Origin: Aquabacterium fontiphilum
Lineage (GTDB): Bacteria > Pseudomonadota > Gammaproteobacteria > Burkholderiales > Burkholderiaceae_C
Reading direction: 5' to 3'
DNA length: 64,000 nucleotides
Assembly: GCF_009909205.1 (NCBI RefSeq)
Contig: NZ_JAAAPN010000011.1
Span: 1-64,000 of the forward strand
The notes beneath the pieces are model-generated. The model had not been told where the DNA came from. It saw only the letters and a program-made list of their open reading frames with translations, and did no database searches. Below are positions 1 to 64,000 of the stretch, in pieces. A program made the translations under genes and the position numbers. Position 1 is the first letter of the stretch, and each line of letters opens with the position of its first letter.

Positions 1-217
1 GTTTAAAACTCTTCAACGGAATCGACAGATCTTCACTCAAGTGAATTTCCATCTATCTTCCGTGAGTATTTGAGCCGCTCTCCGACCCAAACACCCACGC
101 TTATCGGCTGTTAATTTTTAAAGAACATTTCGCTGACTGCTGGCGACTGCTTGTTGCGTGTCGCGATCAGCGAAGACCGCAATTATGGCATCGTTTTGAA
201 GTGGTGCGCAAGCCTCT
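1..217 (-). promoter_or_regulatory. Probable rRNA operon leader with boxA and promoter
   Basis: Read on the minus strand this region has a promoter-like pair, TTGCGC (206-211) and CATAAT (182-187), with an 18-base spacer and a T-rich stretch just upstream that could act as an UP element. About 55 bases further on, at 116-127, it reads TGTTCTTTAAAA, which resembles the boxA antitermination element, followed by ATTAACAGCCGATAAGC, wording I associate with 16S leaders of Burkholderiales. A short palindrome, TTCACT-CA-AGTGAA, sits at 32-45. The 16S gene itself is not seen: the edge reads GAAGAGTTTTAAAC, not the canonical GAAGAGTTTGATC, so it would start just outside the window. The rest, up to 468, shows no gene and must hold the rsmE promoter. 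Confidence 0.6.
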
Positions 218-468
218 GTCGAAAAAAAGTGACATCTTGCGACGCGCGCCCTGGGAGCCGCGCACCTTGTTGGGCTGGCCGGCGGCTGAGCGCACGGCTT
301 GCGGTACGCTCGGCGCACGTTGACGCCGTACCGGCAGGGAACGCCGAGGAACTGCATGCCGCGGGGTGTGCAGGATGCGTGGGATACGGGGCGCGGGATG
401 CGCGGGGGTAAGCCGCTGCGTAGGGCGTTGCACGCGGCACGCTTGGCACAGACTCAGGAGAACATGGC

Positions 469-1230
469 TTGTCGGCACGGATGTATGTGAGCGAGGCAGG
501 GGCGCAGGCACCCGAGGCGGTGTGGGCGTTGCCCGAGGGCGCCGCGCGGCATGTGCAGGTGTTGCGCATGCAACCGGGGGAGCTGGTGCGGGTGTTCGAC
601 GGACGAGGGGGCGAGTGGCTGGCCGAGGTCGTCGAGATGCAGCGCAAGGCGGTGTACGTGCGGCTACGCGAGGCCGTGGCGAATGACCGCGAGCTGCCCA
701 TTGCCGTGACGCTGGCCATCGGGATGCCGGCCAATGATCGGATGGACTTTCTGGTGGAGAAGGCGGCCGAGCTCGGGGTGAGGCGGATTCAGCCGCTGAT
801 GTGCGCACGTTCGGTGCTGCGGCTGGACGGTGAGCGCGCAACGCGCAAGGTGGCGCACTGGCAGGGTGTGGCCGTGGCGGCTTGCGAACAGTCCGGGCGG
901 GCCTGGGTGCCGGAGGTGGCGCCCGTGCGCACCCTCGCGGCCTTTCTACAGGACAGCGAGAAGGATGACGGCGAACGCCGCGGGGTGCTGAGCCCGCGGG
1001 CGACGGCCTCACTGTTGACCTGGGCGGGCGGCGGCCAGACAGCCCCATCAGCCGGCGCGAGCGCGCGCTGGTGTCTGCTCAGCGGCCCGGAAGGCGGATT
1101 GACGGATGAAGAGGAAGCTCTGGCGCAGCAGCGGGGCTGGGCGCCGGTGAGTCTGGGCAAGCGCATTCTGCGCGCCGACACGGCGCCCCTGGCGGCGCTG
1201 ACCTTGCTGGGTGCGCTGTACGAGCGCTGA
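469..1230 (+). CDS. rsmE: 16S rRNA (uracil-1498-N3) methyltransferase RsmE
   Basis: This 253-residue protein is a SPOUT-class methyltransferase that methylates N3 of U1498 in 16S rRNA using S-adenosylmethionine. The N-terminal part (about 1-70) matches the PUA-like RNA-binding domain. EKAAELG near residue 97, GPEGGLTDEE near 206 and LRADTAPLAAL near 233 are hallmarks of the family, the last two shaping the knotted SAM site. I chose the TTG at 469 because CAGGAG ends 8 bases upstream; the ATG at 481 is the alternative. A loop of about 30 residues before the GPEGG motif looks longer and less conserved than usual. It is transcribed convergently with the RlmL-type gene downstream. Confidence 0.93.
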   Translation: MSARMYVSEAGAQAPEAVWALPEGAARHVQVLRMQPGELVRVFDGRGGEWLAEVVEMQRKAVYVRLREAVANDRELPIAVTLAIGMPANDRMDFLVEKAAELGVRRIQPLMCARSVLRLDGERATRKVAHWQGVAVAACEQSGRAWVPEVAPVRTLAAFLQDSEKDDGERRGVLSPRATASLLTWAGGGQTAPSAGASARWCLLSGPEGGLTDEEEALAQQRGWAPVSLGKRILRADTAPLAALTLLGALYER

Positions 1231-1255
1231 CCGCGACGGCCTGAATGGCGACAGC

Positions 1256-2740
1256 TCAGTCGGCATCCGCCTCTGGCGGGGAGGCAGAGGGCGCCTCGGC
1301 CGTGCGCCGTGCGCCGTGTGAACCGGCGACGATGTCGAAGCGGAAGAGCCGGCACTCGATGGGCCCGTTGAACATGACCACCCGGCGGCTTTCCTTGAAG
1401 CGCATGGCCGATGGGAGCTTCATGTCGGGGCTGAGCACCCAGGCTGTCCAGCCGGTGTAGTGCTGCTTCCAGTGGCTGGCAAGTTGCTGGAAGAAGGTGT
1501 CGACCTGGCTGGCGTCAAAGGCCTCGCGCCCGGCCGGGCCGCCAGTCTCGCGGGCACGGTAGGCGTCGCGGGCGCTGCCCTTGGTGTCGATGCGCTCGCC
1601 GTAGGGCGGGTTGAACATCATGACACCGCGCTCGCATGGCACCGGCCGCTGCAGCGCGTCGGCCGTCTTGAAAACGATGGCATGGCGCACCCCGGCCCGC
1701 TCGGCATTGCGCTCAGCGAAGTCGGTCATGCGAAAGGACACATCGCCTGCGAAGATCGGTACGGCAGGCGGGCGCTGGCGCGCCTTGGCCGTCTGGCGCA
1801 TGCGCTGCCAGGCGGGCTGATGGGGGCGGAACGGCAGCAGCTTTTCGAAGGCGAAGCGACGCTGCAGGCCGGGGGCGATGTCGCAGGCGATCTGCGCGGC
1901 CTCGATGGGGATGGTGCCCGCACCGCAGCAGGGGTCGAGCAAGGCGCCGTCTTCCGGGCGGCCGCGCCAGCCGGCTGCGGCGAGCATGGCCGCGGCAAGC
2001 GTTTCCTTGAGCGGGGCCTCGCCGGTGTCGTCGCGCCAGCCTCGCTTGAAGAGCGCCTCACCCGAGGTGTCGACATACAGCAGTGCGCGGGCCTCGTCGA
2101 GGAAGAGCAGCAGCGCCAGGTCGGGGTGCCGTGTGTCGACATTCGGGCGCTCGCCCGCGGTTTCGCGCAGCTGGTCGCACACGGCATCCTTGATGCGCAG
2201 ACCAGCGAACTGGAGGCTGCGCAACGGGCTGCGGCGGGCTGAGACATCCACTCGCAGGGTCTGGCGTGGCGAGATCCACTGGCCCCAGTCGACTTGACGG
2301 GCCAGGCGGTAGAGGTCGTCCTCCTCACGGTAGCCGCCTTCGGCCACGCGCCAGAGCACGCGCTGGGCGAGCCGGCTTTCGAGGTTGAGCTGCATGGCCA
2401 ACTCGATGGCGGCGCGCCAGCGGGGCTCACCTTCAGCCAGCGCGACGGGCACGCGCGCTTCGATGCCCCCGCGGGACTCGGCCAGCCGCACGGCCGGGCC
2501 GGCAATGGCGCGCACTTCTTCGAGCAGCAACGGCTCGACGCCAGCCGGACAGCTCAGGTAGAGCACGGGCTCGGCGAGCACGCGGGCAGACAGGTGTGCG
2601 CCGCCCTGGCTGCGCGGGACGCCTGCCGGCGGGCTGCTGGGTCGGCTGGCCGGGCGGCCGGCGGCCGAACGGGTACCTGGGCCGCGCGAATCGGAAGAAG
2701 CCGGGCCCGCGCGCCGCGGTCGTGAGGAGGAGGAAGTCAT
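1256..2740 (-). CDS. rlmL: RlmL-type 23S rRNA (guanine-N2) methyltransferase
   Basis: The 494-residue protein is a class I SAM-dependent methyltransferase of the THUMP/RlmL family, which makes m2G2445 in 23S rRNA in E. coli. Residues about 55-170 fit a THUMP RNA-binding region. DPCCGAGTIPIEAA near 268 is the SAM-binding motif and NPPYGER near 376 is the catalytic NPPY motif. E. coli RlmKL is about 700 residues with a second methyltransferase domain; here only the RlmL half is present. The first 50 residues are Ser/Arg/Pro-rich and low-complexity, and no Shine-Dalgarno precedes the ATG, so the true start could be internal. It lies 33 bases after the DUF599 gene and probably shares its transcript. 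Confidence 0.85.
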   Translation of the reverse strand: MTSSSSRPRRAGPASSDSRGPGTRSAAGRPASRPSSPPAGVPRSQGGAHLSARVLAEPVLYLSCPAGVEPLLLEEVRAIAGPAVRLAESRGGIEARVPVALAEGEPRWRAAIELAMQLNLESRLAQRVLWRVAEGGYREEDDLYRLARQVDWGQWISPRQTLRVDVSARRSPLRSLQFAGLRIKDAVCDQLRETAGERPNVDTRHPDLALLLFLDEARALLYVDTSGEALFKRGWRDDTGEAPLKETLAAAMLAAAGWRGRPEDGALLDPCCGAGTIPIEAAQIACDIAPGLQRRFAFEKLLPFRPHQPAWQRMRQTAKARQRPPAVPIFAGDVSFRMTDFAERNAERAGVRHAIVFKTADALQRPVPCERGVMMFNPPYGERIDTKGSARDAYRARETGGPAGREAFDASQVDTFFQQLASHWKQHYTGWTAWVLSPDMKLPSAMRFKESRRVVMFNGPIECRLFRFDIVAGSHGARRTAEAPSASPPEADAD

Positions 2741-2773
2741 GGAGCGGGTGGGCGGATGCGGCGCCGGGGCCGC

Positions 2774-3496
2774 TCAGGCATTGAGGACGGCGAGCACGTC
2801 CGAGCGGAACTCGCGCCGGTACAGGATCGCCAGCACAGCCAGGGTGGCCAGCGCAAACAGCACAGGTGAGATGAACCACGCGATGACGGCAAACGACATG
2901 TAGTAAGCGCGGAGACCGTCGGCAAAGCTCTCTGCGGCCATGCCCATGATCTTGCCCGCACGCTGAATGAACTCGTCTCGATCGGCCTGACCGGCGTCAA
3001 ACACATCAACGTTGGGCGCGGCGCCCACCAGAATGGCGCCAAAGGAGTAGACGCGCATGGACCAGGTGAAGCGGAAGAAGGCGTAAATGAACACGCTGAG
3101 CAGAATCAGCAGCTTGATGTCAAAAACGAGGACAGTGGTGCGAGCCGCGAACGGAATGTCCTTGACGAGTTCGACTGCGCGGTCGTGGGTCCCGAGGACG
3201 GCGAGCAGACCGCCCAGCACCAGGATGGTGGTGGAGGCCCAGAAGCTGGGGCTGCTGGCGAGATTCTGAGTGATGGCGGCGTCGACGATGCGTTGGTCGC
3301 GGTGGGTGACCTGGGCCATCCAGCGCATGCGGTAGTGGTTGGTGCTGGCCAGGAGCGTGCGCTGAACGCGGGCGCGGCGCGCGGCAAAGCGGGCGTAGGC
3401 GATCCAGCCAAACACGAACAGGGCCAGCGCGGCCCAATCCTGCCAGGGCAGGAAGACCAGTGCATCGTGAAGCGGCAGGTTCATGCTCGGCCGCAT
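2774..3496 (-). CDS. DUF599 family membrane protein
   Basis: A 240-residue integral membrane protein matching the DUF599 family, whose biochemical role is unknown. Hydrophobic spans occur near residues 20-36, 90-105, 120-140, 185-215 and 215-230, with positively charged loops. The ATG at 3496 abuts the rpoN stop codon (TGAATG) and AAGG lies 8 bases upstream inside rpoN, which suggests translational coupling; a second ATG four codons in is also possible. It follows rpoN where many betaproteobacteria carry the hibernation factor hpf. No function can be proposed beyond membrane localisation. Confidence 0.8.
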   Translation of the reverse strand: MRPSMNLPLHDALVFLPWQDWAALALFVFGWIAYARFAARRARVQRTLLASTNHYRMRWMAQVTHRDQRIVDAAITQNLASSPSFWASTTILVLGGLLAVLGTHDRAVELVKDIPFAARTTVLVFDIKLLILLSVFIYAFFRFTWSMRVYSFGAILVGAAPNVDVFDAGQADRDEFIQRAGKIMGMAAESFADGLRAYYMSFAVIAWFISPVLFALATLAVLAILYRREFRSDVLAVLNA

Positions 3497-5026
3497 TCAG
3501 AGCGCCTTGCGCAGGTTGGCCGGCGCGATTTTCAGCGCCTCGCGGTACTTGGCCACGGTGCGGCGCGCCACCTGGATGCCCTGCTCTTCGAGCATGCTGG
3601 ACAGCGCGCTGTCGGACAGCGGCTTGCGCGGGTCTTCCGAGGCAACAAGCTGCTTGATGAGGGCGCGCACGGCCGTGCTGGACGCATTGCCGCCCGCTTC
3701 GGTGTTGAGCGACGAGCCGAAGAAGTACTTGAGCTCGAAGGTGCCGAACGGCGTGTTCATGTACTTGGCCGTGGTCACGCGCGAGATGGTGGATTCGTGC
3801 AGGCCGAGCTCGTCGGCAATCTCGCGCAGAACCAGCGGCTTCATCGCAATCTCGCCATGGGTGAAGAAGTTCTTCTGGCGATCGACGATGGCCTGCGAGA
3901 CGCGCAGGATGGTGTCAAAGCGCTGCTGGATGTTCTTGACGAACCAGCGCGCTTCCTGCAGGCGCGAGCTGAGCGCAGCGTGGCCGTCGCCGCTGCCGCG
4001 CCCGCCTCGGCTCGCGCGCAAGGCCTGCGCATACAGGTCGTTGATGCGCAGCTTGGGCATGACATCGGGATTGAGCACGACCTTCCAGTTGCGGCCAGAC
4101 TTCTGCACGATGACGTCGGGCACGACGATGTTGGCTTCGGCGCGTGCGAACGCCCGGCCCGGCTTGGGTTCGAGACTGACGATGAGCGCCTGAGCGGCCT
4201 TCAGCTGGGCATCATCGGCGCCGGTGGCCGCTGTCAGCTTGCGGGTGTCGCGCCGGGCCAGAAGCTCCAGGTGATCGCGGCAGATCGTGCGGGCCAGCGC
4301 ACAGGCGGGATGGTCATCCATGCCGCGCAGTTGCAGCAGGAGGCATTCAGACAGGCTGCTTGCACCCACGCCGTTGGGTTCGAGGCTTTGGAGCCAGCCC
4401 AGTGCGCAGCGCAGCCGCGAGGCCAACTCATCGCGCGCGTCTTCGTCGTCGGTCACACCCAGCAGGCTGGCAGCGATGTCGTCGAGCGTGTCTGCAAGGT
4501 AGCCGTCTTCGTTGAGCGATTCGATCAGGACCTCGACTGCAGCCTTGTCCTGAGGTGGCAACCGCATGCCGCGCAGTTGCTGCCGCAGGTGTTCCTGCAG
4601 GCTGATGCTCTCGGTGTTGCGCGACAGCGGATCGAACTCGTCGTCGTCATTCTGGCGAGAGGGCGTCTCACGGATGCCGTCGAAATCGTCGCGCTCGGTG
4701 CCGTTTTCCCAGTCGTCGCGCTCGGTTGCGCCGACCTCCAGCCCGTCGAGGCCGGCCGGCTCGGCGTCGGCAGCGCCCTCGCCTTCCCCGCTGGCGCGGT
4801 CTTCGCGCTCGATGTGGTCCTGGCGCTGGCGCTCGTATTCGGTGGCTGCAGCCGTCTCCAGACTGGCGTACTCGTCGTCCGGCTCAAGAAAGGGGTTCTG
4901 CTCGAGCATCTGCTCGACTTCCTGGTGCAGCTCCAGCGTGGACAGCTGCAACAGGCGGATGGACTGCTGCAGCTGCGGCGTGAGGGCCAGGTGCTGCGAC
5001 AGCCGGAACTGCAAGGAGGGCTTCAT
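3497..5026 (-). CDS. rpoN: RNA polymerase sigma-54 factor RpoN
   Basis: Sigma-54 directs RNA polymerase to -24/-12 promoters and needs AAA+ enhancer-binding activators. The 509-residue product has the Gln/Leu-rich activator-interacting region I at the N-terminus (SQHLALTPQLQQSIRLLQLS), an acidic region II (about 50-140), the core-binding domain, the HTH and the RpoN box ARRTVAKYRE near residue 487. A longer frame opens 22 codons upstream but overlaps lptB; the ATG at 5026 is preferred because the family starts at MKPSLQFRLSQ and GAGG lies 8 bases upstream. It follows lptB by 10 bases in an lptA-lptB-rpoN transcript, a common proteobacterial arrangement. Confidence 0.97.
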   Translation of the reverse strand: MKPSLQFRLSQHLALTPQLQQSIRLLQLSTLELHQEVEQMLEQNPFLEPDDEYASLETAAATEYERQRQDHIEREDRASGEGEGAADAEPAGLDGLEVGATERDDWENGTERDDFDGIRETPSRQNDDDEFDPLSRNTESISLQEHLRQQLRGMRLPPQDKAAVEVLIESLNEDGYLADTLDDIAASLLGVTDDEDARDELASRLRCALGWLQSLEPNGVGASSLSECLLLQLRGMDDHPACALARTICRDHLELLARRDTRKLTAATGADDAQLKAAQALIVSLEPKPGRAFARAEANIVVPDVIVQKSGRNWKVVLNPDVMPKLRINDLYAQALRASRGGRGSGDGHAALSSRLQEARWFVKNIQQRFDTILRVSQAIVDRQKNFFTHGEIAMKPLVLREIADELGLHESTISRVTTAKYMNTPFGTFELKYFFGSSLNTEAGGNASSTAVRALIKQLVASEDPRKPLSDSALSSMLEEQGIQVARRTVAKYREALKIAPANLRKAL

Positions 5027-5036
5027 GCGCGGCGCC

Positions 5037-5813
5037 TCACATGCGGAAGTGCTCGCCGAGGTAGACCTTGCGGACTTCGGCGTTGTCGACAATCTCCGAG
5101 GGGGCGCCTTCGGCGAGCACGCGCCCTTCGCTGATGATGTAGGCGCGGTCGCAGATGCCCAGCGTCTCGCGCACGTTGTGGTCGGTGATGAGCACCCCGA
5201 TGCCGCGAGCCTTCAGGAAGCTGATGATGCGCTGGATCTCGATGACGGCGATCGGGTCGACGCCGGCAAACGGCTCGTCCAGCAGGATGAAGCGCGGCTG
5301 GGTGGCCAGTGCGCGGGCAATCTCGACGCGACGGCGCTCGCCACCGGACAGCGACAGCGCGGCGCTGGTGCGCAGCTTCTCGATGCTGAGGTCGGCCAGC
5401 AAGGCGTCGAGCCGGCGCTGGGTCTCGGCCCGCCCCAGGCGCCGCCCTTGCTCGTCGTGCTGCAACTCGAGCACGGCGCGAATGTTTTCTTCGACCGTCA
5501 GCGCACGGAAGATCGACGCCTCTTGCGGCAGGTAGCTCAGGCCCCTGCGCGCACGCTGGTGGATGGGCAGGCGCTCGACGCGCTCGCCATCGATGTCGAT
5601 GCTGCCCGCGTCGGCCCGTACCAGCCCCACAATCATGTAGAACGAGGTGGTCTTACCCGCGCCATTGGGCCCGAGCAGGCCGACCACCTCGCCGGCGGCC
5701 ACCGAGACGTGCACATCATGCACGACCGTGCGCGCGCCATAGCGCTTGCGCAGGCCTTGCGCATGCAGCCGGCTGGCCGCCGGCGCGCCGACCGCAGACG
5801 ACCCCACGCTCAT
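5037..5813 (-). CDS. lptB: LPS export ABC transporter ATP-binding protein LptB
   Basis: Cytoplasmic ATPase of the LptB2FG complex that extracts lipopolysaccharide from the inner membrane and pushes it along the Lpt bridge. The 258-residue protein shows Walker A GPNGAGKT (about 44-51), a Q-loop at YLPQE, signature LSGGERRR (about 153), Walker B FILLDEP and the switch His in ITDHN. The first 15 residues are a non-conserved extension. Its start overlaps the lptA stop by 4 bases (ATGA), so translation is probably coupled. LptF/LptG and LptC are not in the window. Confidence 0.96.
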
Positions 5814-6403
5814 CGGCTGGCCCCTTCCGGCTCGCTGCGCGGCGTGATGACCCCTTGAACGCGACCCCGGGAACCGCTCGCGCCGGGCGTCCCGCCCAGC
5901 ACCTGGAACACACCCGTCCTGCTGTCGTAGGTGATGGTGGCGCCAGAGACCTGGTCGGTCACGGTGCTGCCCGACAGGCGTCGCATGGTGGCGCGGCCGA
6001 CGAACTGGACGGTGTCCTGTGTGCCGTCGTAGACGACGCGCTCGGCCTCGCCTTCAATGAATTCGCTCAGCCCCTCGCGCTTCTGGCGGAAGTAGGCCCG
6101 CCCGCCCGGCCCGCCGGTGGCCGTGGCCGACTGGGTGCCATTGGGGTTCTGGCGCACCTCGACCTGGTCGGCCCGCACGACCATCGTGCCCTTGGTGATC
6201 TCGACGTTACCCGACAGTACGTTGAGCCGACGCGCCTCGTCGACCCGCGCAGCGTCGGCCGCGAACACAAGGGGCTGCTGCCGATCGGCCTTCTCGGCCC
6301 ACGCGCCGGCACACAGGGCCAAGGCCATCACGCCCCATACCAGCGTGCGGCTGGCGGGCGCGGACAGGGGAAAACCAGAGGGGTTGAGCATTTTTGCCGG
6401 CAT
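5810..6403 (-). CDS. lptA: LPS transport periplasmic protein LptA
   Basis: LptA forms the periplasmic beta-jellyroll bridge that carries LPS from LptC to LptD. The 197-residue product has a signal-peptide hydrophobic stretch ([16 protein letters not shown], cleavage after AWA likely), then an OstA-like domain with [22 protein letters not shown] and later [20 protein letters not shown]. The ATG at 6403 is chosen, with 6391 as alternative; neither has a clear Shine-Dalgarno. The usual neighbour lptC is missing upstream and a DsbA-like gene occupies the position. Confidence 0.9.
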
Positions 6404-6493
6404 GGATTTTGCAGAGATTCTGCCATGAACCCTGCCGGGTCGCCACCCGGGCGTGCGCCTGCGCGCCCGGCAAGATCTCACATCAGAGGTCGA

Positions 6494-7147
6494 TCAAGCG
6501 GGGCGGCGCGACAGCTGGATCAGGTGATCCGTGGTCGCCAGGGTGCGCGCCGGCGTGCCGTTGAGCGAAATCGAGGTATAGAACCGCCCGGCCACTCCAA
6601 TGGCCGGCACACCGTCGATGCGGTAGGCATCGGTCAGACTGCGGGCCTGGCGGCACTTGGTCTGAATGGCGAATGAGCTGAACACGTCCATGAAGCGGGC
6701 GCGGTCCACTCCGTGGCGGGCCACGAACTCGCCAATGGCCTCAGGCGTGTCCAGACGCTGGCGCTCTTCGTGTAACGCTTTGAACACCCGCGGATGCAGG
6801 CTGGCCATCAGGCCCATGGCCTCAATGGTGAAGTAAAGCTGCTGGTGGATGCCAAATGGGCGCTCCCGGAAGGCCACGGGAATGCGGCGAAAGGCCACCT
6901 CCGCCGGCAGCTTCGCGGCCCACGACTCCAGGAAAGGCTCGAAATGGAAGCAGTGAGGGCAGCCATACCAGAAGAACTCGACCACCTCGACCTTGCCGGC
7001 CGGTGCCGAGACAGGCGCAGGCTGCGCCAGCCGGACGTAGTTCGTGCCCTCGACGGGCTGCCCCTGGGCCTGCGCCGAAGCGGCCAGCAGGGAGCCAGCG
7101 CCCCCGAGTGCGGCAGCGGTGGACACGGAAAACTCGCGGCGGTTCAT
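6494..7147 (-). CDS. Thiol:disulfide interchange protein DsbA/DsbL
   Basis: Periplasmic thioredoxin-fold oxidoreductase that introduces disulfides into exported proteins. The 217-residue product begins with a Tat-like signal (MNRREF followed by a hydrophobic Ala/Leu stretch), then VVEFFWYGCPHCFHFEP with the CPHC active site near residue 61, and the cis-Pro in GVPAIGVAGRF. The RBS GGAAG lies 7-8 bases before the ATG at 7147; a longer frame runs into the SPOR gene and is not preferred. It is the third gene of argS-SPOR-dsbA, an arrangement I know from Burkholderiales, separated by 43 bases from the SPOR gene. Confidence 0.92.
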   Translation of the reverse strand: MNRREFSVSTAAALGGAGSLLAASAQAQGQPVEGTNYVRLAQPAPVSAPAGKVEVVEFFWYGCPHCFHFEPFLESWAAKLPAEVAFRRIPVAFRERPFGIHQQLYFTIEAMGLMASLHPRVFKALHEERQRLDTPEAIGEFVARHGVDRARFMDVFSSFAIQTKCRQARSLTDAYRIDGVPAIGVAGRFYTSISLNGTPARTLATTDHLIQLSRRPA

Positions 7148-7190
7148 CGGGCTCTTCCTTTCTGACTCGAACAAGGGATCGGCGAGCGGC

Positions 7191-7835
7191 TCAGCGCTGC
7201 ACACGAACCAGCGCAGACTCGATCCCGGCGTCCTGCAGCCTCACCCGCGCAGCTTCGGCCTTCTCCCGGTCGGGGTAAGGACCCAGCCGCACGCGGTACA
7301 TCGTGCGACCGTTGACCTCACGCTCTTGAATGCGGGCCTCGAGCCCCATCATCGCGAGCTTGGCTTTCTGCTGTTCGGCTTCGGCCTGGCTGCCATAGGC
7401 ACCTGCCTGCACCTGGAAACTCAACGCATCAGAGGCCGGTGCGGTGGACACGGCGTCGCCGGCCAAGATGGCCGCCGGGTCACGGGTGCTGACCGATGCG
7501 GGCGGCGCCGACGGGGCTGCAGCCGGCGCACTGGGCACCACCGCAGGCGTGGGCGGCACGGCGGTCTCGGATGCGCCTGGCGGCGGTGTGGCGGGCACAT
7601 CGCGCGGCTTGGCCGGGTTCTTGCCATACAACGGACTGTTGGGATCCCAGTTCTTGTTGTGCTCGGCCTCGGCCGCGTCATCTTCGGCGCTGCGCTGGGG
7701 CACCTTGTCGATGAACGGCACGGGCACCTTGGTGACATACACGGCCACGGCCAGCGCCAGGGCCAGGCCCACCAGCACGCCCACGATCATGCCGAGGGCG
7801 AATCCGCCCCGCTGGCTGTTGGATTGAGATGACAT
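7191..7835 (-). CDS. SPOR domain membrane protein (FtsN-like)
   Basis: A 214-residue bitopic protein: a short cytoplasmic tail, one transmembrane helix (about 12-35), a Pro/Ala-rich periplasmic linker (about 70-130) and a C-terminal SPOR domain (about 135-214; FQVQAGAYGSQAEAEQQKAKL then YRVRLGPYPDREKAEAARVRL). SPOR domains bind denuded septal peptidoglycan, so a division or cell-wall role is likely. The ATG at 7835 is used because it directly precedes the cytoplasmic tail; an upstream frame extends into argS. It sits 17 bases after argS and is probably cotranscribed. Confidence 0.88.
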   Translation of the reverse strand: MSSQSNSQRGGFALGMIVGVLVGLALALAVAVYVTKVPVPFIDKVPQRSAEDDAAEAEHNKNWDPNSPLYGKNPAKPRDVPATPPPGASETAVPPTPAVVPSAPAAAPSAPPASVSTRDPAAILAGDAVSTAPASDALSFQVQAGAYGSQAEAEQQKAKLAMMGLEARIQEREVNGRTMYRVRLGPYPDREKAEAARVRLQDAGIESALVRVQR

Positions 7836-7852
7836 CGGGTTCCTCCGCTGCG

Positions 7853-9544
7853 TCACATCGATTCCGGGGCGCTCACCCCGATGACGGCCAGACCATTGCG
7901 CAGGACCTGGGCGGTGGCCGCCAGCAGGGCCATGCGGGCCTGACACAAGGCCGCATCATCCACCAGGAAGCGCTCGGCCGCGTAATAGCTGTGGAAGGCG
8001 CCGGCCAGATCGCGCAGGTAAAAAGCGACATCGTGCGGCGCCAGACCTTGCGCGGCCGAGGCCAACATCTCCGGATACTCGGCCAGCTTGGCCATCAGCG
8101 CCAGCTCGGTCGGGGCGGCCAAAAGCGCCAGCGAGGCAGCCGACAGCGCAGCACGGTCACCCCCATGGTCGGCGCACCAGTCACGCAGCACCTTGCTGAT
8201 GCGGGCGTGGGCGTACTGAACGTAGAACACGGGGTTCTCGTCGTTCTGCTTCAAGGCCAGATCGACGTCGAACACGAACTCGGTATCGGCCTTGCGGCTG
8301 ATCAGGAAGAAGCGCACCGCATCCTTGCTGGTCCACTCGATCAGGTCGCGCAGGGTGACATAGGAGCCGGCGCGCTTGGAGATCTTGACCTCCTCGCCGT
8401 TCTTCATCACGGTGACCATCTTGTGCAGCACGTAGTCGGGCCAGCCCTGGGGGATGCCAACGCCAGCGGCCTGGAGGCCTGCGCGCACACGGGCGATGGT
8501 GCCGTGGTGGTCCGAGCCCTGGATGTTGACGCACTGCTCGAAGCCGCGCTCCCACTTGGCGATGTGATAGGCCACATCGGGCACGAAGTAGGTGTAGCCG
8601 CCATCGGACTTGCGCATGACGCGGTCCTTGTCGTCACCGTAGTCGGTGGAGCGCAGCCACAGGGCGCCGCCTTCTTCGAAGGTCTTGCCGGCGTCTTTGA
8701 GCCTTTGCACGGCGGCTTCGACCCGGCCGGTGGTGTAGAGGCTGGATTCGAGGTAGTAGTTGTCGAAGCGGACGCCAAAGGCCTTCAGATCGAGATCCTG
8801 CTCGTGGCGCAGGTAGGCCACGGCGAACTGGCGGATGCCATCGAGGTCGTTCACATCACCGCTGGCGGTGAACTCGCGGTCATCGGCCTTGACGGTCTTC
8901 TTCGCGAGGAAATCCGCGGCGATGTCGGCGATGTAGTCGCCGTTGTAGGCCGACTCGGGCCATTCGGCGTCGCCGGGCTTGAGGCCCTTCAGGCGCGCCT
9001 GGGTGGAGGTGGCCAGCGTGGCGATCTGCACGCCGGCGTCGTTGTAATAGAACTCGCGGGTGACCTGCTGGCCTTGCGTCTCGAACAGGTTGCACAACGC
9101 GTCGCCCAGCGCGCCCTGCCGGCCGTGGCCCACGTGCAGCGGGCCCGTGGGGTTGGCCGAGACAAACTCGACCAGCACCTTCTTGCCCGTGGCGGGCTGG
9201 AAGCCAAAGCGGTCGCCCGCGGCCAGCACATCGGCCACCACGGCCTGCTTGGCCTCGGGCTTGAGGCGCAGGTTGATGAAGCCGGGGCCGGCAATTTCGA
9301 TGGCGGCCACCCATTGCGCGAAGGCGGGTTGCGCCTGCAGGGCGACAACCAGGGCCTGCCCCAGCTCGCGCGGGTTCTTTTTCAGGGGTTTGGCCAGCTG
9401 CATGGCCGCCGTGATGGCCAGGTCGCCGTGGGCCGCCTGCTTGGGCGCCTCGAACGCGGGCACAAAGGTGTCGGGTGCCTCCGGGGCCACCTGTTTCAGG
9501 GCGGCCGCCAGGCCTTCGAGAAGGGATCGCTTCGCTTGGATCAT
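7853..9544 (-). CDS. argS: Arginyl-tRNA synthetase
   Basis: Class I aminoacyl-tRNA synthetase charging tRNA-Arg. The 563-residue length is normal. It has the N-terminal additional domain, the HIGH-type motif HVGHGR near residue 136 inside [13 protein letters not shown], a KMSKS-equivalent KISKR near 386, and a DALR anticodon-binding domain at the C-terminus ([10 protein letters not shown] onwards). It heads the minus-strand series argS-SPOR-dsbA, with lptA-lptB-rpoN following. The 131 bases separating it from the divergent kinase gene must carry promoters for both. Confidence 0.97.
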
Positions 9545-9675
9545 GCCCGGGATTCTACGAGGGGCGCAGCGCAGGGGCAGCAGGCGGCCTCAGGCGAGCA
9601 GAAATGCACAGTTCTGTCCGGTTTATTCGGGATGCTGCACGATGCCAGGTGGTGAAAAGATGCCAACTCGACAGC

Positions 9676-11025
9676 ATGGAACCTGGCATGGTTGAGACAG
9701 ATATCGGCCTCGAACACGGGATGATCGGCAAGTACCGCATCATCAGGAAGCTGGGCGAGGGCGCCACCAGCGAGGTCTTCCTGTGCCGGGACGACTTTCA
9801 CGACCGCAATGTGGCCGTCAAGCGCGTGCGCGCCGCGGCCTTGATCGACGCCGTGGACGGACCCGTCTACGCGCGCTTCTTCGCCGCCGAGGCGGCGCTG
9901 GTCGGTCGCCTGCAGCACCCCAATGTGGTGCAGATCTACGATGCCGTGGCTGACCCCATCGCCCCGTACGTGGTGATGGAGTACGTGCCCGGCACAACGC
10001 TGCGCACCTACTGCCGGGCGGATCAGCTGCTGCCGCTGGAGCTGATCGTCGAATTGGGCTTCAAGTGCGCGATGGCACTGGGTTACGTGTACCGCCAGGG
10101 CCTGATCCACCGCGATGTGAAGCCCGCCAACATCCTGGCCATCACCAACGCCGCGGGCATGGTGACCGACATCAAGCTGACCGATTTCGGCTCCGCGCTG
10201 AACCTCGCGGCCGAGTCGACCCAGGTGCATCAAGTGGGCTCGCTGGCCTACATGGCGCCCGAGCAGCTCGACGGCCAGGTGCCCGACTGCCGGGCCGACA
10301 TCTATGCGCTGGGCGCTGTGCTGTACCACCTGATCGCGGGCAAGCCGCCATTCGATGCGCCCTCGCAAGCCGTGCTGATGAACCAGATCTACAACCACAC
10401 GCCGCCACCGCTGGCTGGCATGCGTGCCGGCGTCAACGCGTCAGTGGACGAGGTGATCCAGAAGGCGCTGGCCAAGCGTCCGGAAGACCGCTATCCGAAC
10501 TGGGACGCCTTTGCGCAGGCGCTCTCGGGTCTGATTGCCGACCACAAGGTGCCGCGCGGCCACTTGCAAGGGGTGCTGGATTCGGAGCGCTTCAACCTGC
10601 TGCGCTCGCTGGATTTTTTCTCAAGCTTCGGCGACGTGGAGCTGTGGGAGGTCGTGCACCGCGCCAAGTGGCAACGCTTTTCGTTCGGCCATGCGCTGTA
10701 CCGCCGAGGGGAAGAAGGCCGCACCTTCCACATCATGGCGCAGGGCAGCGTCGAGGTCTACCGCAACGGCAAGCGCGTGGCGCTGCTGGGCGCGGGCACG
10801 TCTGTGGGCGAAATGGCCTACCTGGCGCCCAGCCCCGAGTTGCGCCGCCACAGCACCGATGTGGTGGTGACCGAGCCGGCCACCACCATCTCGTTCACAC
10901 CTGAGGCGATGCTGCAGCTCAGCCCCGCGTGCCGGCATTTGTTTGACGAGGCCTTCATCCGGGTGCTGGTGCGGCGCTTGCACGCGGCGCATGAGGCCCT
11001 GGCCCACCCGCGCCGCATTCTCTGA
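9676..11025 (+). CDS. Ser/Thr protein kinase with C-terminal cyclic-nucleotide-binding domain
   Basis: A Hanks-type kinase of about 449 residues. Seen directly: glycine loop GEGATSEV (about 25-32), VAVKR with the ATP-binding Lys near 48, catalytic loop HRDVKPAN near 145, DFGSA near 170, and an APE-like MAPEQ. After residue 315 comes a CAP_ED-type beta-roll (SFGHALYRRGEEGRTFHIMA, then GSVEVYRN and GTSVGEMAYL), suggesting control by a cyclic nucleotide or a related ligand. No transmembrane helix is evident, so it should be cytoplasmic. The frame is open from 9475 inside argS; ATGs at 9676, 9688 and 9721 are candidates and none has a clear RBS. Substrates are unknown. It ends 6 bases before the convergent PEP-CTERM gene. 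Confidence 0.9.
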   Translation: MEPGMVETDIGLEHGMIGKYRIIRKLGEGATSEVFLCRDDFHDRNVAVKRVRAAALIDAVDGPVYARFFAAEAALVGRLQHPNVVQIYDAVADPIAPYVVMEYVPGTTLRTYCRADQLLPLELIVELGFKCAMALGYVYRQGLIHRDVKPANILAITNAAGMVTDIKLTDFGSALNLAAESTQVHQVGSLAYMAPEQLDGQVPDCRADIYALGAVLYHLIAGKPPFDAPSQAVLMNQIYNHTPPPLAGMRAGVNASVDEVIQKALAKRPEDRYPNWDAFAQALSGLIADHKVPRGHLQGVLDSERFNLLRSLDFFSSFGDVELWEVVHRAKWQRFSFGHALYRRGEEGRTFHIMAQGSVEVYRNGKRVALLGAGTSVGEMAYLAPSPELRRHSTDVVVTEPATTISFTPEAMLQLSPACRHLFDEAFIRVLVRRLHAAHEALAHPRRIL

Positions 11026-11031
11026 GCGTCT

Positions 11032-11892
11032 TCAGTCGCCGCGGGCGCGTCGGCGGCGCAGCGCGGCCCAGCCCAGCATGGGCAAGGACGCCGCGACCAA
11101 CCCCACCACGCCCGGCTCGGGCACCGCGGTCACGTTGGCGTACACCGTCAGCCGGTCCAGGCTGAGGGTGGCTTCACCCAGGTCCATCTCGTAGCGGTAG
11201 GTGGGCACGTCGATGTAGACCGCCTCATCGCGGTAGTAGCAAACGCCCGGGTCATCGGGCTCGCAATAGTCCAGCACCTGTTCGTAATGGCTGAACTGCT
11301 GCTCGTAACCTTCGAAGACCTCGACGTAGCCGATGTCGCCGATGGCGCCCAAGGTGGCTTCGAGCGTCGGCAGCGTGGCGCCGCTGAGGTAAGTGCTGCT
11401 GTTGAACGGCTGGATGCCGCTGTTGGCCCACAGGCCGATGCTGTCGGGGCCGAACACCTCGACCGAGCCTGGGCTTTCGATGTAGTAGCTGCCGGACAAC
11501 GCGACCGTGTAGCCGTGAATGATGTAGCCTGGCTGCGCCGAAATGCTCAGCGGTAGCGTGAACCAGCCCGACACATACTCGGACGAGAAGCTGCTGTAGC
11601 TGGACGCATAGAGCTGGAACCCGGACAGATCGATCTGCAAGCCGGTTTCACCGAGTTGCGTCACGGTTGGGAAGACATCGACCTGACTGTAGCCGCCGGA
11701 ACTGCCGGTGGTGAACCCGGCCACAAACGTGTCGGGATCGTACTGGACGCTGATCTGGCTGCTGCTCCAGCCCGAAGGGGCGGCCCAGGCGGCGGCAGAC
11801 AACATGGTTGCGGCGGTGGCCGCGGCGGTGCGCCGCAAGGTGCGCGACGCGCGCGATGGGTGCGACAAAAGGGCAAGACGAGGGTAGGGCAT
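11032..11892 (-). CDS. PEP-CTERM sorting domain protein
   Basis: A 286-residue secreted protein of unknown function. It has a signal peptide (hydrophobic Ala-rich stretch ending AAWA), a Ser/Tyr/Gly-rich body likely to form beta-structure, and a C-terminal PEP-CTERM signal: VPEPG, a hydrophobic span and the basic tail RRRRARGD. By family knowledge this tail is cleaved by exosortase, linked to exopolysaccharide export. The start at 11892 is supported by AGGAGG 6-7 bases upstream. Two Cys (C-E-P-D-D-P-G-V-C) sit in the last third. No exosortase gene lies in the window. What it binds or builds is unknown. Confidence 0.85.
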   Translation of the reverse strand: MPYPRLALLSHPSRASRTLRRTAAATAATMLSAAAWAAPSGWSSSQISVQYDPDTFVAGFTTGSSGGYSQVDVFPTVTQLGETGLQIDLSGFQLYASSYSSFSSEYVSGWFTLPLSISAQPGYIIHGYTVALSGSYYIESPGSVEVFGPDSIGLWANSGIQPFNSSTYLSGATLPTLEATLGAIGDIGYVEVFEGYEQQFSHYEQVLDYCEPDDPGVCYYRDEAVYIDVPTYRYEMDLGEATLSLDRLTVYANVTAVPEPGVVGLVAASLPMLGWAALRRRRARGD

Positions 11893-12067
11893 GCTTTCCT
11901 CCTGAATTTCATGTGATGGGAACCACAGCCTAGGCGCACCGCTCGGCAGCGACCATCCCTTGAACGTGGGAGGCCCAAAGGGCCCGCACGCGCTCGGTTG
12001 GCGGGCACGCCGCTTGCCCTTAGACTGGCTGGCGTTTTCGTTCTGCCTCTCTTGCAGGAGCCTCACC

Positions 12068-12334
12068 ATGCGCCAGTGGATCGCCTTGATCGCCATCAGC
12101 ATGGGTGCCGTATTCGCACCCGCTCACGCCAACGACATGCACAAGGCCTGCGAGGCCAAGGCCGTTGAGAAGAAGCTGTATGGCGCCGCGCGCAACAGCT
12201 TCATCCAGAAATGCGAGAAGGATGCGGTGCAGGGCGGCTGCGCAGCCATGGCCGATGAGAAAAAACTGCACGGCGCGGCGCGCAACAGCTTCGTCAAGAA
12301 GTGCAAGAAAGACGCCAGCGCGCACAAGCACTGA
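12068..12334 (+). CDS. PsiF repeat family periplasmic protein
   Basis: A small 88-residue protein with a cleavable signal peptide (MRQWIALIAISMGAVFAPAHA) and two tandem copies of a PsiF-like unit: C-x3-AVEKKLYGAARNSFIQKC and C-x-AMADEKKLHGAARNSFVKKC. In E. coli psiF is phosphate-starvation induced, but its function is not established. An AGGAG ends 7 bases before the ATG. It is divergent from the PEP-CTERM gene, with 175 bases between them for both promoters. Downstream, TTGACG and CGTCAA (12337-12342 and 12357-12362) form a dyad in the 41-base convergent gap and may help end transcription. Confidence 0.85.
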   Translation: MRQWIALIAISMGAVFAPAHANDMHKACEAKAVEKKLYGAARNSFIQKCEKDAVQGGCAAMADEKKLHGAARNSFVKKCKKDASAHKH

Positions 12335-12375
12335 CATTGACGCGGACACCGGCACCCGTCAACGGGCAGCCGGGT

Positions 12376-13329
12376 TCAGGCCGCAGCCACGCGGGGATCG
12401 ATGGCCGGCTCAGCCGACATGGCCAGGGCTTGCCAGTAAGCGGGGTCGGCGTAGTGATTCTTCAGAAAATCGAGCCACAGGCGCAGCCGAAGCGGCTGGT
12501 GCTTGCGCTGTGCGAACACGGCATAGATGCCGTTGGGCGGCGCCGCAAACTCGTCGAGCACGCTGATGAGGCGGCCGGCCCGCACGTCGGCGGCCACCTC
12601 CCACCAGGAGCGCCAGGCCAGGCCCAGCCCTTCCAGACACCAGGCGTGCAGCACCTGACCGTCAGAGCAATCCAGCCGAGCAGGCGGACGCACGTGCACC
12701 ACCTGCCCGTCAACGGTGAAGGCCCACCCACGGGTCTGGCTCGCCTCCGAACTGAGCGTCAGGCAGGCATGCCGGGTGACGTCGCCTGGCTGGAGCGGGC
12801 GCCCGCGCTCCGCGAGGTAGGCCGGGCTGGCCACGCACAGGCGACGATTCTCGGCCAGCCGCACACTGACCAGGCTGGAATCGGGCAGGTCACCCACCCG
12901 AACGGCGCAATCAAACCCTTCGTTGACCAGATCTACCAGATGGTCGGACAGATTGAGCGACAGTGACACCTCGGGGTGATCCGCGACGAAGCGAGGCACC
13001 AGCGGCGCGACATGCCGCCGTCCGAAGCCGGCGGGCGCCGTGATGCGCAGATGGCCGCTGGCCTTGATGCCGCCGGCACTGACGCTGGCCTCGGCGCTGG
13101 AGAGATCCGCCAGAATGCGCTGGGCATCTTCCAGAAAGGCGCTGCCCTCGTGCGTGAGGCTGATGCGCCGCGTGGTCCGCACCAGCAGCTTGACACCCAG
13201 TCGCTCTTCCAGGGCATCGATGCGGCGGCCGATCACGGCCGGCGCCACGCCATCGGCCGCTGCGGCGGCGGTCAGGCTGCCTTTGAGGGCCACGGCCACA
13301 AAGGATTCAATCTGCTTGAGTCGGTCCAT
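12376..13329 (-). CDS. LysR family transcriptional regulator
   Basis: A 317-residue LTTR: N-terminal winged HTH (about 1-60, FVAVALKGSLTAAAAADGVAPAVIGRRI) and a periplasmic-binding-fold effector domain from about 90 (ITAPAGFGRRHVAPLVPRF). It is divergent from glcB, so control of malate synthase is a natural hypothesis, but the effector-domain type resembles the broad AaeR/DsdC-like group and gives no ligand. An inverted repeat GTCGT-N8-ACGAC lies at 13334-13351, just upstream of its start, and could be an autoregulatory operator. Confidence 0.9.
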   Translation of the reverse strand: MDRLKQIESFVAVALKGSLTAAAAADGVAPAVIGRRIDALEERLGVKLLVRTTRRISLTHEGSAFLEDAQRILADLSSAEASVSAGGIKASGHLRITAPAGFGRRHVAPLVPRFVADHPEVSLSLNLSDHLVDLVNEGFDCAVRVGDLPDSSLVSVRLAENRRLCVASPAYLAERGRPLQPGDVTRHACLTLSSEASQTRGWAFTVDGQVVHVRPPARLDCSDGQVLHAWCLEGLGLAWRSWWEVAADVRAGRLISVLDEFAAPPNGIYAVFAQRKHQPLRLRLWLDFLKNHYADPAYWQALAMSAEPAIDPRVAAA

Positions 13330-13662
13330 GCTCGTCGTAACCCGGGACGACCACCCGGCGCGCCTGCCCTGATGCGCTGATCTTGCGCATGCCCTTGCGA
13401 AAAAACAATCGGGCTGCGCCCAGAGAAACTGCGGCGCTGCTTGCCGACGTCCGCCGCCGACGCGTCGTCCATTTTTGCACCCAAGTCATGAATCAATGAC
13501 TTTTTGCGCTGGTAATGTTCGGATAAGTATCGAATAAACTGACGCGCTCGCAGCAGCATGCGGAAGCGGCCCACCTGCACGCCCGCAACGCCCCTGTCCA
13601 CCCGACGACGCGCCGTGCACGCTGCCCCACACCACTCCTGATCTTCCCTGACGAGGTTTTCC
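13330..13662. promoter_or_regulatory. Divergent control region between LysR gene and glcB
   Basis: 333 bases without a gene. The left end has the dyad GTCGT-N8-ACGAC (13334-13351). A relatively AT-rich block at about 13485-13545 (CATGAATCAATGACTTTTT, then GGATAAGTATCGAATAAAC) is the likeliest promoter zone for glcB; a TTGCGC at 13504 could be a -35, but the -10 is ambiguous. Reading frames crossing the region are shadows. Confidence 0.4.
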
Positions 13663-15858
13663 ATGACCGCACGCACCACCGTTCACAGCCTGCAAGTGGC
13701 CACCGAGCTGTACCGTTTCGTCGAAGACAAGGTGCTGCCCGGCACCGGCATCGACAGCGCCGCCTTCTGGGCCGGCTTTGACAAGATCGTCAACGACCTG
13801 GCGCCCAAGAACGCCGCCCTGCTGGCCGAACGCGACCGCATCCAGACCGAGATGGATGCCTGGCACGCCGCCAACCCCGGCCCGATCAACGACATGGCCG
13901 CGTACAAGGCCCATCTGGAGAAGATCGGCTACCTGGTGCCCGTGCCCGCCGGCGTGAAAGCCACCACCGCCAATGTGGACGCCGAACTGGCCCTGCAAGC
14001 CGGCCCGCAGCTGGTGGTGCCCATCCTGAACGCCCGCTATGCACTGAACGCCGCCAACGCCCGCTGGGGCAGCCTGTACGACGCCCTGTACGGCACGGAC
14101 GCCATCCCCGAAACCGATGGCGCCGACAAGGGCACCGGCTACAACCCGGTGCGTGGCGCCAAGGTGATCGCCTGGGCCCGGAACTTCCTGGACCAATCGG
14201 CGCCGCTGGAAGGCGCCTCGCACCGTGACGCAGCCGGCTACAGCATCGCTGGCGGCAAGCTGGTCGTGGCGCTGAACAACGGCAAGAGCACCGGCCTGCA
14301 GAACCCCGAGCAACTGGTGGGCTACCAGGGTGACGCCGCTGCCCCGAGCAGCGTGCTGCTGGTCAACAATGGCCTGCACATCGACATCCAGATCAACCGC
14401 GCCACCCCCATCGGCAAGACCGATGCGGCCGGCGTGTCCGATCTGGTGCTGGAATCGGCCGTGTCCACCATCCTGGACCTGGAAGACTCGGTCGCTGCCG
14501 TGGATGCCGAAGACAAGGTGCTGGGCTACAGCAACTGGCTGGGCATCCAGCTGGGTACGCTGACCGAAGAAGTCGCCAAGGGCGGCAAGACCTTCACGCG
14601 CGCCCTCAATGGCGACCGCGTCTACACCGGCCCCAACGGTGGTGAAGTCAAGCTGCACGGCCGCTCGCTGATGTTCGTGCGCAATGTGGGCCACCTGATG
14701 ACCAACCCGGCCATCCTGTGGGGCGCCGAAGGCCGTGAGATCCCCGAAGGCATCATGGACGCCGTCGTGACCACGACCATTGCCCTGCATGACCTCAAGG
14801 GCCACGGCAAGATCAATGGCCAGCCCATCCGCAACTCGCGCACCGGCTCGGTCTACATCGTCAAGCCCAAGATGCACGGCCCGGCAGAAGTGGCCTTCGC
14901 CGCCGAGCTGTTCAGCCGCGTCGAGCAGTTGCTGGGCTTGCCTGACAGCACCGTCAAGCTGGGCATCATGGACGAAGAGCGCCGCACCTCGGCCAACCTG
15001 CAGGCGTGTATCGCCGCCGCAGCGAGCCGCGTGGCCTTCATCAACACCGGCTTCCTGGACCGCACCGGCGACGAGATGCACACCGCCATGCTGGCCGGCC
15101 CGATGATGCGCAAGGGCGACATCAAGAACAGCGCCTGGATTGCCGCCTACGAGCGCCGCAACGTGCTGATCGGCCTGCAGATGGGCCTGCGCGGCCGCGC
15201 CCAGATCGGCAAGGGCATGTGGGCCATGCCCGACCTGATGGCCGGCATGCTGGAGCAGAAGATCGCCCATCCCAAGGCCGGTGCGAACACCGCCTGGACG
15301 CCCTCGCCCACGGCCGCCACGCTGCACGCCACGCATTACCACCAGGTCAGCGTGGCCGCCATTCAGCAAGACATCGAGAAGACCGGCGAAGACCCGCAAT
15401 CGCTGCTCGACAAGCTGCTGACCATCCCCGTGGTGGCCCAGGCTAACTGGTCCGACGCCGAGAAGCAGCAAGAGCTGGACAACAACGTCCAGGGCATCCT
15501 GGGTTACGTGGTGCGCTGGATCGACCAAGGCGTGGGCTGCTCGAAGGTGCCCGACATCCACAACGTCGGCCTGATGGAAGACCGCGCCACGCTGCGCATC
15601 TCCAGCCAGCACGTGGCCAACTGGCTGCACCACGGCGTGATCACTGAAGCGCAAGTGCGTGACAGCTTCAACCGCATGGCCGCCGTGGTGGACCAGCAGA
15701 ACGCGGGCGACAAGCTGTACCAGCCGTTGGTGGCCAACCCGAACGGCGCCGCCTTCCAGGCTGCGCTGGACCTGGTCTTCAAGGGCAAGGAACAGCCCTC
15801 GGGCTACACGGAGCCGCTGCTGCATGCATGGCGGCTGAAGAAGAAGGCACAGGCCTGA
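13663..15858 (+). CDS. glcB: Malate synthase G
   Basis: Condenses glyoxylate with acetyl-CoA to malate, the anaplerotic step of the glyoxylate shunt and glycolate use. The 731-residue length and single-chain G-type architecture (TIM barrel with inserted beta domain) fit GlcB rather than the shorter AceB. Recognisable segments include [48 protein letters not shown] and [21 protein letters not shown]. It starts at an ATG with GAGG upstream and ends at a clear terminator. Isocitrate lyase is not in the window. Confidence 0.97.
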
Positions 15859-15879
15859 GCATTCGTGCTGAAAGCCATG

Positions 15880-15906
15880 AAAGCGGCGCCTTCGGGCGCC
15901 GCTTTT
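15880..15906 (+). terminator. Intrinsic terminator of glcB
   Basis: GCGGCGCC-TTCG-GGCGCCGC forms a perfect 8-base-pair stem with a stable TTCG loop, flanked by AAA on the left and TTTT on the right, 21 bases after the glcB stop codon. The A-tract on the 5' side makes it potentially bidirectional. Confidence 0.9.
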
Positions 15907-16146
15907 GCACGTGCACTCGCGTGGCGTCTCGCTATCGTGCGGACGCTCGTCCCCCTTGATGGGGCTTTTTTTCTGAAAGAACGCTGGTCAAGCAGGTGCT
16001 CCACAGCGTGCCCGATGCTTCGCATCCCGTGGCAGGGCAACAAGCATGCGACTGCTGTCGGCAGGCGCACCCAACGGCCTGCTCTACGGACCGCGCTCGC
16101 CGAAGCATGAGAAGGATGGGCAGCGCTGATGGTCCTGGCGCCGTAA
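15907..16146. other. Intergenic stretch with no recognised gene
   Basis: 240 bases between two terminators. Short frames exist on both strands but none has an RBS or recognisable protein. A weak hairpin, CCCC-TTGAT-GGGG followed by TTTTTTT (15951-15972), could be a second backup terminator for glcB. Confidence 0.4.
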
Positions 16147-16150
16147 CAGA

Positions 16151-16175
16151 AAAAAGGGGGCCGAGGCCCCCTTTT
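16151..16175. terminator. Bidirectional intrinsic terminator
   Basis: AAAAGGGGGCC-GA-GGCCCCCTTTT is a perfect inverted repeat located 29 bases beyond the stop codon of the outer-membrane protein gene on the minus strand. It has T-runs on both strands, so it can also stop any plus-strand readthrough from glcB. Confidence 0.88.
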
Positions 16176-16204
16176 GATTGGCTTGACACGCCGAAGGGCG
16201 TTGG

Positions 16205-16762
16205 TCAGAACTTGTATGCGAGGCCCAGGCCGATGGCGCGCACGCTGCCGGATTCGCCACCCAGTTTCGCAGTGGAGAAGTCGGCGTCGACCGTGGCCGT
16301 CAGGTTGGGCGTGACGGCGTAGCCGAGGCCCAGACCGAGGTAGGCGCGGGTGTTCGACTCGGACTCGGACACACTGGCCGAGCCCAGCGACTCGCTGATC
16401 TTCGCCTTCAGCATCGCCAGACCGAAACGAGCCACGCCGCTGACAGCGGGAGTGAATTGGCCGTGGGCGGCCACCGCCACGGTGAAACCGGTTGCGCTCA
16501 GCTTGCCGTTGATGGTGTCGCCGTCGAAGTCATAAGAGTACTTGGCCCGACCAAAATCGATGTAGCCACCTTCGACCGCCCAGGTGTCATCCAGCTTGTA
16601 GCCCGCGTACAGCTTCCAGCTGGTGTCCGTGGTGTCGCAGCTCAGCGTGCCAGCGCAATCCAGGTTCACCTTGGCCATGCCCAGCGAACCGCCGACATAG
16701 GCTTGTGCAGATGCGCTACCCATGGCGATCATGGTCAGGCCGGCGACGAGAATGTGTTTCAT
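16205..16762 (-). CDS. Outer-membrane beta-barrel protein, OmpA/OmpW-like (paralogue 1)
   Basis: A 185-residue protein with signal peptide MKHILVAGLTMIAMGSASA and a body of alternating beta-strands ending in the classical C-terminal aromatic (YKF), typical of an 8-stranded outer-membrane barrel. It carries a pair of Cys (DCAGTLSC, mature residues about 14-21) followed by WKLYAGYKLDDTWAVEGGY. It is clearly a paralogue of the next gene (QTYVGAAIGSAKHKIDCSG.SC in the partner), suggesting tandem duplication with divergence. Function is unknown; transport or adhesion are possible. The terminator at 16151 ends it. Confidence 0.85.
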   Translation of the reverse strand: MKHILVAGLTMIAMGSASAQAYVGGSLGMAKVNLDCAGTLSCDTTDTSWKLYAGYKLDDTWAVEGGYIDFGRAKYSYDFDGDTINGKLSATGFTVAVAAHGQFTPAVSGVARFGLAMLKAKISESLGSASVSESESNTRAYLGLGLGYAVTPNLTATVDADFSTAKLGGESGSVRAIGLGLAYKF

Positions 16763-16945
16763 ACTGAAGTCCCTTTGTGTTGTTGGCGATCATTCGCCGC
16801 CGGCCAGCATAGCGGCCGTGCGCGAGTAATGGGCGTCCAACAGGGGACAACTCATGCAAACAGGTCCCTTCACGCTACAGAACGTATCAAAACGTCCACA
16901 ACCTCGACACACACTTGCACGACATAGAAACCATCAGCTCGTAGA

Positions 16946-17545
16946 TCAGAACTGGTAAGCCAGGCCGGCCATGAATGCCTGGACACCATTCGAGTCCCCG
17001 TCAATGGACACCGACGTCCGGTCATAGTCCAGCGTGGCGTTCCAATTCGGCAGGAAACGATAGGACAGACCGAGCCCGATGTAGGGTCGCACCGTCGTCT
17101 CAGACGATGACGCCGTGACGACCACGCCGTCGGCTGGACCGCCCACAATCACTGCGCGAACGGACGCTTTGCCATGCACCACCGCGGCGCCGATGCGCGC
17201 CACGCCTTGCAAACCGGGCCGGAACTCGTGCCGGAAGGCGGCCGCGAGCGCCAGCGCCTGTGCGCGCTGCGTGAGATCAATGCCCACCAGTTGGTCATCA
17301 AACACCGCAGGGCCGCGCAGCTTGGCCTCTCCGAAGCGGATGAACGCGGCCTCGGCATGGACCCACTCGTTGACACGCTGGCCGGCGTAGAGCTTGACCA
17401 CGGTGTCGCGAAGATCACAGCTTACGGTGCCCGAACAGTCGATCTTGTGCTTGGCCGAGCCGATGGCCGCGCCAACGTAAGTCTGAGCAGAAGCCAGGCC
17501 GGCCATGCAGGCGAGTGTGCCGACCAGCATCACTTTCATCATCAT
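16946..17545 (-). CDS. Outer-membrane beta-barrel protein (paralogue 2)
   Basis: A 199-residue protein with signal peptide (MMMKVMLVGTLACMAGLASA), the same double-Cys element (DCSGTVSC) and LYAG motif as its neighbour, and a C-terminal YQF typical of barrel insertion. The frame runs far upstream, but three consecutive ATGs at 17545-17537 follow GGGAG, so 17545 is used. Similarity to paralogue 1 is strongest at the first and last strands; loops differ. No terminator is obvious in the 183 bases before paralogue 1, so the two may be cotranscribed. Confidence 0.83.
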   Translation of the reverse strand: MMMKVMLVGTLACMAGLASAQTYVGAAIGSAKHKIDCSGTVSCDLRDTVVKLYAGQRVNEWVHAEAAFIRFGEAKLRGPAVFDDQLVGIDLTQRAQALALAAAFRHEFRPGLQGVARIGAAVVHGKASVRAVIVGGPADGVVVTASSSETTVRPYIGLGLSYRFLPNWNATLDYDRTSVSIDGDSNGVQAFMAGLAYQF

Positions 17546-17665
17546 GTGTGTCTCCCTGGAGAATCGCATGTCTCTCGCCAAACAAGTGGTCAACATGCGG
17601 GGTTGCAGTAAGCGAAGTGCCGCCATGCACTGTATCGACATGTCTTTCCGGCGCAGGCACATTGA

Positions 17666-19762
<2,097 letters not shown>

Positions 19763-19769
19763 TGGCGAA

Positions 19770-22748
19770 TCAGGCCTCGGCCACGGCCGTCGGTGCCTCG
19801 CTGAGCGGCAGTGTCTGACCACTCCAGCGCGGCAGCCACAACGTGACGGTGGTGCCCTGTTGCGCGACGCTGGTCAGCCCGAGGCTGCCACCCATGAGCT
19901 CGAGGATCTCCTTGACGATGGCCACGCCCAGGCCTGTGCCCGGGATGTTGCCGGACTTGTCGGCGCGGTAGAAGCGCTCGCCGACGCGGGCCAGTTGCTC
20001 GGGCGACAGGCCAATCCCCCGGTCGGTCACCTCCACGCCGACCAGCTCCTTGCCCTGCACCACGCGCGTGATCACGCGCAGCGTCACATCGCCACCCGCT
20101 GGCGAGTACTTGTAAGCGTTCGACAGCACGTTGAGCAAAGCCTGTTGCAGCTTCTGCCGATCGACCCAGACCAGGTGAAGCTGCTCGGGCCAACTGATGA
20201 CCGGCGGTTCGCGCTCGGCAGGCGGCTTGAAATCGCGCACGGTGTCGGCCACCACAGCCGCGAGGTTGCAGGCTTCGAACGCGAAGTCCTTGCCTTGGCG
20301 CGCCTCGATGCGCGCCAGATCGAGCAACTCGTTGATGATGCTCGACATGGCCTCGCTTTGACGGTAGATCCGCCCCAGCAACTCTTTCTGCTTGTCGGGC
20401 TTGAGCTCGCGGGTGAGCAGCAACTCGGTGAAGCCGTAGATGCTGGCCATGGGCGTGCGCAGCTCGTGGGCGGCCATGGACAGGAAGGCGCTCTTCATCT
20501 GGTCGACTTCGCTCTCGTGCGTGACATCGCGGATGTGCAGCACCTGAGAGACCAGTGCCCCCGGGCTTTCGCTCAGGCGCATCTCCAGCACCCGGCGTGC
20601 GGGTGGCCGCATCTCGACCAGCACGCGCCCGCTGCCGTCCCGGCCCGCGCTGGCCTGCACGCCACGCAGGCCGGCCAGGTCCTGCACAGCCTGACCCTCG
20701 GCGGCCTGGGCGAACAGCTGGGCGGCAAAGGCCGCCTCGTCTAGCCCGAGCAGCGCCTCGCAGGGCAGCCCTGTGAGTTGCGCCATGGCAGGCGACGCAT
20801 AGCTCACGCGGCGGCCTGCATCGAACGACACAAAGCCGTCGCGGGTGAGCGAGAAGATGGCCTGCATCTGTTCGCTGTGCTCCTGGATCTGGGCCTGCGC
20901 CACTTTGTGGGCGTGCACGTCCTGGATGGAGCCGGCCATGCGCGTGGGCTCGCCGCGCTCATCAAAGTAGACCTTGGCCCGGCTGCGAAACCAGCGGTAG
21001 TCGCCCGCCTTGGTCCTGAGCCGATACTCGGTGTCGAACGGCACATGGTCGCGCAGCGCGGCCTCGATGGCCTGGAAGGTGCGACGCTGGTCGTCCGGAT
21101 GCAGCATTGCATCGAAGGTCACCAGATTGGCTTCGATCTCGCCCGGCTCATAGCCCAGCAGGCGGAAGAACTGCGGCGACCACCATTCCGCGTGCGCGTG
21201 GACATCCATCCAGTCCCACAGGCCATCGTTGCCACCATCGATGGCCAGGTTGTAGCGCTCGGCCAGGGCCTTGAGCTCATCCTGTGCGCGGCGCGTGGCG
21301 GTGATGTCATAGGCGATCGAGATGTACTTCTCGATCGAGCCATCGCGCCGTCGGATGGGCGAGATCACGCACTGCACCCAATGGTGCGTCCCGTCCTTGG
21401 CCCGGTTGCACACCTGCCCCACCCAAGGCTGCCCGTGCAGCAAGGTCTGCCACACGGCGATCCAGAACATCGGATCGTGCTCGCCCGAGGCCAGCAACCG
21501 AGGGTTGCGCCCCAGCAGTTCGCTGGCCTCATAGCCGTTGGCCTGACAGAAGGCATCGTTGACATGCGTGATGGCGCCCTGCGGATCGGTGATGCACACC
21601 ATGCTGAAACGGTCAAGCGTGTCGATCAGGACCTGGCTCTCGTGGGCCACCTGCTCGGCCAGCCCCTTGGCCTGCAGCAGGTCTTCTGTCATGCCCTCGG
21701 CCAGGGCCTGTGCGCGGGCGCGGCCCGTCATCAACAACCACAGCGCGGCCGCCATCAGCGCGCTCAGCCCCACCCCGAGCACCGCAATCCACAGCGGCAT
21801 GGCCGCGCCCTGGTCTTGCTCGAACAGCGCGGTGGACGTCACGGCCAAGGAAAAGGTCTGACCGCCCACATCCACCGCCCGCCGCTGCTGGAACTCGCCC
21901 GCCCCATCTGTCGCCTGGTCGGCCGGCGGCGTGTAGCGCGCCAGCAGCATCAGCCCGCCGCTGCCCGCCTGGCCGTGCACGGCAAAAGCCAGCACACCGC
22001 GGAACCGGTCACCAATGCCCGCAACCAGCTCGTCGACGATGATCGGGGCGTAGACGACCCCAAGCAAGGCGGCACGGCGCTGCGCCACCGTGTCAGTGGG
22101 CTGATCAGGTCGGTAGACCGGCAGGTAGTACAGCATGCCGGGGCGCTGCTGGCCGTCCTGCACCAGCACCACTGGCGCCGTGGTGGTCGGCAGCCCCGTA
22201 TCGATGGCGCGCTCGATCGCTGCGCGACGATAAGGCTCGGAGCCGACATCAAAGCCCTGTGCCGCCAGGTTGTTGTCCAGGGGTTCGATCAGCTTGATGA
22301 CATACAGATCGGGTGCGCTGCCGGACGTGCGGATGCGGAAGGCGGGCGCGCCGTCAGCGCGCTCGTGCGCCACGAAGCGATCCAGGTCGACGCGCTCGAC
22401 CCGCTGGATGAAGCCCAGCCCGCGGATACCGGGAAACTCGGCCCGCAGATCGCGGCTGCTGGCCCAGTCGCGAAACGCACGGCGCGGCAAGGGACCACCA
22501 AACGCATGGATGGTGCCGCGCAAGCCACGGAAGCCGGACAGCGCGCGGTCAAAGCGCGTCTGCACCTCGGCCTGGACCTGGCTGGCGTGGCGTTCGAAGC
22601 GCATGGCGGCCGACTCGGCCGCCTGTTGGTGCAGGCTGCGAACCAGCGTGGCCGACAAGAAGACGCCCACGCAAAACGTGAACAACGCCACGGCCGCCGC
22701 CCCCCATCGGGAGCGGCGCAGCGGGGCAAGGCGCGGCATCGGCGACAT
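19770..22748 (-). CDS. CHASE-PAS sensor histidine kinase
   Basis: A large membrane sensor of about 992 residues. Order: transmembrane helix (about 12-32), periplasmic CHASE domain (about 70-280; ACAAPS-type FRGLRGT and GIRGLGFIQRV), second transmembrane helix (about 340-360), three PAS domains (GITHVNDAF-like; DGGNDGLWDWM; SLTRDGFVSF), the HisKA phosphoacceptor box SMAAHELRTPM near 760, and HATPase motifs N (NVLSNAYKYS), G1 (DRGIGLS) and G2 (GTGLGVAIV). It has no receiver of its own; the divergent receiver at 22860 is the obvious partner. Start 22748 (MSPMPRL) is chosen; 22787 is possible. The ligand is unknown; CHASE domains bind small molecules such as cytokinins or peptides in other systems. 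Confidence 0.9.
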   Translation of the reverse strand: MSPMPRLAPLRRSRWGAAAVALFTFCVGVFLSATLVRSLHQQAAESAAMRFERHASQVQAEVQTRFDRALSGFRGLRGTIHAFGGPLPRRAFRDWASSRDLRAEFPGIRGLGFIQRVERVDLDRFVAHERADGAPAFRIRTSGSAPDLYVIKLIEPLDNNLAAQGFDVGSEPYRRAAIERAIDTGLPTTTAPVVLVQDGQQRPGMLYYLPVYRPDQPTDTVAQRRAALLGVVYAPIIVDELVAGIGDRFRGVLAFAVHGQAGSGGLMLLARYTPPADQATDGAGEFQQRRAVDVGGQTFSLAVTSTALFEQDQGAAMPLWIAVLGVGLSALMAAALWLLMTGRARAQALAEGMTEDLLQAKGLAEQVAHESQVLIDTLDRFSMVCITDPQGAITHVNDAFCQANGYEASELLGRNPRLLASGEHDPMFWIAVWQTLLHGQPWVGQVCNRAKDGTHHWVQCVISPIRRRDGSIEKYISIAYDITATRRAQDELKALAERYNLAIDGGNDGLWDWMDVHAHAEWWSPQFFRLLGYEPGEIEANLVTFDAMLHPDDQRRTFQAIEAALRDHVPFDTEYRLRTKAGDYRWFRSRAKVYFDERGEPTRMAGSIQDVHAHKVAQAQIQEHSEQMQAIFSLTRDGFVSFDAGRRVSYASPAMAQLTGLPCEALLGLDEAAFAAQLFAQAAEGQAVQDLAGLRGVQASAGRDGSGRVLVEMRPPARRVLEMRLSESPGALVSQVLHIRDVTHESEVDQMKSAFLSMAAHELRTPMASIYGFTELLLTRELKPDKQKELLGRIYRQSEAMSSIINELLDLARIEARQGKDFAFEACNLAAVVADTVRDFKPPAEREPPVISWPEQLHLVWVDRQKLQQALLNVLSNAYKYSPAGGDVTLRVITRVVQGKELVGVEVTDRGIGLSPEQLARVGERFYRADKSGNIPGTGLGVAIVKEILELMGGSLGLTSVAQQGTTVTLWLPRWSGQTLPLSEAPTAVAEA

Positions 22749-22859
22749 CAGTCGGACATGGTGTGAACAAAGTCGATGCAGTGACATCGGCTGCCGTCTA
22801 CATTCCTTGAGCACCCTGCCGATAAGACCGACATTGCCGATGCATGAAACGGATGCCCC

Positions 22860-23225
22860 ATGAAGCGCGTGCTGATCGTCGAAGACCAGGCCGACATACG
22901 CGAGTTGATTCGCATGACGCTGGAGATCGAGGACCTGGACATCCACGAGGCGGAAAATGGCGATGTGGGCCTGGATCTGGCCAACCGCCTGCAGCCGGAT
23001 CTGGTGCTGCTGGACATCATGATGCCGGGCCACCTCGACGGCTTTGCGGTATGTGACCGCATCAAGGGCGACCCCCGCCTGCGCGCCACCAGGGTGGTCT
23101 TTCTGAGTGCCAAGGGACAAGACGCCGACAAGCGCCAGGGCAAGCAGTCGGGTGGCGACGGCTATCTGACCAAGCCCTTCAGCCCCAAGCAGTTGCTCGA
23201 AGTGGTCAACCGCCAGCTGAGCTGA
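22860..23225 (+). CDS. Single-domain response regulator (CheY-like)
   Basis: A 121-residue stand-alone receiver: acidic pair ED (VLIVEDQ), phosphoacceptor Asp in LVLLDIMMPG (near 56) and conserved Lys in TKPFSPKQLL (near 103). No output domain, so it must act by protein interaction or as a phosphorelay intermediate. It is divergent from the CHASE-PAS kinase with 111 bases between starts, and its stop is 3 bases from the HD-GYP gene, so operon membership is nearly certain. Confidence 0.92.
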   Translation: MKRVLIVEDQADIRELIRMTLEIEDLDIHEAENGDVGLDLANRLQPDLVLLDIMMPGHLDGFAVCDRIKGDPRLRATRVVFLSAKGQDADKRQGKQSGGDGYLTKPFSPKQLLEVVNRQLS

Positions 23226-23228
23226 GCC

Positions 23229-24518
23229 ATGGGCGACGCAGTCGAAGCGGAGACATACCTCACCCCGGCCCAGCTGTGCGTCGGGCTGTACATCCATCTC
23301 GACCTGCCCTGGTCAGCCCACCCCTTTGCGTTCTCCAGCTTCAAGCTGCGCAAGCCGGAACAGGTGGAAGCGGTCCGCAAGCTGGGACTGGCGCGCATCC
23401 GTTACTCGCCCGAGCGCAGTGACTGCGCCCCAGCCGAGGCCCCCTCCGGTCCCGACACCAAGGAGCGTGTCCCCGGGCGAGCGGGCGCAACCGTCGCGCC
23501 CGCCGACGCCGCCACCCAAGCGCGCCACCTCGCCCGGCTTCGTGCTCAGCGCGCCCGCATGTCCGCCTGCGAGCAGCAGCTGGCCAGCGCCGCCGGCACC
23601 GTGCGCAGCTTCAGTCAGCGCGTATTCAGCCAGCCACAACAGGTTCGGGCAGACGCCGACCAGCTGATCGCCAACCTGGCCGAATCGATGCTGGTGGAAG
23701 CCGATGTGTCGCTCCAGCTCATGGCCGACAAGGTCGGCGGCGAGGACGTCTACAGCCATGGGCTCAACGTGGCCCTGCTGGGCATGATGGTGGCGCGACA
23801 GCTGAAGGCGCCTGCCCGCCTCATCCAGGGCGTGGGACTCGCCGCCCTGTTCCACGACATTGGCGAACTCGACGTGCCCGATCGGATCCGCCGCAAGGCA
23901 GACCCCTGGACACGCGCCGAGCAGCAGCTGATGCAGCAGCATGTTGAGCACAGCATGCAGCTGGCCCAAAAGCTGGGCCTCGCGCCGGAGACCGTGCACG
24001 CCATTGGCCAGCACCACGAGCGGGCCGATGGCACCGGCTACCCGGCAGGGCTCAATCTGGCGCAGTTGCCGCTGATGTCGCGCATCCTCGCGGTGGTCGA
24101 CACCTTCGACGAGGCGTGTAACCCGGCTGTGGTGTCGCGCGCACTAACGGCGCATGAAGCGCTCTCGGCCATGTTCAGCCAGCACAGCGGCTTGTACGAC
24201 CCCCTGGTGCTGAACACCTTTGTTCGGTGCATGGGCGTGTACCCGCCGGGCACGGTGGTGCAGCTCTCGAGCGGGCAGCGCGCCATCGTGGTGTCAGTGA
24301 ACACCAGCAAGCCCTTGAGGCCGGTGGTGCTCATCCACGACCCGGGCGTGCCCAAGCACGAGGCGCTGGTGTGCGACCTGGAACATGCCCCCGAGTTGTC
24401 GGTCGCTCGAGCGCTGCGGCCCGAACAACTCGAGGAAGCCGAGCGCAGCTACCTTGCGCCACGGGTGCGGACGACCTATTTCTTCGACGCTGACCCGGGC
24501 ACGGGAGGCACCGCATGA
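23229..24518 (+). CDS. HD-GYP domain protein (putative c-di-GMP phosphodiesterase)
   Basis: A 429-residue cytoplasmic protein with an N-terminal DUF3391-type domain (about 10-60, YLTPAQLCVGLYIHLDLPWS), a Pro/Ala-rich linker, then an HD-GYP domain. Seen directly: HDIGE near 208 with metal ligands, HVEHSMQL, and HHERADGTGYPAGL, in which the GYP motif is intact, so phosphodiesterase activity on cyclic di-GMP is expected. Flanked by receivers on both sides and overlapping the second by 4 bases. The set suggests a phosphorelay controlling c-di-GMP turnover, such as in motility or biofilm, but targets are not visible. Confidence 0.9.
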   Translation: MGDAVEAETYLTPAQLCVGLYIHLDLPWSAHPFAFSSFKLRKPEQVEAVRKLGLARIRYSPERSDCAPAEAPSGPDTKERVPGRAGATVAPADAATQARHLARLRAQRARMSACEQQLASAAGTVRSFSQRVFSQPQQVRADADQLIANLAESMLVEADVSLQLMADKVGGEDVYSHGLNVALLGMMVARQLKAPARLIQGVGLAALFHDIGELDVPDRIRRKADPWTRAEQQLMQQHVEHSMQLAQKLGLAPETVHAIGQHHERADGTGYPAGLNLAQLPLMSRILAVVDTFDEACNPAVVSRALTAHEALSAMFSQHSGLYDPLVLNTFVRCMGVYPPGTVVQLSSGQRAIVVSVNTSKPLRPVVLIHDPGVPKHEALVCDLEHAPELSVARALRPEQLEEAERSYLAPRVRTTYFFDADPGTGGTA

Positions 24519-24889
24519 GCGCCGCCACCTCGCCCCGCGTTCTGGTGGTCGACGACTCGGGCAGCTTCCGCGTCGTGGTCAAGGTCGCGCTGCAGCGCTG
24601 GGGCTATGAGGTGGACGAAGCGGCCAGCGCCGAAGAGGCCTGCACCTTGCTGGACGGCCGCCCGCTGGATCTGATCGTGTGCGACCTGAACATGCCGGGC
24701 ATGAACGGGCTGGCGTTCGTGCGACACCTCCGCGCGTCCGGTCACACCGGGGTGCCCGTGATGATGCTCACCACGGAGGCGTCCGAGCGCCATCCCGCCC
24801 ACACCGAACTGGCGATTGCCGCCTGGATCACCAAGCCGTTTTCGCCCTCGCAGCTGATCGAGGCGGTGCAACGGGTCTGCCCCCTCTGA
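24515..24889 (+). CDS. Single-domain response regulator (CheY-like)
   Basis: A 124-residue receiver: VLVVDDSGSFR with the acidic pair, phosphoacceptor Asp in LIVCDLNMPGMNG (near 60), Thr in MMLTTE and Lys in ITKPFSPSQL. It overlaps the HD-GYP stop by 4 bases (ATGA), indicating translational coupling. The MPGMNG and MLTTE wording is CheY-like, so it may talk to a chemotaxis-type kinase rather than the local CHASE-PAS kinase. It ends 20 bases before the convergent alpha/beta hydrolase. Confidence 0.92.
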   Translation: MSAATSPRVLVVDDSGSFRVVVKVALQRWGYEVDEAASAEEACTLLDGRPLDLIVCDLNMPGMNGLAFVRHLRASGHTGVPVMMLTTEASERHPAHTELAIAAWITKPFSPSQLIEAVQRVCPL

Positions 24890-24909
24890 ACCGCGCTCAC
24901 CAGCGCTGA

Positions 24910-25857
24910 TCAGGGTGCCAGAAACGCCTGCACCGCCGCCACCGTCGCCGCCGGATCTTCCTCGTGTGGCACGTGGCCCAGGCCGTCAAACAAGGCCACG
25001 CGGCTGCCCGCGATGTCGCGCTGGAACTGGTCGGCGTTGTTGGGCGGAATCAGCCGGTCCTGGCCGCCCCAGATGATCAGCGTCGGCTGCTTGATCTGCG
25101 GGATCTGCGCCGCGAACTCGCCACCCGGGCTCTGGCGGAAGCGCTCGCCCAGTGCCGCGCGGTTGCCCGCGCGCAAGGTCAGCTCGTAGTAACGGTCAAC
25201 CAGCTCGGGCGTGACCTTGCTCGGGTCGCCGTACACATTGCGCACGCTGGATTCGATCATGCTGCGCGGCAACGTGTTCTGCATCAGCGGGCGCAAGGCT
25301 GGAATCTGGGCGATCTTGAAGCCAATCGGTACGGACTGGGCATCGTAGGGATAACCGGCGGCATCCACCAACACCAGCTTGCTCACGCGCGCAGGGTGGT
25401 CGACCGCCAGCTTCCAGGCCAGGTTACCGCCAAACGAGTTGCCCGCCACGACCGCCTGCTGCACGCCCAATTGGTCCATCAACGCGACCACGAATTCGAC
25501 GTAGCGCGTGAGGCGGTAGTCACCATCGGGCATGGGGCCGGTCAGGCCGAAGCCTGGCAGGTCCATGCGGATCACGCGGCGCTGGCCCTTGAGCGCCTCC
25601 GTCCAGCCGTCCCAGGTGTGCAGGCTGGCCGACGTGCCGTGCAGCAGCACGATGGGCTGCGGGTCGTCACGCGGGCCTTCATCGCGCAGGTGCGCATTCA
25701 TGCCCATCACCTGCACAAACTGCGACGGCGCAGGCGCCCAGCGCGCGGTCAACGTGTCCACCGGCCGGTCTGGCGCCCACGACATCGCGACGCCCGCACC
25801 GGCCAGCACACCCAGGGCCAGCACGGCCCCGCCCACGATCTTCACCCACCTGCTCAT
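24910..25857 (-). CDS. Membrane-anchored alpha/beta hydrolase
   Basis: A 315-residue hydrolase: N-terminal membrane anchor or signal (VKIVGGAVLALGVLAGAGVAM), oxyanion HGTSASLHTWDGW, nucleophile elbow GNSFGGN (Ser near 155), acid in GGQDRLIPP and His in GLGHVPHEE. The complete Ser-Asp-His triad suggests active esterase or lipase chemistry; the substrate is unknown. The ATG at 25857 starts the anchor; a longer frame reads through the upstream phosphatase and is a shadow. It follows the histidine phosphatase by 95 bases. Confidence 0.85.
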   Translation of the reverse strand: MSRWVKIVGGAVLALGVLAGAGVAMSWAPDRPVDTLTARWAPAPSQFVQVMGMNAHLRDEGPRDDPQPIVLLHGTSASLHTWDGWTEALKGQRRVIRMDLPGFGLTGPMPDGDYRLTRYVEFVVALMDQLGVQQAVVAGNSFGGNLAWKLAVDHPARVSKLVLVDAAGYPYDAQSVPIGFKIAQIPALRPLMQNTLPRSMIESSVRNVYGDPSKVTPELVDRYYELTLRAGNRAALGERFRQSPGGEFAAQIPQIKQPTLIIWGGQDRLIPPNNADQFQRDIAGSRVALFDGLGHVPHEEDPAATVAAVQAFLAP

Positions 25858-25952
25858 CTCAGCGGCCCTCTTTGTGTGAAAGAAGCCCCGATTGTGGCCT
25901 GCTGACGCTCGAAGCGCACTCGGCCAAACGTCGGCGTCACCCGGCTTGACGC

Positions 25953-26645
25953 TCAGCGGTAGGTCAGCAGCGAAGGCTGTGTGCCTTCCACATGGGCGTG
26001 CTCGTTGACCGACAGCAGGTGCAGCCCGTCGCGGCCCACATTGATCTTGGTGATGCCGGCGTTGGCCAGCGTCCAGTTGATGGTGAAGGCCTGGCTGTCG
26101 TGCAGGCCCAGCAGATGGGCGCACACCACGCTGATCACGCCCCCCGAGGTGAAGACCACCAGGTGGCCCTTGGCCGGTGTCTGCCTGACCAGCTCGTCGA
26201 GCGCCGCCACGCAGCGCAACTTGAAGGCCGACCACGGTTCGGCGTACTCGGCATCGTGGTTGCCGCCCACCCAGCGGGCCACGGCATCCTGAAAAAAGGT
26301 CTGAAAGGCCCGGCGCGGGTCGCCGCTGGCGGCCATCTCGGCCATCATCACGGCCTTGTCGGCATAGCGCGGCTCGGCGACCTCGATCACGTTCTCGTGG
26401 TCGAACTCGTTGACGCCGGCGTGCAACTGCATCGGCACGTCCAGCGCCATGGCCGACAGCGCCGCGCGCGCCGTTTCCTGGTGCCGCTGCATGGTGCCGG
26501 CAACAGCCACCTCAGGCGCGACGCCGCGGGCCTTGAGCGCCTGCCCCACGGCGTAGCCCTGCTGGTGGCCCACCGGCGACAGCGCATCGTAGTTCTGGCT
26601 GCCAAACGACGCCTGGCCGTGGCGGATCAGGTAAAGCGCACCCAT
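25953..26645 (-). CDS. Histidine phosphatase family protein
   Basis: A 230-residue member of the phosphoglycerate-mutase-like superfamily: the phosphorylated His sits in LIRHGQASFG at the very N-terminus (near residue 9), followed by the LSPVGHQQG motif and a second His region VVFTSGGVIS. Substrate is not inferable. It starts 18 bases after the acyl-CoA dehydrogenase stop, so they probably form one transcript; in Burkholderiales such pairs occur with acyl-CoA metabolism genes. Confidence 0.88.
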   Translation of the reverse strand: MGALYLIRHGQASFGSQNYDALSPVGHQQGYAVGQALKARGVAPEVAVAGTMQRHQETARAALSAMALDVPMQLHAGVNEFDHENVIEVAEPRYADKAVMMAEMAASGDPRRAFQTFFQDAVARWVGGNHDAEYAEPWSAFKLRCVAALDELVRQTPAKGHLVVFTSGGVISVVCAHLLGLHDSQAFTINWTLANAGITKINVGRDGLHLLSVNEHAHVEGTQPSLLTYR

Positions 26646-26663
26646 CTCAGACCTTGCCCGCCT

Positions 26664-27893
26664 TCACTTGGCGCCGTACTTCATCAGCTCCAGCCGGGCG
26701 ATCATGCCCTTGTGGACTTCATCGGGGCCGTCGGCCAGGCGCAGCGAACGGGCCTGGTTGAAGAAGGCCGTGAGCATCGTGTCATGCGAGACGCCCATGC
26801 CACCATGGATCTGGATGGCGAAGTCGACCACCTGCTGCAGCATCGACGGCGCCACCACCTTGATGGCCGAGACGTCGGTGAGCGCGCTCATCACGCCCAG
26901 GTTGTCGATCTTCCATGCAGCCTGCAGCGTGAGCAACCGAGCCTGGTCGATGGCCAGGCGGCACTCCGCAATGCGCTCGCGGTTGCCACCCAGGTTGATG
27001 ATGGGCTTGCCAAAGGCCACGCGCTTCAAGCCACGCTCGATGGCCAGCTCCAGCGCCTTCTCGGCTGCGCCAATGCAGCGCATGCAGTGATGGATGCGGC
27101 CCGGGCCCAGGCGCCCTTGAGCGATCTCGAAGCCCCGGCCCGGCCCTGCGATCACGTTGCTCAGCGGCAGACGCACGTTGGTGAAGTGCACCTCGCCATG
27201 GCCATGCGGCTCGTCGTATTCGCCGAAGACGGGCAGCATGCGCTTGATCTCGACGCCGGGGGCATCCAGCGGCACCAGCACCATGGAGTGCTGACCATGG
27301 CGGCCCGCATCGGCATTGGGCGTGGCGGCCATGAAGATGCCGATCTTGCAGCGTGGGTCACCCACGCCCGACGACCACCACTTCTTGCCATTGAGCACGA
27401 TGTGGTCGCCCTCAACCACGGCGGTGGCTGCCATGTTGGTGGCGTCCGACGAGGCCACATCGGGCTCGGTCATGAAGAACACCGAGCGGATCTCGCCGTT
27501 GAGCAGCGGGGTCAGCCACTGCGCCTTCTGCTCGGCGCTGCCGTACTTCCACAGCACCTCCATGTTGCCGGTGTCAGGCGCATTGCAGTTGAAGATCTCG
27601 GGCGCCATCATCGAACGACCGGTCTGCTCGGCACTGAAGGCGTACTCCAGCACGCTCAGGCCCGGGGCCAGGTCGGCATCGGGCAGGAACAGGTTCCACA
27701 GGCCCTCGGCCTTGGCCTGCGCCTTGAGTTCTTCGACGCGAGCCGGGATCTGCCACTGCGTCCAGTCGCCGCCATGGCGCGCCTCGTGGATCTCTTTCCA
27801 GTGTTGGGCCTCGACCGGGGCGATGCGCTCGTCAATGAAGGCGCGCACCCGCTGGGCATAGCTCCGGGCGCGTTCACTGGGCTGGAAGTCCAT
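26664..27893 (-). CDS. Acyl-CoA dehydrogenase family protein
   Basis: A 409-residue flavoprotein of the ACAD family (ACAD10/11-like) oxidising an acyl-CoA thioester. It shows the N-terminal helical domain, FFMTEPDVASSDATN (flavin/substrate contact), the beta-domain with GKKWWSSGVGDPRCKIGIFM and the C-terminal helical domain with the conserved FQIHGG-like AIQIHGGMGVS. RBS CAGGAG precedes the ATG. Together with fadH nearby it suggests fatty-acid or branched-acid catabolism, though the substrate is unknown. A divergent LysR gene lies 87 bases away. Confidence 0.9.
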   Translation of the reverse strand: MDFQPSERARSYAQRVRAFIDERIAPVEAQHWKEIHEARHGGDWTQWQIPARVEELKAQAKAEGLWNLFLPDADLAPGLSVLEYAFSAEQTGRSMMAPEIFNCNAPDTGNMEVLWKYGSAEQKAQWLTPLLNGEIRSVFFMTEPDVASSDATNMAATAVVEGDHIVLNGKKWWSSGVGDPRCKIGIFMAATPNADAGRHGQHSMVLVPLDAPGVEIKRMLPVFGEYDEPHGHGEVHFTNVRLPLSNVIAGPGRGFEIAQGRLGPGRIHHCMRCIGAAEKALELAIERGLKRVAFGKPIINLGGNRERIAECRLAIDQARLLTLQAAWKIDNLGVMSALTDVSAIKVVAPSMLQQVVDFAIQIHGGMGVSHDTMLTAFFNQARSLRLADGPDEVHKGMIARLELMKYGAK

Positions 27894-27980
27894 GGCTGTC
27901 TCCTGTGGCGGCAGCGCCGCTGTGCGATGTCAATCACCCCATGCTACGCCCCACACACTCCTGCATCAAATGATGAATTT

Positions 27981-28916
27981 TCATTCCAAGTCATGCGCGC
28001 CATGCATGGCATCACGGGCGCCACGGGCGACGCTCTCGCGCATCCAGCGGTGAACCGGGTCGGCCTCGCGGTCGGCATGCCAGTACATCCAGATGCCAAT
28101 GGGCGGCACCGCCAGCGGCAGGTCGCACACCGCCAGCGGCAGGGCACGGGTCAGTTGCTCGGCGTAGGTGTGAGGCAAGGTCAGCAACGCGTCGCTGTGG
28201 GCCACCACATTGGCGGCCGCAAAGTAATGCTGACAGCGCAGGATCACGTCGCGCTCGCCCAGGCCATGGGCCGACCACACCGCCTGCAGCGGGTCGGGCT
28301 GCTCGGGCTGCAGCGTCACCATCACGTGGCGGCTGGCGAAGTAGCTTGCGACATCCATGCGGCGGCACAAGGGGTGGCCTCGGCGCAGCAGCACCGACAG
28401 CCGCTCGTCGGCCAGATGCTCGCCGCGGATGCGCCCGGCCACGCGTCGCTGCCGGTCGATGACCAGGTCCACCTCGCCCTGCGTCAGGCTGCGCTCCAGC
28501 GCCTCGCGCGGCACGCGCACGCTGGCCAGGCGCAGGCGGGGTGCCAGTTCGGTCAACCGCGTCACCAGCGGCGGCAGGGTGATGGCTTCCAACACGTCGC
28601 GCATGCCCAGGCGCAGCGTCATGTCCAGCGTGGCCGGATCAAAGTGGCCCGCCTGTGCCAGCACCGACTGCAGCCCGCGCAGGTGGGCCTGCACCTCACC
28701 GATCACCCGCCGGGTGAGTTCGGTGGGCACCATCTGGTTGCCCTGACGCACGAACAGCGGGTCGCCCCAGATGCGACGCAATCGCGCCAGTGCATGGCTG
28801 ACCGCCGGCTGGCTCAGGTGCAGGTGGCGGGCGGCGCCGGAGATGCCGCCGTGCGCATACACCGCGTCCATCACGCGAAAGAGGTTGAGATCGAGGCGCG
28901 AAAACGAAGGCAGCAT
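27981..28916 (-). CDS. LysR family transcriptional regulator
   Basis: An LTTR of 311 residues from the ATG at 28916 (MLPSFSRLDLNLFRVMDAV); upstream ATGs at 28928 and 28940 are possible and none has an RBS. HTH: HGGISGAARHLHLSQPAVSHALARLRRIWGD split as helix-turn-helix near residues 20-50. The effector domain (from about 90) resembles the NodD/LinR-like group with DPLFVRQGNQMVPTELTRR. It lies upstream of and in the same direction as the acyl-CoA dehydrogenase, which it may regulate; the next gene, corA, is divergent. Confidence 0.88.
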   Translation of the reverse strand: MLPSFSRLDLNLFRVMDAVYAHGGISGAARHLHLSQPAVSHALARLRRIWGDPLFVRQGNQMVPTELTRRVIGEVQAHLRGLQSVLAQAGHFDPATLDMTLRLGMRDVLEAITLPPLVTRLTELAPRLRLASVRVPREALERSLTQGEVDLVIDRQRRVAGRIRGEHLADERLSVLLRRGHPLCRRMDVASYFASRHVMVTLQPEQPDPLQAVWSAHGLGERDVILRCQHYFAAANVVAHSDALLTLPHTYAEQLTRALPLAVCDLPLAVPPIGIWMYWHADREADPVHRWMRESVARGARDAMHGAHDLE

Positions 28917-28940
28917 GGTGTGAACCATACACCGGCGCAC

Positions 28941-29247
28941 ATTTGACCGCCCTGACCGGCCTGTTTACGCGACACAGGCCGCCAGGCCGCGCCATAATCA
29001 CGTCATGAGCCGAGCCATCGGCACTTCGGAGCACACACCTTGGACAGTCACCCTTGGTGACCGCCCACTCCAGCCACCGGGCCACCCGCACCGCGCCTTG
29101 AGCCAGCGGCCCCGGTGCCACCCCGCCGCCGCGCCGTGACGCGCGGCCCGGGCGCATGCGGGAGGGGGCGGCAACCACTACACCCCCCGACACCCGCTGC
29201 GAGGCCGACCTGCGCGTTGCCGGCCCCTGCATTGCGCTGGAGAACCC
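28941..29247. promoter_or_regulatory. Region between LysR gene and corA, with a leader hairpin
   Basis: About 330 bases without a convincing gene. GTCACC-CTT-GGTGAC (29047-29061) is a perfect 6-base-pair hairpin in what would be the corA leader. A short frame from 29005 encodes a Pro-rich peptide but has no RBS. I cannot match it to a known Mg2+ riboswitch (mgtA M-box or mgtL). Confidence 0.35.
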
Positions 29248-30207
29248 ATGCTCAACGTGTTCACGCTGGCCAACGGCCGGTTGTTTCAGGAAGAGATCGA
29301 GAGCCTGGACGGCCTGACCCCGTCCAAGCCGATCTGGGTCGACCTGGAAGACCCGACACCCGAAGAAAAAGGCTGGATCGCCGTGCATTTCGGCCTGGTC
29401 ATCCCAGGCGACATCATCGACGACGACCTTGAAGAATCCGCACGCTTCTATGAAGAAGACGGCGCCATCCACATCCGCTCCGACTTCCTGATCGACGACC
29501 ACGACTCGCCCCGTAACGTGCGGGTGGCCTTCATCCTGCACGACAACGTGCTGTTTTCGGTCCACAGGGAAGACCTGCCTGTCTTCCGGCTGCTGCGCAT
29601 GCGCGCGCGGCGCATCCCGGCGCTGATCGACGACGCCAAGGACGTGCTGCTCAAGCTGTACGACGCCGATGCCGAGTACTCGGCCGACACGCTCGAAGGC
29701 ATTTACGACGAACTGGAAACCGTCAGCCGTCGGGTGCTCAAGGACCAGATCAACGACGAGGCCGCGGCCGAAGCGCTGGCCGCCATCGCCCGACAGGAGG
29801 ACTTGAACGGCCGCATCCGTCGCAACGCCATGGACACACGCCGCGCCGTGAGTTTCATGATGCGCGCACGCATGCTCAACGCTGACCAGTTCGAGGAGGC
29901 CCGCCAGATCCTGCGCGACATCGACTCGCTGGACAGCCACACGGCCTTTCTGTTCGACAAGATCAACTTCCTGATGGACGCCACCGTCGGCTTCATCAAC
30001 ATCAACCAGAACAAGATCATCAAGATCTTCTCCGTGGCCTCGGTGGCGCTGCTGCCGCCCACGCTGATCGCCAGCATCTATGGCATGAACTTCCAGCACA
30101 TGCCCGAACTCAGCCAGAAATGGGGCTACCCGGCCGCGCTGGGCCTGATGTTGCTGTCCATCGTCACGCCGTTCTGGTACTTCCGTCGCAAGGGCTGGCT
30201 GAACTGA
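29248..30207 (+). CDS. corA: CorA family magnesium/cobalt transporter
   Basis: A 319-residue inner-membrane divalent-cation channel. The long cytoplasmic N-terminal funnel is acidic (PGDIIDDDLEESARFYEEDG). Two C-terminal transmembrane helices are separated by the signature YGMNF (near 282), preceded by SVASVALLPPTLIASI. RBS GGAG lies 6 bases before the ATG. The MFS gene starts one base after its stop, so the two are likely cotranscribed. Confidence 0.94.
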   Translation: MLNVFTLANGRLFQEEIESLDGLTPSKPIWVDLEDPTPEEKGWIAVHFGLVIPGDIIDDDLEESARFYEEDGAIHIRSDFLIDDHDSPRNVRVAFILHDNVLFSVHREDLPVFRLLRMRARRIPALIDDAKDVLLKLYDADAEYSADTLEGIYDELETVSRRVLKDQINDEAAAEALAAIARQEDLNGRIRRNAMDTRRAVSFMMRARMLNADQFEEARQILRDIDSLDSHTAFLFDKINFLMDATVGFININQNKIIKIFSVASVALLPPTLIASIYGMNFQHMPELSQKWGYPAALGLMLLSIVTPFWYFRRKGWLN

Positions 30208-30208
30208 G

Positions 30209-31384
30209 GTGAGCACGCTGTCGCTGCCGCCGGGGCTGGCCCGGGTCATGGCTGCCACCACGCTGGTGGTGCTGAGTTTCAGCCTGCTCAACCCGGTGCT
30301 GGCCGTGCGCCTGCAGACGGCGGGCGCCAGCAGCACCGCGATCGGCTTGTTCGCCACGTTGCCCTTCGTGGCCATCGCCGCCCTCGTGCCGCTGGTGCCG
30401 GGGCTGTTTCGCCGCATCGGGGTGGGCCGCGCTTACCGACTGGGCCTGCTGCTGGAGTTGCTGGCCTGTCTGGGCTACCTGCTGACCGACCACTTCGGCC
30501 TGTGGTGTGCCCTGGGCCTCATGGCCGGCCTGGGCGCCGCCGCCGCGTGGAATGCCACCGAGGCGCTGATTGCGCACAACGTGCCGGCCACACACCGGGG
30601 GCGCCTCACCGGGCTGTACCAGACGCTGCTGGGCGCGGGCATGGCGCTGGGCCCCTTCCTGCCCGCACTGGCCGGGCTCGACGCCCGCGAGGCCAACGCG
30701 CTGGCGGCGGCCTGCCTGGCCGTGGCCCTGGCGCTCGCCCTGCAACCGGCAGTGCTGCACCTCAAGGCCATGCACGACACCCACGCCCACATGGGCCTGT
30801 GGTCGGCCTGCCGGCTGGCGCCCTCGCTGGTGTGGGCGGCGGTGGTGGGCGGCGTGTTCGAGGTGGGGCTGGGCTCGGTGACCGTGGCGCATGGCTCCGG
30901 CCTGGGGCTGACGCTGGCGGCCGCCGCATCGATCGCCGGCGCGCTGGGCATGGGCAGCTTCCTGCTGCAATACCCGACGGGCTGGCTGGCTGACCGCCTG
31001 CCGGTGCAGCGCCTGTTCGGCATCGCCTCGGCGGGGCTGTTCGCCAGCGCATTGATGCTGTCGCAAGCGCCCGGCTGGCCTGCGCTGTTCTGGATCTGCG
31101 CGGCGCTGTGGGGGGCCGTGGGCGGCGCGCTCTACACGCTGAGCATGATCCGCGTCGCACACGACTTTGCACACACCTCGGCGCTGGCTGGCACATCCGC
31201 CATGATCGCCGGCTACACCGCGGGCGGCGCCGTCGGACCACTGGTCAGCGGCTGGATGATCGACCACCATGGGGTGCTCGGTCAGAGCGGGTGGCTGGCG
31301 CTGCTGGCCGCCAGCCTGTGGTGGATGCGGCCGGCTCAGCCGGACGCGGGCGGTGCGGACGACCCTGCGCCCTCGCGCGGCTGA
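30209..31384 (+). CDS. MFS transporter
   Basis: A 391-residue permease with about 12 hydrophobic spans and MFS-type RIGVGRAYRLGLL (loop 2-3). The GTG at 30209 is preferred, immediately after the corA stop. Substrate is not inferable; the compact sequence with many Ala/Leu/Gly suggests the YcaD/MFS-1 group. Its last 49 bases overlap the convergent hybrid kinase gene, and its C-terminal tail (DAGGADDPAPSRG) is hydrophilic and non-conserved, so the overlap costs little. Confidence 0.86.
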   Translation: MSTLSLPPGLARVMAATTLVVLSFSLLNPVLAVRLQTAGASSTAIGLFATLPFVAIAALVPLVPGLFRRIGVGRAYRLGLLLELLACLGYLLTDHFGLWCALGLMAGLGAAAAWNATEALIAHNVPATHRGRLTGLYQTLLGAGMALGPFLPALAGLDAREANALAAACLAVALALALQPAVLHLKAMHDTHAHMGLWSACRLAPSLVWAAVVGGVFEVGLGSVTVAHGSGLGLTLAAAASIAGALGMGSFLLQYPTGWLADRLPVQRLFGIASAGLFASALMLSQAPGWPALFWICAALWGAVGGALYTLSMIRVAHDFAHTSALAGTSAMIAGYTAGGAVGPLVSGWMIDHHGVLGQSGWLALLAASLWWMRPAQPDAGGADDPAPSRG

Positions 31385-33189
31385 GCCACGGCCGCCGGCG
31401 CTCGCCCGCCCAGTGCCAGCAGGGCGGCATGCAACTGGCTCACCGACACCGGCTTGTGCAGCAGCATGAGTCCAGAGCACTGCGCCTCGCGCAGGCGCTC
31501 GCCAGCCGTGTCCGCCGTCACCAGCGCCGAAGGCACACGCCGCCGCAACTGCGCCCAAATCCGCTCCACCACCTGCACGCCGCTGCGCTCGCCGCTCAAG
31601 CGATGGTCGCACAGCAACACATCGGGCTCGAAGCGCAGCAGGCAGGCCAGTGCTGGCTCCAGCCCATCGACCACTTCGCACCAGCAGCCCCAGTCGGTCA
31701 GCAGCTCGGCCATGGCCCGGCGCACAGCCTCATCGTCGTCGACCAGCATCACCTTCAGGCCAGCCAGCGCACCAGCCAGGGGCACCGGCCCCGGCTCGTC
31801 GTACACGGTGGGCGCCGCCGCGGGCAGACCGATGCGAAACACCGAGCCCCGGCCAGGCACCGATGACAGCGCCACCGGCAAGGCCATCAGACGGGCCAGC
31901 CCCTGCACAATGGCCAGACCCAGCCCCATGCCCTTGCGCCGGTCGCGCTCCGGGTTGCCCAGTTGGTGAAACTCGCGAAAGATGGCTTCCTGCTGATGCC
32001 GAGGGATGCCGACCCCCGTGTCCCACACCTCGACCCAGACCTGCTCACCCCGGCTGCGACAGGCCAGCAGCACGGCGCCGCGGTCGGTGTAGCGGATCGC
32101 GTTGAGCAGCAGGTTGCGCACCATCATCTCGACCAGCGCCGGATCGGCCCGGGCGGTTAAGCGCGTGTCGCGCAGGCGCAGGGCCAACCCCTTCTCTTCG
32201 GCCCAGGGCGCCAGTTCCTGCACCAGCCGGTGCAGCATGGGCTGCAAGGCAAATGGGCGCGGATCGGGCTGAACCGCGCCGGCCTCGACGCGCGAGAAGT
32301 CCAGCAACGTGTTCAGCATCTCGGCGGCCGCCGTGTGCGCAGCGGCCACCTGATGCAACAGATGGGCCGAACGCCCCTGCAGGCCCATGGCCGACAAAGC
32401 ACCGATGAACAGCCCCGCAGCGTGCAGCGGTTGGCGCAGGTCATGGCTGACCGACGCCAGGAACACCGTCTTGGCCCGGTCGGCCGCTTCGGCCTCGGCC
32501 GTGGCCTCCTCGGCGAGCTGGCGCGCGGCCTGGGCCCGCAGGGTCTGGTCACGCAGCTGGCTGACCAGCGCCTCGTTGTCACGGTGCAGCTCGATGCTGC
32601 GCTGGGCGGCTTGCGCCGTGTGGTACGAGTACACCGTCATGGCCGCGAGGTAGACCAGCACCCCGCCAGCCAGGGCCATGTGCACCGCATCCTGCACCGC
32701 GAGCAGGCCAGCCGCCGTCGTGAGCGCGCAGCTGAGCCAGAAGCCCATCGCAATCGGCCACGACGGCCCGAACACCGCCAGCCCCGCCGACGCCAGCCCG
32801 GCCACCATGCCCAGCACCAGGCTGGTGGAGGCCGGCTGCTCAGGGCGGACATGCAGCCAGGCCAGCAGCCCCCAGCTCAAGCCCATCACGGCCCACAACA
32901 CCCGCGACGCCCGCGCATAGCGCAGGGCTCCCTGCATGGTGGCCAGGGCGGGGGCGAAACGGCCGCGCAGAAGCAGGCCCGTACCGCCCACCAGCGTGAC
33001 CCACAGCGTCCAGAACCAGACATTGCTGTGCCCCAGCGCCAGCCAGAAGGTAATGCCAGACAGCCAGGCCACCACCACCGTGCCCCACAGCGCCACCGGC
33101 ATGTTGCGGTCGATCAGCGCCATTTGCGCCGGCAGGTTGGGCTGCCCCTTGATGCGCAGGGCCTGCCGCCAGGCGGCCCCCGGGCTCAT
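31336..33189 (-). CDS. Hybrid sensor histidine kinase/receiver
   Basis: A 617-residue membrane kinase. The N-terminal half has about six hydrophobic spans (residues 35-205) with no obvious sensor fold, then a coiled-coil (about 215-250), the phosphoacceptor box FLASVSHDLRQPLHA near 260, HATPase with NLLLNAIRYTD, DTGVGIP and GMGLGLAIV, and a C-terminal receiver (MLVDDDEAVRR, phosphoacceptor Asp in LLCDHRLSG, Lys in LLHKPVS). The DLRQPLHA box is typical of a subgroup that pairs with LuxR-type regulators. It overlaps its regulator by 4 bases (ATGA) and the convergent MFS gene by 49 bases. The ATG at 33189 is used. Confidence 0.9.
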   Translation of the reverse strand: MSPGAAWRQALRIKGQPNLPAQMALIDRNMPVALWGTVVVAWLSGITFWLALGHSNVWFWTLWVTLVGGTGLLLRGRFAPALATMQGALRYARASRVLWAVMGLSWGLLAWLHVRPEQPASTSLVLGMVAGLASAGLAVFGPSWPIAMGFWLSCALTTAAGLLAVQDAVHMALAGGVLVYLAAMTVYSYHTAQAAQRSIELHRDNEALVSQLRDQTLRAQAARQLAEEATAEAEAADRAKTVFLASVSHDLRQPLHAAGLFIGALSAMGLQGRSAHLLHQVAAAHTAAAEMLNTLLDFSRVEAGAVQPDPRPFALQPMLHRLVQELAPWAEEKGLALRLRDTRLTARADPALVEMMVRNLLLNAIRYTDRGAVLLACRSRGEQVWVEVWDTGVGIPRHQQEAIFREFHQLGNPERDRRKGMGLGLAIVQGLARLMALPVALSSVPGRGSVFRIGLPAAAPTVYDEPGPVPLAGALAGLKVMLVDDDEAVRRAMAELLTDWGCWCEVVDGLEPALACLLRFEPDVLLCDHRLSGERSGVQVVERIWAQLRRRVPSALVTADTAGERLREAQCSGLMLLHKPVSVSQLHAALLALGGRAPAAVAQPREGAGSSAPPASG

Positions 33190-33851
33190 GCGTCCAGCAC
33201 GCCGCGGGCCACCGCGGCCGCATAGGCTTCGCGCCGGCTGGTGGCTTCCAGCCATTCGGTCAGCCAGGAGACCTCGACCCGCACCTCGGTTTCGCTGACA
33301 CCGAGCTGCCGGGCAATGGCCTTGTTGGGCATGTCACGGCCCAGCATGCGCAGGATGTCGCGCTGCCGATCAGAGAAGGCGTCTGGCCGCTCGGCGGCGC
33401 GCGCGGCCGGGGTCTGCGCGGCCACATTCAGGGCCTCATACGGCACGCTGGCATAGGCCAGCCCGCCGGCCAGCACCGATTCCAGCGCCGCGATGATCTG
33501 CTGGCCCGTGGCCGACTTGGGGATCCAGCCGCGCATGCCGGCCTCACGAGCCCGCGCCACGCGTTCCGGCCGGCTGTCTGCCGACATCAGGATCACCAGC
33601 GCCTGTGGCGCCACGGCGCGCAACGCATCAAGGTGATCCAGGGCATCCGCATCCGGAAGCCGCACATCCAGCAGCACCACGTCCGTGGCACCCGCTTGCG
33701 TCGACGCGCCCAGATGCGCCATCGCGCCCGCCCACGACACGGCCTGGCTCACGCTGGCTTCGGGCCAGCGGTCAGCCAGCAGTTGGTGCAGCCCCATGCG
33801 GAACAGGGCATGGTCATCCACCAGCAGGAAATGGGGCCTCGACAAGGACAT
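33186..33851 (-). CDS. LuxR/NarL-type response regulator
   Basis: A 221-residue regulator: receiver (LLVDDHALFR; phosphoacceptor Asp in DVVLLDVRLPD near 61; Lys in WIPKSA) and a C-terminal GerE/LuxR HTH (SDRQRDILRMLGRDMPNKAIARQLGVSE near 160-190). The recognition helix following VSETEV reads RVEVSWLTEWLEA, which departs from the usual VKNHV wording. It precedes and overlaps the hybrid kinase, so they form a two-component pair. Target genes are unknown. Confidence 0.9.
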   Translation of the reverse strand: MSLSRPHFLLVDDHALFRMGLHQLLADRWPEASVSQAVSWAGAMAHLGASTQAGATDVVLLDVRLPDADALDHLDALRAVAPQALVILMSADSRPERVARAREAGMRGWIPKSATGQQIIAALESVLAGGLAYASVPYEALNVAAQTPAARAAERPDAFSDRQRDILRMLGRDMPNKAIARQLGVSETEVRVEVSWLTEWLEATSRREAYAAAVARGVLDA

Positions 33852-33967
33852 GCACGACGCAAGATTGACTACGCCCGCGAGTATCCCACTGGCGGGGGAG
33901 GCGGCGCTGGACGAATGGCGCCAGCGCCGCAGATCCCCCCATCAGGGGGAACCTTGGCCGCCGACGC

Positions 33968-35086
33968 TCAGCGCGCGCGACGCGCCTGGATCGCCTTGGA
34001 CAGGATCTCGAGCACCTTCTCGGAGTCGTCCCAGCCGATGCAGGCGTCGGTGATGGACTGACCGTAAGCCAGCTTGGCCGGGTCGTCCTTGCCAGGCGTG
34101 AACTTCTGGGCACCGCCGCACAGGTGGCTTTCGACCATCACGCCGAACACCTTCTTCGAACCGCCGCTGACCTGAGCGGCGATGTCTTCGGCCACCACCA
34201 CCTGGCGCTCGTGCTGCTTGGAGCTGTTGGCGTGCGAGAAATCGACCATCAGCGAGGGGTGCAGCTTGGCGGCCTCCAGGTCCTTGCAAGCGGCCTCGAC
34301 ACTGGCCGCGTCGTAGTTCGGTGCCTTGCCGCCGCGCAGGATCACGTGGCAATCCGGGTTGCCGGCGGTCTCGACAATGGCGACCTGGCCATTCTTGTGG
34401 ATGGACAGGAAGTGGTGGGGGCGGGCCGCAGCCTGGATGGCGTCGGTGGCGATCTTGATGTTGCCGTCGGTGCCGTTCTTGAAGCCGATGGGCGCCGAGA
34501 TGCCCGAGGCCAGTTCGCGGTGGACCTGGCTTTCGGTCGTGCGCGCGCCGATGGCGCCCCAGCTGATCAGGTCACCGATGTACTGCGGCGAGACCACATC
34601 GAGGAACTCGCTGGCCGCCGGCATGCCCAGGCGGTTGATCTCGACCAACAACTGGCGCGCGATGCGCAGGCCTTCGTCGATCTTGAAGCTCTCGTCCAGA
34701 TACGGGTCGTTGATCAGGCCCTTCCAGCCCACGGTGGTACGGGGCTTCTCGAAGTACACGCGCATCACCACTTCCAGCGTGTCGGCGTAGCGCTCGCGCA
34801 GCGGCAACAGGCGCTTGGCGTACTCGATGGCGGCGGCCGGATCGTGGATCGAACACGGGCCGATGATGACCAGCATGCGGTCATCCTTGCCGGCGATGAT
34901 GCGGCGGATCGCCTTGCGCGTGCCGGCCACCAGCGTCTCGATGGCCGTGCCGCGGATCGGGAAGAAGCGGATCAGGTGCTCGGGCGGCGGCAGCGGCGTG
35001 ACGTTGCGGATGCGCTCGTCATCGGTCTGCGAGGTCTTGTCGGCGGGCGGAACCCAGCCGGCGGCGGCGCTGGATTTGGCGGTCAT
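33968..35086 (-). CDS. aroG: 3-deoxy-7-phosphoheptulonate synthase (DAHP synthase)
   Basis: Catalyses the first committed step of the shikimate pathway, condensing phosphoenolpyruvate and erythrose 4-phosphate. The 372-residue type I-alpha enzyme has LVIIGPCSIHDP, VVMRVYFEKPRTTVGWKGL, IGARTTESQVHRELASG and GFKNGTDGN, all conserved in the AroF/G/H group. Which aromatic amino acid inhibits it cannot be read confidently from sequence. RBS AGGAAG lies 8 bases before the ATG at 35086. A leader peptide and terminator lie just upstream, suggesting attenuation control. Confidence 0.94.
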   Translation of the reverse strand: MTAKSSAAAGWVPPADKTSQTDDERIRNVTPLPPPEHLIRFFPIRGTAIETLVAGTRKAIRRIIAGKDDRMLVIIGPCSIHDPAAAIEYAKRLLPLRERYADTLEVVMRVYFEKPRTTVGWKGLINDPYLDESFKIDEGLRIARQLLVEINRLGMPAASEFLDVVSPQYIGDLISWGAIGARTTESQVHRELASGISAPIGFKNGTDGNIKIATDAIQAAARPHHFLSIHKNGQVAIVETAGNPDCHVILRGGKAPNYDAASVEAACKDLEAAKLHPSLMVDFSHANSSKQHERQVVVAEDIAAQVSGGSKKVFGVMVESHLCGGAQKFTPGKDDPAKLAYGQSITDACIGWDDSEKVLEILSKAIQARRAR

Positions 35087-35119
35087 GGGGCGTCTTCCTG
35101 TTGCGGGTCGGGTCGGTCG

Positions 35120-35151
35120 AAAAAAAACCGCCGGAGGGCTCCGGCGGTTTT
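35120..35151 (-). terminator. Intrinsic terminator inside the DAHP synthase leader (attenuator)
   Basis: On the minus strand AAAACCGCCGGAG-CCC-TCCGGCGGTTTT forms a stem of about 12 base pairs followed by a run of T's (8 A's on the plus strand at 35120-35127). It lies between the leader reading frame and the DAHP synthase start, so it would abort transcription before the gene unless prevented. CCGGCG in the leader frame (35192-35197) is exactly complementary to CGCCGG in the upstream arm, giving a possible antiterminator. Confidence 0.85.
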
Positions 35152-35171
35152 CAGGATCTGGCGTGGTTCAC

Positions 35172-35249
35172 TCAAACGTTGACCACTCCTGCGCCGGTGT
35201 CGGGCTGGAGATGAAAGTGGCCAAAATAAAAGCGAACCGTCGTCTGCAT
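35172..35249 (-). CDS. Putative Phe/Tyr-sensing leader peptide of DAHP synthase
   Basis: A 25-codon frame beginning MQTTVRFYFGHFHLQ and ending at a TGA (35172-35174), 20 bases before the terminator stem. Four of codons 7-12 are aromatic (TTT, TAT, TTT, TTT), three for Phe and one for Tyr, end products of the pathway whose first enzyme follows. Ribosome stalling there would free the downstream CCGGCG to pair with the terminator arm. The Shine-Dalgarno is weak (AGCAG). I see no family match; the role is inferred from position, codon content and alternative pairing. Confidence 0.6.
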   Translation of the reverse strand: MQTTVRFYFGHFHLQPDTGAGVVNV

Positions 35250-35342
35250 GCTGCTAAATGTAGCACGGCCCCGACGGCCGCGGCGATACAGCGTGTCGAT
35301 TGGCGCCATAGGCCATACCCACCCATGCGCGCGCCCCGCCCG

Positions 35343-36848
<1,506 letters not shown>

Positions 36849-36918
36849 GGCGCCATGCTAGCGCCACCCGCGCCCGCACGGCGCACCTCGCACCCCACCC
36901 ACCGCGGCCACGACGGGC

Positions 36919-38031
36919 TCAGGCCAGCGCGTCCAGCGCCTCGGTGTGCACCCGCCCTTGTGCGCGCGCCACCGCCGCATGCGTCACCTGCCCCGCGTGC
37001 ACATTGAGCCCCGCACGGAAGTGCGCGTCTTCGCGCAGCGCTGCCAGTCCTTGATCGGCCAGCCGCAGCACATACGGCAGGGTGGCGTGGTTCAGCGCAT
37101 GGGTCGAGGTATGTGGCACCGCGCCGGGCATGTTGGTCACCGCGTAATGCACCACGCCTTCTTCCACATAGGTCGGCGCGTCATGCGTGGTGGGCTGTGA
37201 CGTCTCGCTGCAGCCGCCCTGGTCAATGGCGACATCGACAATCACCGCGCCGGGCCGCATGCGCCGCACCAGATCGCGCGTGATCAACTTCGGCGCCGCC
37301 GCGCCCGGGATCAACACGCTGCCAATCACCAGATCGGCCTGCATGCAGGCCTGCTCGACCGCCTCCTGCGTGGCATAGACCGTCTGCAGCGCCGGACCGA
37401 ACTGCATCCACAGGCGGCGCAAGGCGTCGACACTGCGATCGAGCACCGTGACCCGCGCACCCAGGCCCAGGGCCATGGCCACGGCATGCGTGCCCACCAT
37501 GCCGCCGCCCAACACCACCACCGACGCGGGTGCCACACCCGGCACGCCGCCAAGCAACACGCCGCGACCGCCCTGATGGGCCAGCAGGCAGTGCGCGCCC
37601 GCCTGCACCGACAGGCGGCCGGCCACCTCCGACATGGGCGCCAGCAGCGGCAGGCCACCCTGCGGCTGCGTCACGGTCTCGTAGGCAATCGCGCTGGCAC
37701 CACTGCGCAACAGGTCATCGGTCTGGGGCACGTCTGGCGCCAGGTGCAGGTAGCAAAACAGCAACTGGCCAGACGACAGCCAGGCGCGCTCGGCCGGCTG
37801 CGGCTCCTTGACCTTCACGACCAGCTCGGCTTCGCGCCACAGCCCCTCGGCCTCGGCTACGATGCGCGCGCCCGCGGCCTCGTAGTCCGCATCGCTGGCA
37901 CCGATGCCCGCACCCGCTGACGCCTGCACCCAGACCGCGTGGCCGCGCTGGACCAACTCGCGCACGCTGGCCGGCACCAGCCCCACCCGGTGCTCCCGGG
38001 CCTTTGTTTCCTTCGGAACGCCCACACGCAT
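36919..38031 (-). CDS. ald: Alanine dehydrogenase
   Basis: NAD-dependent enzyme converting L-alanine to pyruvate and ammonia. The 370-residue length is normal. It shows [27 protein letters not shown] with the pyruvate-binding Lys, CYLHLAPD with the active-site His, the Rossmann [13 protein letters not shown] and [23 protein letters not shown]. Start: ATG at 38031 with AGGAGG 7-8 bases upstream; the longer frame is rejected. It probably feeds alanine nitrogen and carbon into central metabolism. Confidence 0.95.
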
Positions 38032-38214
38032 GGTGACCCTCCTGCGGCCCGACCAGAGCCATGGGCTCATGCTAGCGCGGCGCGGGACGGCGTGCACATG
38101 CGCAAGCCTTGAGGCCATGGCGGCGCCACCACAAGAGCCGCTTCAATGTGGCAACGTTGGCATCCGGCCGGGCATGCCGCCGGATGCGCAGGCGATCCCG
38201 ACTCCGTTTGAGGT

Positions 38215-38724
38215 TCAGCCCTTGAGCTGCTTGAGCAACGTGTCAGCGTCGCTCACGGCCAGGCCACCGCCCTGCTCGTTGTTCAGGATGCTGACCACGC
38301 CGTCCTTGACCAGCATGGCGTAGCGGCCCGAACGCAGGCCCAGGCCCTTGGCGCCCAGGTCCAGCGTCAGGCCCGTGGCCTTGGCAAACTCCGCGCTGCC
38401 GTCTGCCAGCATGCGCACCTTGCCGGCCGCCTTGAGCTCACGCCCCCAGGCGCCCATCACGAAGGCATCGTTGACCGACACGCACCAGATCTCGTCGACA
38501 CCTGCGGCGCGCAGTGCGTCGGCCTGCGCGATGTAGCCGGGCGCATGCTGGGCGGAACACGTGGGCGTGAACGCCCCCGGCAGCCCGAACAGCGCAATCG
38601 TCTTGCCTTTGGCGGCATCGGCCACGGCCACCGGATTGGGGCCGAGGCTGCAACCCTCGCTGGGCACGTCGATGTACTCGAACAAGGTCACGGCGGGCAG
38701 CCGGTCTCCAACCTGGATGGTCAT
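38215..38724 (-). CDS. Peroxiredoxin (Prx5/glutaredoxin-dependent type)
   Basis: A 169-residue thioredoxin-fold peroxidase. The peroxidatic Cys lies in GAFTPTCSAQHAPGY (near 50), with the Prx5-type Thr/Arg surroundings; further motifs are SVNDAFVMGAWG and LDLGAKGLGLRSGRYAM. It reduces hydroperoxides using thiols. RBS CAGGAG is 7 bases upstream. It follows rpsQ across a strong terminator, and the promoter is hard to place because the terminator ends only about 15-20 bases before the RBS. Confidence 0.93.
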   Translation of the reverse strand: MTIQVGDRLPAVTLFEYIDVPSEGCSLGPNPVAVADAAKGKTIALFGLPGAFTPTCSAQHAPGYIAQADALRAAGVDEIWCVSVNDAFVMGAWGRELKAAGKVRMLADGSAEFAKATGLTLDLGAKGLGLRSGRYAMLVKDGVVSILNNEQGGGLAVSDADTLLKQLKG

Positions 38725-38753
38725 GGGGCACTCCTGAAAAAGTGAGGACAAAT

Positions 38754-38791
38754 AAAAAAACCGGCTGCCAGTATCACTGGACAACCGGTTT
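38754..38791 (-). terminator. Intrinsic terminator of the rplC-rpsQ operon
   Basis: On the minus strand AAACCGG ... CCAGT-GAT-ACTGG ... CCGGTTT is a nested double stem followed by a T-rich tract (7 A's on the plus strand at 38754-38760). It is located about 57 bases after the rpsQ stop and marks the end of the S10-type operon; the spc genes (rplN onward) are not adjacent. Confidence 0.85.
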
Positions 38792-38847
38792 CTCGGATGC
38801 GTGGCAAGGGCATTGCCCCCGCCCGCATCGGGGCGAACACGTCGCGA

Positions 38848-39123
38848 TCAGGCCGAACGGGCCTTCTCGATCAGACGCGATACAACCCAGTTCTTGGTAC
38901 GGGACAGCGGACGGCTTTCCACGATTTCGACGACATCGCCGAGCTTGAACTCGTTCTTTTCGTCATGGGCGTGGTACTTGGCCGACTTGGCCACGATCTT
39001 GCCGTAGAGCTCGTGCTTCACACGGCGCTCGACCAGCACGGTCACGGTCTTGTCGCGGGCGTCAGAGACGACCTTGCCGACCAGGCTGCGGACCACCTTG
39101 GCGCGGGTTTGGGCTTCCGTCAT
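38848..39123 (-). CDS. rpsQ: 30S ribosomal protein S17
   Basis: A 91-residue OB-fold primary 16S-binding protein. Recognised by [29 protein letters not shown] and ending with the [13 protein letters not shown] segment. It overlaps the rpmC stop by 4 bases, so translation is coupled. It is the last gene of the operon here; the usual next gene, rplN, is absent and a terminator follows. Confidence 0.97.
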
Positions 39124-39323
39124 TTGGCGGCTCCTTGCTTCTTCTCGGTCAGAATCGTCCGGGCGCGAGCGATGTCGCGACGGGTCTTCTTCAGAGCCGA
39201 GCTGTCCTGGAGCTGCTGGGTCGCACGCTGCATGCGCAGGTTGAAGTGCGACTTCAACAGTTCCTTGATTTCGGTTTCGAGTGCGGCCACATCCTTGGCG
39301 CGCAGTTCAGAGGCTTTTGCCAT
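39120..39323 (-). CDS. rpmC: 50S ribosomal protein L29
   Basis: A 67-residue two-helix protein at the exit-tunnel rim. Recognised by [18 protein letters not shown] and [16 protein letters not shown], then [12 protein letters not shown]. An in-frame upstream ATG exists, but 39323 fits the family N-terminus. The frame overlaps rpsQ by 4 bases, consistent with tight coupling within the operon. Confidence 0.96.
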
Positions 39324-39347
39324 GTCTGTTTTCTCCTTGCGCGTCAA

Positions 39348-39764
39348 TCAGATACCAAACTCGCGGCCCACGAAGGTCGTGGACAGCGGCAGCTTGGCAG
39401 CGGCCAGCTTGAAGGCTTCGCGAGCGAGTTGCTCGGGCACACCCTGGATCTCGTACAGCACCTTGCCGGGCGTGATTTCAGCCACGTAGTACTCCACGTT
39501 ACCCTTGCCGTTACCCATCCGCACTTCGGCAGGCTTCTGGGAGATCGGCTTGTCGGGGAACACGCGGATGAAGATGCGGCCACCACGCTTGACGTGGCGG
39601 GAGATCGCACGACGGGCGGCTTCGATCTGACGCGAAGTCAGACGACCACGCTCGGTGGCCTTCAGGCCGTACTCGCCGAACGACACGTCTGCGCCGCGCG
39701 TGGCCAGGCCGGTGTTGCGGCCCTTGTGTTCCTTGCGGAACTTGCGACGATTAGGTTGCAACAT
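39348..39764 (-). CDS. rplP: 50S ribosomal protein L16
   Basis: A 138-residue protein at the central protuberance base contacting tRNA in the A site. [30 protein letters not shown] at the N-terminus and [16 protein letters not shown] are diagnostic, with the [14 protein letters not shown] [16 protein letters not shown] near residue 80. It starts 2 bases after rpsC stops and is tightly packed in the operon. Confidence 0.97.
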
Positions 39765-39766
39765 GT

Positions 39767-40621
39767 TTATTCTCCTTTCGCTTCGGCAGCAGGTGCTGCC
39801 TTGCGAACGCGGGCACCGGCACCAGCGGCGGCAGCCTTGTCGCTGCCATCGGCCGGCGCGCCGTCAGCGCGCGGGGCGCCACGGCCACCACCACGCGGAC
39901 CACGGCGATCGTTCGGACGGTCGCTGCGGGGGCCACGGCGGTTGCGGCGGTCATCTTCGCGGTCGTCACCCTTGAGCACCGGAGCCTCGCCATTGGCCAG
40001 GCGGTCGCCACGGTAGACCCACACCTTCACACCGATCACACCATAGGTGGTCTGTGCTTCGGAGAAGCCGTAGTCGATGTCGGCCTTCAGGGTGTGCAGG
40101 GGCACACGGCCTTCACGGTACCACTCGGTACGGGCGATTTCGATGCCGTTCAGACGGCCCGACGACATGATCTTGATGCCCTGAGCGCCCAGACGCATGG
40201 CGTTCTGCATCGCGCGCTTCATGGCGCGGCGGAACATGATGCGCTTTTCGAGCTGCTGGGTGATCGAATCGGCGATCAGCTGGGCATCGACTTCGGGCTT
40301 GCGCACTTCTTCGATGTTCACCGACACCGGGCAGTTCAGCCGGCGAGCCAGTTCGACCTTCAGGTTCTCGATGTCCTCGCCCTTCTTGCCGATCACCACG
40401 CCCGGACGTGCCGAGAAAATGGTGATGCGGGCGCTCTTGGCGGGGCGCTCGATCAAGATGCGCGACACAGCCGCGTTCTTGAGCTTTTTCTTCAGGAATT
40501 CGCGGACTTCCAGGTCCTCAGCCAGCATCGAGGCGAAGTTGCGGTTGGTGGCGTACCAACGCGATGCCCAGTTGCGGGTGACGGCCAGGCGGAAGCCGGT
40601 TGGGTGGATTTTCTGTCCCAT
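39767..40621 (-). CDS. rpsC: 30S ribosomal protein S3
   Basis: A 284-residue KH-domain protein at the mRNA entry site. The N-terminal [22 protein letters not shown], the KH motif [14 protein letters not shown] and [20 protein letters not shown] are diagnostic. E. coli S3 is about 233 residues; here about 50 extra C-terminal residues are Arg/Gly-rich then Ala-rich ([20 protein letters not shown]), a low-complexity tail of a kind seen in Burkholderiales. It probably contacts RNA. Confidence 0.97.
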
Positions 40622-40636
40622 TTGTCAGCCTCTCGC

Positions 40637-40966
40637 TCAGTTGCCCACGGTCACATAGATGTGGCAGGTCGGCTTGCTGATGCGGTTGCCACGGCCCTTG
40701 GCGCGGGCAGTGAAACGCTTCAGCGTGGGACCTTGTTCCACATAAATGGTCTTGACCTTCAGTTCGTCGATGTCAGCGCCGTCGTTGTGCTCGGCGTTGG
40801 CGATCGCGGACTCCAGGGCCTTCTTGACGATGCCAGCGGCCTTCTTCTGGGTGAAGTTCAGGATGTTGAGGGCCTGATCCACCTTCTTGCCACGGATGAG
40901 ATCGGCCACCAGTCGACCCTTGTCGACCGACAGACGAACGCCGCGAACGATTGCTTTCGTTTCCAT
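40637..40966 (-). CDS. rplV: 50S ribosomal protein L22
   Basis: A 109-residue protein lining the peptide exit tunnel with a long beta-hairpin. [29 protein letters not shown] and the loop [18 protein letters not shown] are typical, with the tunnel hairpin tip [17 protein letters not shown] near residue 90. Macrolide-resistance positions in this loop look standard. It lies 12 bases after rpsS. Confidence 0.97.
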
Positions 40967-40978
40967 CGCAGCTGCTCC

Positions 40979-41254
40979 TTATTTCTTGGCTTTCTTGTCG
41001 CCAGGGTGACCCTTGAATGTCCGGGTCAGGGCGAACTCGCCGAGCTTGTGGCCAACCATCTGGTCCTGGATGTACACGGGCACGTGCTGCTTGCCGTTGT
41101 GCACAGCAATGGTCAGGCCGATGAACTCAGGCAGGATGGTCGAACGACGCGACCAGGTCTTGACGGGCTTCTTGTCCTTGTTGGACACAGCCTTCTCAAC
41201 CTTGGCCAGCAGGTGATGATCCACGAAGGGACCCTTTTTCAGAGAACGAGCCAT
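40979..41254 (-). CDS. rpsS: 30S ribosomal protein S19
   Basis: A 91-residue protein of the 30S head, forming an S13-S19 complex near the A-site t[22 protein letters not shown] and the segment [33 protein letters not shown] are near-invariant. Standard length; 13 bases after rplB. Confidence 0.97.
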
Positions 41255-41267
41255 TTCAGCCTACCTC

Positions 41268-42092
41268 TTACTTCTTGCGACGCGAAACGATGAACGTCTG
41301 CGTGCGCTTGTTGTTGCGGGTGCGGTAGCCCTTCGTCAGCGTGTTCCACGGCGACACAGGGGCCTGACCTTCACCAGTACGGCCTTCACCACCACCGTGC
41401 GGGTGGTCGATCGGGTTCATGGCGGTACCACGGACGGTCGGGCGGATGCCCTTCCAGCGGATGGCGCCGGCCTTGCCGTATTGACGCAGGCTGTGCTCTT
41501 CGTTGCTCACTTCACCCAGGGTGGCGCGGCATTCGATGTGGATCTTGCGAACCTCACCCGAGCGCAGGCGAACCTGCGCGTAGGTGCCTTCACGGGCCAT
41601 CAGCACGGCAGACGTACCAGCCGAACGCGCGATCTGACCGCCCTTGCCAGGCAGCAGCTCGATGTTGTGGATGGTCGAACCCACGGGGATGTTGCGGATG
41701 GGCAGGGTGTTGCCGGTCTTGATCGGCGCTTCCGAGCCGCTCAGGATGGTGGCACCGACTTCCAGGCCGCGGGGCGCAATGATGTAGCGACGTTCGCCGT
41801 CGGCATAGCACACCAGGGCGATGTGGGCCGTGCGGTTGGGGTCGTACTCGATGCGCTCCACCTTGGCGGGGATGCCATCCTTGTTGCGACGGAAGTCGAC
41901 CACGCGGTAGTGGTGCTTGTGACCACCGCCCTTGTGGCGAACCGTGATGTGACCGTTGTTGTTGCGGCCAGAATTCTGCTTCTGGGGCTCCAGCAGCGGT
42001 GCGTAGCCTTCACCCTTGTGAAGATGCTTGTGCACCACCTTCACCACGGCGCGCTGGCCGGGCGTGGTCGGTTTGAGTTTGACGACAGCCAT
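41268..42092 (-). CDS. rplB: 50S ribosomal protein L2
   Basis: A 274-residue primary 23S-binding protein needed for subunit association and peptidyl transferase activity. [44 protein letters not shown] and the C-terminal [21 protein letters not shown] are diagnostic, including the conserved His in PHGGGEG. It begins 2 bases after rplW ends. Confidence 0.98.
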
Positions 42093-42094
42093 GA

Positions 42095-42409
42095 TTACGC
42101 GGCCTCCCCGGAGAAGTTCAGCTCCTGACCGTCCTTCAGGCTCACGAAAGCCTTCTTGGCATGGTCGCGACGGCCGATGCGGCCACCGAAGCGCTTGACT
42201 TTGCCCTTCTGATTCAGGACTTGCACCGACTTCACTTCGACCTTGAACAGCAGCTCGACAGCGGCCTTGATCTCGGGCTTGGTGGCATCGCGCAGCACCT
42301 TGAACAGCACTTGGCCGCGGGTCTCGGCGGCAGCGGTGGCCTTCTCCGAGATGATCGGAGCGACCAGCACCTGCAGCAGGCGGCTTTCATCGAATTTCAG
42401 AGTGCTCAT
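42095..42409 (-). CDS. rplW: 50S ribosomal protein L23
   Basis: A 104-residue exit-tunnel rim protein that docks signal-recognition particle and trigger factor. [19 protein letters not shown] and the segment [23 protein letters not shown] are typical. Its start overlaps the rplD stop by 4 bases (ATGA), suggesting coupled translation. Confidence 0.97.
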
Positions 42410-43029
42410 GCGAACATCTCCTGCAGCTTTTCGATCGCGCCCTTGGTCACCAGGACCTTCTTGTAGAAGACCAGCGACAGGGGATCGGCGTAACGGGGCT
42501 CAACCACCAGCACGTTGGGGAGGTTGCGCGAGGCCAGCGCCAGGTTCTCGTCGACGTTGTCGGCGATGACCAGCACGTGGTCCAGGTTCATGGCCTTCAG
42601 CTTGGCGGCCAGCAGCTTGGTCTTGGGGGCTTCGACCGAGATCGAGTCCACCACGGCCAGGCGGCCTTCACGGGCCAGCTGCGAGAAGATGGCGGCCATG
42701 CCGGCGCGGTACATCTTCTTGTTGACCTTCTGGGTGAAGTTTTCGTCGGGCAGGTTCGGGAAGATCCGACCGCCGCCACGCCACAGCGGCGAAGACGACA
42801 TACCGGCGCGGGCACGACCGGTGCCCTTTTGACGCCACGGCTTCTTCGTGGTGTGCTTGACCTGCTCACGGTCCTTCTGAGCGCGGGTGCCTTGGCGGGC
42901 ATTGGCCTGGTAGGCCACCACGATCTGATGGATCAGCGCTTCGTTGTAGTCACGGCCGAACACGGCGTCAGCGGCTTCCACCTTGGAGGCGGCCTGACCC
43001 TGCTCGTTCAGGAGTTCCAGCTGTGCCAT
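42406..43029 (-). CDS. rplD: 50S ribosomal protein L4
   Basis: A 207-residue protein of the exit tunnel. [30 protein letters not shown] with the extended-loop motif and [13 protein letters not shown] are diagnostic. In E. coli L4 represses its own S10 operon through a leader; a comparable but untested leader lies upstream of rplC. Its ATG overlaps the rplC stop by one base (TGATG). Standard length. Confidence 0.97.
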
Positions 43030-43703
43030 CAGTTGGCTCCTTTCTTGATCTTGACCTTCACGGCGGGACGAACGGTCACGAAACCGCCCTTCGAGCCGGG
43101 AACAGCGCCCTTGACCAGCAGCAGTTGACGGGCTTCGTCAACGCGCACGATGTCGAGGTTCTGGGTGGTCACGGTGTCCACGCCCATGTGGCCGGTCATC
43201 TTCTTGCCCGGGAACACGCGGCCAGGATCCTGGGCCATCGAGATGGAGCCCGGAACGTTGTGCGAACGCGAGTTACCGTGCGACGCACGTTGCGAACCGA
43301 AGTTGTGGCGCTTGATGGTGCCGGCGAAGCCCTTACCGATCGAGGTGCCCTGCACGTCGACCTTCTGGCCAGCCTGGAACAGCGAAGCGGGCGCGATGGT
43401 GGCGCCAGCCTTCAGTTCGGCGGCGACATCGGCGGTCACGCGGAATTCACGCGAGATTTCGCCGGCTTCGACGCCAGCCTTGGCCAGGTGACCGGCTTCG
43501 GGCTTGGTGACGCGCGATGCCTTGCGGGCACCGAACACCACCTGAACGGCGGTGTAGCCGTCGGTCTCAACGGTTTTGACCTGGGACACGCGGTTGTTGG
43601 ACACGTCCAGCACCGTCACGGGCACAGCATCGCCGTCGTCCGTGTAGATGCGCATCATGCCAACCTTGCGGCCCAGCAATCCGAGGCGATTGCTAAGACT
43701 CAT
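43029..43703 (-). CDS. rplC: 50S ribosomal protein L3
   Basis: A 224-residue protein near the peptidyl-transferase centre. [24 protein letters not shown], then [27 protein letters not shown] with the methylated Gln region, are diagnostic. The ATG at 43703 has GGAG upstream and fits the family; the longer frame is not used. It is separated from rpsJ by a terminator and its own promoter, so it appears to start a separate transcript. Confidence 0.97.
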
Positions 43704-43782
43704 GGTTTTTTCTCCAGCCCCGTCCATGCGCTGGATCGGGGCCATTTACACACACCCGACAACGATTGGCCGGGGGCTCATC

Positions 43783-43847
43783 CCTTCCCGCCGTCCGGCC
43801 GGCACGACGCACGAATGCGCACGCACTCCGACCAACATGCGGGAAAG
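43783..43847 (-). promoter_or_regulatory. Structured 5' leader of rplC
   Basis: Arms CTTTCCCGC (minus strand, 43847-43839) and GCGGGAAGG (43791-43783) can form a 9-base-pair stem, one pair being G-U, enclosing about 47 bases of further dyads. It lies in the roughly 150-base leader of rplC, starting about 5 bases into the transcript. By position it could be an L4-type autoregulatory site, but no homology to the E. coli S10 leader is visible. Confidence 0.4.
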
Positions 43848-43853
43848 CTCGCG

Positions 43854-43882
43854 ATCATAGCAGGCCCAATCCCGGCGCGCAA
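43854..43882 (-). promoter_or_regulatory. Promoter of the rplC-rpsQ operon
   Basis: TTGCGC (43877-43882) and TATGAT (43854-43859) with a 17-base spacer, on the minus strand. It follows the rpsJ terminator by about 20-50 bases and precedes rplC by about 150. The -10 is followed by CGCGAGCTTTCCC, similar to the rpsL and rplK promoters. Confidence 0.65.
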
Positions 43883-43903
43883 GCATCTGCGAACTCCGCC
43901 ATG

Positions 43904-43927
43904 AAAAAGGCCGCCCGAAGGCGGCCT
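43904..43927 (-). terminator. Intrinsic terminator after rpsJ
   Basis: On the minus strand AGGCCGCC-TTCG-GGCGGCCT followed by TTTT (5 A's at 43904-43908 on the plus strand), 33 bases after the rpsJ stop. It is an 8-base-pair stem with TTCG loop, a strong terminator lying in the middle of what is usually one S10 operon. CCGGCC-AA-GGCCGG at 43941-43954 is a second short dyad. Confidence 0.85.
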
Positions 43928-43960
43928 GTGCTGCGTGCAACCGGCCAAGGCCGGCCTTGA

Positions 43961-44272
43961 TCACTGCAGCTTGATCTCGACGTCCACGCCAGCGGGCAGA
44001 TCCAGCTTCATCAGGGCGTCGACCGTCTTGTCGGTGGGGTCGACGATGTCCATCAGACGCTGGTGGGTGCGGATCTCGAACTGGTCGCGCGAGGTCTTGT
44101 TGACGTGCGGCGAACGCAGGATGTCGAAACGCTGCAGGCGAGTCGGCAGGGGCACGGGGCCCTTGACGATGGCGCCAGTGCGCTTGGCGGTCTCGACGAT
44201 TTCAGCCGACGACTGGTCGATCAGCTTGTAATCGAAGGCCTTCAGGCGAATGCGGATCTTCTGTTGTGCCAT
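43961..44272 (-). CDS. rpsJ: 30S ribosomal protein S10
   Basis: A 103-residue protein of the 30S head that also partners NusB in antitermination. [44 protein letters not shown] and [13 protein letters not shown] are diagnostic. It follows tuf by 78 bases that include a strong hairpin, and is followed by a terminator. It thus seems to belong with fusA-tuf rather than rplC onward. Confidence 0.97.
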
Positions 44273-44300
44273 GACACACTTCCTTTGAATTAAAGAGCGA

Positions 44301-44332
44301 TGACGCCTGCGCCGGGCGCTGGCCCGGCGTCA
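44301..44332 (-). repeat. Hairpin between tuf and rpsJ
   Basis: TGACGCC (44301-44307) pairs with GGCGTCA (44326-44332), with inner GGGC-GCTG-GCCC, giving a strong stem just after the tuf stop. There is no T-run, so it is more likely an RNA-processing or pausing element than a terminator. Confidence 0.55.
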
Positions 44333-44350
44333 GGCTCGTGTCATGCAGAA

Positions 44351-45541
44351 TCAGTCGAGGATCTTGGCAACCACGCCGGCGCCGACGGTGCGGCCGCCTT
44401 CACGGATGGCGAAGCGCAGACCTTCTTCCATGGCGATCGGGGCGATCAGCTTGACGGTGATCGACACGTTGTCACCCGGCATCACCATTTCCTTGTCGGC
44501 CGGCAGCTCGATCGAGCCGGTCACGTCGGTGGTGCGGAAGTAGAACTGCGGACGGTAGTTGTTGAAGAACGGCGTGTGACGGCCGCCTTCGTCCTTGCTC
44601 AGCACGTAGATCTCGCCCGTGAAGTGCGTGTGCGGGGTGATCGAACCCGGCTTGCACAGCACCTGACCACGCTCGACGTCTTCACGCTTGGTGCCGCGCA
44701 GCAGGATGCCCACGTTGTCGCCAGCTTGACCTTGGTCCAGCAGCTTGCGGAACATTTCCACGCCCGTGCAGGTGGTCTTCTGCGTGGCCTTGATGCCGAC
44801 GATTTCGATTTCTTCGCCAACCTTGATCACGCCGCGCTCGATACGGCCGGTCACCACGGTGCCGCGGCCCGAGATCGAGAACACGTCTTCCACAGGCATC
44901 AGGAAGGTGCCGTCCACAGCGCGCTCAGGCGTGGGGATGTAGGTGTCCAGTGCTTCGGCCAGCTTCATGATGGCCTGCTCGCCCAGCTCGCCCTTGTCGC
45001 CTTCCAGCGCCAGCTTGGCCGAACCCTTGATGATCGGGGTGTCGTCGCCAGGGAAGTCGTACTTGCTCAGCAGCTCGCGCACTTCCATTTCCACCAGCTC
45101 CAGCAGCTCGGCGTCGTCCACCATGTCAGCCTTGTTCAGGAAGACGATGATGTAGGGCACGCCCACCTGGCGGCTCAGCAGGATGTGCTCACGCGTCTGG
45201 GGCATCGGGCCGTCAGCGGCCGAGCACACCAGAATGGCGCCGTCCATCTGGGCGGCACCCGTGATCATGTTCTTCACGTAGTCGGCGTGGCCGGGGCAGT
45301 CCACGTGAGCGTAGTGGCGGTTGGCCGTCTCGTACTCAACGTGTGCGGTGTTGATGGTGATGCCACGGGCCTTTTCTTCAGGCGCTGCGTCGATCTGGTC
45401 GTACGCCTTGGCTTCGCCGCCGAACTTCGAGGCCAGCACGGTCGCGATCGCAGCCGTCAGCGTGGTCTTGCCGTGGTCAACGTGACCGATCGTGCCCACG
45501 TTCACGTGCGGCTTGGTCCGTTCGAATTTACCTTTTGCCAT
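44351..45541 (-). CDS. tuf: Elongation factor Tu
   Basis: A 396-residue GTPase delivering aminoacyl-tRNA to the ribosome. G1 GHVDHGKT (near 19), G3 DCPGHADY, G4 NKADMVDD and G5 SAKL are seen, followed by beta-barrel domains 2 and 3 ending VAKILD. The ATG at 45541 fits the family ([19 protein letters not shown]); a longer frame is rejected. The RBS lies in the loop of a perfect inverted repeat. Whether this is one of two tuf copies cannot be told from the window. Confidence 0.98.
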
Positions 45542-45557
45542 TGTTTGCTCCAAACAA
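45541..45557 (-). promoter_or_regulatory. Hairpin enclosing the tuf Shine-Dalgarno
   Basis: Minus strand TTGTTTG-GAG-CAAACAA is a perfect 7-base-pair inverted repeat whose 3-base loop and adjacent G contain GGAG, the Shine-Dalgarno of tuf; the last A of the repeat is the A of the start codon. Base-pairing would hide the ribosome-binding site, though the stem is mostly A-T and may be weak. Confidence 0.6.
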
Positions 45558-45659
45558 AGAACAGTTGCCCATGCATGTTTTAGGTTTCCAGCACAGGCCT
45601 GCCATGGGCAGCAGGCCCACCGCACCAGACACAAGCCTGAGGCGGCGCCGAAGACCAGC

Positions 45660-45695
45660 AAAAAAATCAGGAGGCCGGATGCTACCACCCGGCCT
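45660..45695 (-). terminator. Intrinsic terminator after fusA
   Basis: AGGCCGG-N10-CCGGCCT on the minus strand followed by CCTGATTTTTT. It lies about 13 bases beyond the fusA stop and would separate rpsL-rpsG-fusA from tuf. The stem is only 7 base pairs and five bases intervene before the T-run, so readthrough into tuf is plausible. Confidence 0.6.
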
Positions 45696-45707
45696 GTGAC
45701 GCATCAA

Positions 45708-47813
45708 TTACTTAGCGCGTGCGCTGATGATCGCGTCGGCCACGTTCTTCGGAGCTTCAGCGTACTGCTTGAACTCCATCGTGTACGTGGCGCGGCCTTG
45801 CGTGGCCGAACGCAGCGAGGTCGAGTAGCCGAACATTTCCGACAGCGGCACTTCGGCCTTGATGACCTTGCCACCGCCAACCATGTCGTCCATGCCCTGC
45901 ACCATGCCGCGGCGGGACGACAGGTCGCCCATCACGGTACCGGCGTAGTCTTCCGGCGTCTCCACTTCCACGGCCATCATTGGCTCGAGGATCACGGGGT
46001 TGGCGCGGCGGCAGCCTTCCTTGAAGCCCATCGACGCGGCCATCTTGAACGCGTTTTCGTTCGAGTCCACGTCGTGGTACGAACCGAAGGTCAGGCGAAC
46101 ACGCACATCGACCACGGGGTAGCCGGCCAGCACGCCCGAACCCAGGGTGTCGATGATGCCCTTTTCCACCGCGGGGATGTACTCACGAGGCACCACACCG
46201 CCCTTGATCTCGTCGACGAACTCGAAGCCCTTGCCACCGGGTTCCAGCGGCTCGACGGTCAGCACGACGTGGCCGTACTGACCCTTACCGCCCGACTGAC
46301 GCACGAACTTGCCTTCGACTTCGGTAACCGTCTTGCGGATGGTTTCGCGGTAAGCCACTTGCGGCTTACCCACGTTGGCTTCCACACCGAACTCACGCTT
46401 CATGCGGTCGACGATGATTTCCAGGTGCAGCTCGCCCATGCCGGCGATGATGGTCTGACCGGATTCTTCGTCGGTGCGCACGCGGAACGAGGGGTCTTCA
46501 GCAGCCAGGCGCGACAGGGCGATGCCCATCTTTTCCTGGTCAGCCTTGGACTTGGGCTCCACGGCCTGCGCGATCACGGGCTCGGGGAACACCATCTTTT
46601 CGAGGGTGATCACGGCATCCGGATCACACAGCGTTTCGCCGGTGGTCACGTCCTTCAGGCCCACGCACGCAGCGATGTCGCCGGCCAGAATTTCCTTGAT
46701 CTCTTCACGCTGGTTGGCGTGCATCTGCAGGATACGGCCGATGCGCTCTTTCTTACCCTTGATGGGGTTGTAGACCGAGTCGCCCGAGTTCAGCACGCCC
46801 GAGTACACGCGCACGAAGGTCAGCTGACCGACATACGGGTCGGTCATCAGCTTGAACGCCAGGGCCGAGAACTTCTCGGCGTCGTCGGCCTTGCGGCTGA
46901 CGGGCTGGTCGTCTTCGTCGGTACCCGACACCGGGGGGATGTCCACCGGCGAAGGCAGGTAGTCGATCACGGCGTCGAGCATGCGCTGCACGCCCTTGTT
47001 CTTGAAGGCGGTGCCGCACAGCATCGGTTGGATTTCGACGTTGATGGTGCGGGTGCGCAGAGCCAGCTTGATCTCGTCCTCGGTGAGGTCACCCTCTTCG
47101 AGGTACTTGTTCATGAGCTCTTCCGAGGCCTCGGCCGCGGCTTCGATCATGTTCTCACGCCACTTCTTGGCATCTTCCACCAGGTTGGCGGGGATGTCTT
47201 CGTAAGTGAACTTGGTGCCTTGCGAGGCCTCATCCCAAATGATGGCCTTCATCTTCAGCAGATCGACCACGCCCTGGAAGTTTTCTTCCGCGCCGATGGG
47301 GATCACCACGGGCACGGGGTTGGCCTTCAGGCGGGTGCGCATCTGGTCATAGACCTTGAAGAAGTTGGCACCGGTGCGGTCCATCTTGTTCACGAAGGCC
47401 AGACGAGGCACCTTGTACTTGTTGGCCTGGCGCCAGACGGTTTCCGACTGGGGCTGCACGCCACCCACGGCGCAGTACACCATGCAGGCGCCGTCGAGCA
47501 CGCGCATGGAGCGCTCCACCTCGATGGTGAAGTCCACGTGGCCCGGGGTGTCGATGATGTTGAAACGGTGCTCGGGGTAGGACGCGTCCATGCCCTTCCA
47601 GAAGCAGGTGGTGGCAGCCGAGGTGATCGTGATGCCGCGCTCTTGCTCCTGCTCCATCCAGTCCATGGTGGCGGCGCCTTCGTGCACTTCACCGATCTTG
47701 TGGTTCACACCGGTGTAGAACAGGATGCGCTCGGTCGTGGTGGTCTTGCCGGCGTCGATGTGGGCCGAGATACCGATATTGCGGTAGCGCTCGATCGGGG
47801 TCTTGCGTGCCAT
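45708..47813 (-). CDS. fusA: Elongation factor G
   Basis: A 701-residue translocation GTPase. G1 [15 protein letters not shown] (near 17), Switch [35 protein letters not shown] and [10 protein letters not shown] are seen, followed by domains II-V with [11 protein letters not shown] and the C-terminal [15 protein letters not shown]. Standard length. Located between rpsG and tuf in the str order; the space after it carries a terminator. Confidence 0.98.
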
Positions 47814-47897
47814 GTGGTCACTCCAGATTTGACAAAGCGCCGGCCGTGCAGAGCACGGTCCGGACGCTCGGGTTGCAGCCAGGCTGCAAACGGTGGA

Positions 47898-48368
47898 TTA
47901 GAAACGGAAGTGCGAGAAGGCCTTGTTGGCTTCGGCCATGCGGTGCACTTCGTCGCGCTTCTTCATGGCGCCGCCGCGGCCTTCAGCGGCCTCGAGCAGT
48001 TCGTTGGCCAGACGCTGGGCCATCGACTTCTCCGAGCGCTTGCGCGACGATTCCTTCAGCCAGCGCATGGCCAGGGCCACGCGACGGGAGGGGCGAACTT
48101 CAACGGGAACCTGGTAGTTCGCACCGCCCACGCGGCGGGACTTCACTTCCACGACGGGCTTCACATTGTTCAGCGCGGTGTGGAACACCTCCAGCGGATC
48201 CTTGCCAGCCTTGGTCTCGACCTGCTCCAGGGCGCCATAGATGATGCGCTCTGCAACGGCCTTCTTGCCGGATTCCATGATCACGTTCATGAACTTGGAC
48301 AGCTCGACCGATCCGAACTTCGGATCGGGCAGGATTTCACGCTTGGGTACTTCGCGACGACGAGGCAT
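47898..48368 (-). CDS. rpsG: 30S ribosomal protein S7
   Basis: A 156-residue primary 16S-binding protein nucleating head assembly. [20 protein letters not shown] and the C-terminal [20 protein letters not shown] are diagnostic. The in-frame upstream ATG at 48383 is rejected. In E. coli S7 regulates the str operon by binding the rpsL-rpsG gap; here that gap is 218 bases and contains CTGTCCGGA/TCCGGCAG, a candidate but unproven site. Confidence 0.97.
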
Positions 48369-48586
48369 TTCGATTCCTTTCAATGCTTCAGTTGATGCGG
48401 GCGGGTTCGCGGACCCTTGACGATTGCTCGCTTGCCTGCATCCGGAGCCTGATCACCAGACCCCACTTACTCGGTTCTGTCCGGACCATTCCGGCAGAGC
48501 CGCCACCTCGGCCTTCTCTCCGCCAGCCTGCCACTTTCTGATGACACGCCGATGAAGGGGACCGACTCTTGTTCTCTTCAGGCCGA

Positions 48587-48964
48587 TCAGGCCTTCTTCG
48601 GACGCTTGGCGCCGTACTTCGAACGGGCTTGCTTGCGGTCCTTGACGCCTTGCAGGTCAAGCGAACCACGCACGATGTGGTAACGCACACCGGGCAAGTC
48701 CTTCACACGGCCGCCGCGAACCAGCACGACGCTGTGTTCTTGCAGGTTGTGGCCTTCACCGCCGATGTACGAGATGACCTCGAAACCGTTGGTCAGGCGC
48801 ACCTTGGCGACCTTACGCAGCGCGGAGTTCGGCTTCTTGGGGGTGGTGGTGTACACGCGGGTGCACACGCCACGGCGCTGCGGGCAGTTCTGCATCGCAG
48901 GCGACTTCGACTTCGTGACCTCGACCTGACGGCCGTGGCGCACGAGTTGGTTGATGGTTGGCAT
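48587..48964 (-). CDS. rpsL: 30S ribosomal protein S12
   Basis: A 125-residue decoding-centre protein. [54 protein letters not shown] and [17 protein letters not shown] are diagnostic. The streptomycin-resistance loop reads [12 protein letters not shown] with Lys at the usual position, so wild type in that respect. It is the first gene of the str operon; its promoter lies about 230 bases upstream. Confidence 0.98.
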
Positions 48965-49188
48965 ATTGATTCCGTTTGGTTCCCGTTGAATGAATACCTG
49001 GCGACGAGGACACCGCTGCGGCCGCTGCTATGCGGCAGCCCCTGAGACGTCTTCGCCAGCGTTACCAGGCTCACACACCCTTTCGCCCCACCGCCTGACC
49101 GCGCCAAGCTCTGACAACGCACCCTGACAAGACGCCAGCGCACACAAAGCCCCGCACAAAAGCCCGCCGGGAAAGCGAAAAGCCTTCC

Positions 49189-49218
49189 ATTGTACCGCCG
49201 TGGATCCGAGCTGCGCAA
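49189..49218 (-). promoter_or_regulatory. Promoter of rpsL (str operon)
   Basis: TTGCGC (49213-49218) and TACAAT (49189-49194), 18-base spacer, on the minus strand. The initial transcribed region reads GGAAGGCTTTTCGCTTTCC, closely matching the rplK and rpoB regions. The remaining 48965-49188 is a roughly 220-base leader with no gene. Confidence 0.7.
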
Positions 49219-49388
49219 GCCTCGGTTGCTTCGCTGCTTTTTTCGCCGCTTGAAACGCCACGGGCAAGCCCGCCTAGGTGTTTCCCTCACACCCATTTGC
49301 GGTGATGTCACGCCCCGCATCCTTCCGCTACAGTCCGTCACATCATCCAACAAGTCTGCTGCCCGTTCATCGGCCGAGGAGGTTCGTC

Positions 49389-50003
49389 GTGTCCCTGTTC
49401 AAACAAACCGCTGCCGTGATGGCGCTGGCCGCCCCCCTGGCCGCCTACGCCACCACCCCGTCCAACACCATCGAGTTCGGTTTCACCCGCCTGTTCGATC
49501 AGGTCAGCGTGGCGCCGACATTCGTGTCGGGCGACCTGGGCGTGACCGTGCGCGGCTACAACAGCAGCAACCAGCAGAAGGATGTGAGCATTGGCCTGAA
49601 GGGCATTGGCGTGACCAGTGGCTTCCTGGAAGCCGGTGAGATCAACAGCAGCCTGTTCAACAGCCCCGGCGAGTACATCACGCTGACCTTCAACAAGGAA
49701 GTGCAGCTGACCAAGCTCACCTTCGCGCTGTGGGAAGACGGCTTCGACAAGGCCATCCTGAGCTGGAACGGCAACAGCATGGAGCTGTTCAAGGGCAACA
49801 CCGGCATCCTGTTCGACACGTTCAGCCTGTCGGGCGTGACCGGCACGACCTTCAAGATCCAGGCAACCGGCGCCTTTTCGTCGTTCCGCCTGGAGGGCCT
49901 GAGCGCTGTGGCCGCCATCCCGGAGCCCTCGACCTACGCCTTGATGGGCCTGGGCCTGGTCGGCATTGCCGCCGCCGCCCGTCGCCAGCGTCGCGGCGCC
50001 TGA
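49389..50003 (+). CDS. PEP-CTERM sorting domain protein
   Basis: A 204-residue secreted protein starting at GTG 49389 with GAGGAGG ending 6 bases upstream. Signal peptide SLFKQTAAVMALAAPLAAYA is followed by a Ser/Gly/Asn-rich beta-type body (FGFTRLFDQVSVAPTF, then YITLTFNKEVQLTKLTF) and the C-terminal sorting signal IPEPST, hydrophobic GLGLVGIAAAA and RRQRRGA. Function unknown. It sits between the str operon and rpoBC and is transcribed opposite to both. A second PEP-CTERM gene is at 11032. Confidence 0.86.
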   Translation: MSLFKQTAAVMALAAPLAAYATTPSNTIEFGFTRLFDQVSVAPTFVSGDLGVTVRGYNSSNQQKDVSIGLKGIGVTSGFLEAGEINSSLFNSPGEYITLTFNKEVQLTKLTFALWEDGFDKAILSWNGNSMELFKGNTGILFDTFSLSGVTGTTFKIQATGAFSSFRLEGLSAVAAIPEPSTYALMGLGLVGIAAAARRQRRGA

Positions 50004-50041
50004 GCCTTCGGCGCCGCTGAGGCCTTGGGCCTCACCCAGCA

Positions 50042-50067
50042 AAAAGGCCCCTCACGGGGCCTTTTTT
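50042..50067. terminator. Bidirectional intrinsic terminator
   Basis: AAAAGGCCCC-TCAC-GGGGCCTTTTTT, 36 bases after the PEP-CTERM stop. A-run before and T-run after allow it to serve both the plus-strand gene and the small minus-strand gene ending at 50090. Confidence 0.9.
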
Positions 50068-50089
50068 GTTTGCATCCGGCAAGACTGGC

Positions 50090-50314
50090 TCAGCGGGCCA
50101 CGATGCGCGTGATCGCCTGGGCGCCACGCAAGCCCAGCCAGGTGCTGGTGGCCACCACAGCTGCGCCCAACCAGCCAGAGGCCTCGGGCACGTTGTGCAT
50201 CAGGGCGAGCATCAGGATGACGCCGGTGACAAAGCCCACCATCACGCCGGCCTTGTCCAGATCCAGCGGCAGGGACTGCGAACGAACTTCAATTTGGGTT
50301 GCGACGTTGGCCAT
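50090..50314 (-). CDS. Small membrane protein of unknown function
   Basis: A 74-residue protein: cytoplasmic N-terminus MANVATQIEVRSQSLPLDLD, a transmembrane stretch GVMVGFVTGVILMLALM (about 24-40), a short loop and a second hydrophobic stretch GWLGAAVVATSTWLGL. RBS GGAGGG precedes the ATG by 4-5 bases. No family recognised. It is divergent from the 99-residue gene with 73 bases between that hold two identical GGGAAAACCC sites. Confidence 0.75.
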   Translation of the reverse strand: MANVATQIEVRSQSLPLDLDKAGVMVGFVTGVILMLALMHNVPEASGWLGAAVVATSTWLGLRGAQAITRIVAR

Positions 50315-50347
50315 GGTGCCCTCCAGTCAGTGAATGCACGCAGTATA

Positions 50348-50377
50348 GGGAAAACCCGGCGAGTTAGGGGAAAACCC
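50348..50377. promoter_or_regulatory. Twin GGGAAAACCC sites
   Basis: Two exact copies of GGGAAAACCC (50348-50357 and 50368-50377), 20 bases apart, each preceded by TA or TTAG. Two helical turns apart on one face of the helix in a 73-base divergent promoter region, this is the expected layout of a cooperative operator. The protein is unknown. Confidence 0.5.
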
Positions 50378-50387
50378 TTGTAACACA

Positions 50388-50687
50388 ATGTGTTTCATGG
50401 ACAGCCATGACCAACGCTTCGTGCCCGATTCCTTTCTGACCCTCTACCGTGGACCTGCGGGGCGGCTTCGGATCGACGGCGGTACCTTGATGGCGCGCTA
50501 CGAACTGTGTGAGGACATGGCGCAGATGCTGTGCCCCACGGCGCAAGGTCTGTGCGCTCAGGTGGGTGCGGACGCCAACGAAGCTGCCGCCCATCTGGTG
50601 CGCGTCGCGTCAGGCGAAGCTGACACCCTCTCCGAAGCGGAATGGGACTGGGTCCGCCAGCGCCTGGCCGAACTCGCGGCATCTTAG
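50388..50687 (+). CDS. Hypothetical protein
   Basis: A 99-residue protein starting at ATG 50388 (alternative 50397). I recognise no family. It has a Cys-rich middle (CEDMAQMLCPTAQGLC) and an acidic C-terminal helix (EADTLSEAEWDWVRQRLAEL). No signal peptide or membrane segment. No good RBS. It ends one base before the CapA-type gene and may be cotranscribed with it; coding potential is supported by codon usage matching neighbours but not by homology. Confidence 0.6.
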   Translation: MCFMDSHDQRFVPDSFLTLYRGPAGRLRIDGGTLMARYELCEDMAQMLCPTAQGLCAQVGADANEAAAHLVRVASGEADTLSEAEWDWVRQRLAELAAS

Positions 50688-50688
50688 G

Positions 50689-52125
50689 ATGCGCCCACGC
50701 AACCCTCGCGCGCCCGCCATGTCGTCTGGCCACACCGCCCCGCTCCATCCGTCTGCCGACTCTGCGAGCCCTCGGTCCCGTCTGAGCAGGTGGCGCCAGC
50801 CGAGGTTTCGCCTTGGCGCCTGGGCCGTCATGGTCGCGATGGCGGCCACTTCCGCCCAGGCGACCCCTGCCGGTCAACTGCTGTGCGAGCTCCGGTATGG
50901 CAGCGACACACAGCGCTTGCGCGTGGCGCCGACCACTTCGCCTTACGACGCCCCGCTGACCCCGGTGGCAGACCGCTTTGCGTTCCGTGCGGTGGTGCGC
51001 GAGCGGGAGGGGCGCGTGGACCACATCGCGCTGGCGGTCTATGACCTGACGCTGCCCGAGTCGCCCGTGATGCTGAGTCAGACGCACCACGCGCCGCCTT
51101 TTGGTGGCGGCGCGCAGGTGCCAGCCCTGACCGGCTGGCAGGAAGTGCACGCCAGTGGCCTGGGGCGCCACATGCGTTATGGCTGTGCCTGGGATGGGGC
51201 GCCCGGCGCGGCGCGCGCGCCCGCCGCACGGCCGCCCCACGTGCGCAAAGCGGCCCACGAGGTGCGCGCCAGTGAAACGGTCACCCTGGCCTTCATGGGG
51301 GACGTGATGCTGGCCGATGGCCCGGGCCGGGCCGTGCGTCGGGGCGTCGACCCGTTTGCGCACATCGCCCCCCTGTGGCGGGATGCCGACGCGCGCATCG
51401 CCAACCTTGAATGCGTGGTGTCCGACAGAGGGCAGCCCATGGCGGACAAGCCCTACACGTTTCGCGCTCACCCACGTGTGATGCCCCTGCTGAAGCGCCA
51501 TCTGGATGTGGTCTCGCTGGCCAACAACCACGCAGGCGATTACGGTCGTGCGGCCTTCTCCGACATGCTGGCGCGCCTCAAGCGCGCGGGGGTGGCCCAT
51601 GTGGGCGGCGGGCGGACCTTACGCGAGGCGCACGCGCCCCACATCATCGAACGCAAGGGGCTGCGGATTGCCCTGCTGGCGTACAACGAAATGTTCCCCC
51701 GGCACTTTGAAGCCGGCCCGGCGCATCCGGGTCAGGCCTGGAGCGACGACGCCTCGGTGCTGGCCGACATCGAGGACGCACGGCGGGTACACGGGGCCGA
51801 CCTGGTGATCCCCTTCATGCATTGGGGCGAGGAGCACCGGGCCACAGCCAATGACCGTCAGCGCGAGCTGGCCCGGCGCATGATTGACGCGGGCGCGGAT
51901 GCGGTGGTGGGCACCCATCCGCATGTGGTGCAGGACACCGAGACCTACCTGGGCCGCCCCATCATCTACAGCCTGGGCAACCTGATCTTTGACGGATTCA
52001 GCGACGCGGACAACAACACCGGCTGGGTGCTGCGTCTGCGCATGGACCGCAACGGGGTGGTCGACTGGGATACCCATACCGTCCACATGGACCGCGAGGG
52101 CATTCCGCGCCCCGCCCGCCCATGA
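50689..52125 (+). CDS. CapA family metallophosphatase-like protein
   Basis: A 478-residue protein of the poly-gamma-glutamate synthesis CapA family, which resembles calcineurin-like phosphatases. A long N-terminal region with signal anchor (VMVAMAATSAQA, about 45-57) precedes a beta-rich segment and then the CapA domain: FMGDVMLADG, ANLECVVSD, SLANNHAGDYG, PFMHWGEEH and GTHPHVVQDTETYLGRPIIYSLGN. The start is uncertain: ATG 50689 or 50719, neither with RBS. Periplasmic or surface-polymer metabolism is plausible, but the partner capBC genes are absent. Confidence 0.87.
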   Translation: MRPRNPRAPAMSSGHTAPLHPSADSASPRSRLSRWRQPRFRLGAWAVMVAMAATSAQATPAGQLLCELRYGSDTQRLRVAPTTSPYDAPLTPVADRFAFRAVVREREGRVDHIALAVYDLTLPESPVMLSQTHHAPPFGGGAQVPALTGWQEVHASGLGRHMRYGCAWDGAPGAARAPAARPPHVRKAAHEVRASETVTLAFMGDVMLADGPGRAVRRGVDPFAHIAPLWRDADARIANLECVVSDRGQPMADKPYTFRAHPRVMPLLKRHLDVVSLANNHAGDYGRAAFSDMLARLKRAGVAHVGGGRTLREAHAPHIIERKGLRIALLAYNEMFPRHFEAGPAHPGQAWSDDASVLADIEDARRVHGADLVIPFMHWGEEHRATANDRQRELARRMIDAGADAVVGTHPHVVQDTETYLGRPIIYSLGNLIFDGFSDADNNTGWVLRLRMDRNGVVDWDTHTVHMDREGIPRPARP

Positions 52126-52155
52126 AAAAACGCCAGGGGCGTGAGCCACCTGGCG
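52125..52155 (-). terminator. Intrinsic terminator after rpoC
   Basis: Minus strand CGCCAGG-N11-CCTGGCG followed by TTTTTT (A's at 52125-52130 on the plus strand), about 55 bases after the rpoC stop. The loop contains a nested GGC-TCAC-GCC. It separates rpoC from the convergent CapA gene. Confidence 0.88.
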
Positions 52156-52209
52156 TCCATGGAATCGGGTAACGGGTCGGGGCGTTGCCGCCCGCCCGTC
52201 TGGCCGTGC

Positions 52210-56451
<4,242 letters not shown>

Positions 56452-56472
56452 GGGGCGCTCCTATTCCTTGAA

Positions 56473-60600
<4,128 letters not shown>

Positions 60601-60831
60601 AAACTCTCCGTTTCGGGCACCCATGCGGTGCACCGTTTCGAATGCAGCCCGCTCCCTGGCCGTGGTCGGGGGCTGTTGTTCGGCGACTGGCCAGTCGGAC
60701 ATTGCATCCGAGGCTTGGTGGTTGGCCACTACCAACCGCTGGCTGACAACCCGCAGGCGGCGATGCGTTGTTGACGCACGCGCTCACGGGCTCGACCAAA
60801 CCGGTTCTCCGCAGTCGGTTCAGAGAACACT

Positions 60832-60850
60832 CGAAAAGCCCTCCAGTGTA
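60832..60850 (-). promoter_or_regulatory. -10-like site and conserved initial sequence before rpoB
   Basis: TACACT (60845-60850) followed by GGAG and GGCTTTTCG (60832-60840) on the minus strand, nearly identical to the rpsL start region (TACAAT-GGAA-GGCTTTTCG). No convincing -35 is present, so it may be a weak or degenerate promoter, or an RNA element. The rest of the interval 60601-60979 has no gene. Confidence 0.4.
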
Positions 60851-60895
60851 CTACCAGCGGGCTTTGCGGGTGCTCTCAGGGTTTTCATTCCCTGA

Positions 60896-60927
60896 AAAGC
60901 CGAAAGCTGCCCCCTTGCGAGGGCAGC
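60896..60927 (-). terminator. Attenuator-like terminator between rplL and rpoB
   Basis: Minus strand GCTGCCC-N8-GGGCAGC followed by TTTCGGCTTTT. The 7-base-pair stem and interrupted T-run suggest a partial terminator, comparable in position to the rplL-rpoB attenuator of E. coli. Confidence 0.55.
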
Positions 60928-60949
60928 CATCTGACTCGGCGATGCCGAT

Positions 60950-60973
60950 GGTCGACCCCTCGCAGGGTCGACC
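60950..60973 (-). repeat. Perfect 9-bp inverted repeat after rplL
   Basis: GGTCGACCC-CTCGCA-GGGTCGACC, 7 bases after the rplL stop. There is no T-run. By analogy with E. coli this could be an RNase processing hairpin separating rplJL from rpoBC mRNA. Confidence 0.55.
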
Positions 60974-60979
60974 CCGGAA

Positions 60980-61354
60980 TCACTTGAGTTCGGCCTTGGC
61001 GCCGGCTTCCACCAGCTTCTTGACGGCAGCTTCGGCGTCGGCCTTGGCCACGCCTTCCTTGACGTTCTTGGGAGCGCCGTCGACCAGGTCCTTGGCTTCC
61101 TTCAGGCCCAGGCCGGTGATTTCGCGCACGGCCTTGATGACGCCGACCTTGTTGGCGCCAGCGTCGGTCAGGACGACGTTGAACTCGGTCTTCTCTTCAG
61201 CGGCCGGAGCGGCAGCGCCACCGCCAGCAGCGGGGGCAGCCATGGCGGCTGCGGACACGCCGAACTTCTCTTCGATGGCCTTGACCAGCTCGTTGAGTTC
61301 CATCACGGACATGCTGTCCAGGGCGGTCAGGAATGCGTCTTTATCGAATGCCAT
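60980..61354 (-). CDS. rplL: 50S ribosomal protein L7/L12
   Basis: A 124-residue stalk protein: N-terminal dimerisation domain ([29 protein letters not shown]), Ala-rich hinge ([20 protein letters not shown], about 34-54) and C-terminal factor-binding domain ([25 protein letters not shown]). It recruits translation GTPases. Only 52 bases separate it from rplJ and the two share the L10 leader. Confidence 0.98.
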
Positions 61355-61406
61355 TTTGGGTTCCTAAATATCGTTGAATCAGTTGAATGCGGATGAGCGC
61401 GGGCGA

Positions 61407-61934
61407 TCAAGCGGCGGGGGCTTCGGCCTCTGCAGGCGCGGCGGCGCCGCCACCCTTCTGCTCGGACACGGCAGCCAGCACGCGGGCCAGACCCGACACC
61501 GGCGAGTTCAGCAGGCCGCACAGTTGGGCCAGCAGCACTTCCTTGCTCGGGATCGAGGCCAGGGACTTCACGCCATTGGCGTCCAGTGCCTTGCCAGCGT
61601 AGGCGCCAGCCTTGATGACCAGCTTGTCGTTGGTCTTGGCGAAATCGGCGATCACCTTGGCAGCTGCCACGGCATCTTCCGAGAAACCATAGATCAACGG
61701 GCCGCTCATGCTCTCGACAGCGACCTCAAAGGACGTGCCGGCCACAGCGCGGCGGGCCAGGGTGTTCTTCAGCACGTGAAGATACACACCTTGCTCGCGC
61801 GCGTTCTTGCGCAGCTGGTCCAGTTGGGCCACCGTGAGTCCGCGGTACTCAGCCAGAGCAAGCGTCTGTGCCTTGCCCGCCTGGGCAGCCACTTCCGCAA
61901 TGACGGCTTCTTTTTCGTTGCGATTGAGACTCAA
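61407..61934 (-). CDS. rplJ: 50S ribosomal protein L10
   Basis: A 175-residue stalk base protein that anchors L7/L12 dimers. [38 protein letters not shown] and [13 protein letters not shown] are diagnostic; the C-terminus is Ala-rich ([15 protein letters not shown]). The L10-L12 complex is expected to repress rplJL by binding the leader upstream. RBS AAGGAG precedes the ATG. Confidence 0.98.
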
Positions 61935-62063
61935 GGTCTACTCCTTCAAACATGCCTCTTGGCAGACGCCCCATCGGGAGCGGTGCCGCCAGGCACACCC
62001 AGTTTCAGCGACCTCTGCCTCCGGAACCCGCCCGACCCGAGTCGAGCGACAACCAGTACAGCG

Positions 62064-62146
62064 GGTACGCCATCTGCGTAGGCTGGGGTATTAAGCCGGC
62101 CGGACGGTACAGCATGTCCGGCTGACGCCTACGGTCTTGGATGACC
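62064..62146 (-). ncRNA. Ribosomal protein L10 leader
   Basis: On the minus strand the interval contains CCAAGACCGTAGGCG (62143-62129 region), a central hairpin (AGCCGGACATGC/CCGTCCGGCC), TTAATACCCCAG and CCTACGCAGATGG. The pairing ACCGTAGG/CCTACG and this wording match the conserved L10(L12)4-binding leader known from E. coli and Rfam. It lies 130 bases before rplJ within the 316-base rplA-rplJ gap. It allows translational repression of rplJ-rplL. Confidence 0.85.
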
Positions 62147-62250
62147 TGCCACCTTGCGGTGACAGCCCACCAATTCGATCCGGATGACGCGCCAGACTCG
62201 CGCGCCACCGGCTGCCGCAGACCCGACGGGCCCGCAGCAGGTGTTCACAA

Positions 62251-62946
62251 TCAGGCGGTGATGCTGTTCACATCGACGCGCACGCCCACACCCATGGTGG
62301 ACGAGACGGCAACCTTGCGCAGGTACACGCCCTTGCTCGATGCCGGCTTGGCCTTGTTCAGGGCATCCAGCAGCGCAGCCAGGTTGCCCTTGAGCTTGTC
62401 GGATTCGAACGAACGCAGACCGATGGTGCCGTGGATGATGCCGGCCTTGTCGACGCGGAACTGGACCTGGCCAGCCTTGGCGTTCTTCACAGCGGTGGCG
62501 ACATCGGGCGTGACGGTGCCAACCTTGGGGTTGGGCATCAGGCCGCGGGGACCCAGGATCTGACCCAGCGTACCCACCACGCGCATCGTGTCGGGCGAAG
62601 CGATCACGACGTCGAAGTTGATGTTGCCGGCCTTGATCTGCTCGGCCAGGTCTTCCATGCCGACGACGTCCGCACCCGCGGCCTTGGCTTCTTCCGCCTT
62701 GGCGCCCTGGGCAAACACGGCCACGCGCTTGGTCTTGCCGGTGCCATTGGGCATCACGACGGCGCCACGCACCACCTGGTCCGACTTCTTGGCGTCCACG
62801 CCCAGCTGCACGGCCACGTCGATGGATTCATCAAACTTGGCAGTCGCGCATTCCTTGACGAGGCTCAGCGCTTCTTCGATGGCGTACAGCTTGGTGCTGT
62901 CAACCTTGCCCTGCAGGGCCTTTTGCTTCTTGGTCAGCTTAGGCAT
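62251..62946 (-). CDS. rplA: 50S ribosomal protein L1
   Basis: A 231-residue protein of the mobile L1 stalk. [16 protein letters not shown], the loop [20 protein letters not shown] and [22 protein letters not shown] are diagnostic. L1 is expected to autoregulate by binding the rplK leader. Start at 62946 is used, rejecting an ATG three codons upstream. It begins 1 base after rplK ends. Confidence 0.98.
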
Positions 62947-62947
62947 C

Positions 62948-63379
62948 TCAGACACCCTCCACGATGATGCCCATCGAACGGGCCGAACCGGCGATGGTGC
63001 GCACAGCGGCGTCCAGATCGGCGGCGGTCAGGTCCTTCTGCTTGGTCTTGGCGATCTCTTCGAGCTGCGCACGGGTCAGCTTGCCGACCTTGTCAGCCTG
63101 CGGACGGGCCGAGCCCTTGTCGATCTTGGCAGCCTTCTTCAGCAGCACGGTGGCCGGCGGCGTCTTGAGGATGAAGGTGAAGGACTTGTCTGCGTAGGCG
63201 GTGATCACCACGGGCAGAACCAGACCGGGTTCCATGCCTTGGGTCTGGGCGTTGAACGCCTTGCAGAACTCCATGATATTCAGACCACGCTGACCCAGCG
63301 CGGGACCGACGGGCGGCGACGGGTTCGCCTTGCCAGCCGGGATTTGCAGCTTGATGAAGCCGACAATCTTCTTGGCCAT
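62948..63379 (-). CDS. rplK: 50S ribosomal protein L11
   Basis: A 143-residue protein at the GTPase-associated centre. [44 protein letters not shown] and [13 protein letters not shown] are diagnostic. RBS AAGGAG is 6 bases from the ATG. It is the first gene of the operon here; the commonly adjacent nusG and secE are missing upstream, where a divergent PAS gene is found. Confidence 0.98.
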
Positions 63380-63587
63380 GTTTTCTCCTTGAACCACCCC
63401 GACGGCCTGTCGATGATGGTCGAGTGCTAACGCCGTACTGGGTTCGCCTGTCCGGTCGGACCGACGCGCTGTTCGGGCTCCTCATGCCGCACCTGACGCG
63501 GGCGGCTGCAGCGGCTTTCCGATCAGAACACCGCGCGCCCCAGTCCAGGACGCCGCGTATTTCAGGGCGGAAAAGCAAAAGCCGATC

Positions 63588-63617
63588 ATTGTAGTCGCGA
63601 AGCACGTTGCTTGGCAA
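63588..63617 (-). promoter_or_regulatory. Promoter of rplK operon
   Basis: TTGCCA (63612-63617) and TACAAT (63588-63593), 18-base spacer, on the minus strand. The initial transcribed region GATCGGCTTTTGCTTTTCC resembles those of rpsL and rpoB. The 200-base leader to rplK, 63380-63587, contains no gene and probably carries the L1 binding site. Confidence 0.7.
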
Positions 63618-63750
63618 GCCCGTGACAGCCCGAGGCCTTCACCCCTGCGGCAGTGCGTCTTTTGCTCCCGGCCTTTCCACCACCGCAGCCACGTACTAAC
63701 CTGCCATCACATCCTTGACCTGACACAAGAAAACGGAGAGGAGATGGCGC

Positions 63751-64000
63751 ATGGATCTGTCTTTGCCTGCGTCGTCCACGGATGACCGCGCAGACGTCTT
63801 GGCCCAGGCCTTCGACGCAGCGCCCAACGGTTTCGTGCTGATTTCCGAGGACGGCACCATCGCGGCGGTCAATCAGGAGCTGTGCCGCATGTTCGGACAC
63901 GATGCGGACAGCCTTGTCGGGCATTCGGTAGACGGCCTGCTGCCGCAGGCTTTGCGTACCCTGCATGCCGCGCATCGGCGCGCGTTCATGGCCGCGCCCA
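63751..64000 (+). CDS. PAS domain sensor protein (partial, 3' end outside window)
   Basis: The first 83 codons of a gene that continues beyond the window. GGAGAGGAG lies 7-8 bases before the ATG at 63751. Residues about 17-83 read as a PAS domain: AFDAAPNGFVLISEDGTIAAVNQELCRMFG, then LVGHSVDGLLP, the wording typical of PAS domains in histidine kinases and diguanylate cyclases. No output domain is visible, so type cannot be decided. No signal peptide is present. Divergent from rplK. Confidence 0.8.
   Translation, partial: MDLSLPASSTDDRADVLAQAFDAAPNGFVLISEDGTIAAVNQELCRMFGHDADSLVGHSVDGLLPQALRTLHAAHRRAFMAAP

Follow-up and report, generated by a model that had tools for sequence, protein, structure and literature searches.

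In the window considered here, that is, the whole stretch of 64,000 nucleotides of Aquabacterium fontiphilum DNA that was analysed, a DAHP synthase gene is preceded by a short reading frame rich in aromatic codons and by a terminator-like hairpin, which raises the question of whether entry into the shikimate pathway is controlled by the translation of this frame. The preliminary description of the locus had proposed ribosome-mediated attenuation of DAHP synthase; the proposal is supported, by computation alone, and the element is very probably a transcription attenuator of the trp/phe type that controls the synthase gene. The following parts of the locus are needed for the argument:

35257..35265, minus strand: extended -10-like promoter box TGCTACATT, whose end lies 7 nt upstream of the leader ATG.
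35172..35249, minus strand: leader peptide frame MQTTVRFYFGHFHLQPDTGAGVVNV, 25 codons and TGA (ATG to TGA).
35214..35231, minus strand: putative control codons 7-12, Phe Tyr Phe Gly His Phe.
35183..35220, minus strand: region 1:2 alternative (pause-type) hairpin, CCACT at 35220-35216 with AGTGG at 35187-35183; partly conserved.
35182..35197, minus strand: region 2, the predicted 5' side of the antiterminator, CCGGCG CAGGA GTGGT.
35163..35167, minus strand: ACCAC, 3' side of the inner antiterminator helix.
35152..35156, minus strand: TCCTG, 3' side of the middle antiterminator helix.
35140..35151, minus strand: region 3, first terminator arm AAAACCGCCGGA.
35120..35135, minus strand: region 4, second terminator arm and T run TCCGGCGG, the T run at 35127-35120.
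33968..35086, minus strand: DAHP synthase (AroF/G/H type, PF00793, TIGR00034), ATG at 35086.

The 25-codon frame from which the proposal had started, with Phe-Tyr-Phe-Gly-His-Phe at codons 7-12, reads base for base as described (35249..35172, minus strand). Its TGA lies 20 nt before the stem, for which about 12 base pairs and a run of T had been reported and which consists of the 12-nt arms AAAACCGCCGGA (35151-35140) and TCCGGCGGTTTT (35135-35124) with eight T at 35127-35120; this intrinsic terminator spans 35151-35120, between the leader frame and the DAHP synthase gene. The exact complementarity of the CCGGCG in the frame (35197-35192) to CGCCGG in the first terminator arm (35146-35141), its antiterminator partner, was found again, and in the modelled structure the antiterminator is longer than first seen, CCGGCG-CAGGA-GTGGT being predicted to pair with ACCAC..TCCTG..CGCCGG. 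The upstream neighbour on the same strand is an aldehyde dehydrogenase gene that ends at 35343, with a CoA-acylating methylmalonate-semialdehyde dehydrogenase as its best NCBIfam match. The genome (G000; 37 contigs, with a completeness rating of 100%) yielded a single DAHP synthase; its sole other PF00793 protein is KDO-8-phosphate synthase, and a search for a type II DAHP synthase found none.

Several comparisons with chance were made at the window's own locus. The RNA fold of the region has a z-score of -4.2, none of 200 shuffles being as stable. Among the 1574 small-ORF starts (15-45 aa) of the 64 kb window, a single frame combines at least three aromatic codons in six with a terminator-like site 30-90 nt further on, and this is the leader frame, counted twice in the scan through its two starts; the whole window holds six terminator-like sites. 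Synonymous recoding of the leader yields an equally good CCGGCG/CGCCGG match in about 78% of trials, and the modelled pairing of the window gives p = 0.13 against dinucleotide shuffles. Taken alone, the CCGGCG/CGCCGG match is unremarkable, and the weight of the case lies with the relatives. The pause hairpin of the preliminary description stood in part: CCACT and AGTGG are both present, but the helix is weakly conserved in the genus, the pairing, drawn to 7 pairs, being formed in 75.2% of the pair cells of 30 same-genus leaders, a level that 94 of 500 shuffles reach.

The comparison of sequences upstream of aroG homologues that had been recommended, with attention to Phe and Tyr codons, covered 81 loci, namely the window and its best 80 relatives in named genomes, further relatives existing beyond these. 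An aromatic leader followed by a terminator was found in 64 of the 81 loci, in 63 by script and in L030 by hand; all 64 leaders contain Phe and Tyr codons, and many of the relatives add Trp codons, which occur in 48 of the 64. No leader was found in the other 17 of the 81: three belong to Polynucleobacter and a fourth (L063) resembles them, two are copies from Cupriavidus (L028, L029), one (L027) sits at a contig end with 37 nt of upstream sequence, three come from MAGs that carry labels of other phyla (L043, L047, L049), and the last seven are from Thauera, Rhodocyclus, Rhodocyclaceae, Enterovibrio, Colwellia, Pantoea and Erwinia. In the Polynucleobacter loci and the similar one (L020, L021, L024, L063) neither leader nor terminator precedes the synthase gene, and in L020 and L063 the gene lies close behind an upstream gene. 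In the three MAG loci, labelled Planctomycetota, Verrucomicrobiia and Gemmataceae, the synthase is 66-70% identical to that of the window, and either transfer or a binning error would account for these genes.

A covariance model, R1, was built from 63 of the 64 leader sequences and run on whole genomes. Across 150 genomes of the order, 119 of which carry the synthase gene, all 35 matches with E <= 1.1e-7 lie on the same strand and directly upstream of the gene, as judged by comparing coordinates by eye, and they span 13 families. Within the window's family the leader occurs in nearly all genomes sampled: a match at E <= 1e-5 is present in 245 of 250 and the gene in 247 of 250, two genomes (G535, G649) having the gene and no match and three (G516, G612, G652) having neither; the adjacency check, applied to the 30 best matches, placed every one of them next to the synthase gene. 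Within the window's genus the gene is present in 37 of 41 genomes, and leader and terminator are kept in all 30 loci read (the window and 29 of the other 36); the leader of L189, from the same genus, is degenerate. A search of 323 genomes of the class gave four strong matches outside the order, in two families and all upstream of the gene, Xanthomonas bonasiae (L075) being a named example of a leader outside the order. Seven matches of this search had E <= 5.8e-13; tblastn on L107, L108, L110, L111 and L112 found the synthase gene downstream, and the remaining two, in G000 and G048, were already among the matches of the order search. The synthase gene was absent from the 3 kb loci of six weaker matches of the class search. 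Nine of the weaker order matches (E > 1e-6) were examined, two of which are different aromatic leaders before other genes; six show no such leader, at sites that differ from the synthase matches, and the ninth, in G123, does lie before the synthase gene, with a terminator, but no aromatic frame was found there. Loss of the frame or of the alternative pairings in related species, which would speak against attenuation, was not seen, and the relatives keep both.

The position of the transcript start also bears on the model, and had been named as a point on which it could fail if the start lay downstream of 35172. In 26 of the 30 same-genus loci the -10-like box stops 7 nt short of the leader ATG, and in the other four 6 nt short of it; in 37 of the 64 wider loci the gap between such a box and the ATG is 6-9 nt. 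Bacterial transcription starts about 7 nt after the -10 box, so that this spacing predicts a start at, or just before, the ATG, and the leader mRNA is thus probably leaderless in the window's genus. In the Burkholderia-type loci and in many of the Oxalobacteraceae type a TATAAA/TATAGT-like box was seen by eye further upstream; a leaderless start is therefore not a trait of the whole leader family.

Counted from the first base of the last aromatic codon, the conserved GGCGG of region 2 starts 11-20 nt further on in 62 of the 64 loci; in the window, which like L001 and L004 has CCGGC(G) without a full GGCGG, the corresponding distance to CCGGCG is 19 nt. Both exceptions, L014 (6 nt) and L058 (1 nt), have a further aromatic codon near region 2. 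In the model the spacing fits approximately the front edge of a ribosome stopped at the last aromatic codon. The alternative pairings were compared with the front edge set at an assumed 12 nt, with the RNA made up to the terminator loop and with at least three expected pairs as the threshold for pairing of regions 2 and 3. This 2:3 pairing is kept in 62 of the 64 modelled loci, with a few two-sided changes, when the ribosome is placed at the last aromatic codon; moving the ribosome to the middle aromatic codon gives the pairing in 63 of 64, moving it to the first gives 56 of 64, and leaving it out gives 31 of 64. In the free RNA of the window the 1:2 hairpin is predicted, and in the stalled state CCGGCG-CAGGA-GTGGT/ACCAC..TCCTG..CGCCGG is favoured at -24.5 kcal/mol vs -19.8 kcal/mol for the terminator, so that pairings of a mutually exclusive kind are computed for this sequence. 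A ribosome at the stop codon is cut off from the 2:3 pairing by construction, and that state therefore provides no evidence; GGCGG starts at least 19 nt before the stop codon in 44 of the 64 loci, which is about where the rear of a ribosome standing there would end, or past it.

How far these pairings exceed expectation depends on the control. In all 64 loci the modelled 2:3 pairing exceeds the mean of the shuffles, and in 32 of 64 it reaches p <= 0.05; under synonymous recoding, the stricter control, p <= 0.05 is reached in 6 of 64, the value for the window being 0.78. The pair flanking GGCGG is C-G in 31 loci, T-A in 15, T-G in five and A-T in two, hence formed in 53 of 64 vs 40.9 expected (0 of 2000 shuffles, which ignore relatedness), and mismatched in 11 of 64. 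On the protein tree the two-sided changes at this pair amount to few independent events, and region 3 is constrained by its pairing with region 4 too. Over the 64 loci the second antiterminator helix stands above base shuffles (0 of 300), but only by a small margin above permutations across loci (14 of 300). In the genus the outer helix is paired in 100% of cells, the middle helix in 96.3% and the inner in 76.6%, 91.5% overall, vs 22.9-49.6% when the strands are slid and 91.4% for letter shuffles; the absence of an excess over letter shuffles is due to the outer helices, which hardly vary. The seven core pairs of the terminator are formed in 30 of 30 same-genus loci.

In the relatives, codon choice and reading frame divide the leader into two parts. 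Codon 12 (TTT), the last aromatic codon of the window, is invariant in the 30 same-genus loci, codons 10, 11, 13 and 15-17 vary, and codons 19-20, which lie inside region 2, are invariant at all positions. TTT accounts for 186 of 278 Phe codons in the leaders vs 75 of 490 in the synthase genes of the same 64 loci, counted over their first 340 codons. Frame 2 is the reading frame of GGCGG in 33 loci (34 if one GGTGG is counted), frame 0 in 26 and frame 1 in one; since it is kept while its reading frame changes, it appears to be kept as RNA. From the sequences, then, the first half of the leader looks as if kept as codons and the second half as if kept as RNA.

These observations bear on the choice between attenuation and the other readings of the locus. 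Intergenic terminators are common, and with the aldehyde dehydrogenase gene lying on the same strand and ending at 35343 the hairpin might be its ordinary terminator and the short frame a product of chance; this is, however, hardly credible, since leader and terminator track the synthase gene while the upstream sequence varies (by eye, in a portion of the loci), the leader is found across the family, and a promoter-like box stands between the upstream gene and the leader. The combination of a chance frame and a neighbour's terminator was rejected because the leader follows the synthase gene in the relatives. The frame could also encode a functional small protein, aromatic and perhaps membrane-bound, with the terminator merely limiting read-through, as the conservation of the aromatic part at the protein level would allow. 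The same conserved bases of the second half are, however, read in different frames, leader length (18-30 aa) and stop position vary, and the leaders favour TTT in genomes that use it little in their synthase genes; a small protein is accordingly very unlikely, and it was rejected on the frame shifts over conserved bases and on the variable length.

A third reading would keep the RNA switch and change its sensor: a metabolite or protein would bind the leader RNA, or Rho would act together with translation coupling, the aromatic codons being secondary. It draws on the 31 of 64 loci in which the antiterminator is the default without a ribosome, unlike the strict trp-type arrangement. Against it stand the identity of the conserved elements (aromatic codons, region 2, terminator), the spacing from codons to region 2, which fits the ribosome edge, and Rfam (release 15), which at the gathering score gave no family in the window or in 15 of the 80 loci; we consider such a sensor improbable. 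A known Rfam element was rejected for want of a match at that score, and the weak Rfam matches (E <= 10) include no amino acid leaders. In Burkholderia-type leaders (L052-L054, L061, L062, L066-L068 and others) region 2 has no predicted upstream pairing; the antiterminator is predicted to form there without a ribosome, and the untranslated state may thus read through.

For ribosome-mediated attenuation, the computation shows the anatomy, its conservation, the linkage to the gene, the geometry and the mutually exclusive pairings; the start site, the stalling, the termination and the amino acids sensed are what we infer, and the sequence of events would be as follows. RNA polymerase would initiate at the leader ATG or right beside it, and the resulting RNA, leaderless or nearly so, would take up a ribosome. 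When charged Phe-tRNA or Tyr-tRNA is scarce (or, in many relatives, charged Trp-tRNA), the ribosome would stop on the aromatic codons and leave region 2 free to pair with region 3, which would block the terminator and allow DAHP synthase to be transcribed. When the aromatic tRNAs are charged, the ribosome would cover region 2, regions 3 and 4 would pair, and transcription would stop before the gene.

Trp codons were considered as a mark of genomes with a single DAHP synthase, which found no support: in 27 of the 35 strong-match genomes, Trp occurs in the leader of 10 of 20 single-copy and of 4 of 7 multi-copy genomes. Trp is optional in the leaders across the order. Several leaders of the window's genus carry His at or beside aromatic positions, e.g. 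FWHFHLPPH and YHFWHFHIQH (window 35219-35211 and the leaders of L169-L197); the His codons could have drifted from Tyr codons (TAY to CAY) or could bring in His as a further signal.

The logic of control codons, antiterminator and terminator is that of pheL-pheA, pheST and trpL of enterobacteria, from which the leaders described here differ in the target gene and in the mixed aromatic codons of the window type. The Sinorhizobium trpL leader is started without a Shine-Dalgarno site, a likeness that is suggested here by the spacing of the -10-like box to the ATG. The same likeness extends to the ilvBNC operon of Corynebacterium glutamicum, for which the title of a reference in PMC4046766 describes an attenuator leader without a ribosome binding site, and attenuation is stated for the enterobacterial systems in PMC11802643. 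Before a DAHP synthase gene, aroF of C. glutamicum, the aroR leader (Phe-Tyr-Phe) has been reported to act by ribosome-mediated attenuation and to respond to Phe limitation, Tyr availability being described as without effect (PMC11802643, PMC4046766). The leaders of the window type are like aroR in placing a Phe/Tyr peptide before a DAHP synthase gene, a likeness by description and not by sequence alignment; unlike aroR, which is actinobacterial, they belong to Burkholderiales and to a few genomes of two other gammaproteobacterial families, and often contain Trp codons. They also resemble the uORFC-13-1 motif before aroF in Acholeplasma, in that an upstream frame with Phe codons and a terminator precede a DAHP synthase gene; the motif, a predicted frame with at least one Phe residue followed by a terminator, is described from Acholeplasma and environmental sequences (24 examples), and in the same source a similar mechanism is hypothesised for E. 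coli aroF (PMC8632094).

Attenuation is classical and has been reported for the Corynebacterium DAHP synthase, so the Burkholderiales leaders do not represent a new mechanism. What they contribute is a leader family in Burkholderiales and in two gammaproteobacterial families outside the order, with mixed aromatic codons and, probably, a partly leaderless start. Among the titles and abstract openings listed no DAHP synthase attenuator was found for Burkholderiales or Xanthomonadales, in line with the preliminary description, which knew of none for this gene in this group; an earlier report is possible. The synthase leader of Burkholderia cenocepacia may be among the 82 short 5' UTR transcripts reported for that species (PMC5688073).

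In 100 sampled genomes of the window's family, the TrpR model (PF01371) had no match at cut-off, with weak matches in two, and the TyrR model (NF008085) none at cut-off, with near full-length relatives below it in three genomes and partial matches in all 100. TyrR and TrpR are the DNA-binding controls of the DAHP synthase genes in E. coli; their E. coli types are seemingly missing here, which fits a larger role for the leader, other regulators being possible. It is tentatively suggested, as a conjecture with slightly less than an even chance, that one near-leaderless leader polling Phe, Tyr and Trp is the main transcriptional control of shikimate entry in much of Burkholderiales, replacing TyrR and TrpR, and that Trp was trimmed while Phe and Tyr were kept in some lineages, including the window's species. 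The leaders suggest, in a form open to test, how a large group of bacteria may control the entry into aromatic amino acid synthesis without an E. coli-type TyrR or TrpR above cut-off, as far as the 100 family genomes sampled are concerned. They also provide an evolutionary series in which an attenuator changes its codons, its reading frame and its start, and might serve as an engineering target for aromatic production in harmless Cupriavidus-, Variovorax- or Hydrogenophaga-like strains.

Some further loci deserve mention. Aromatic-rich leaders with a terminator-like hairpin were seen at L091 (G114:C20:48229-48373:-; MVTFSVVYNVYFYWYRSSGGAKGC) and L092 (G128:C6:38247-38375:+; MNTQSFLACSYYWYRTSTGGARLE), before frames of about 200 residues that reach the cut-off of no Pfam family; in both G114 and G128 the matches to DAHP synthase lie elsewhere in the genome than these leaders. 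In G123 a leader-like terminator precedes the synthase gene (L106, G123:C31:42026-42101:+) and an aromatic frame was not found, possibly as the result of leader decay. A single leader stands before two tandem DAHP synthase genes at G143:C1:2562324-2564623 and at G021:C1:2636369-2638684.
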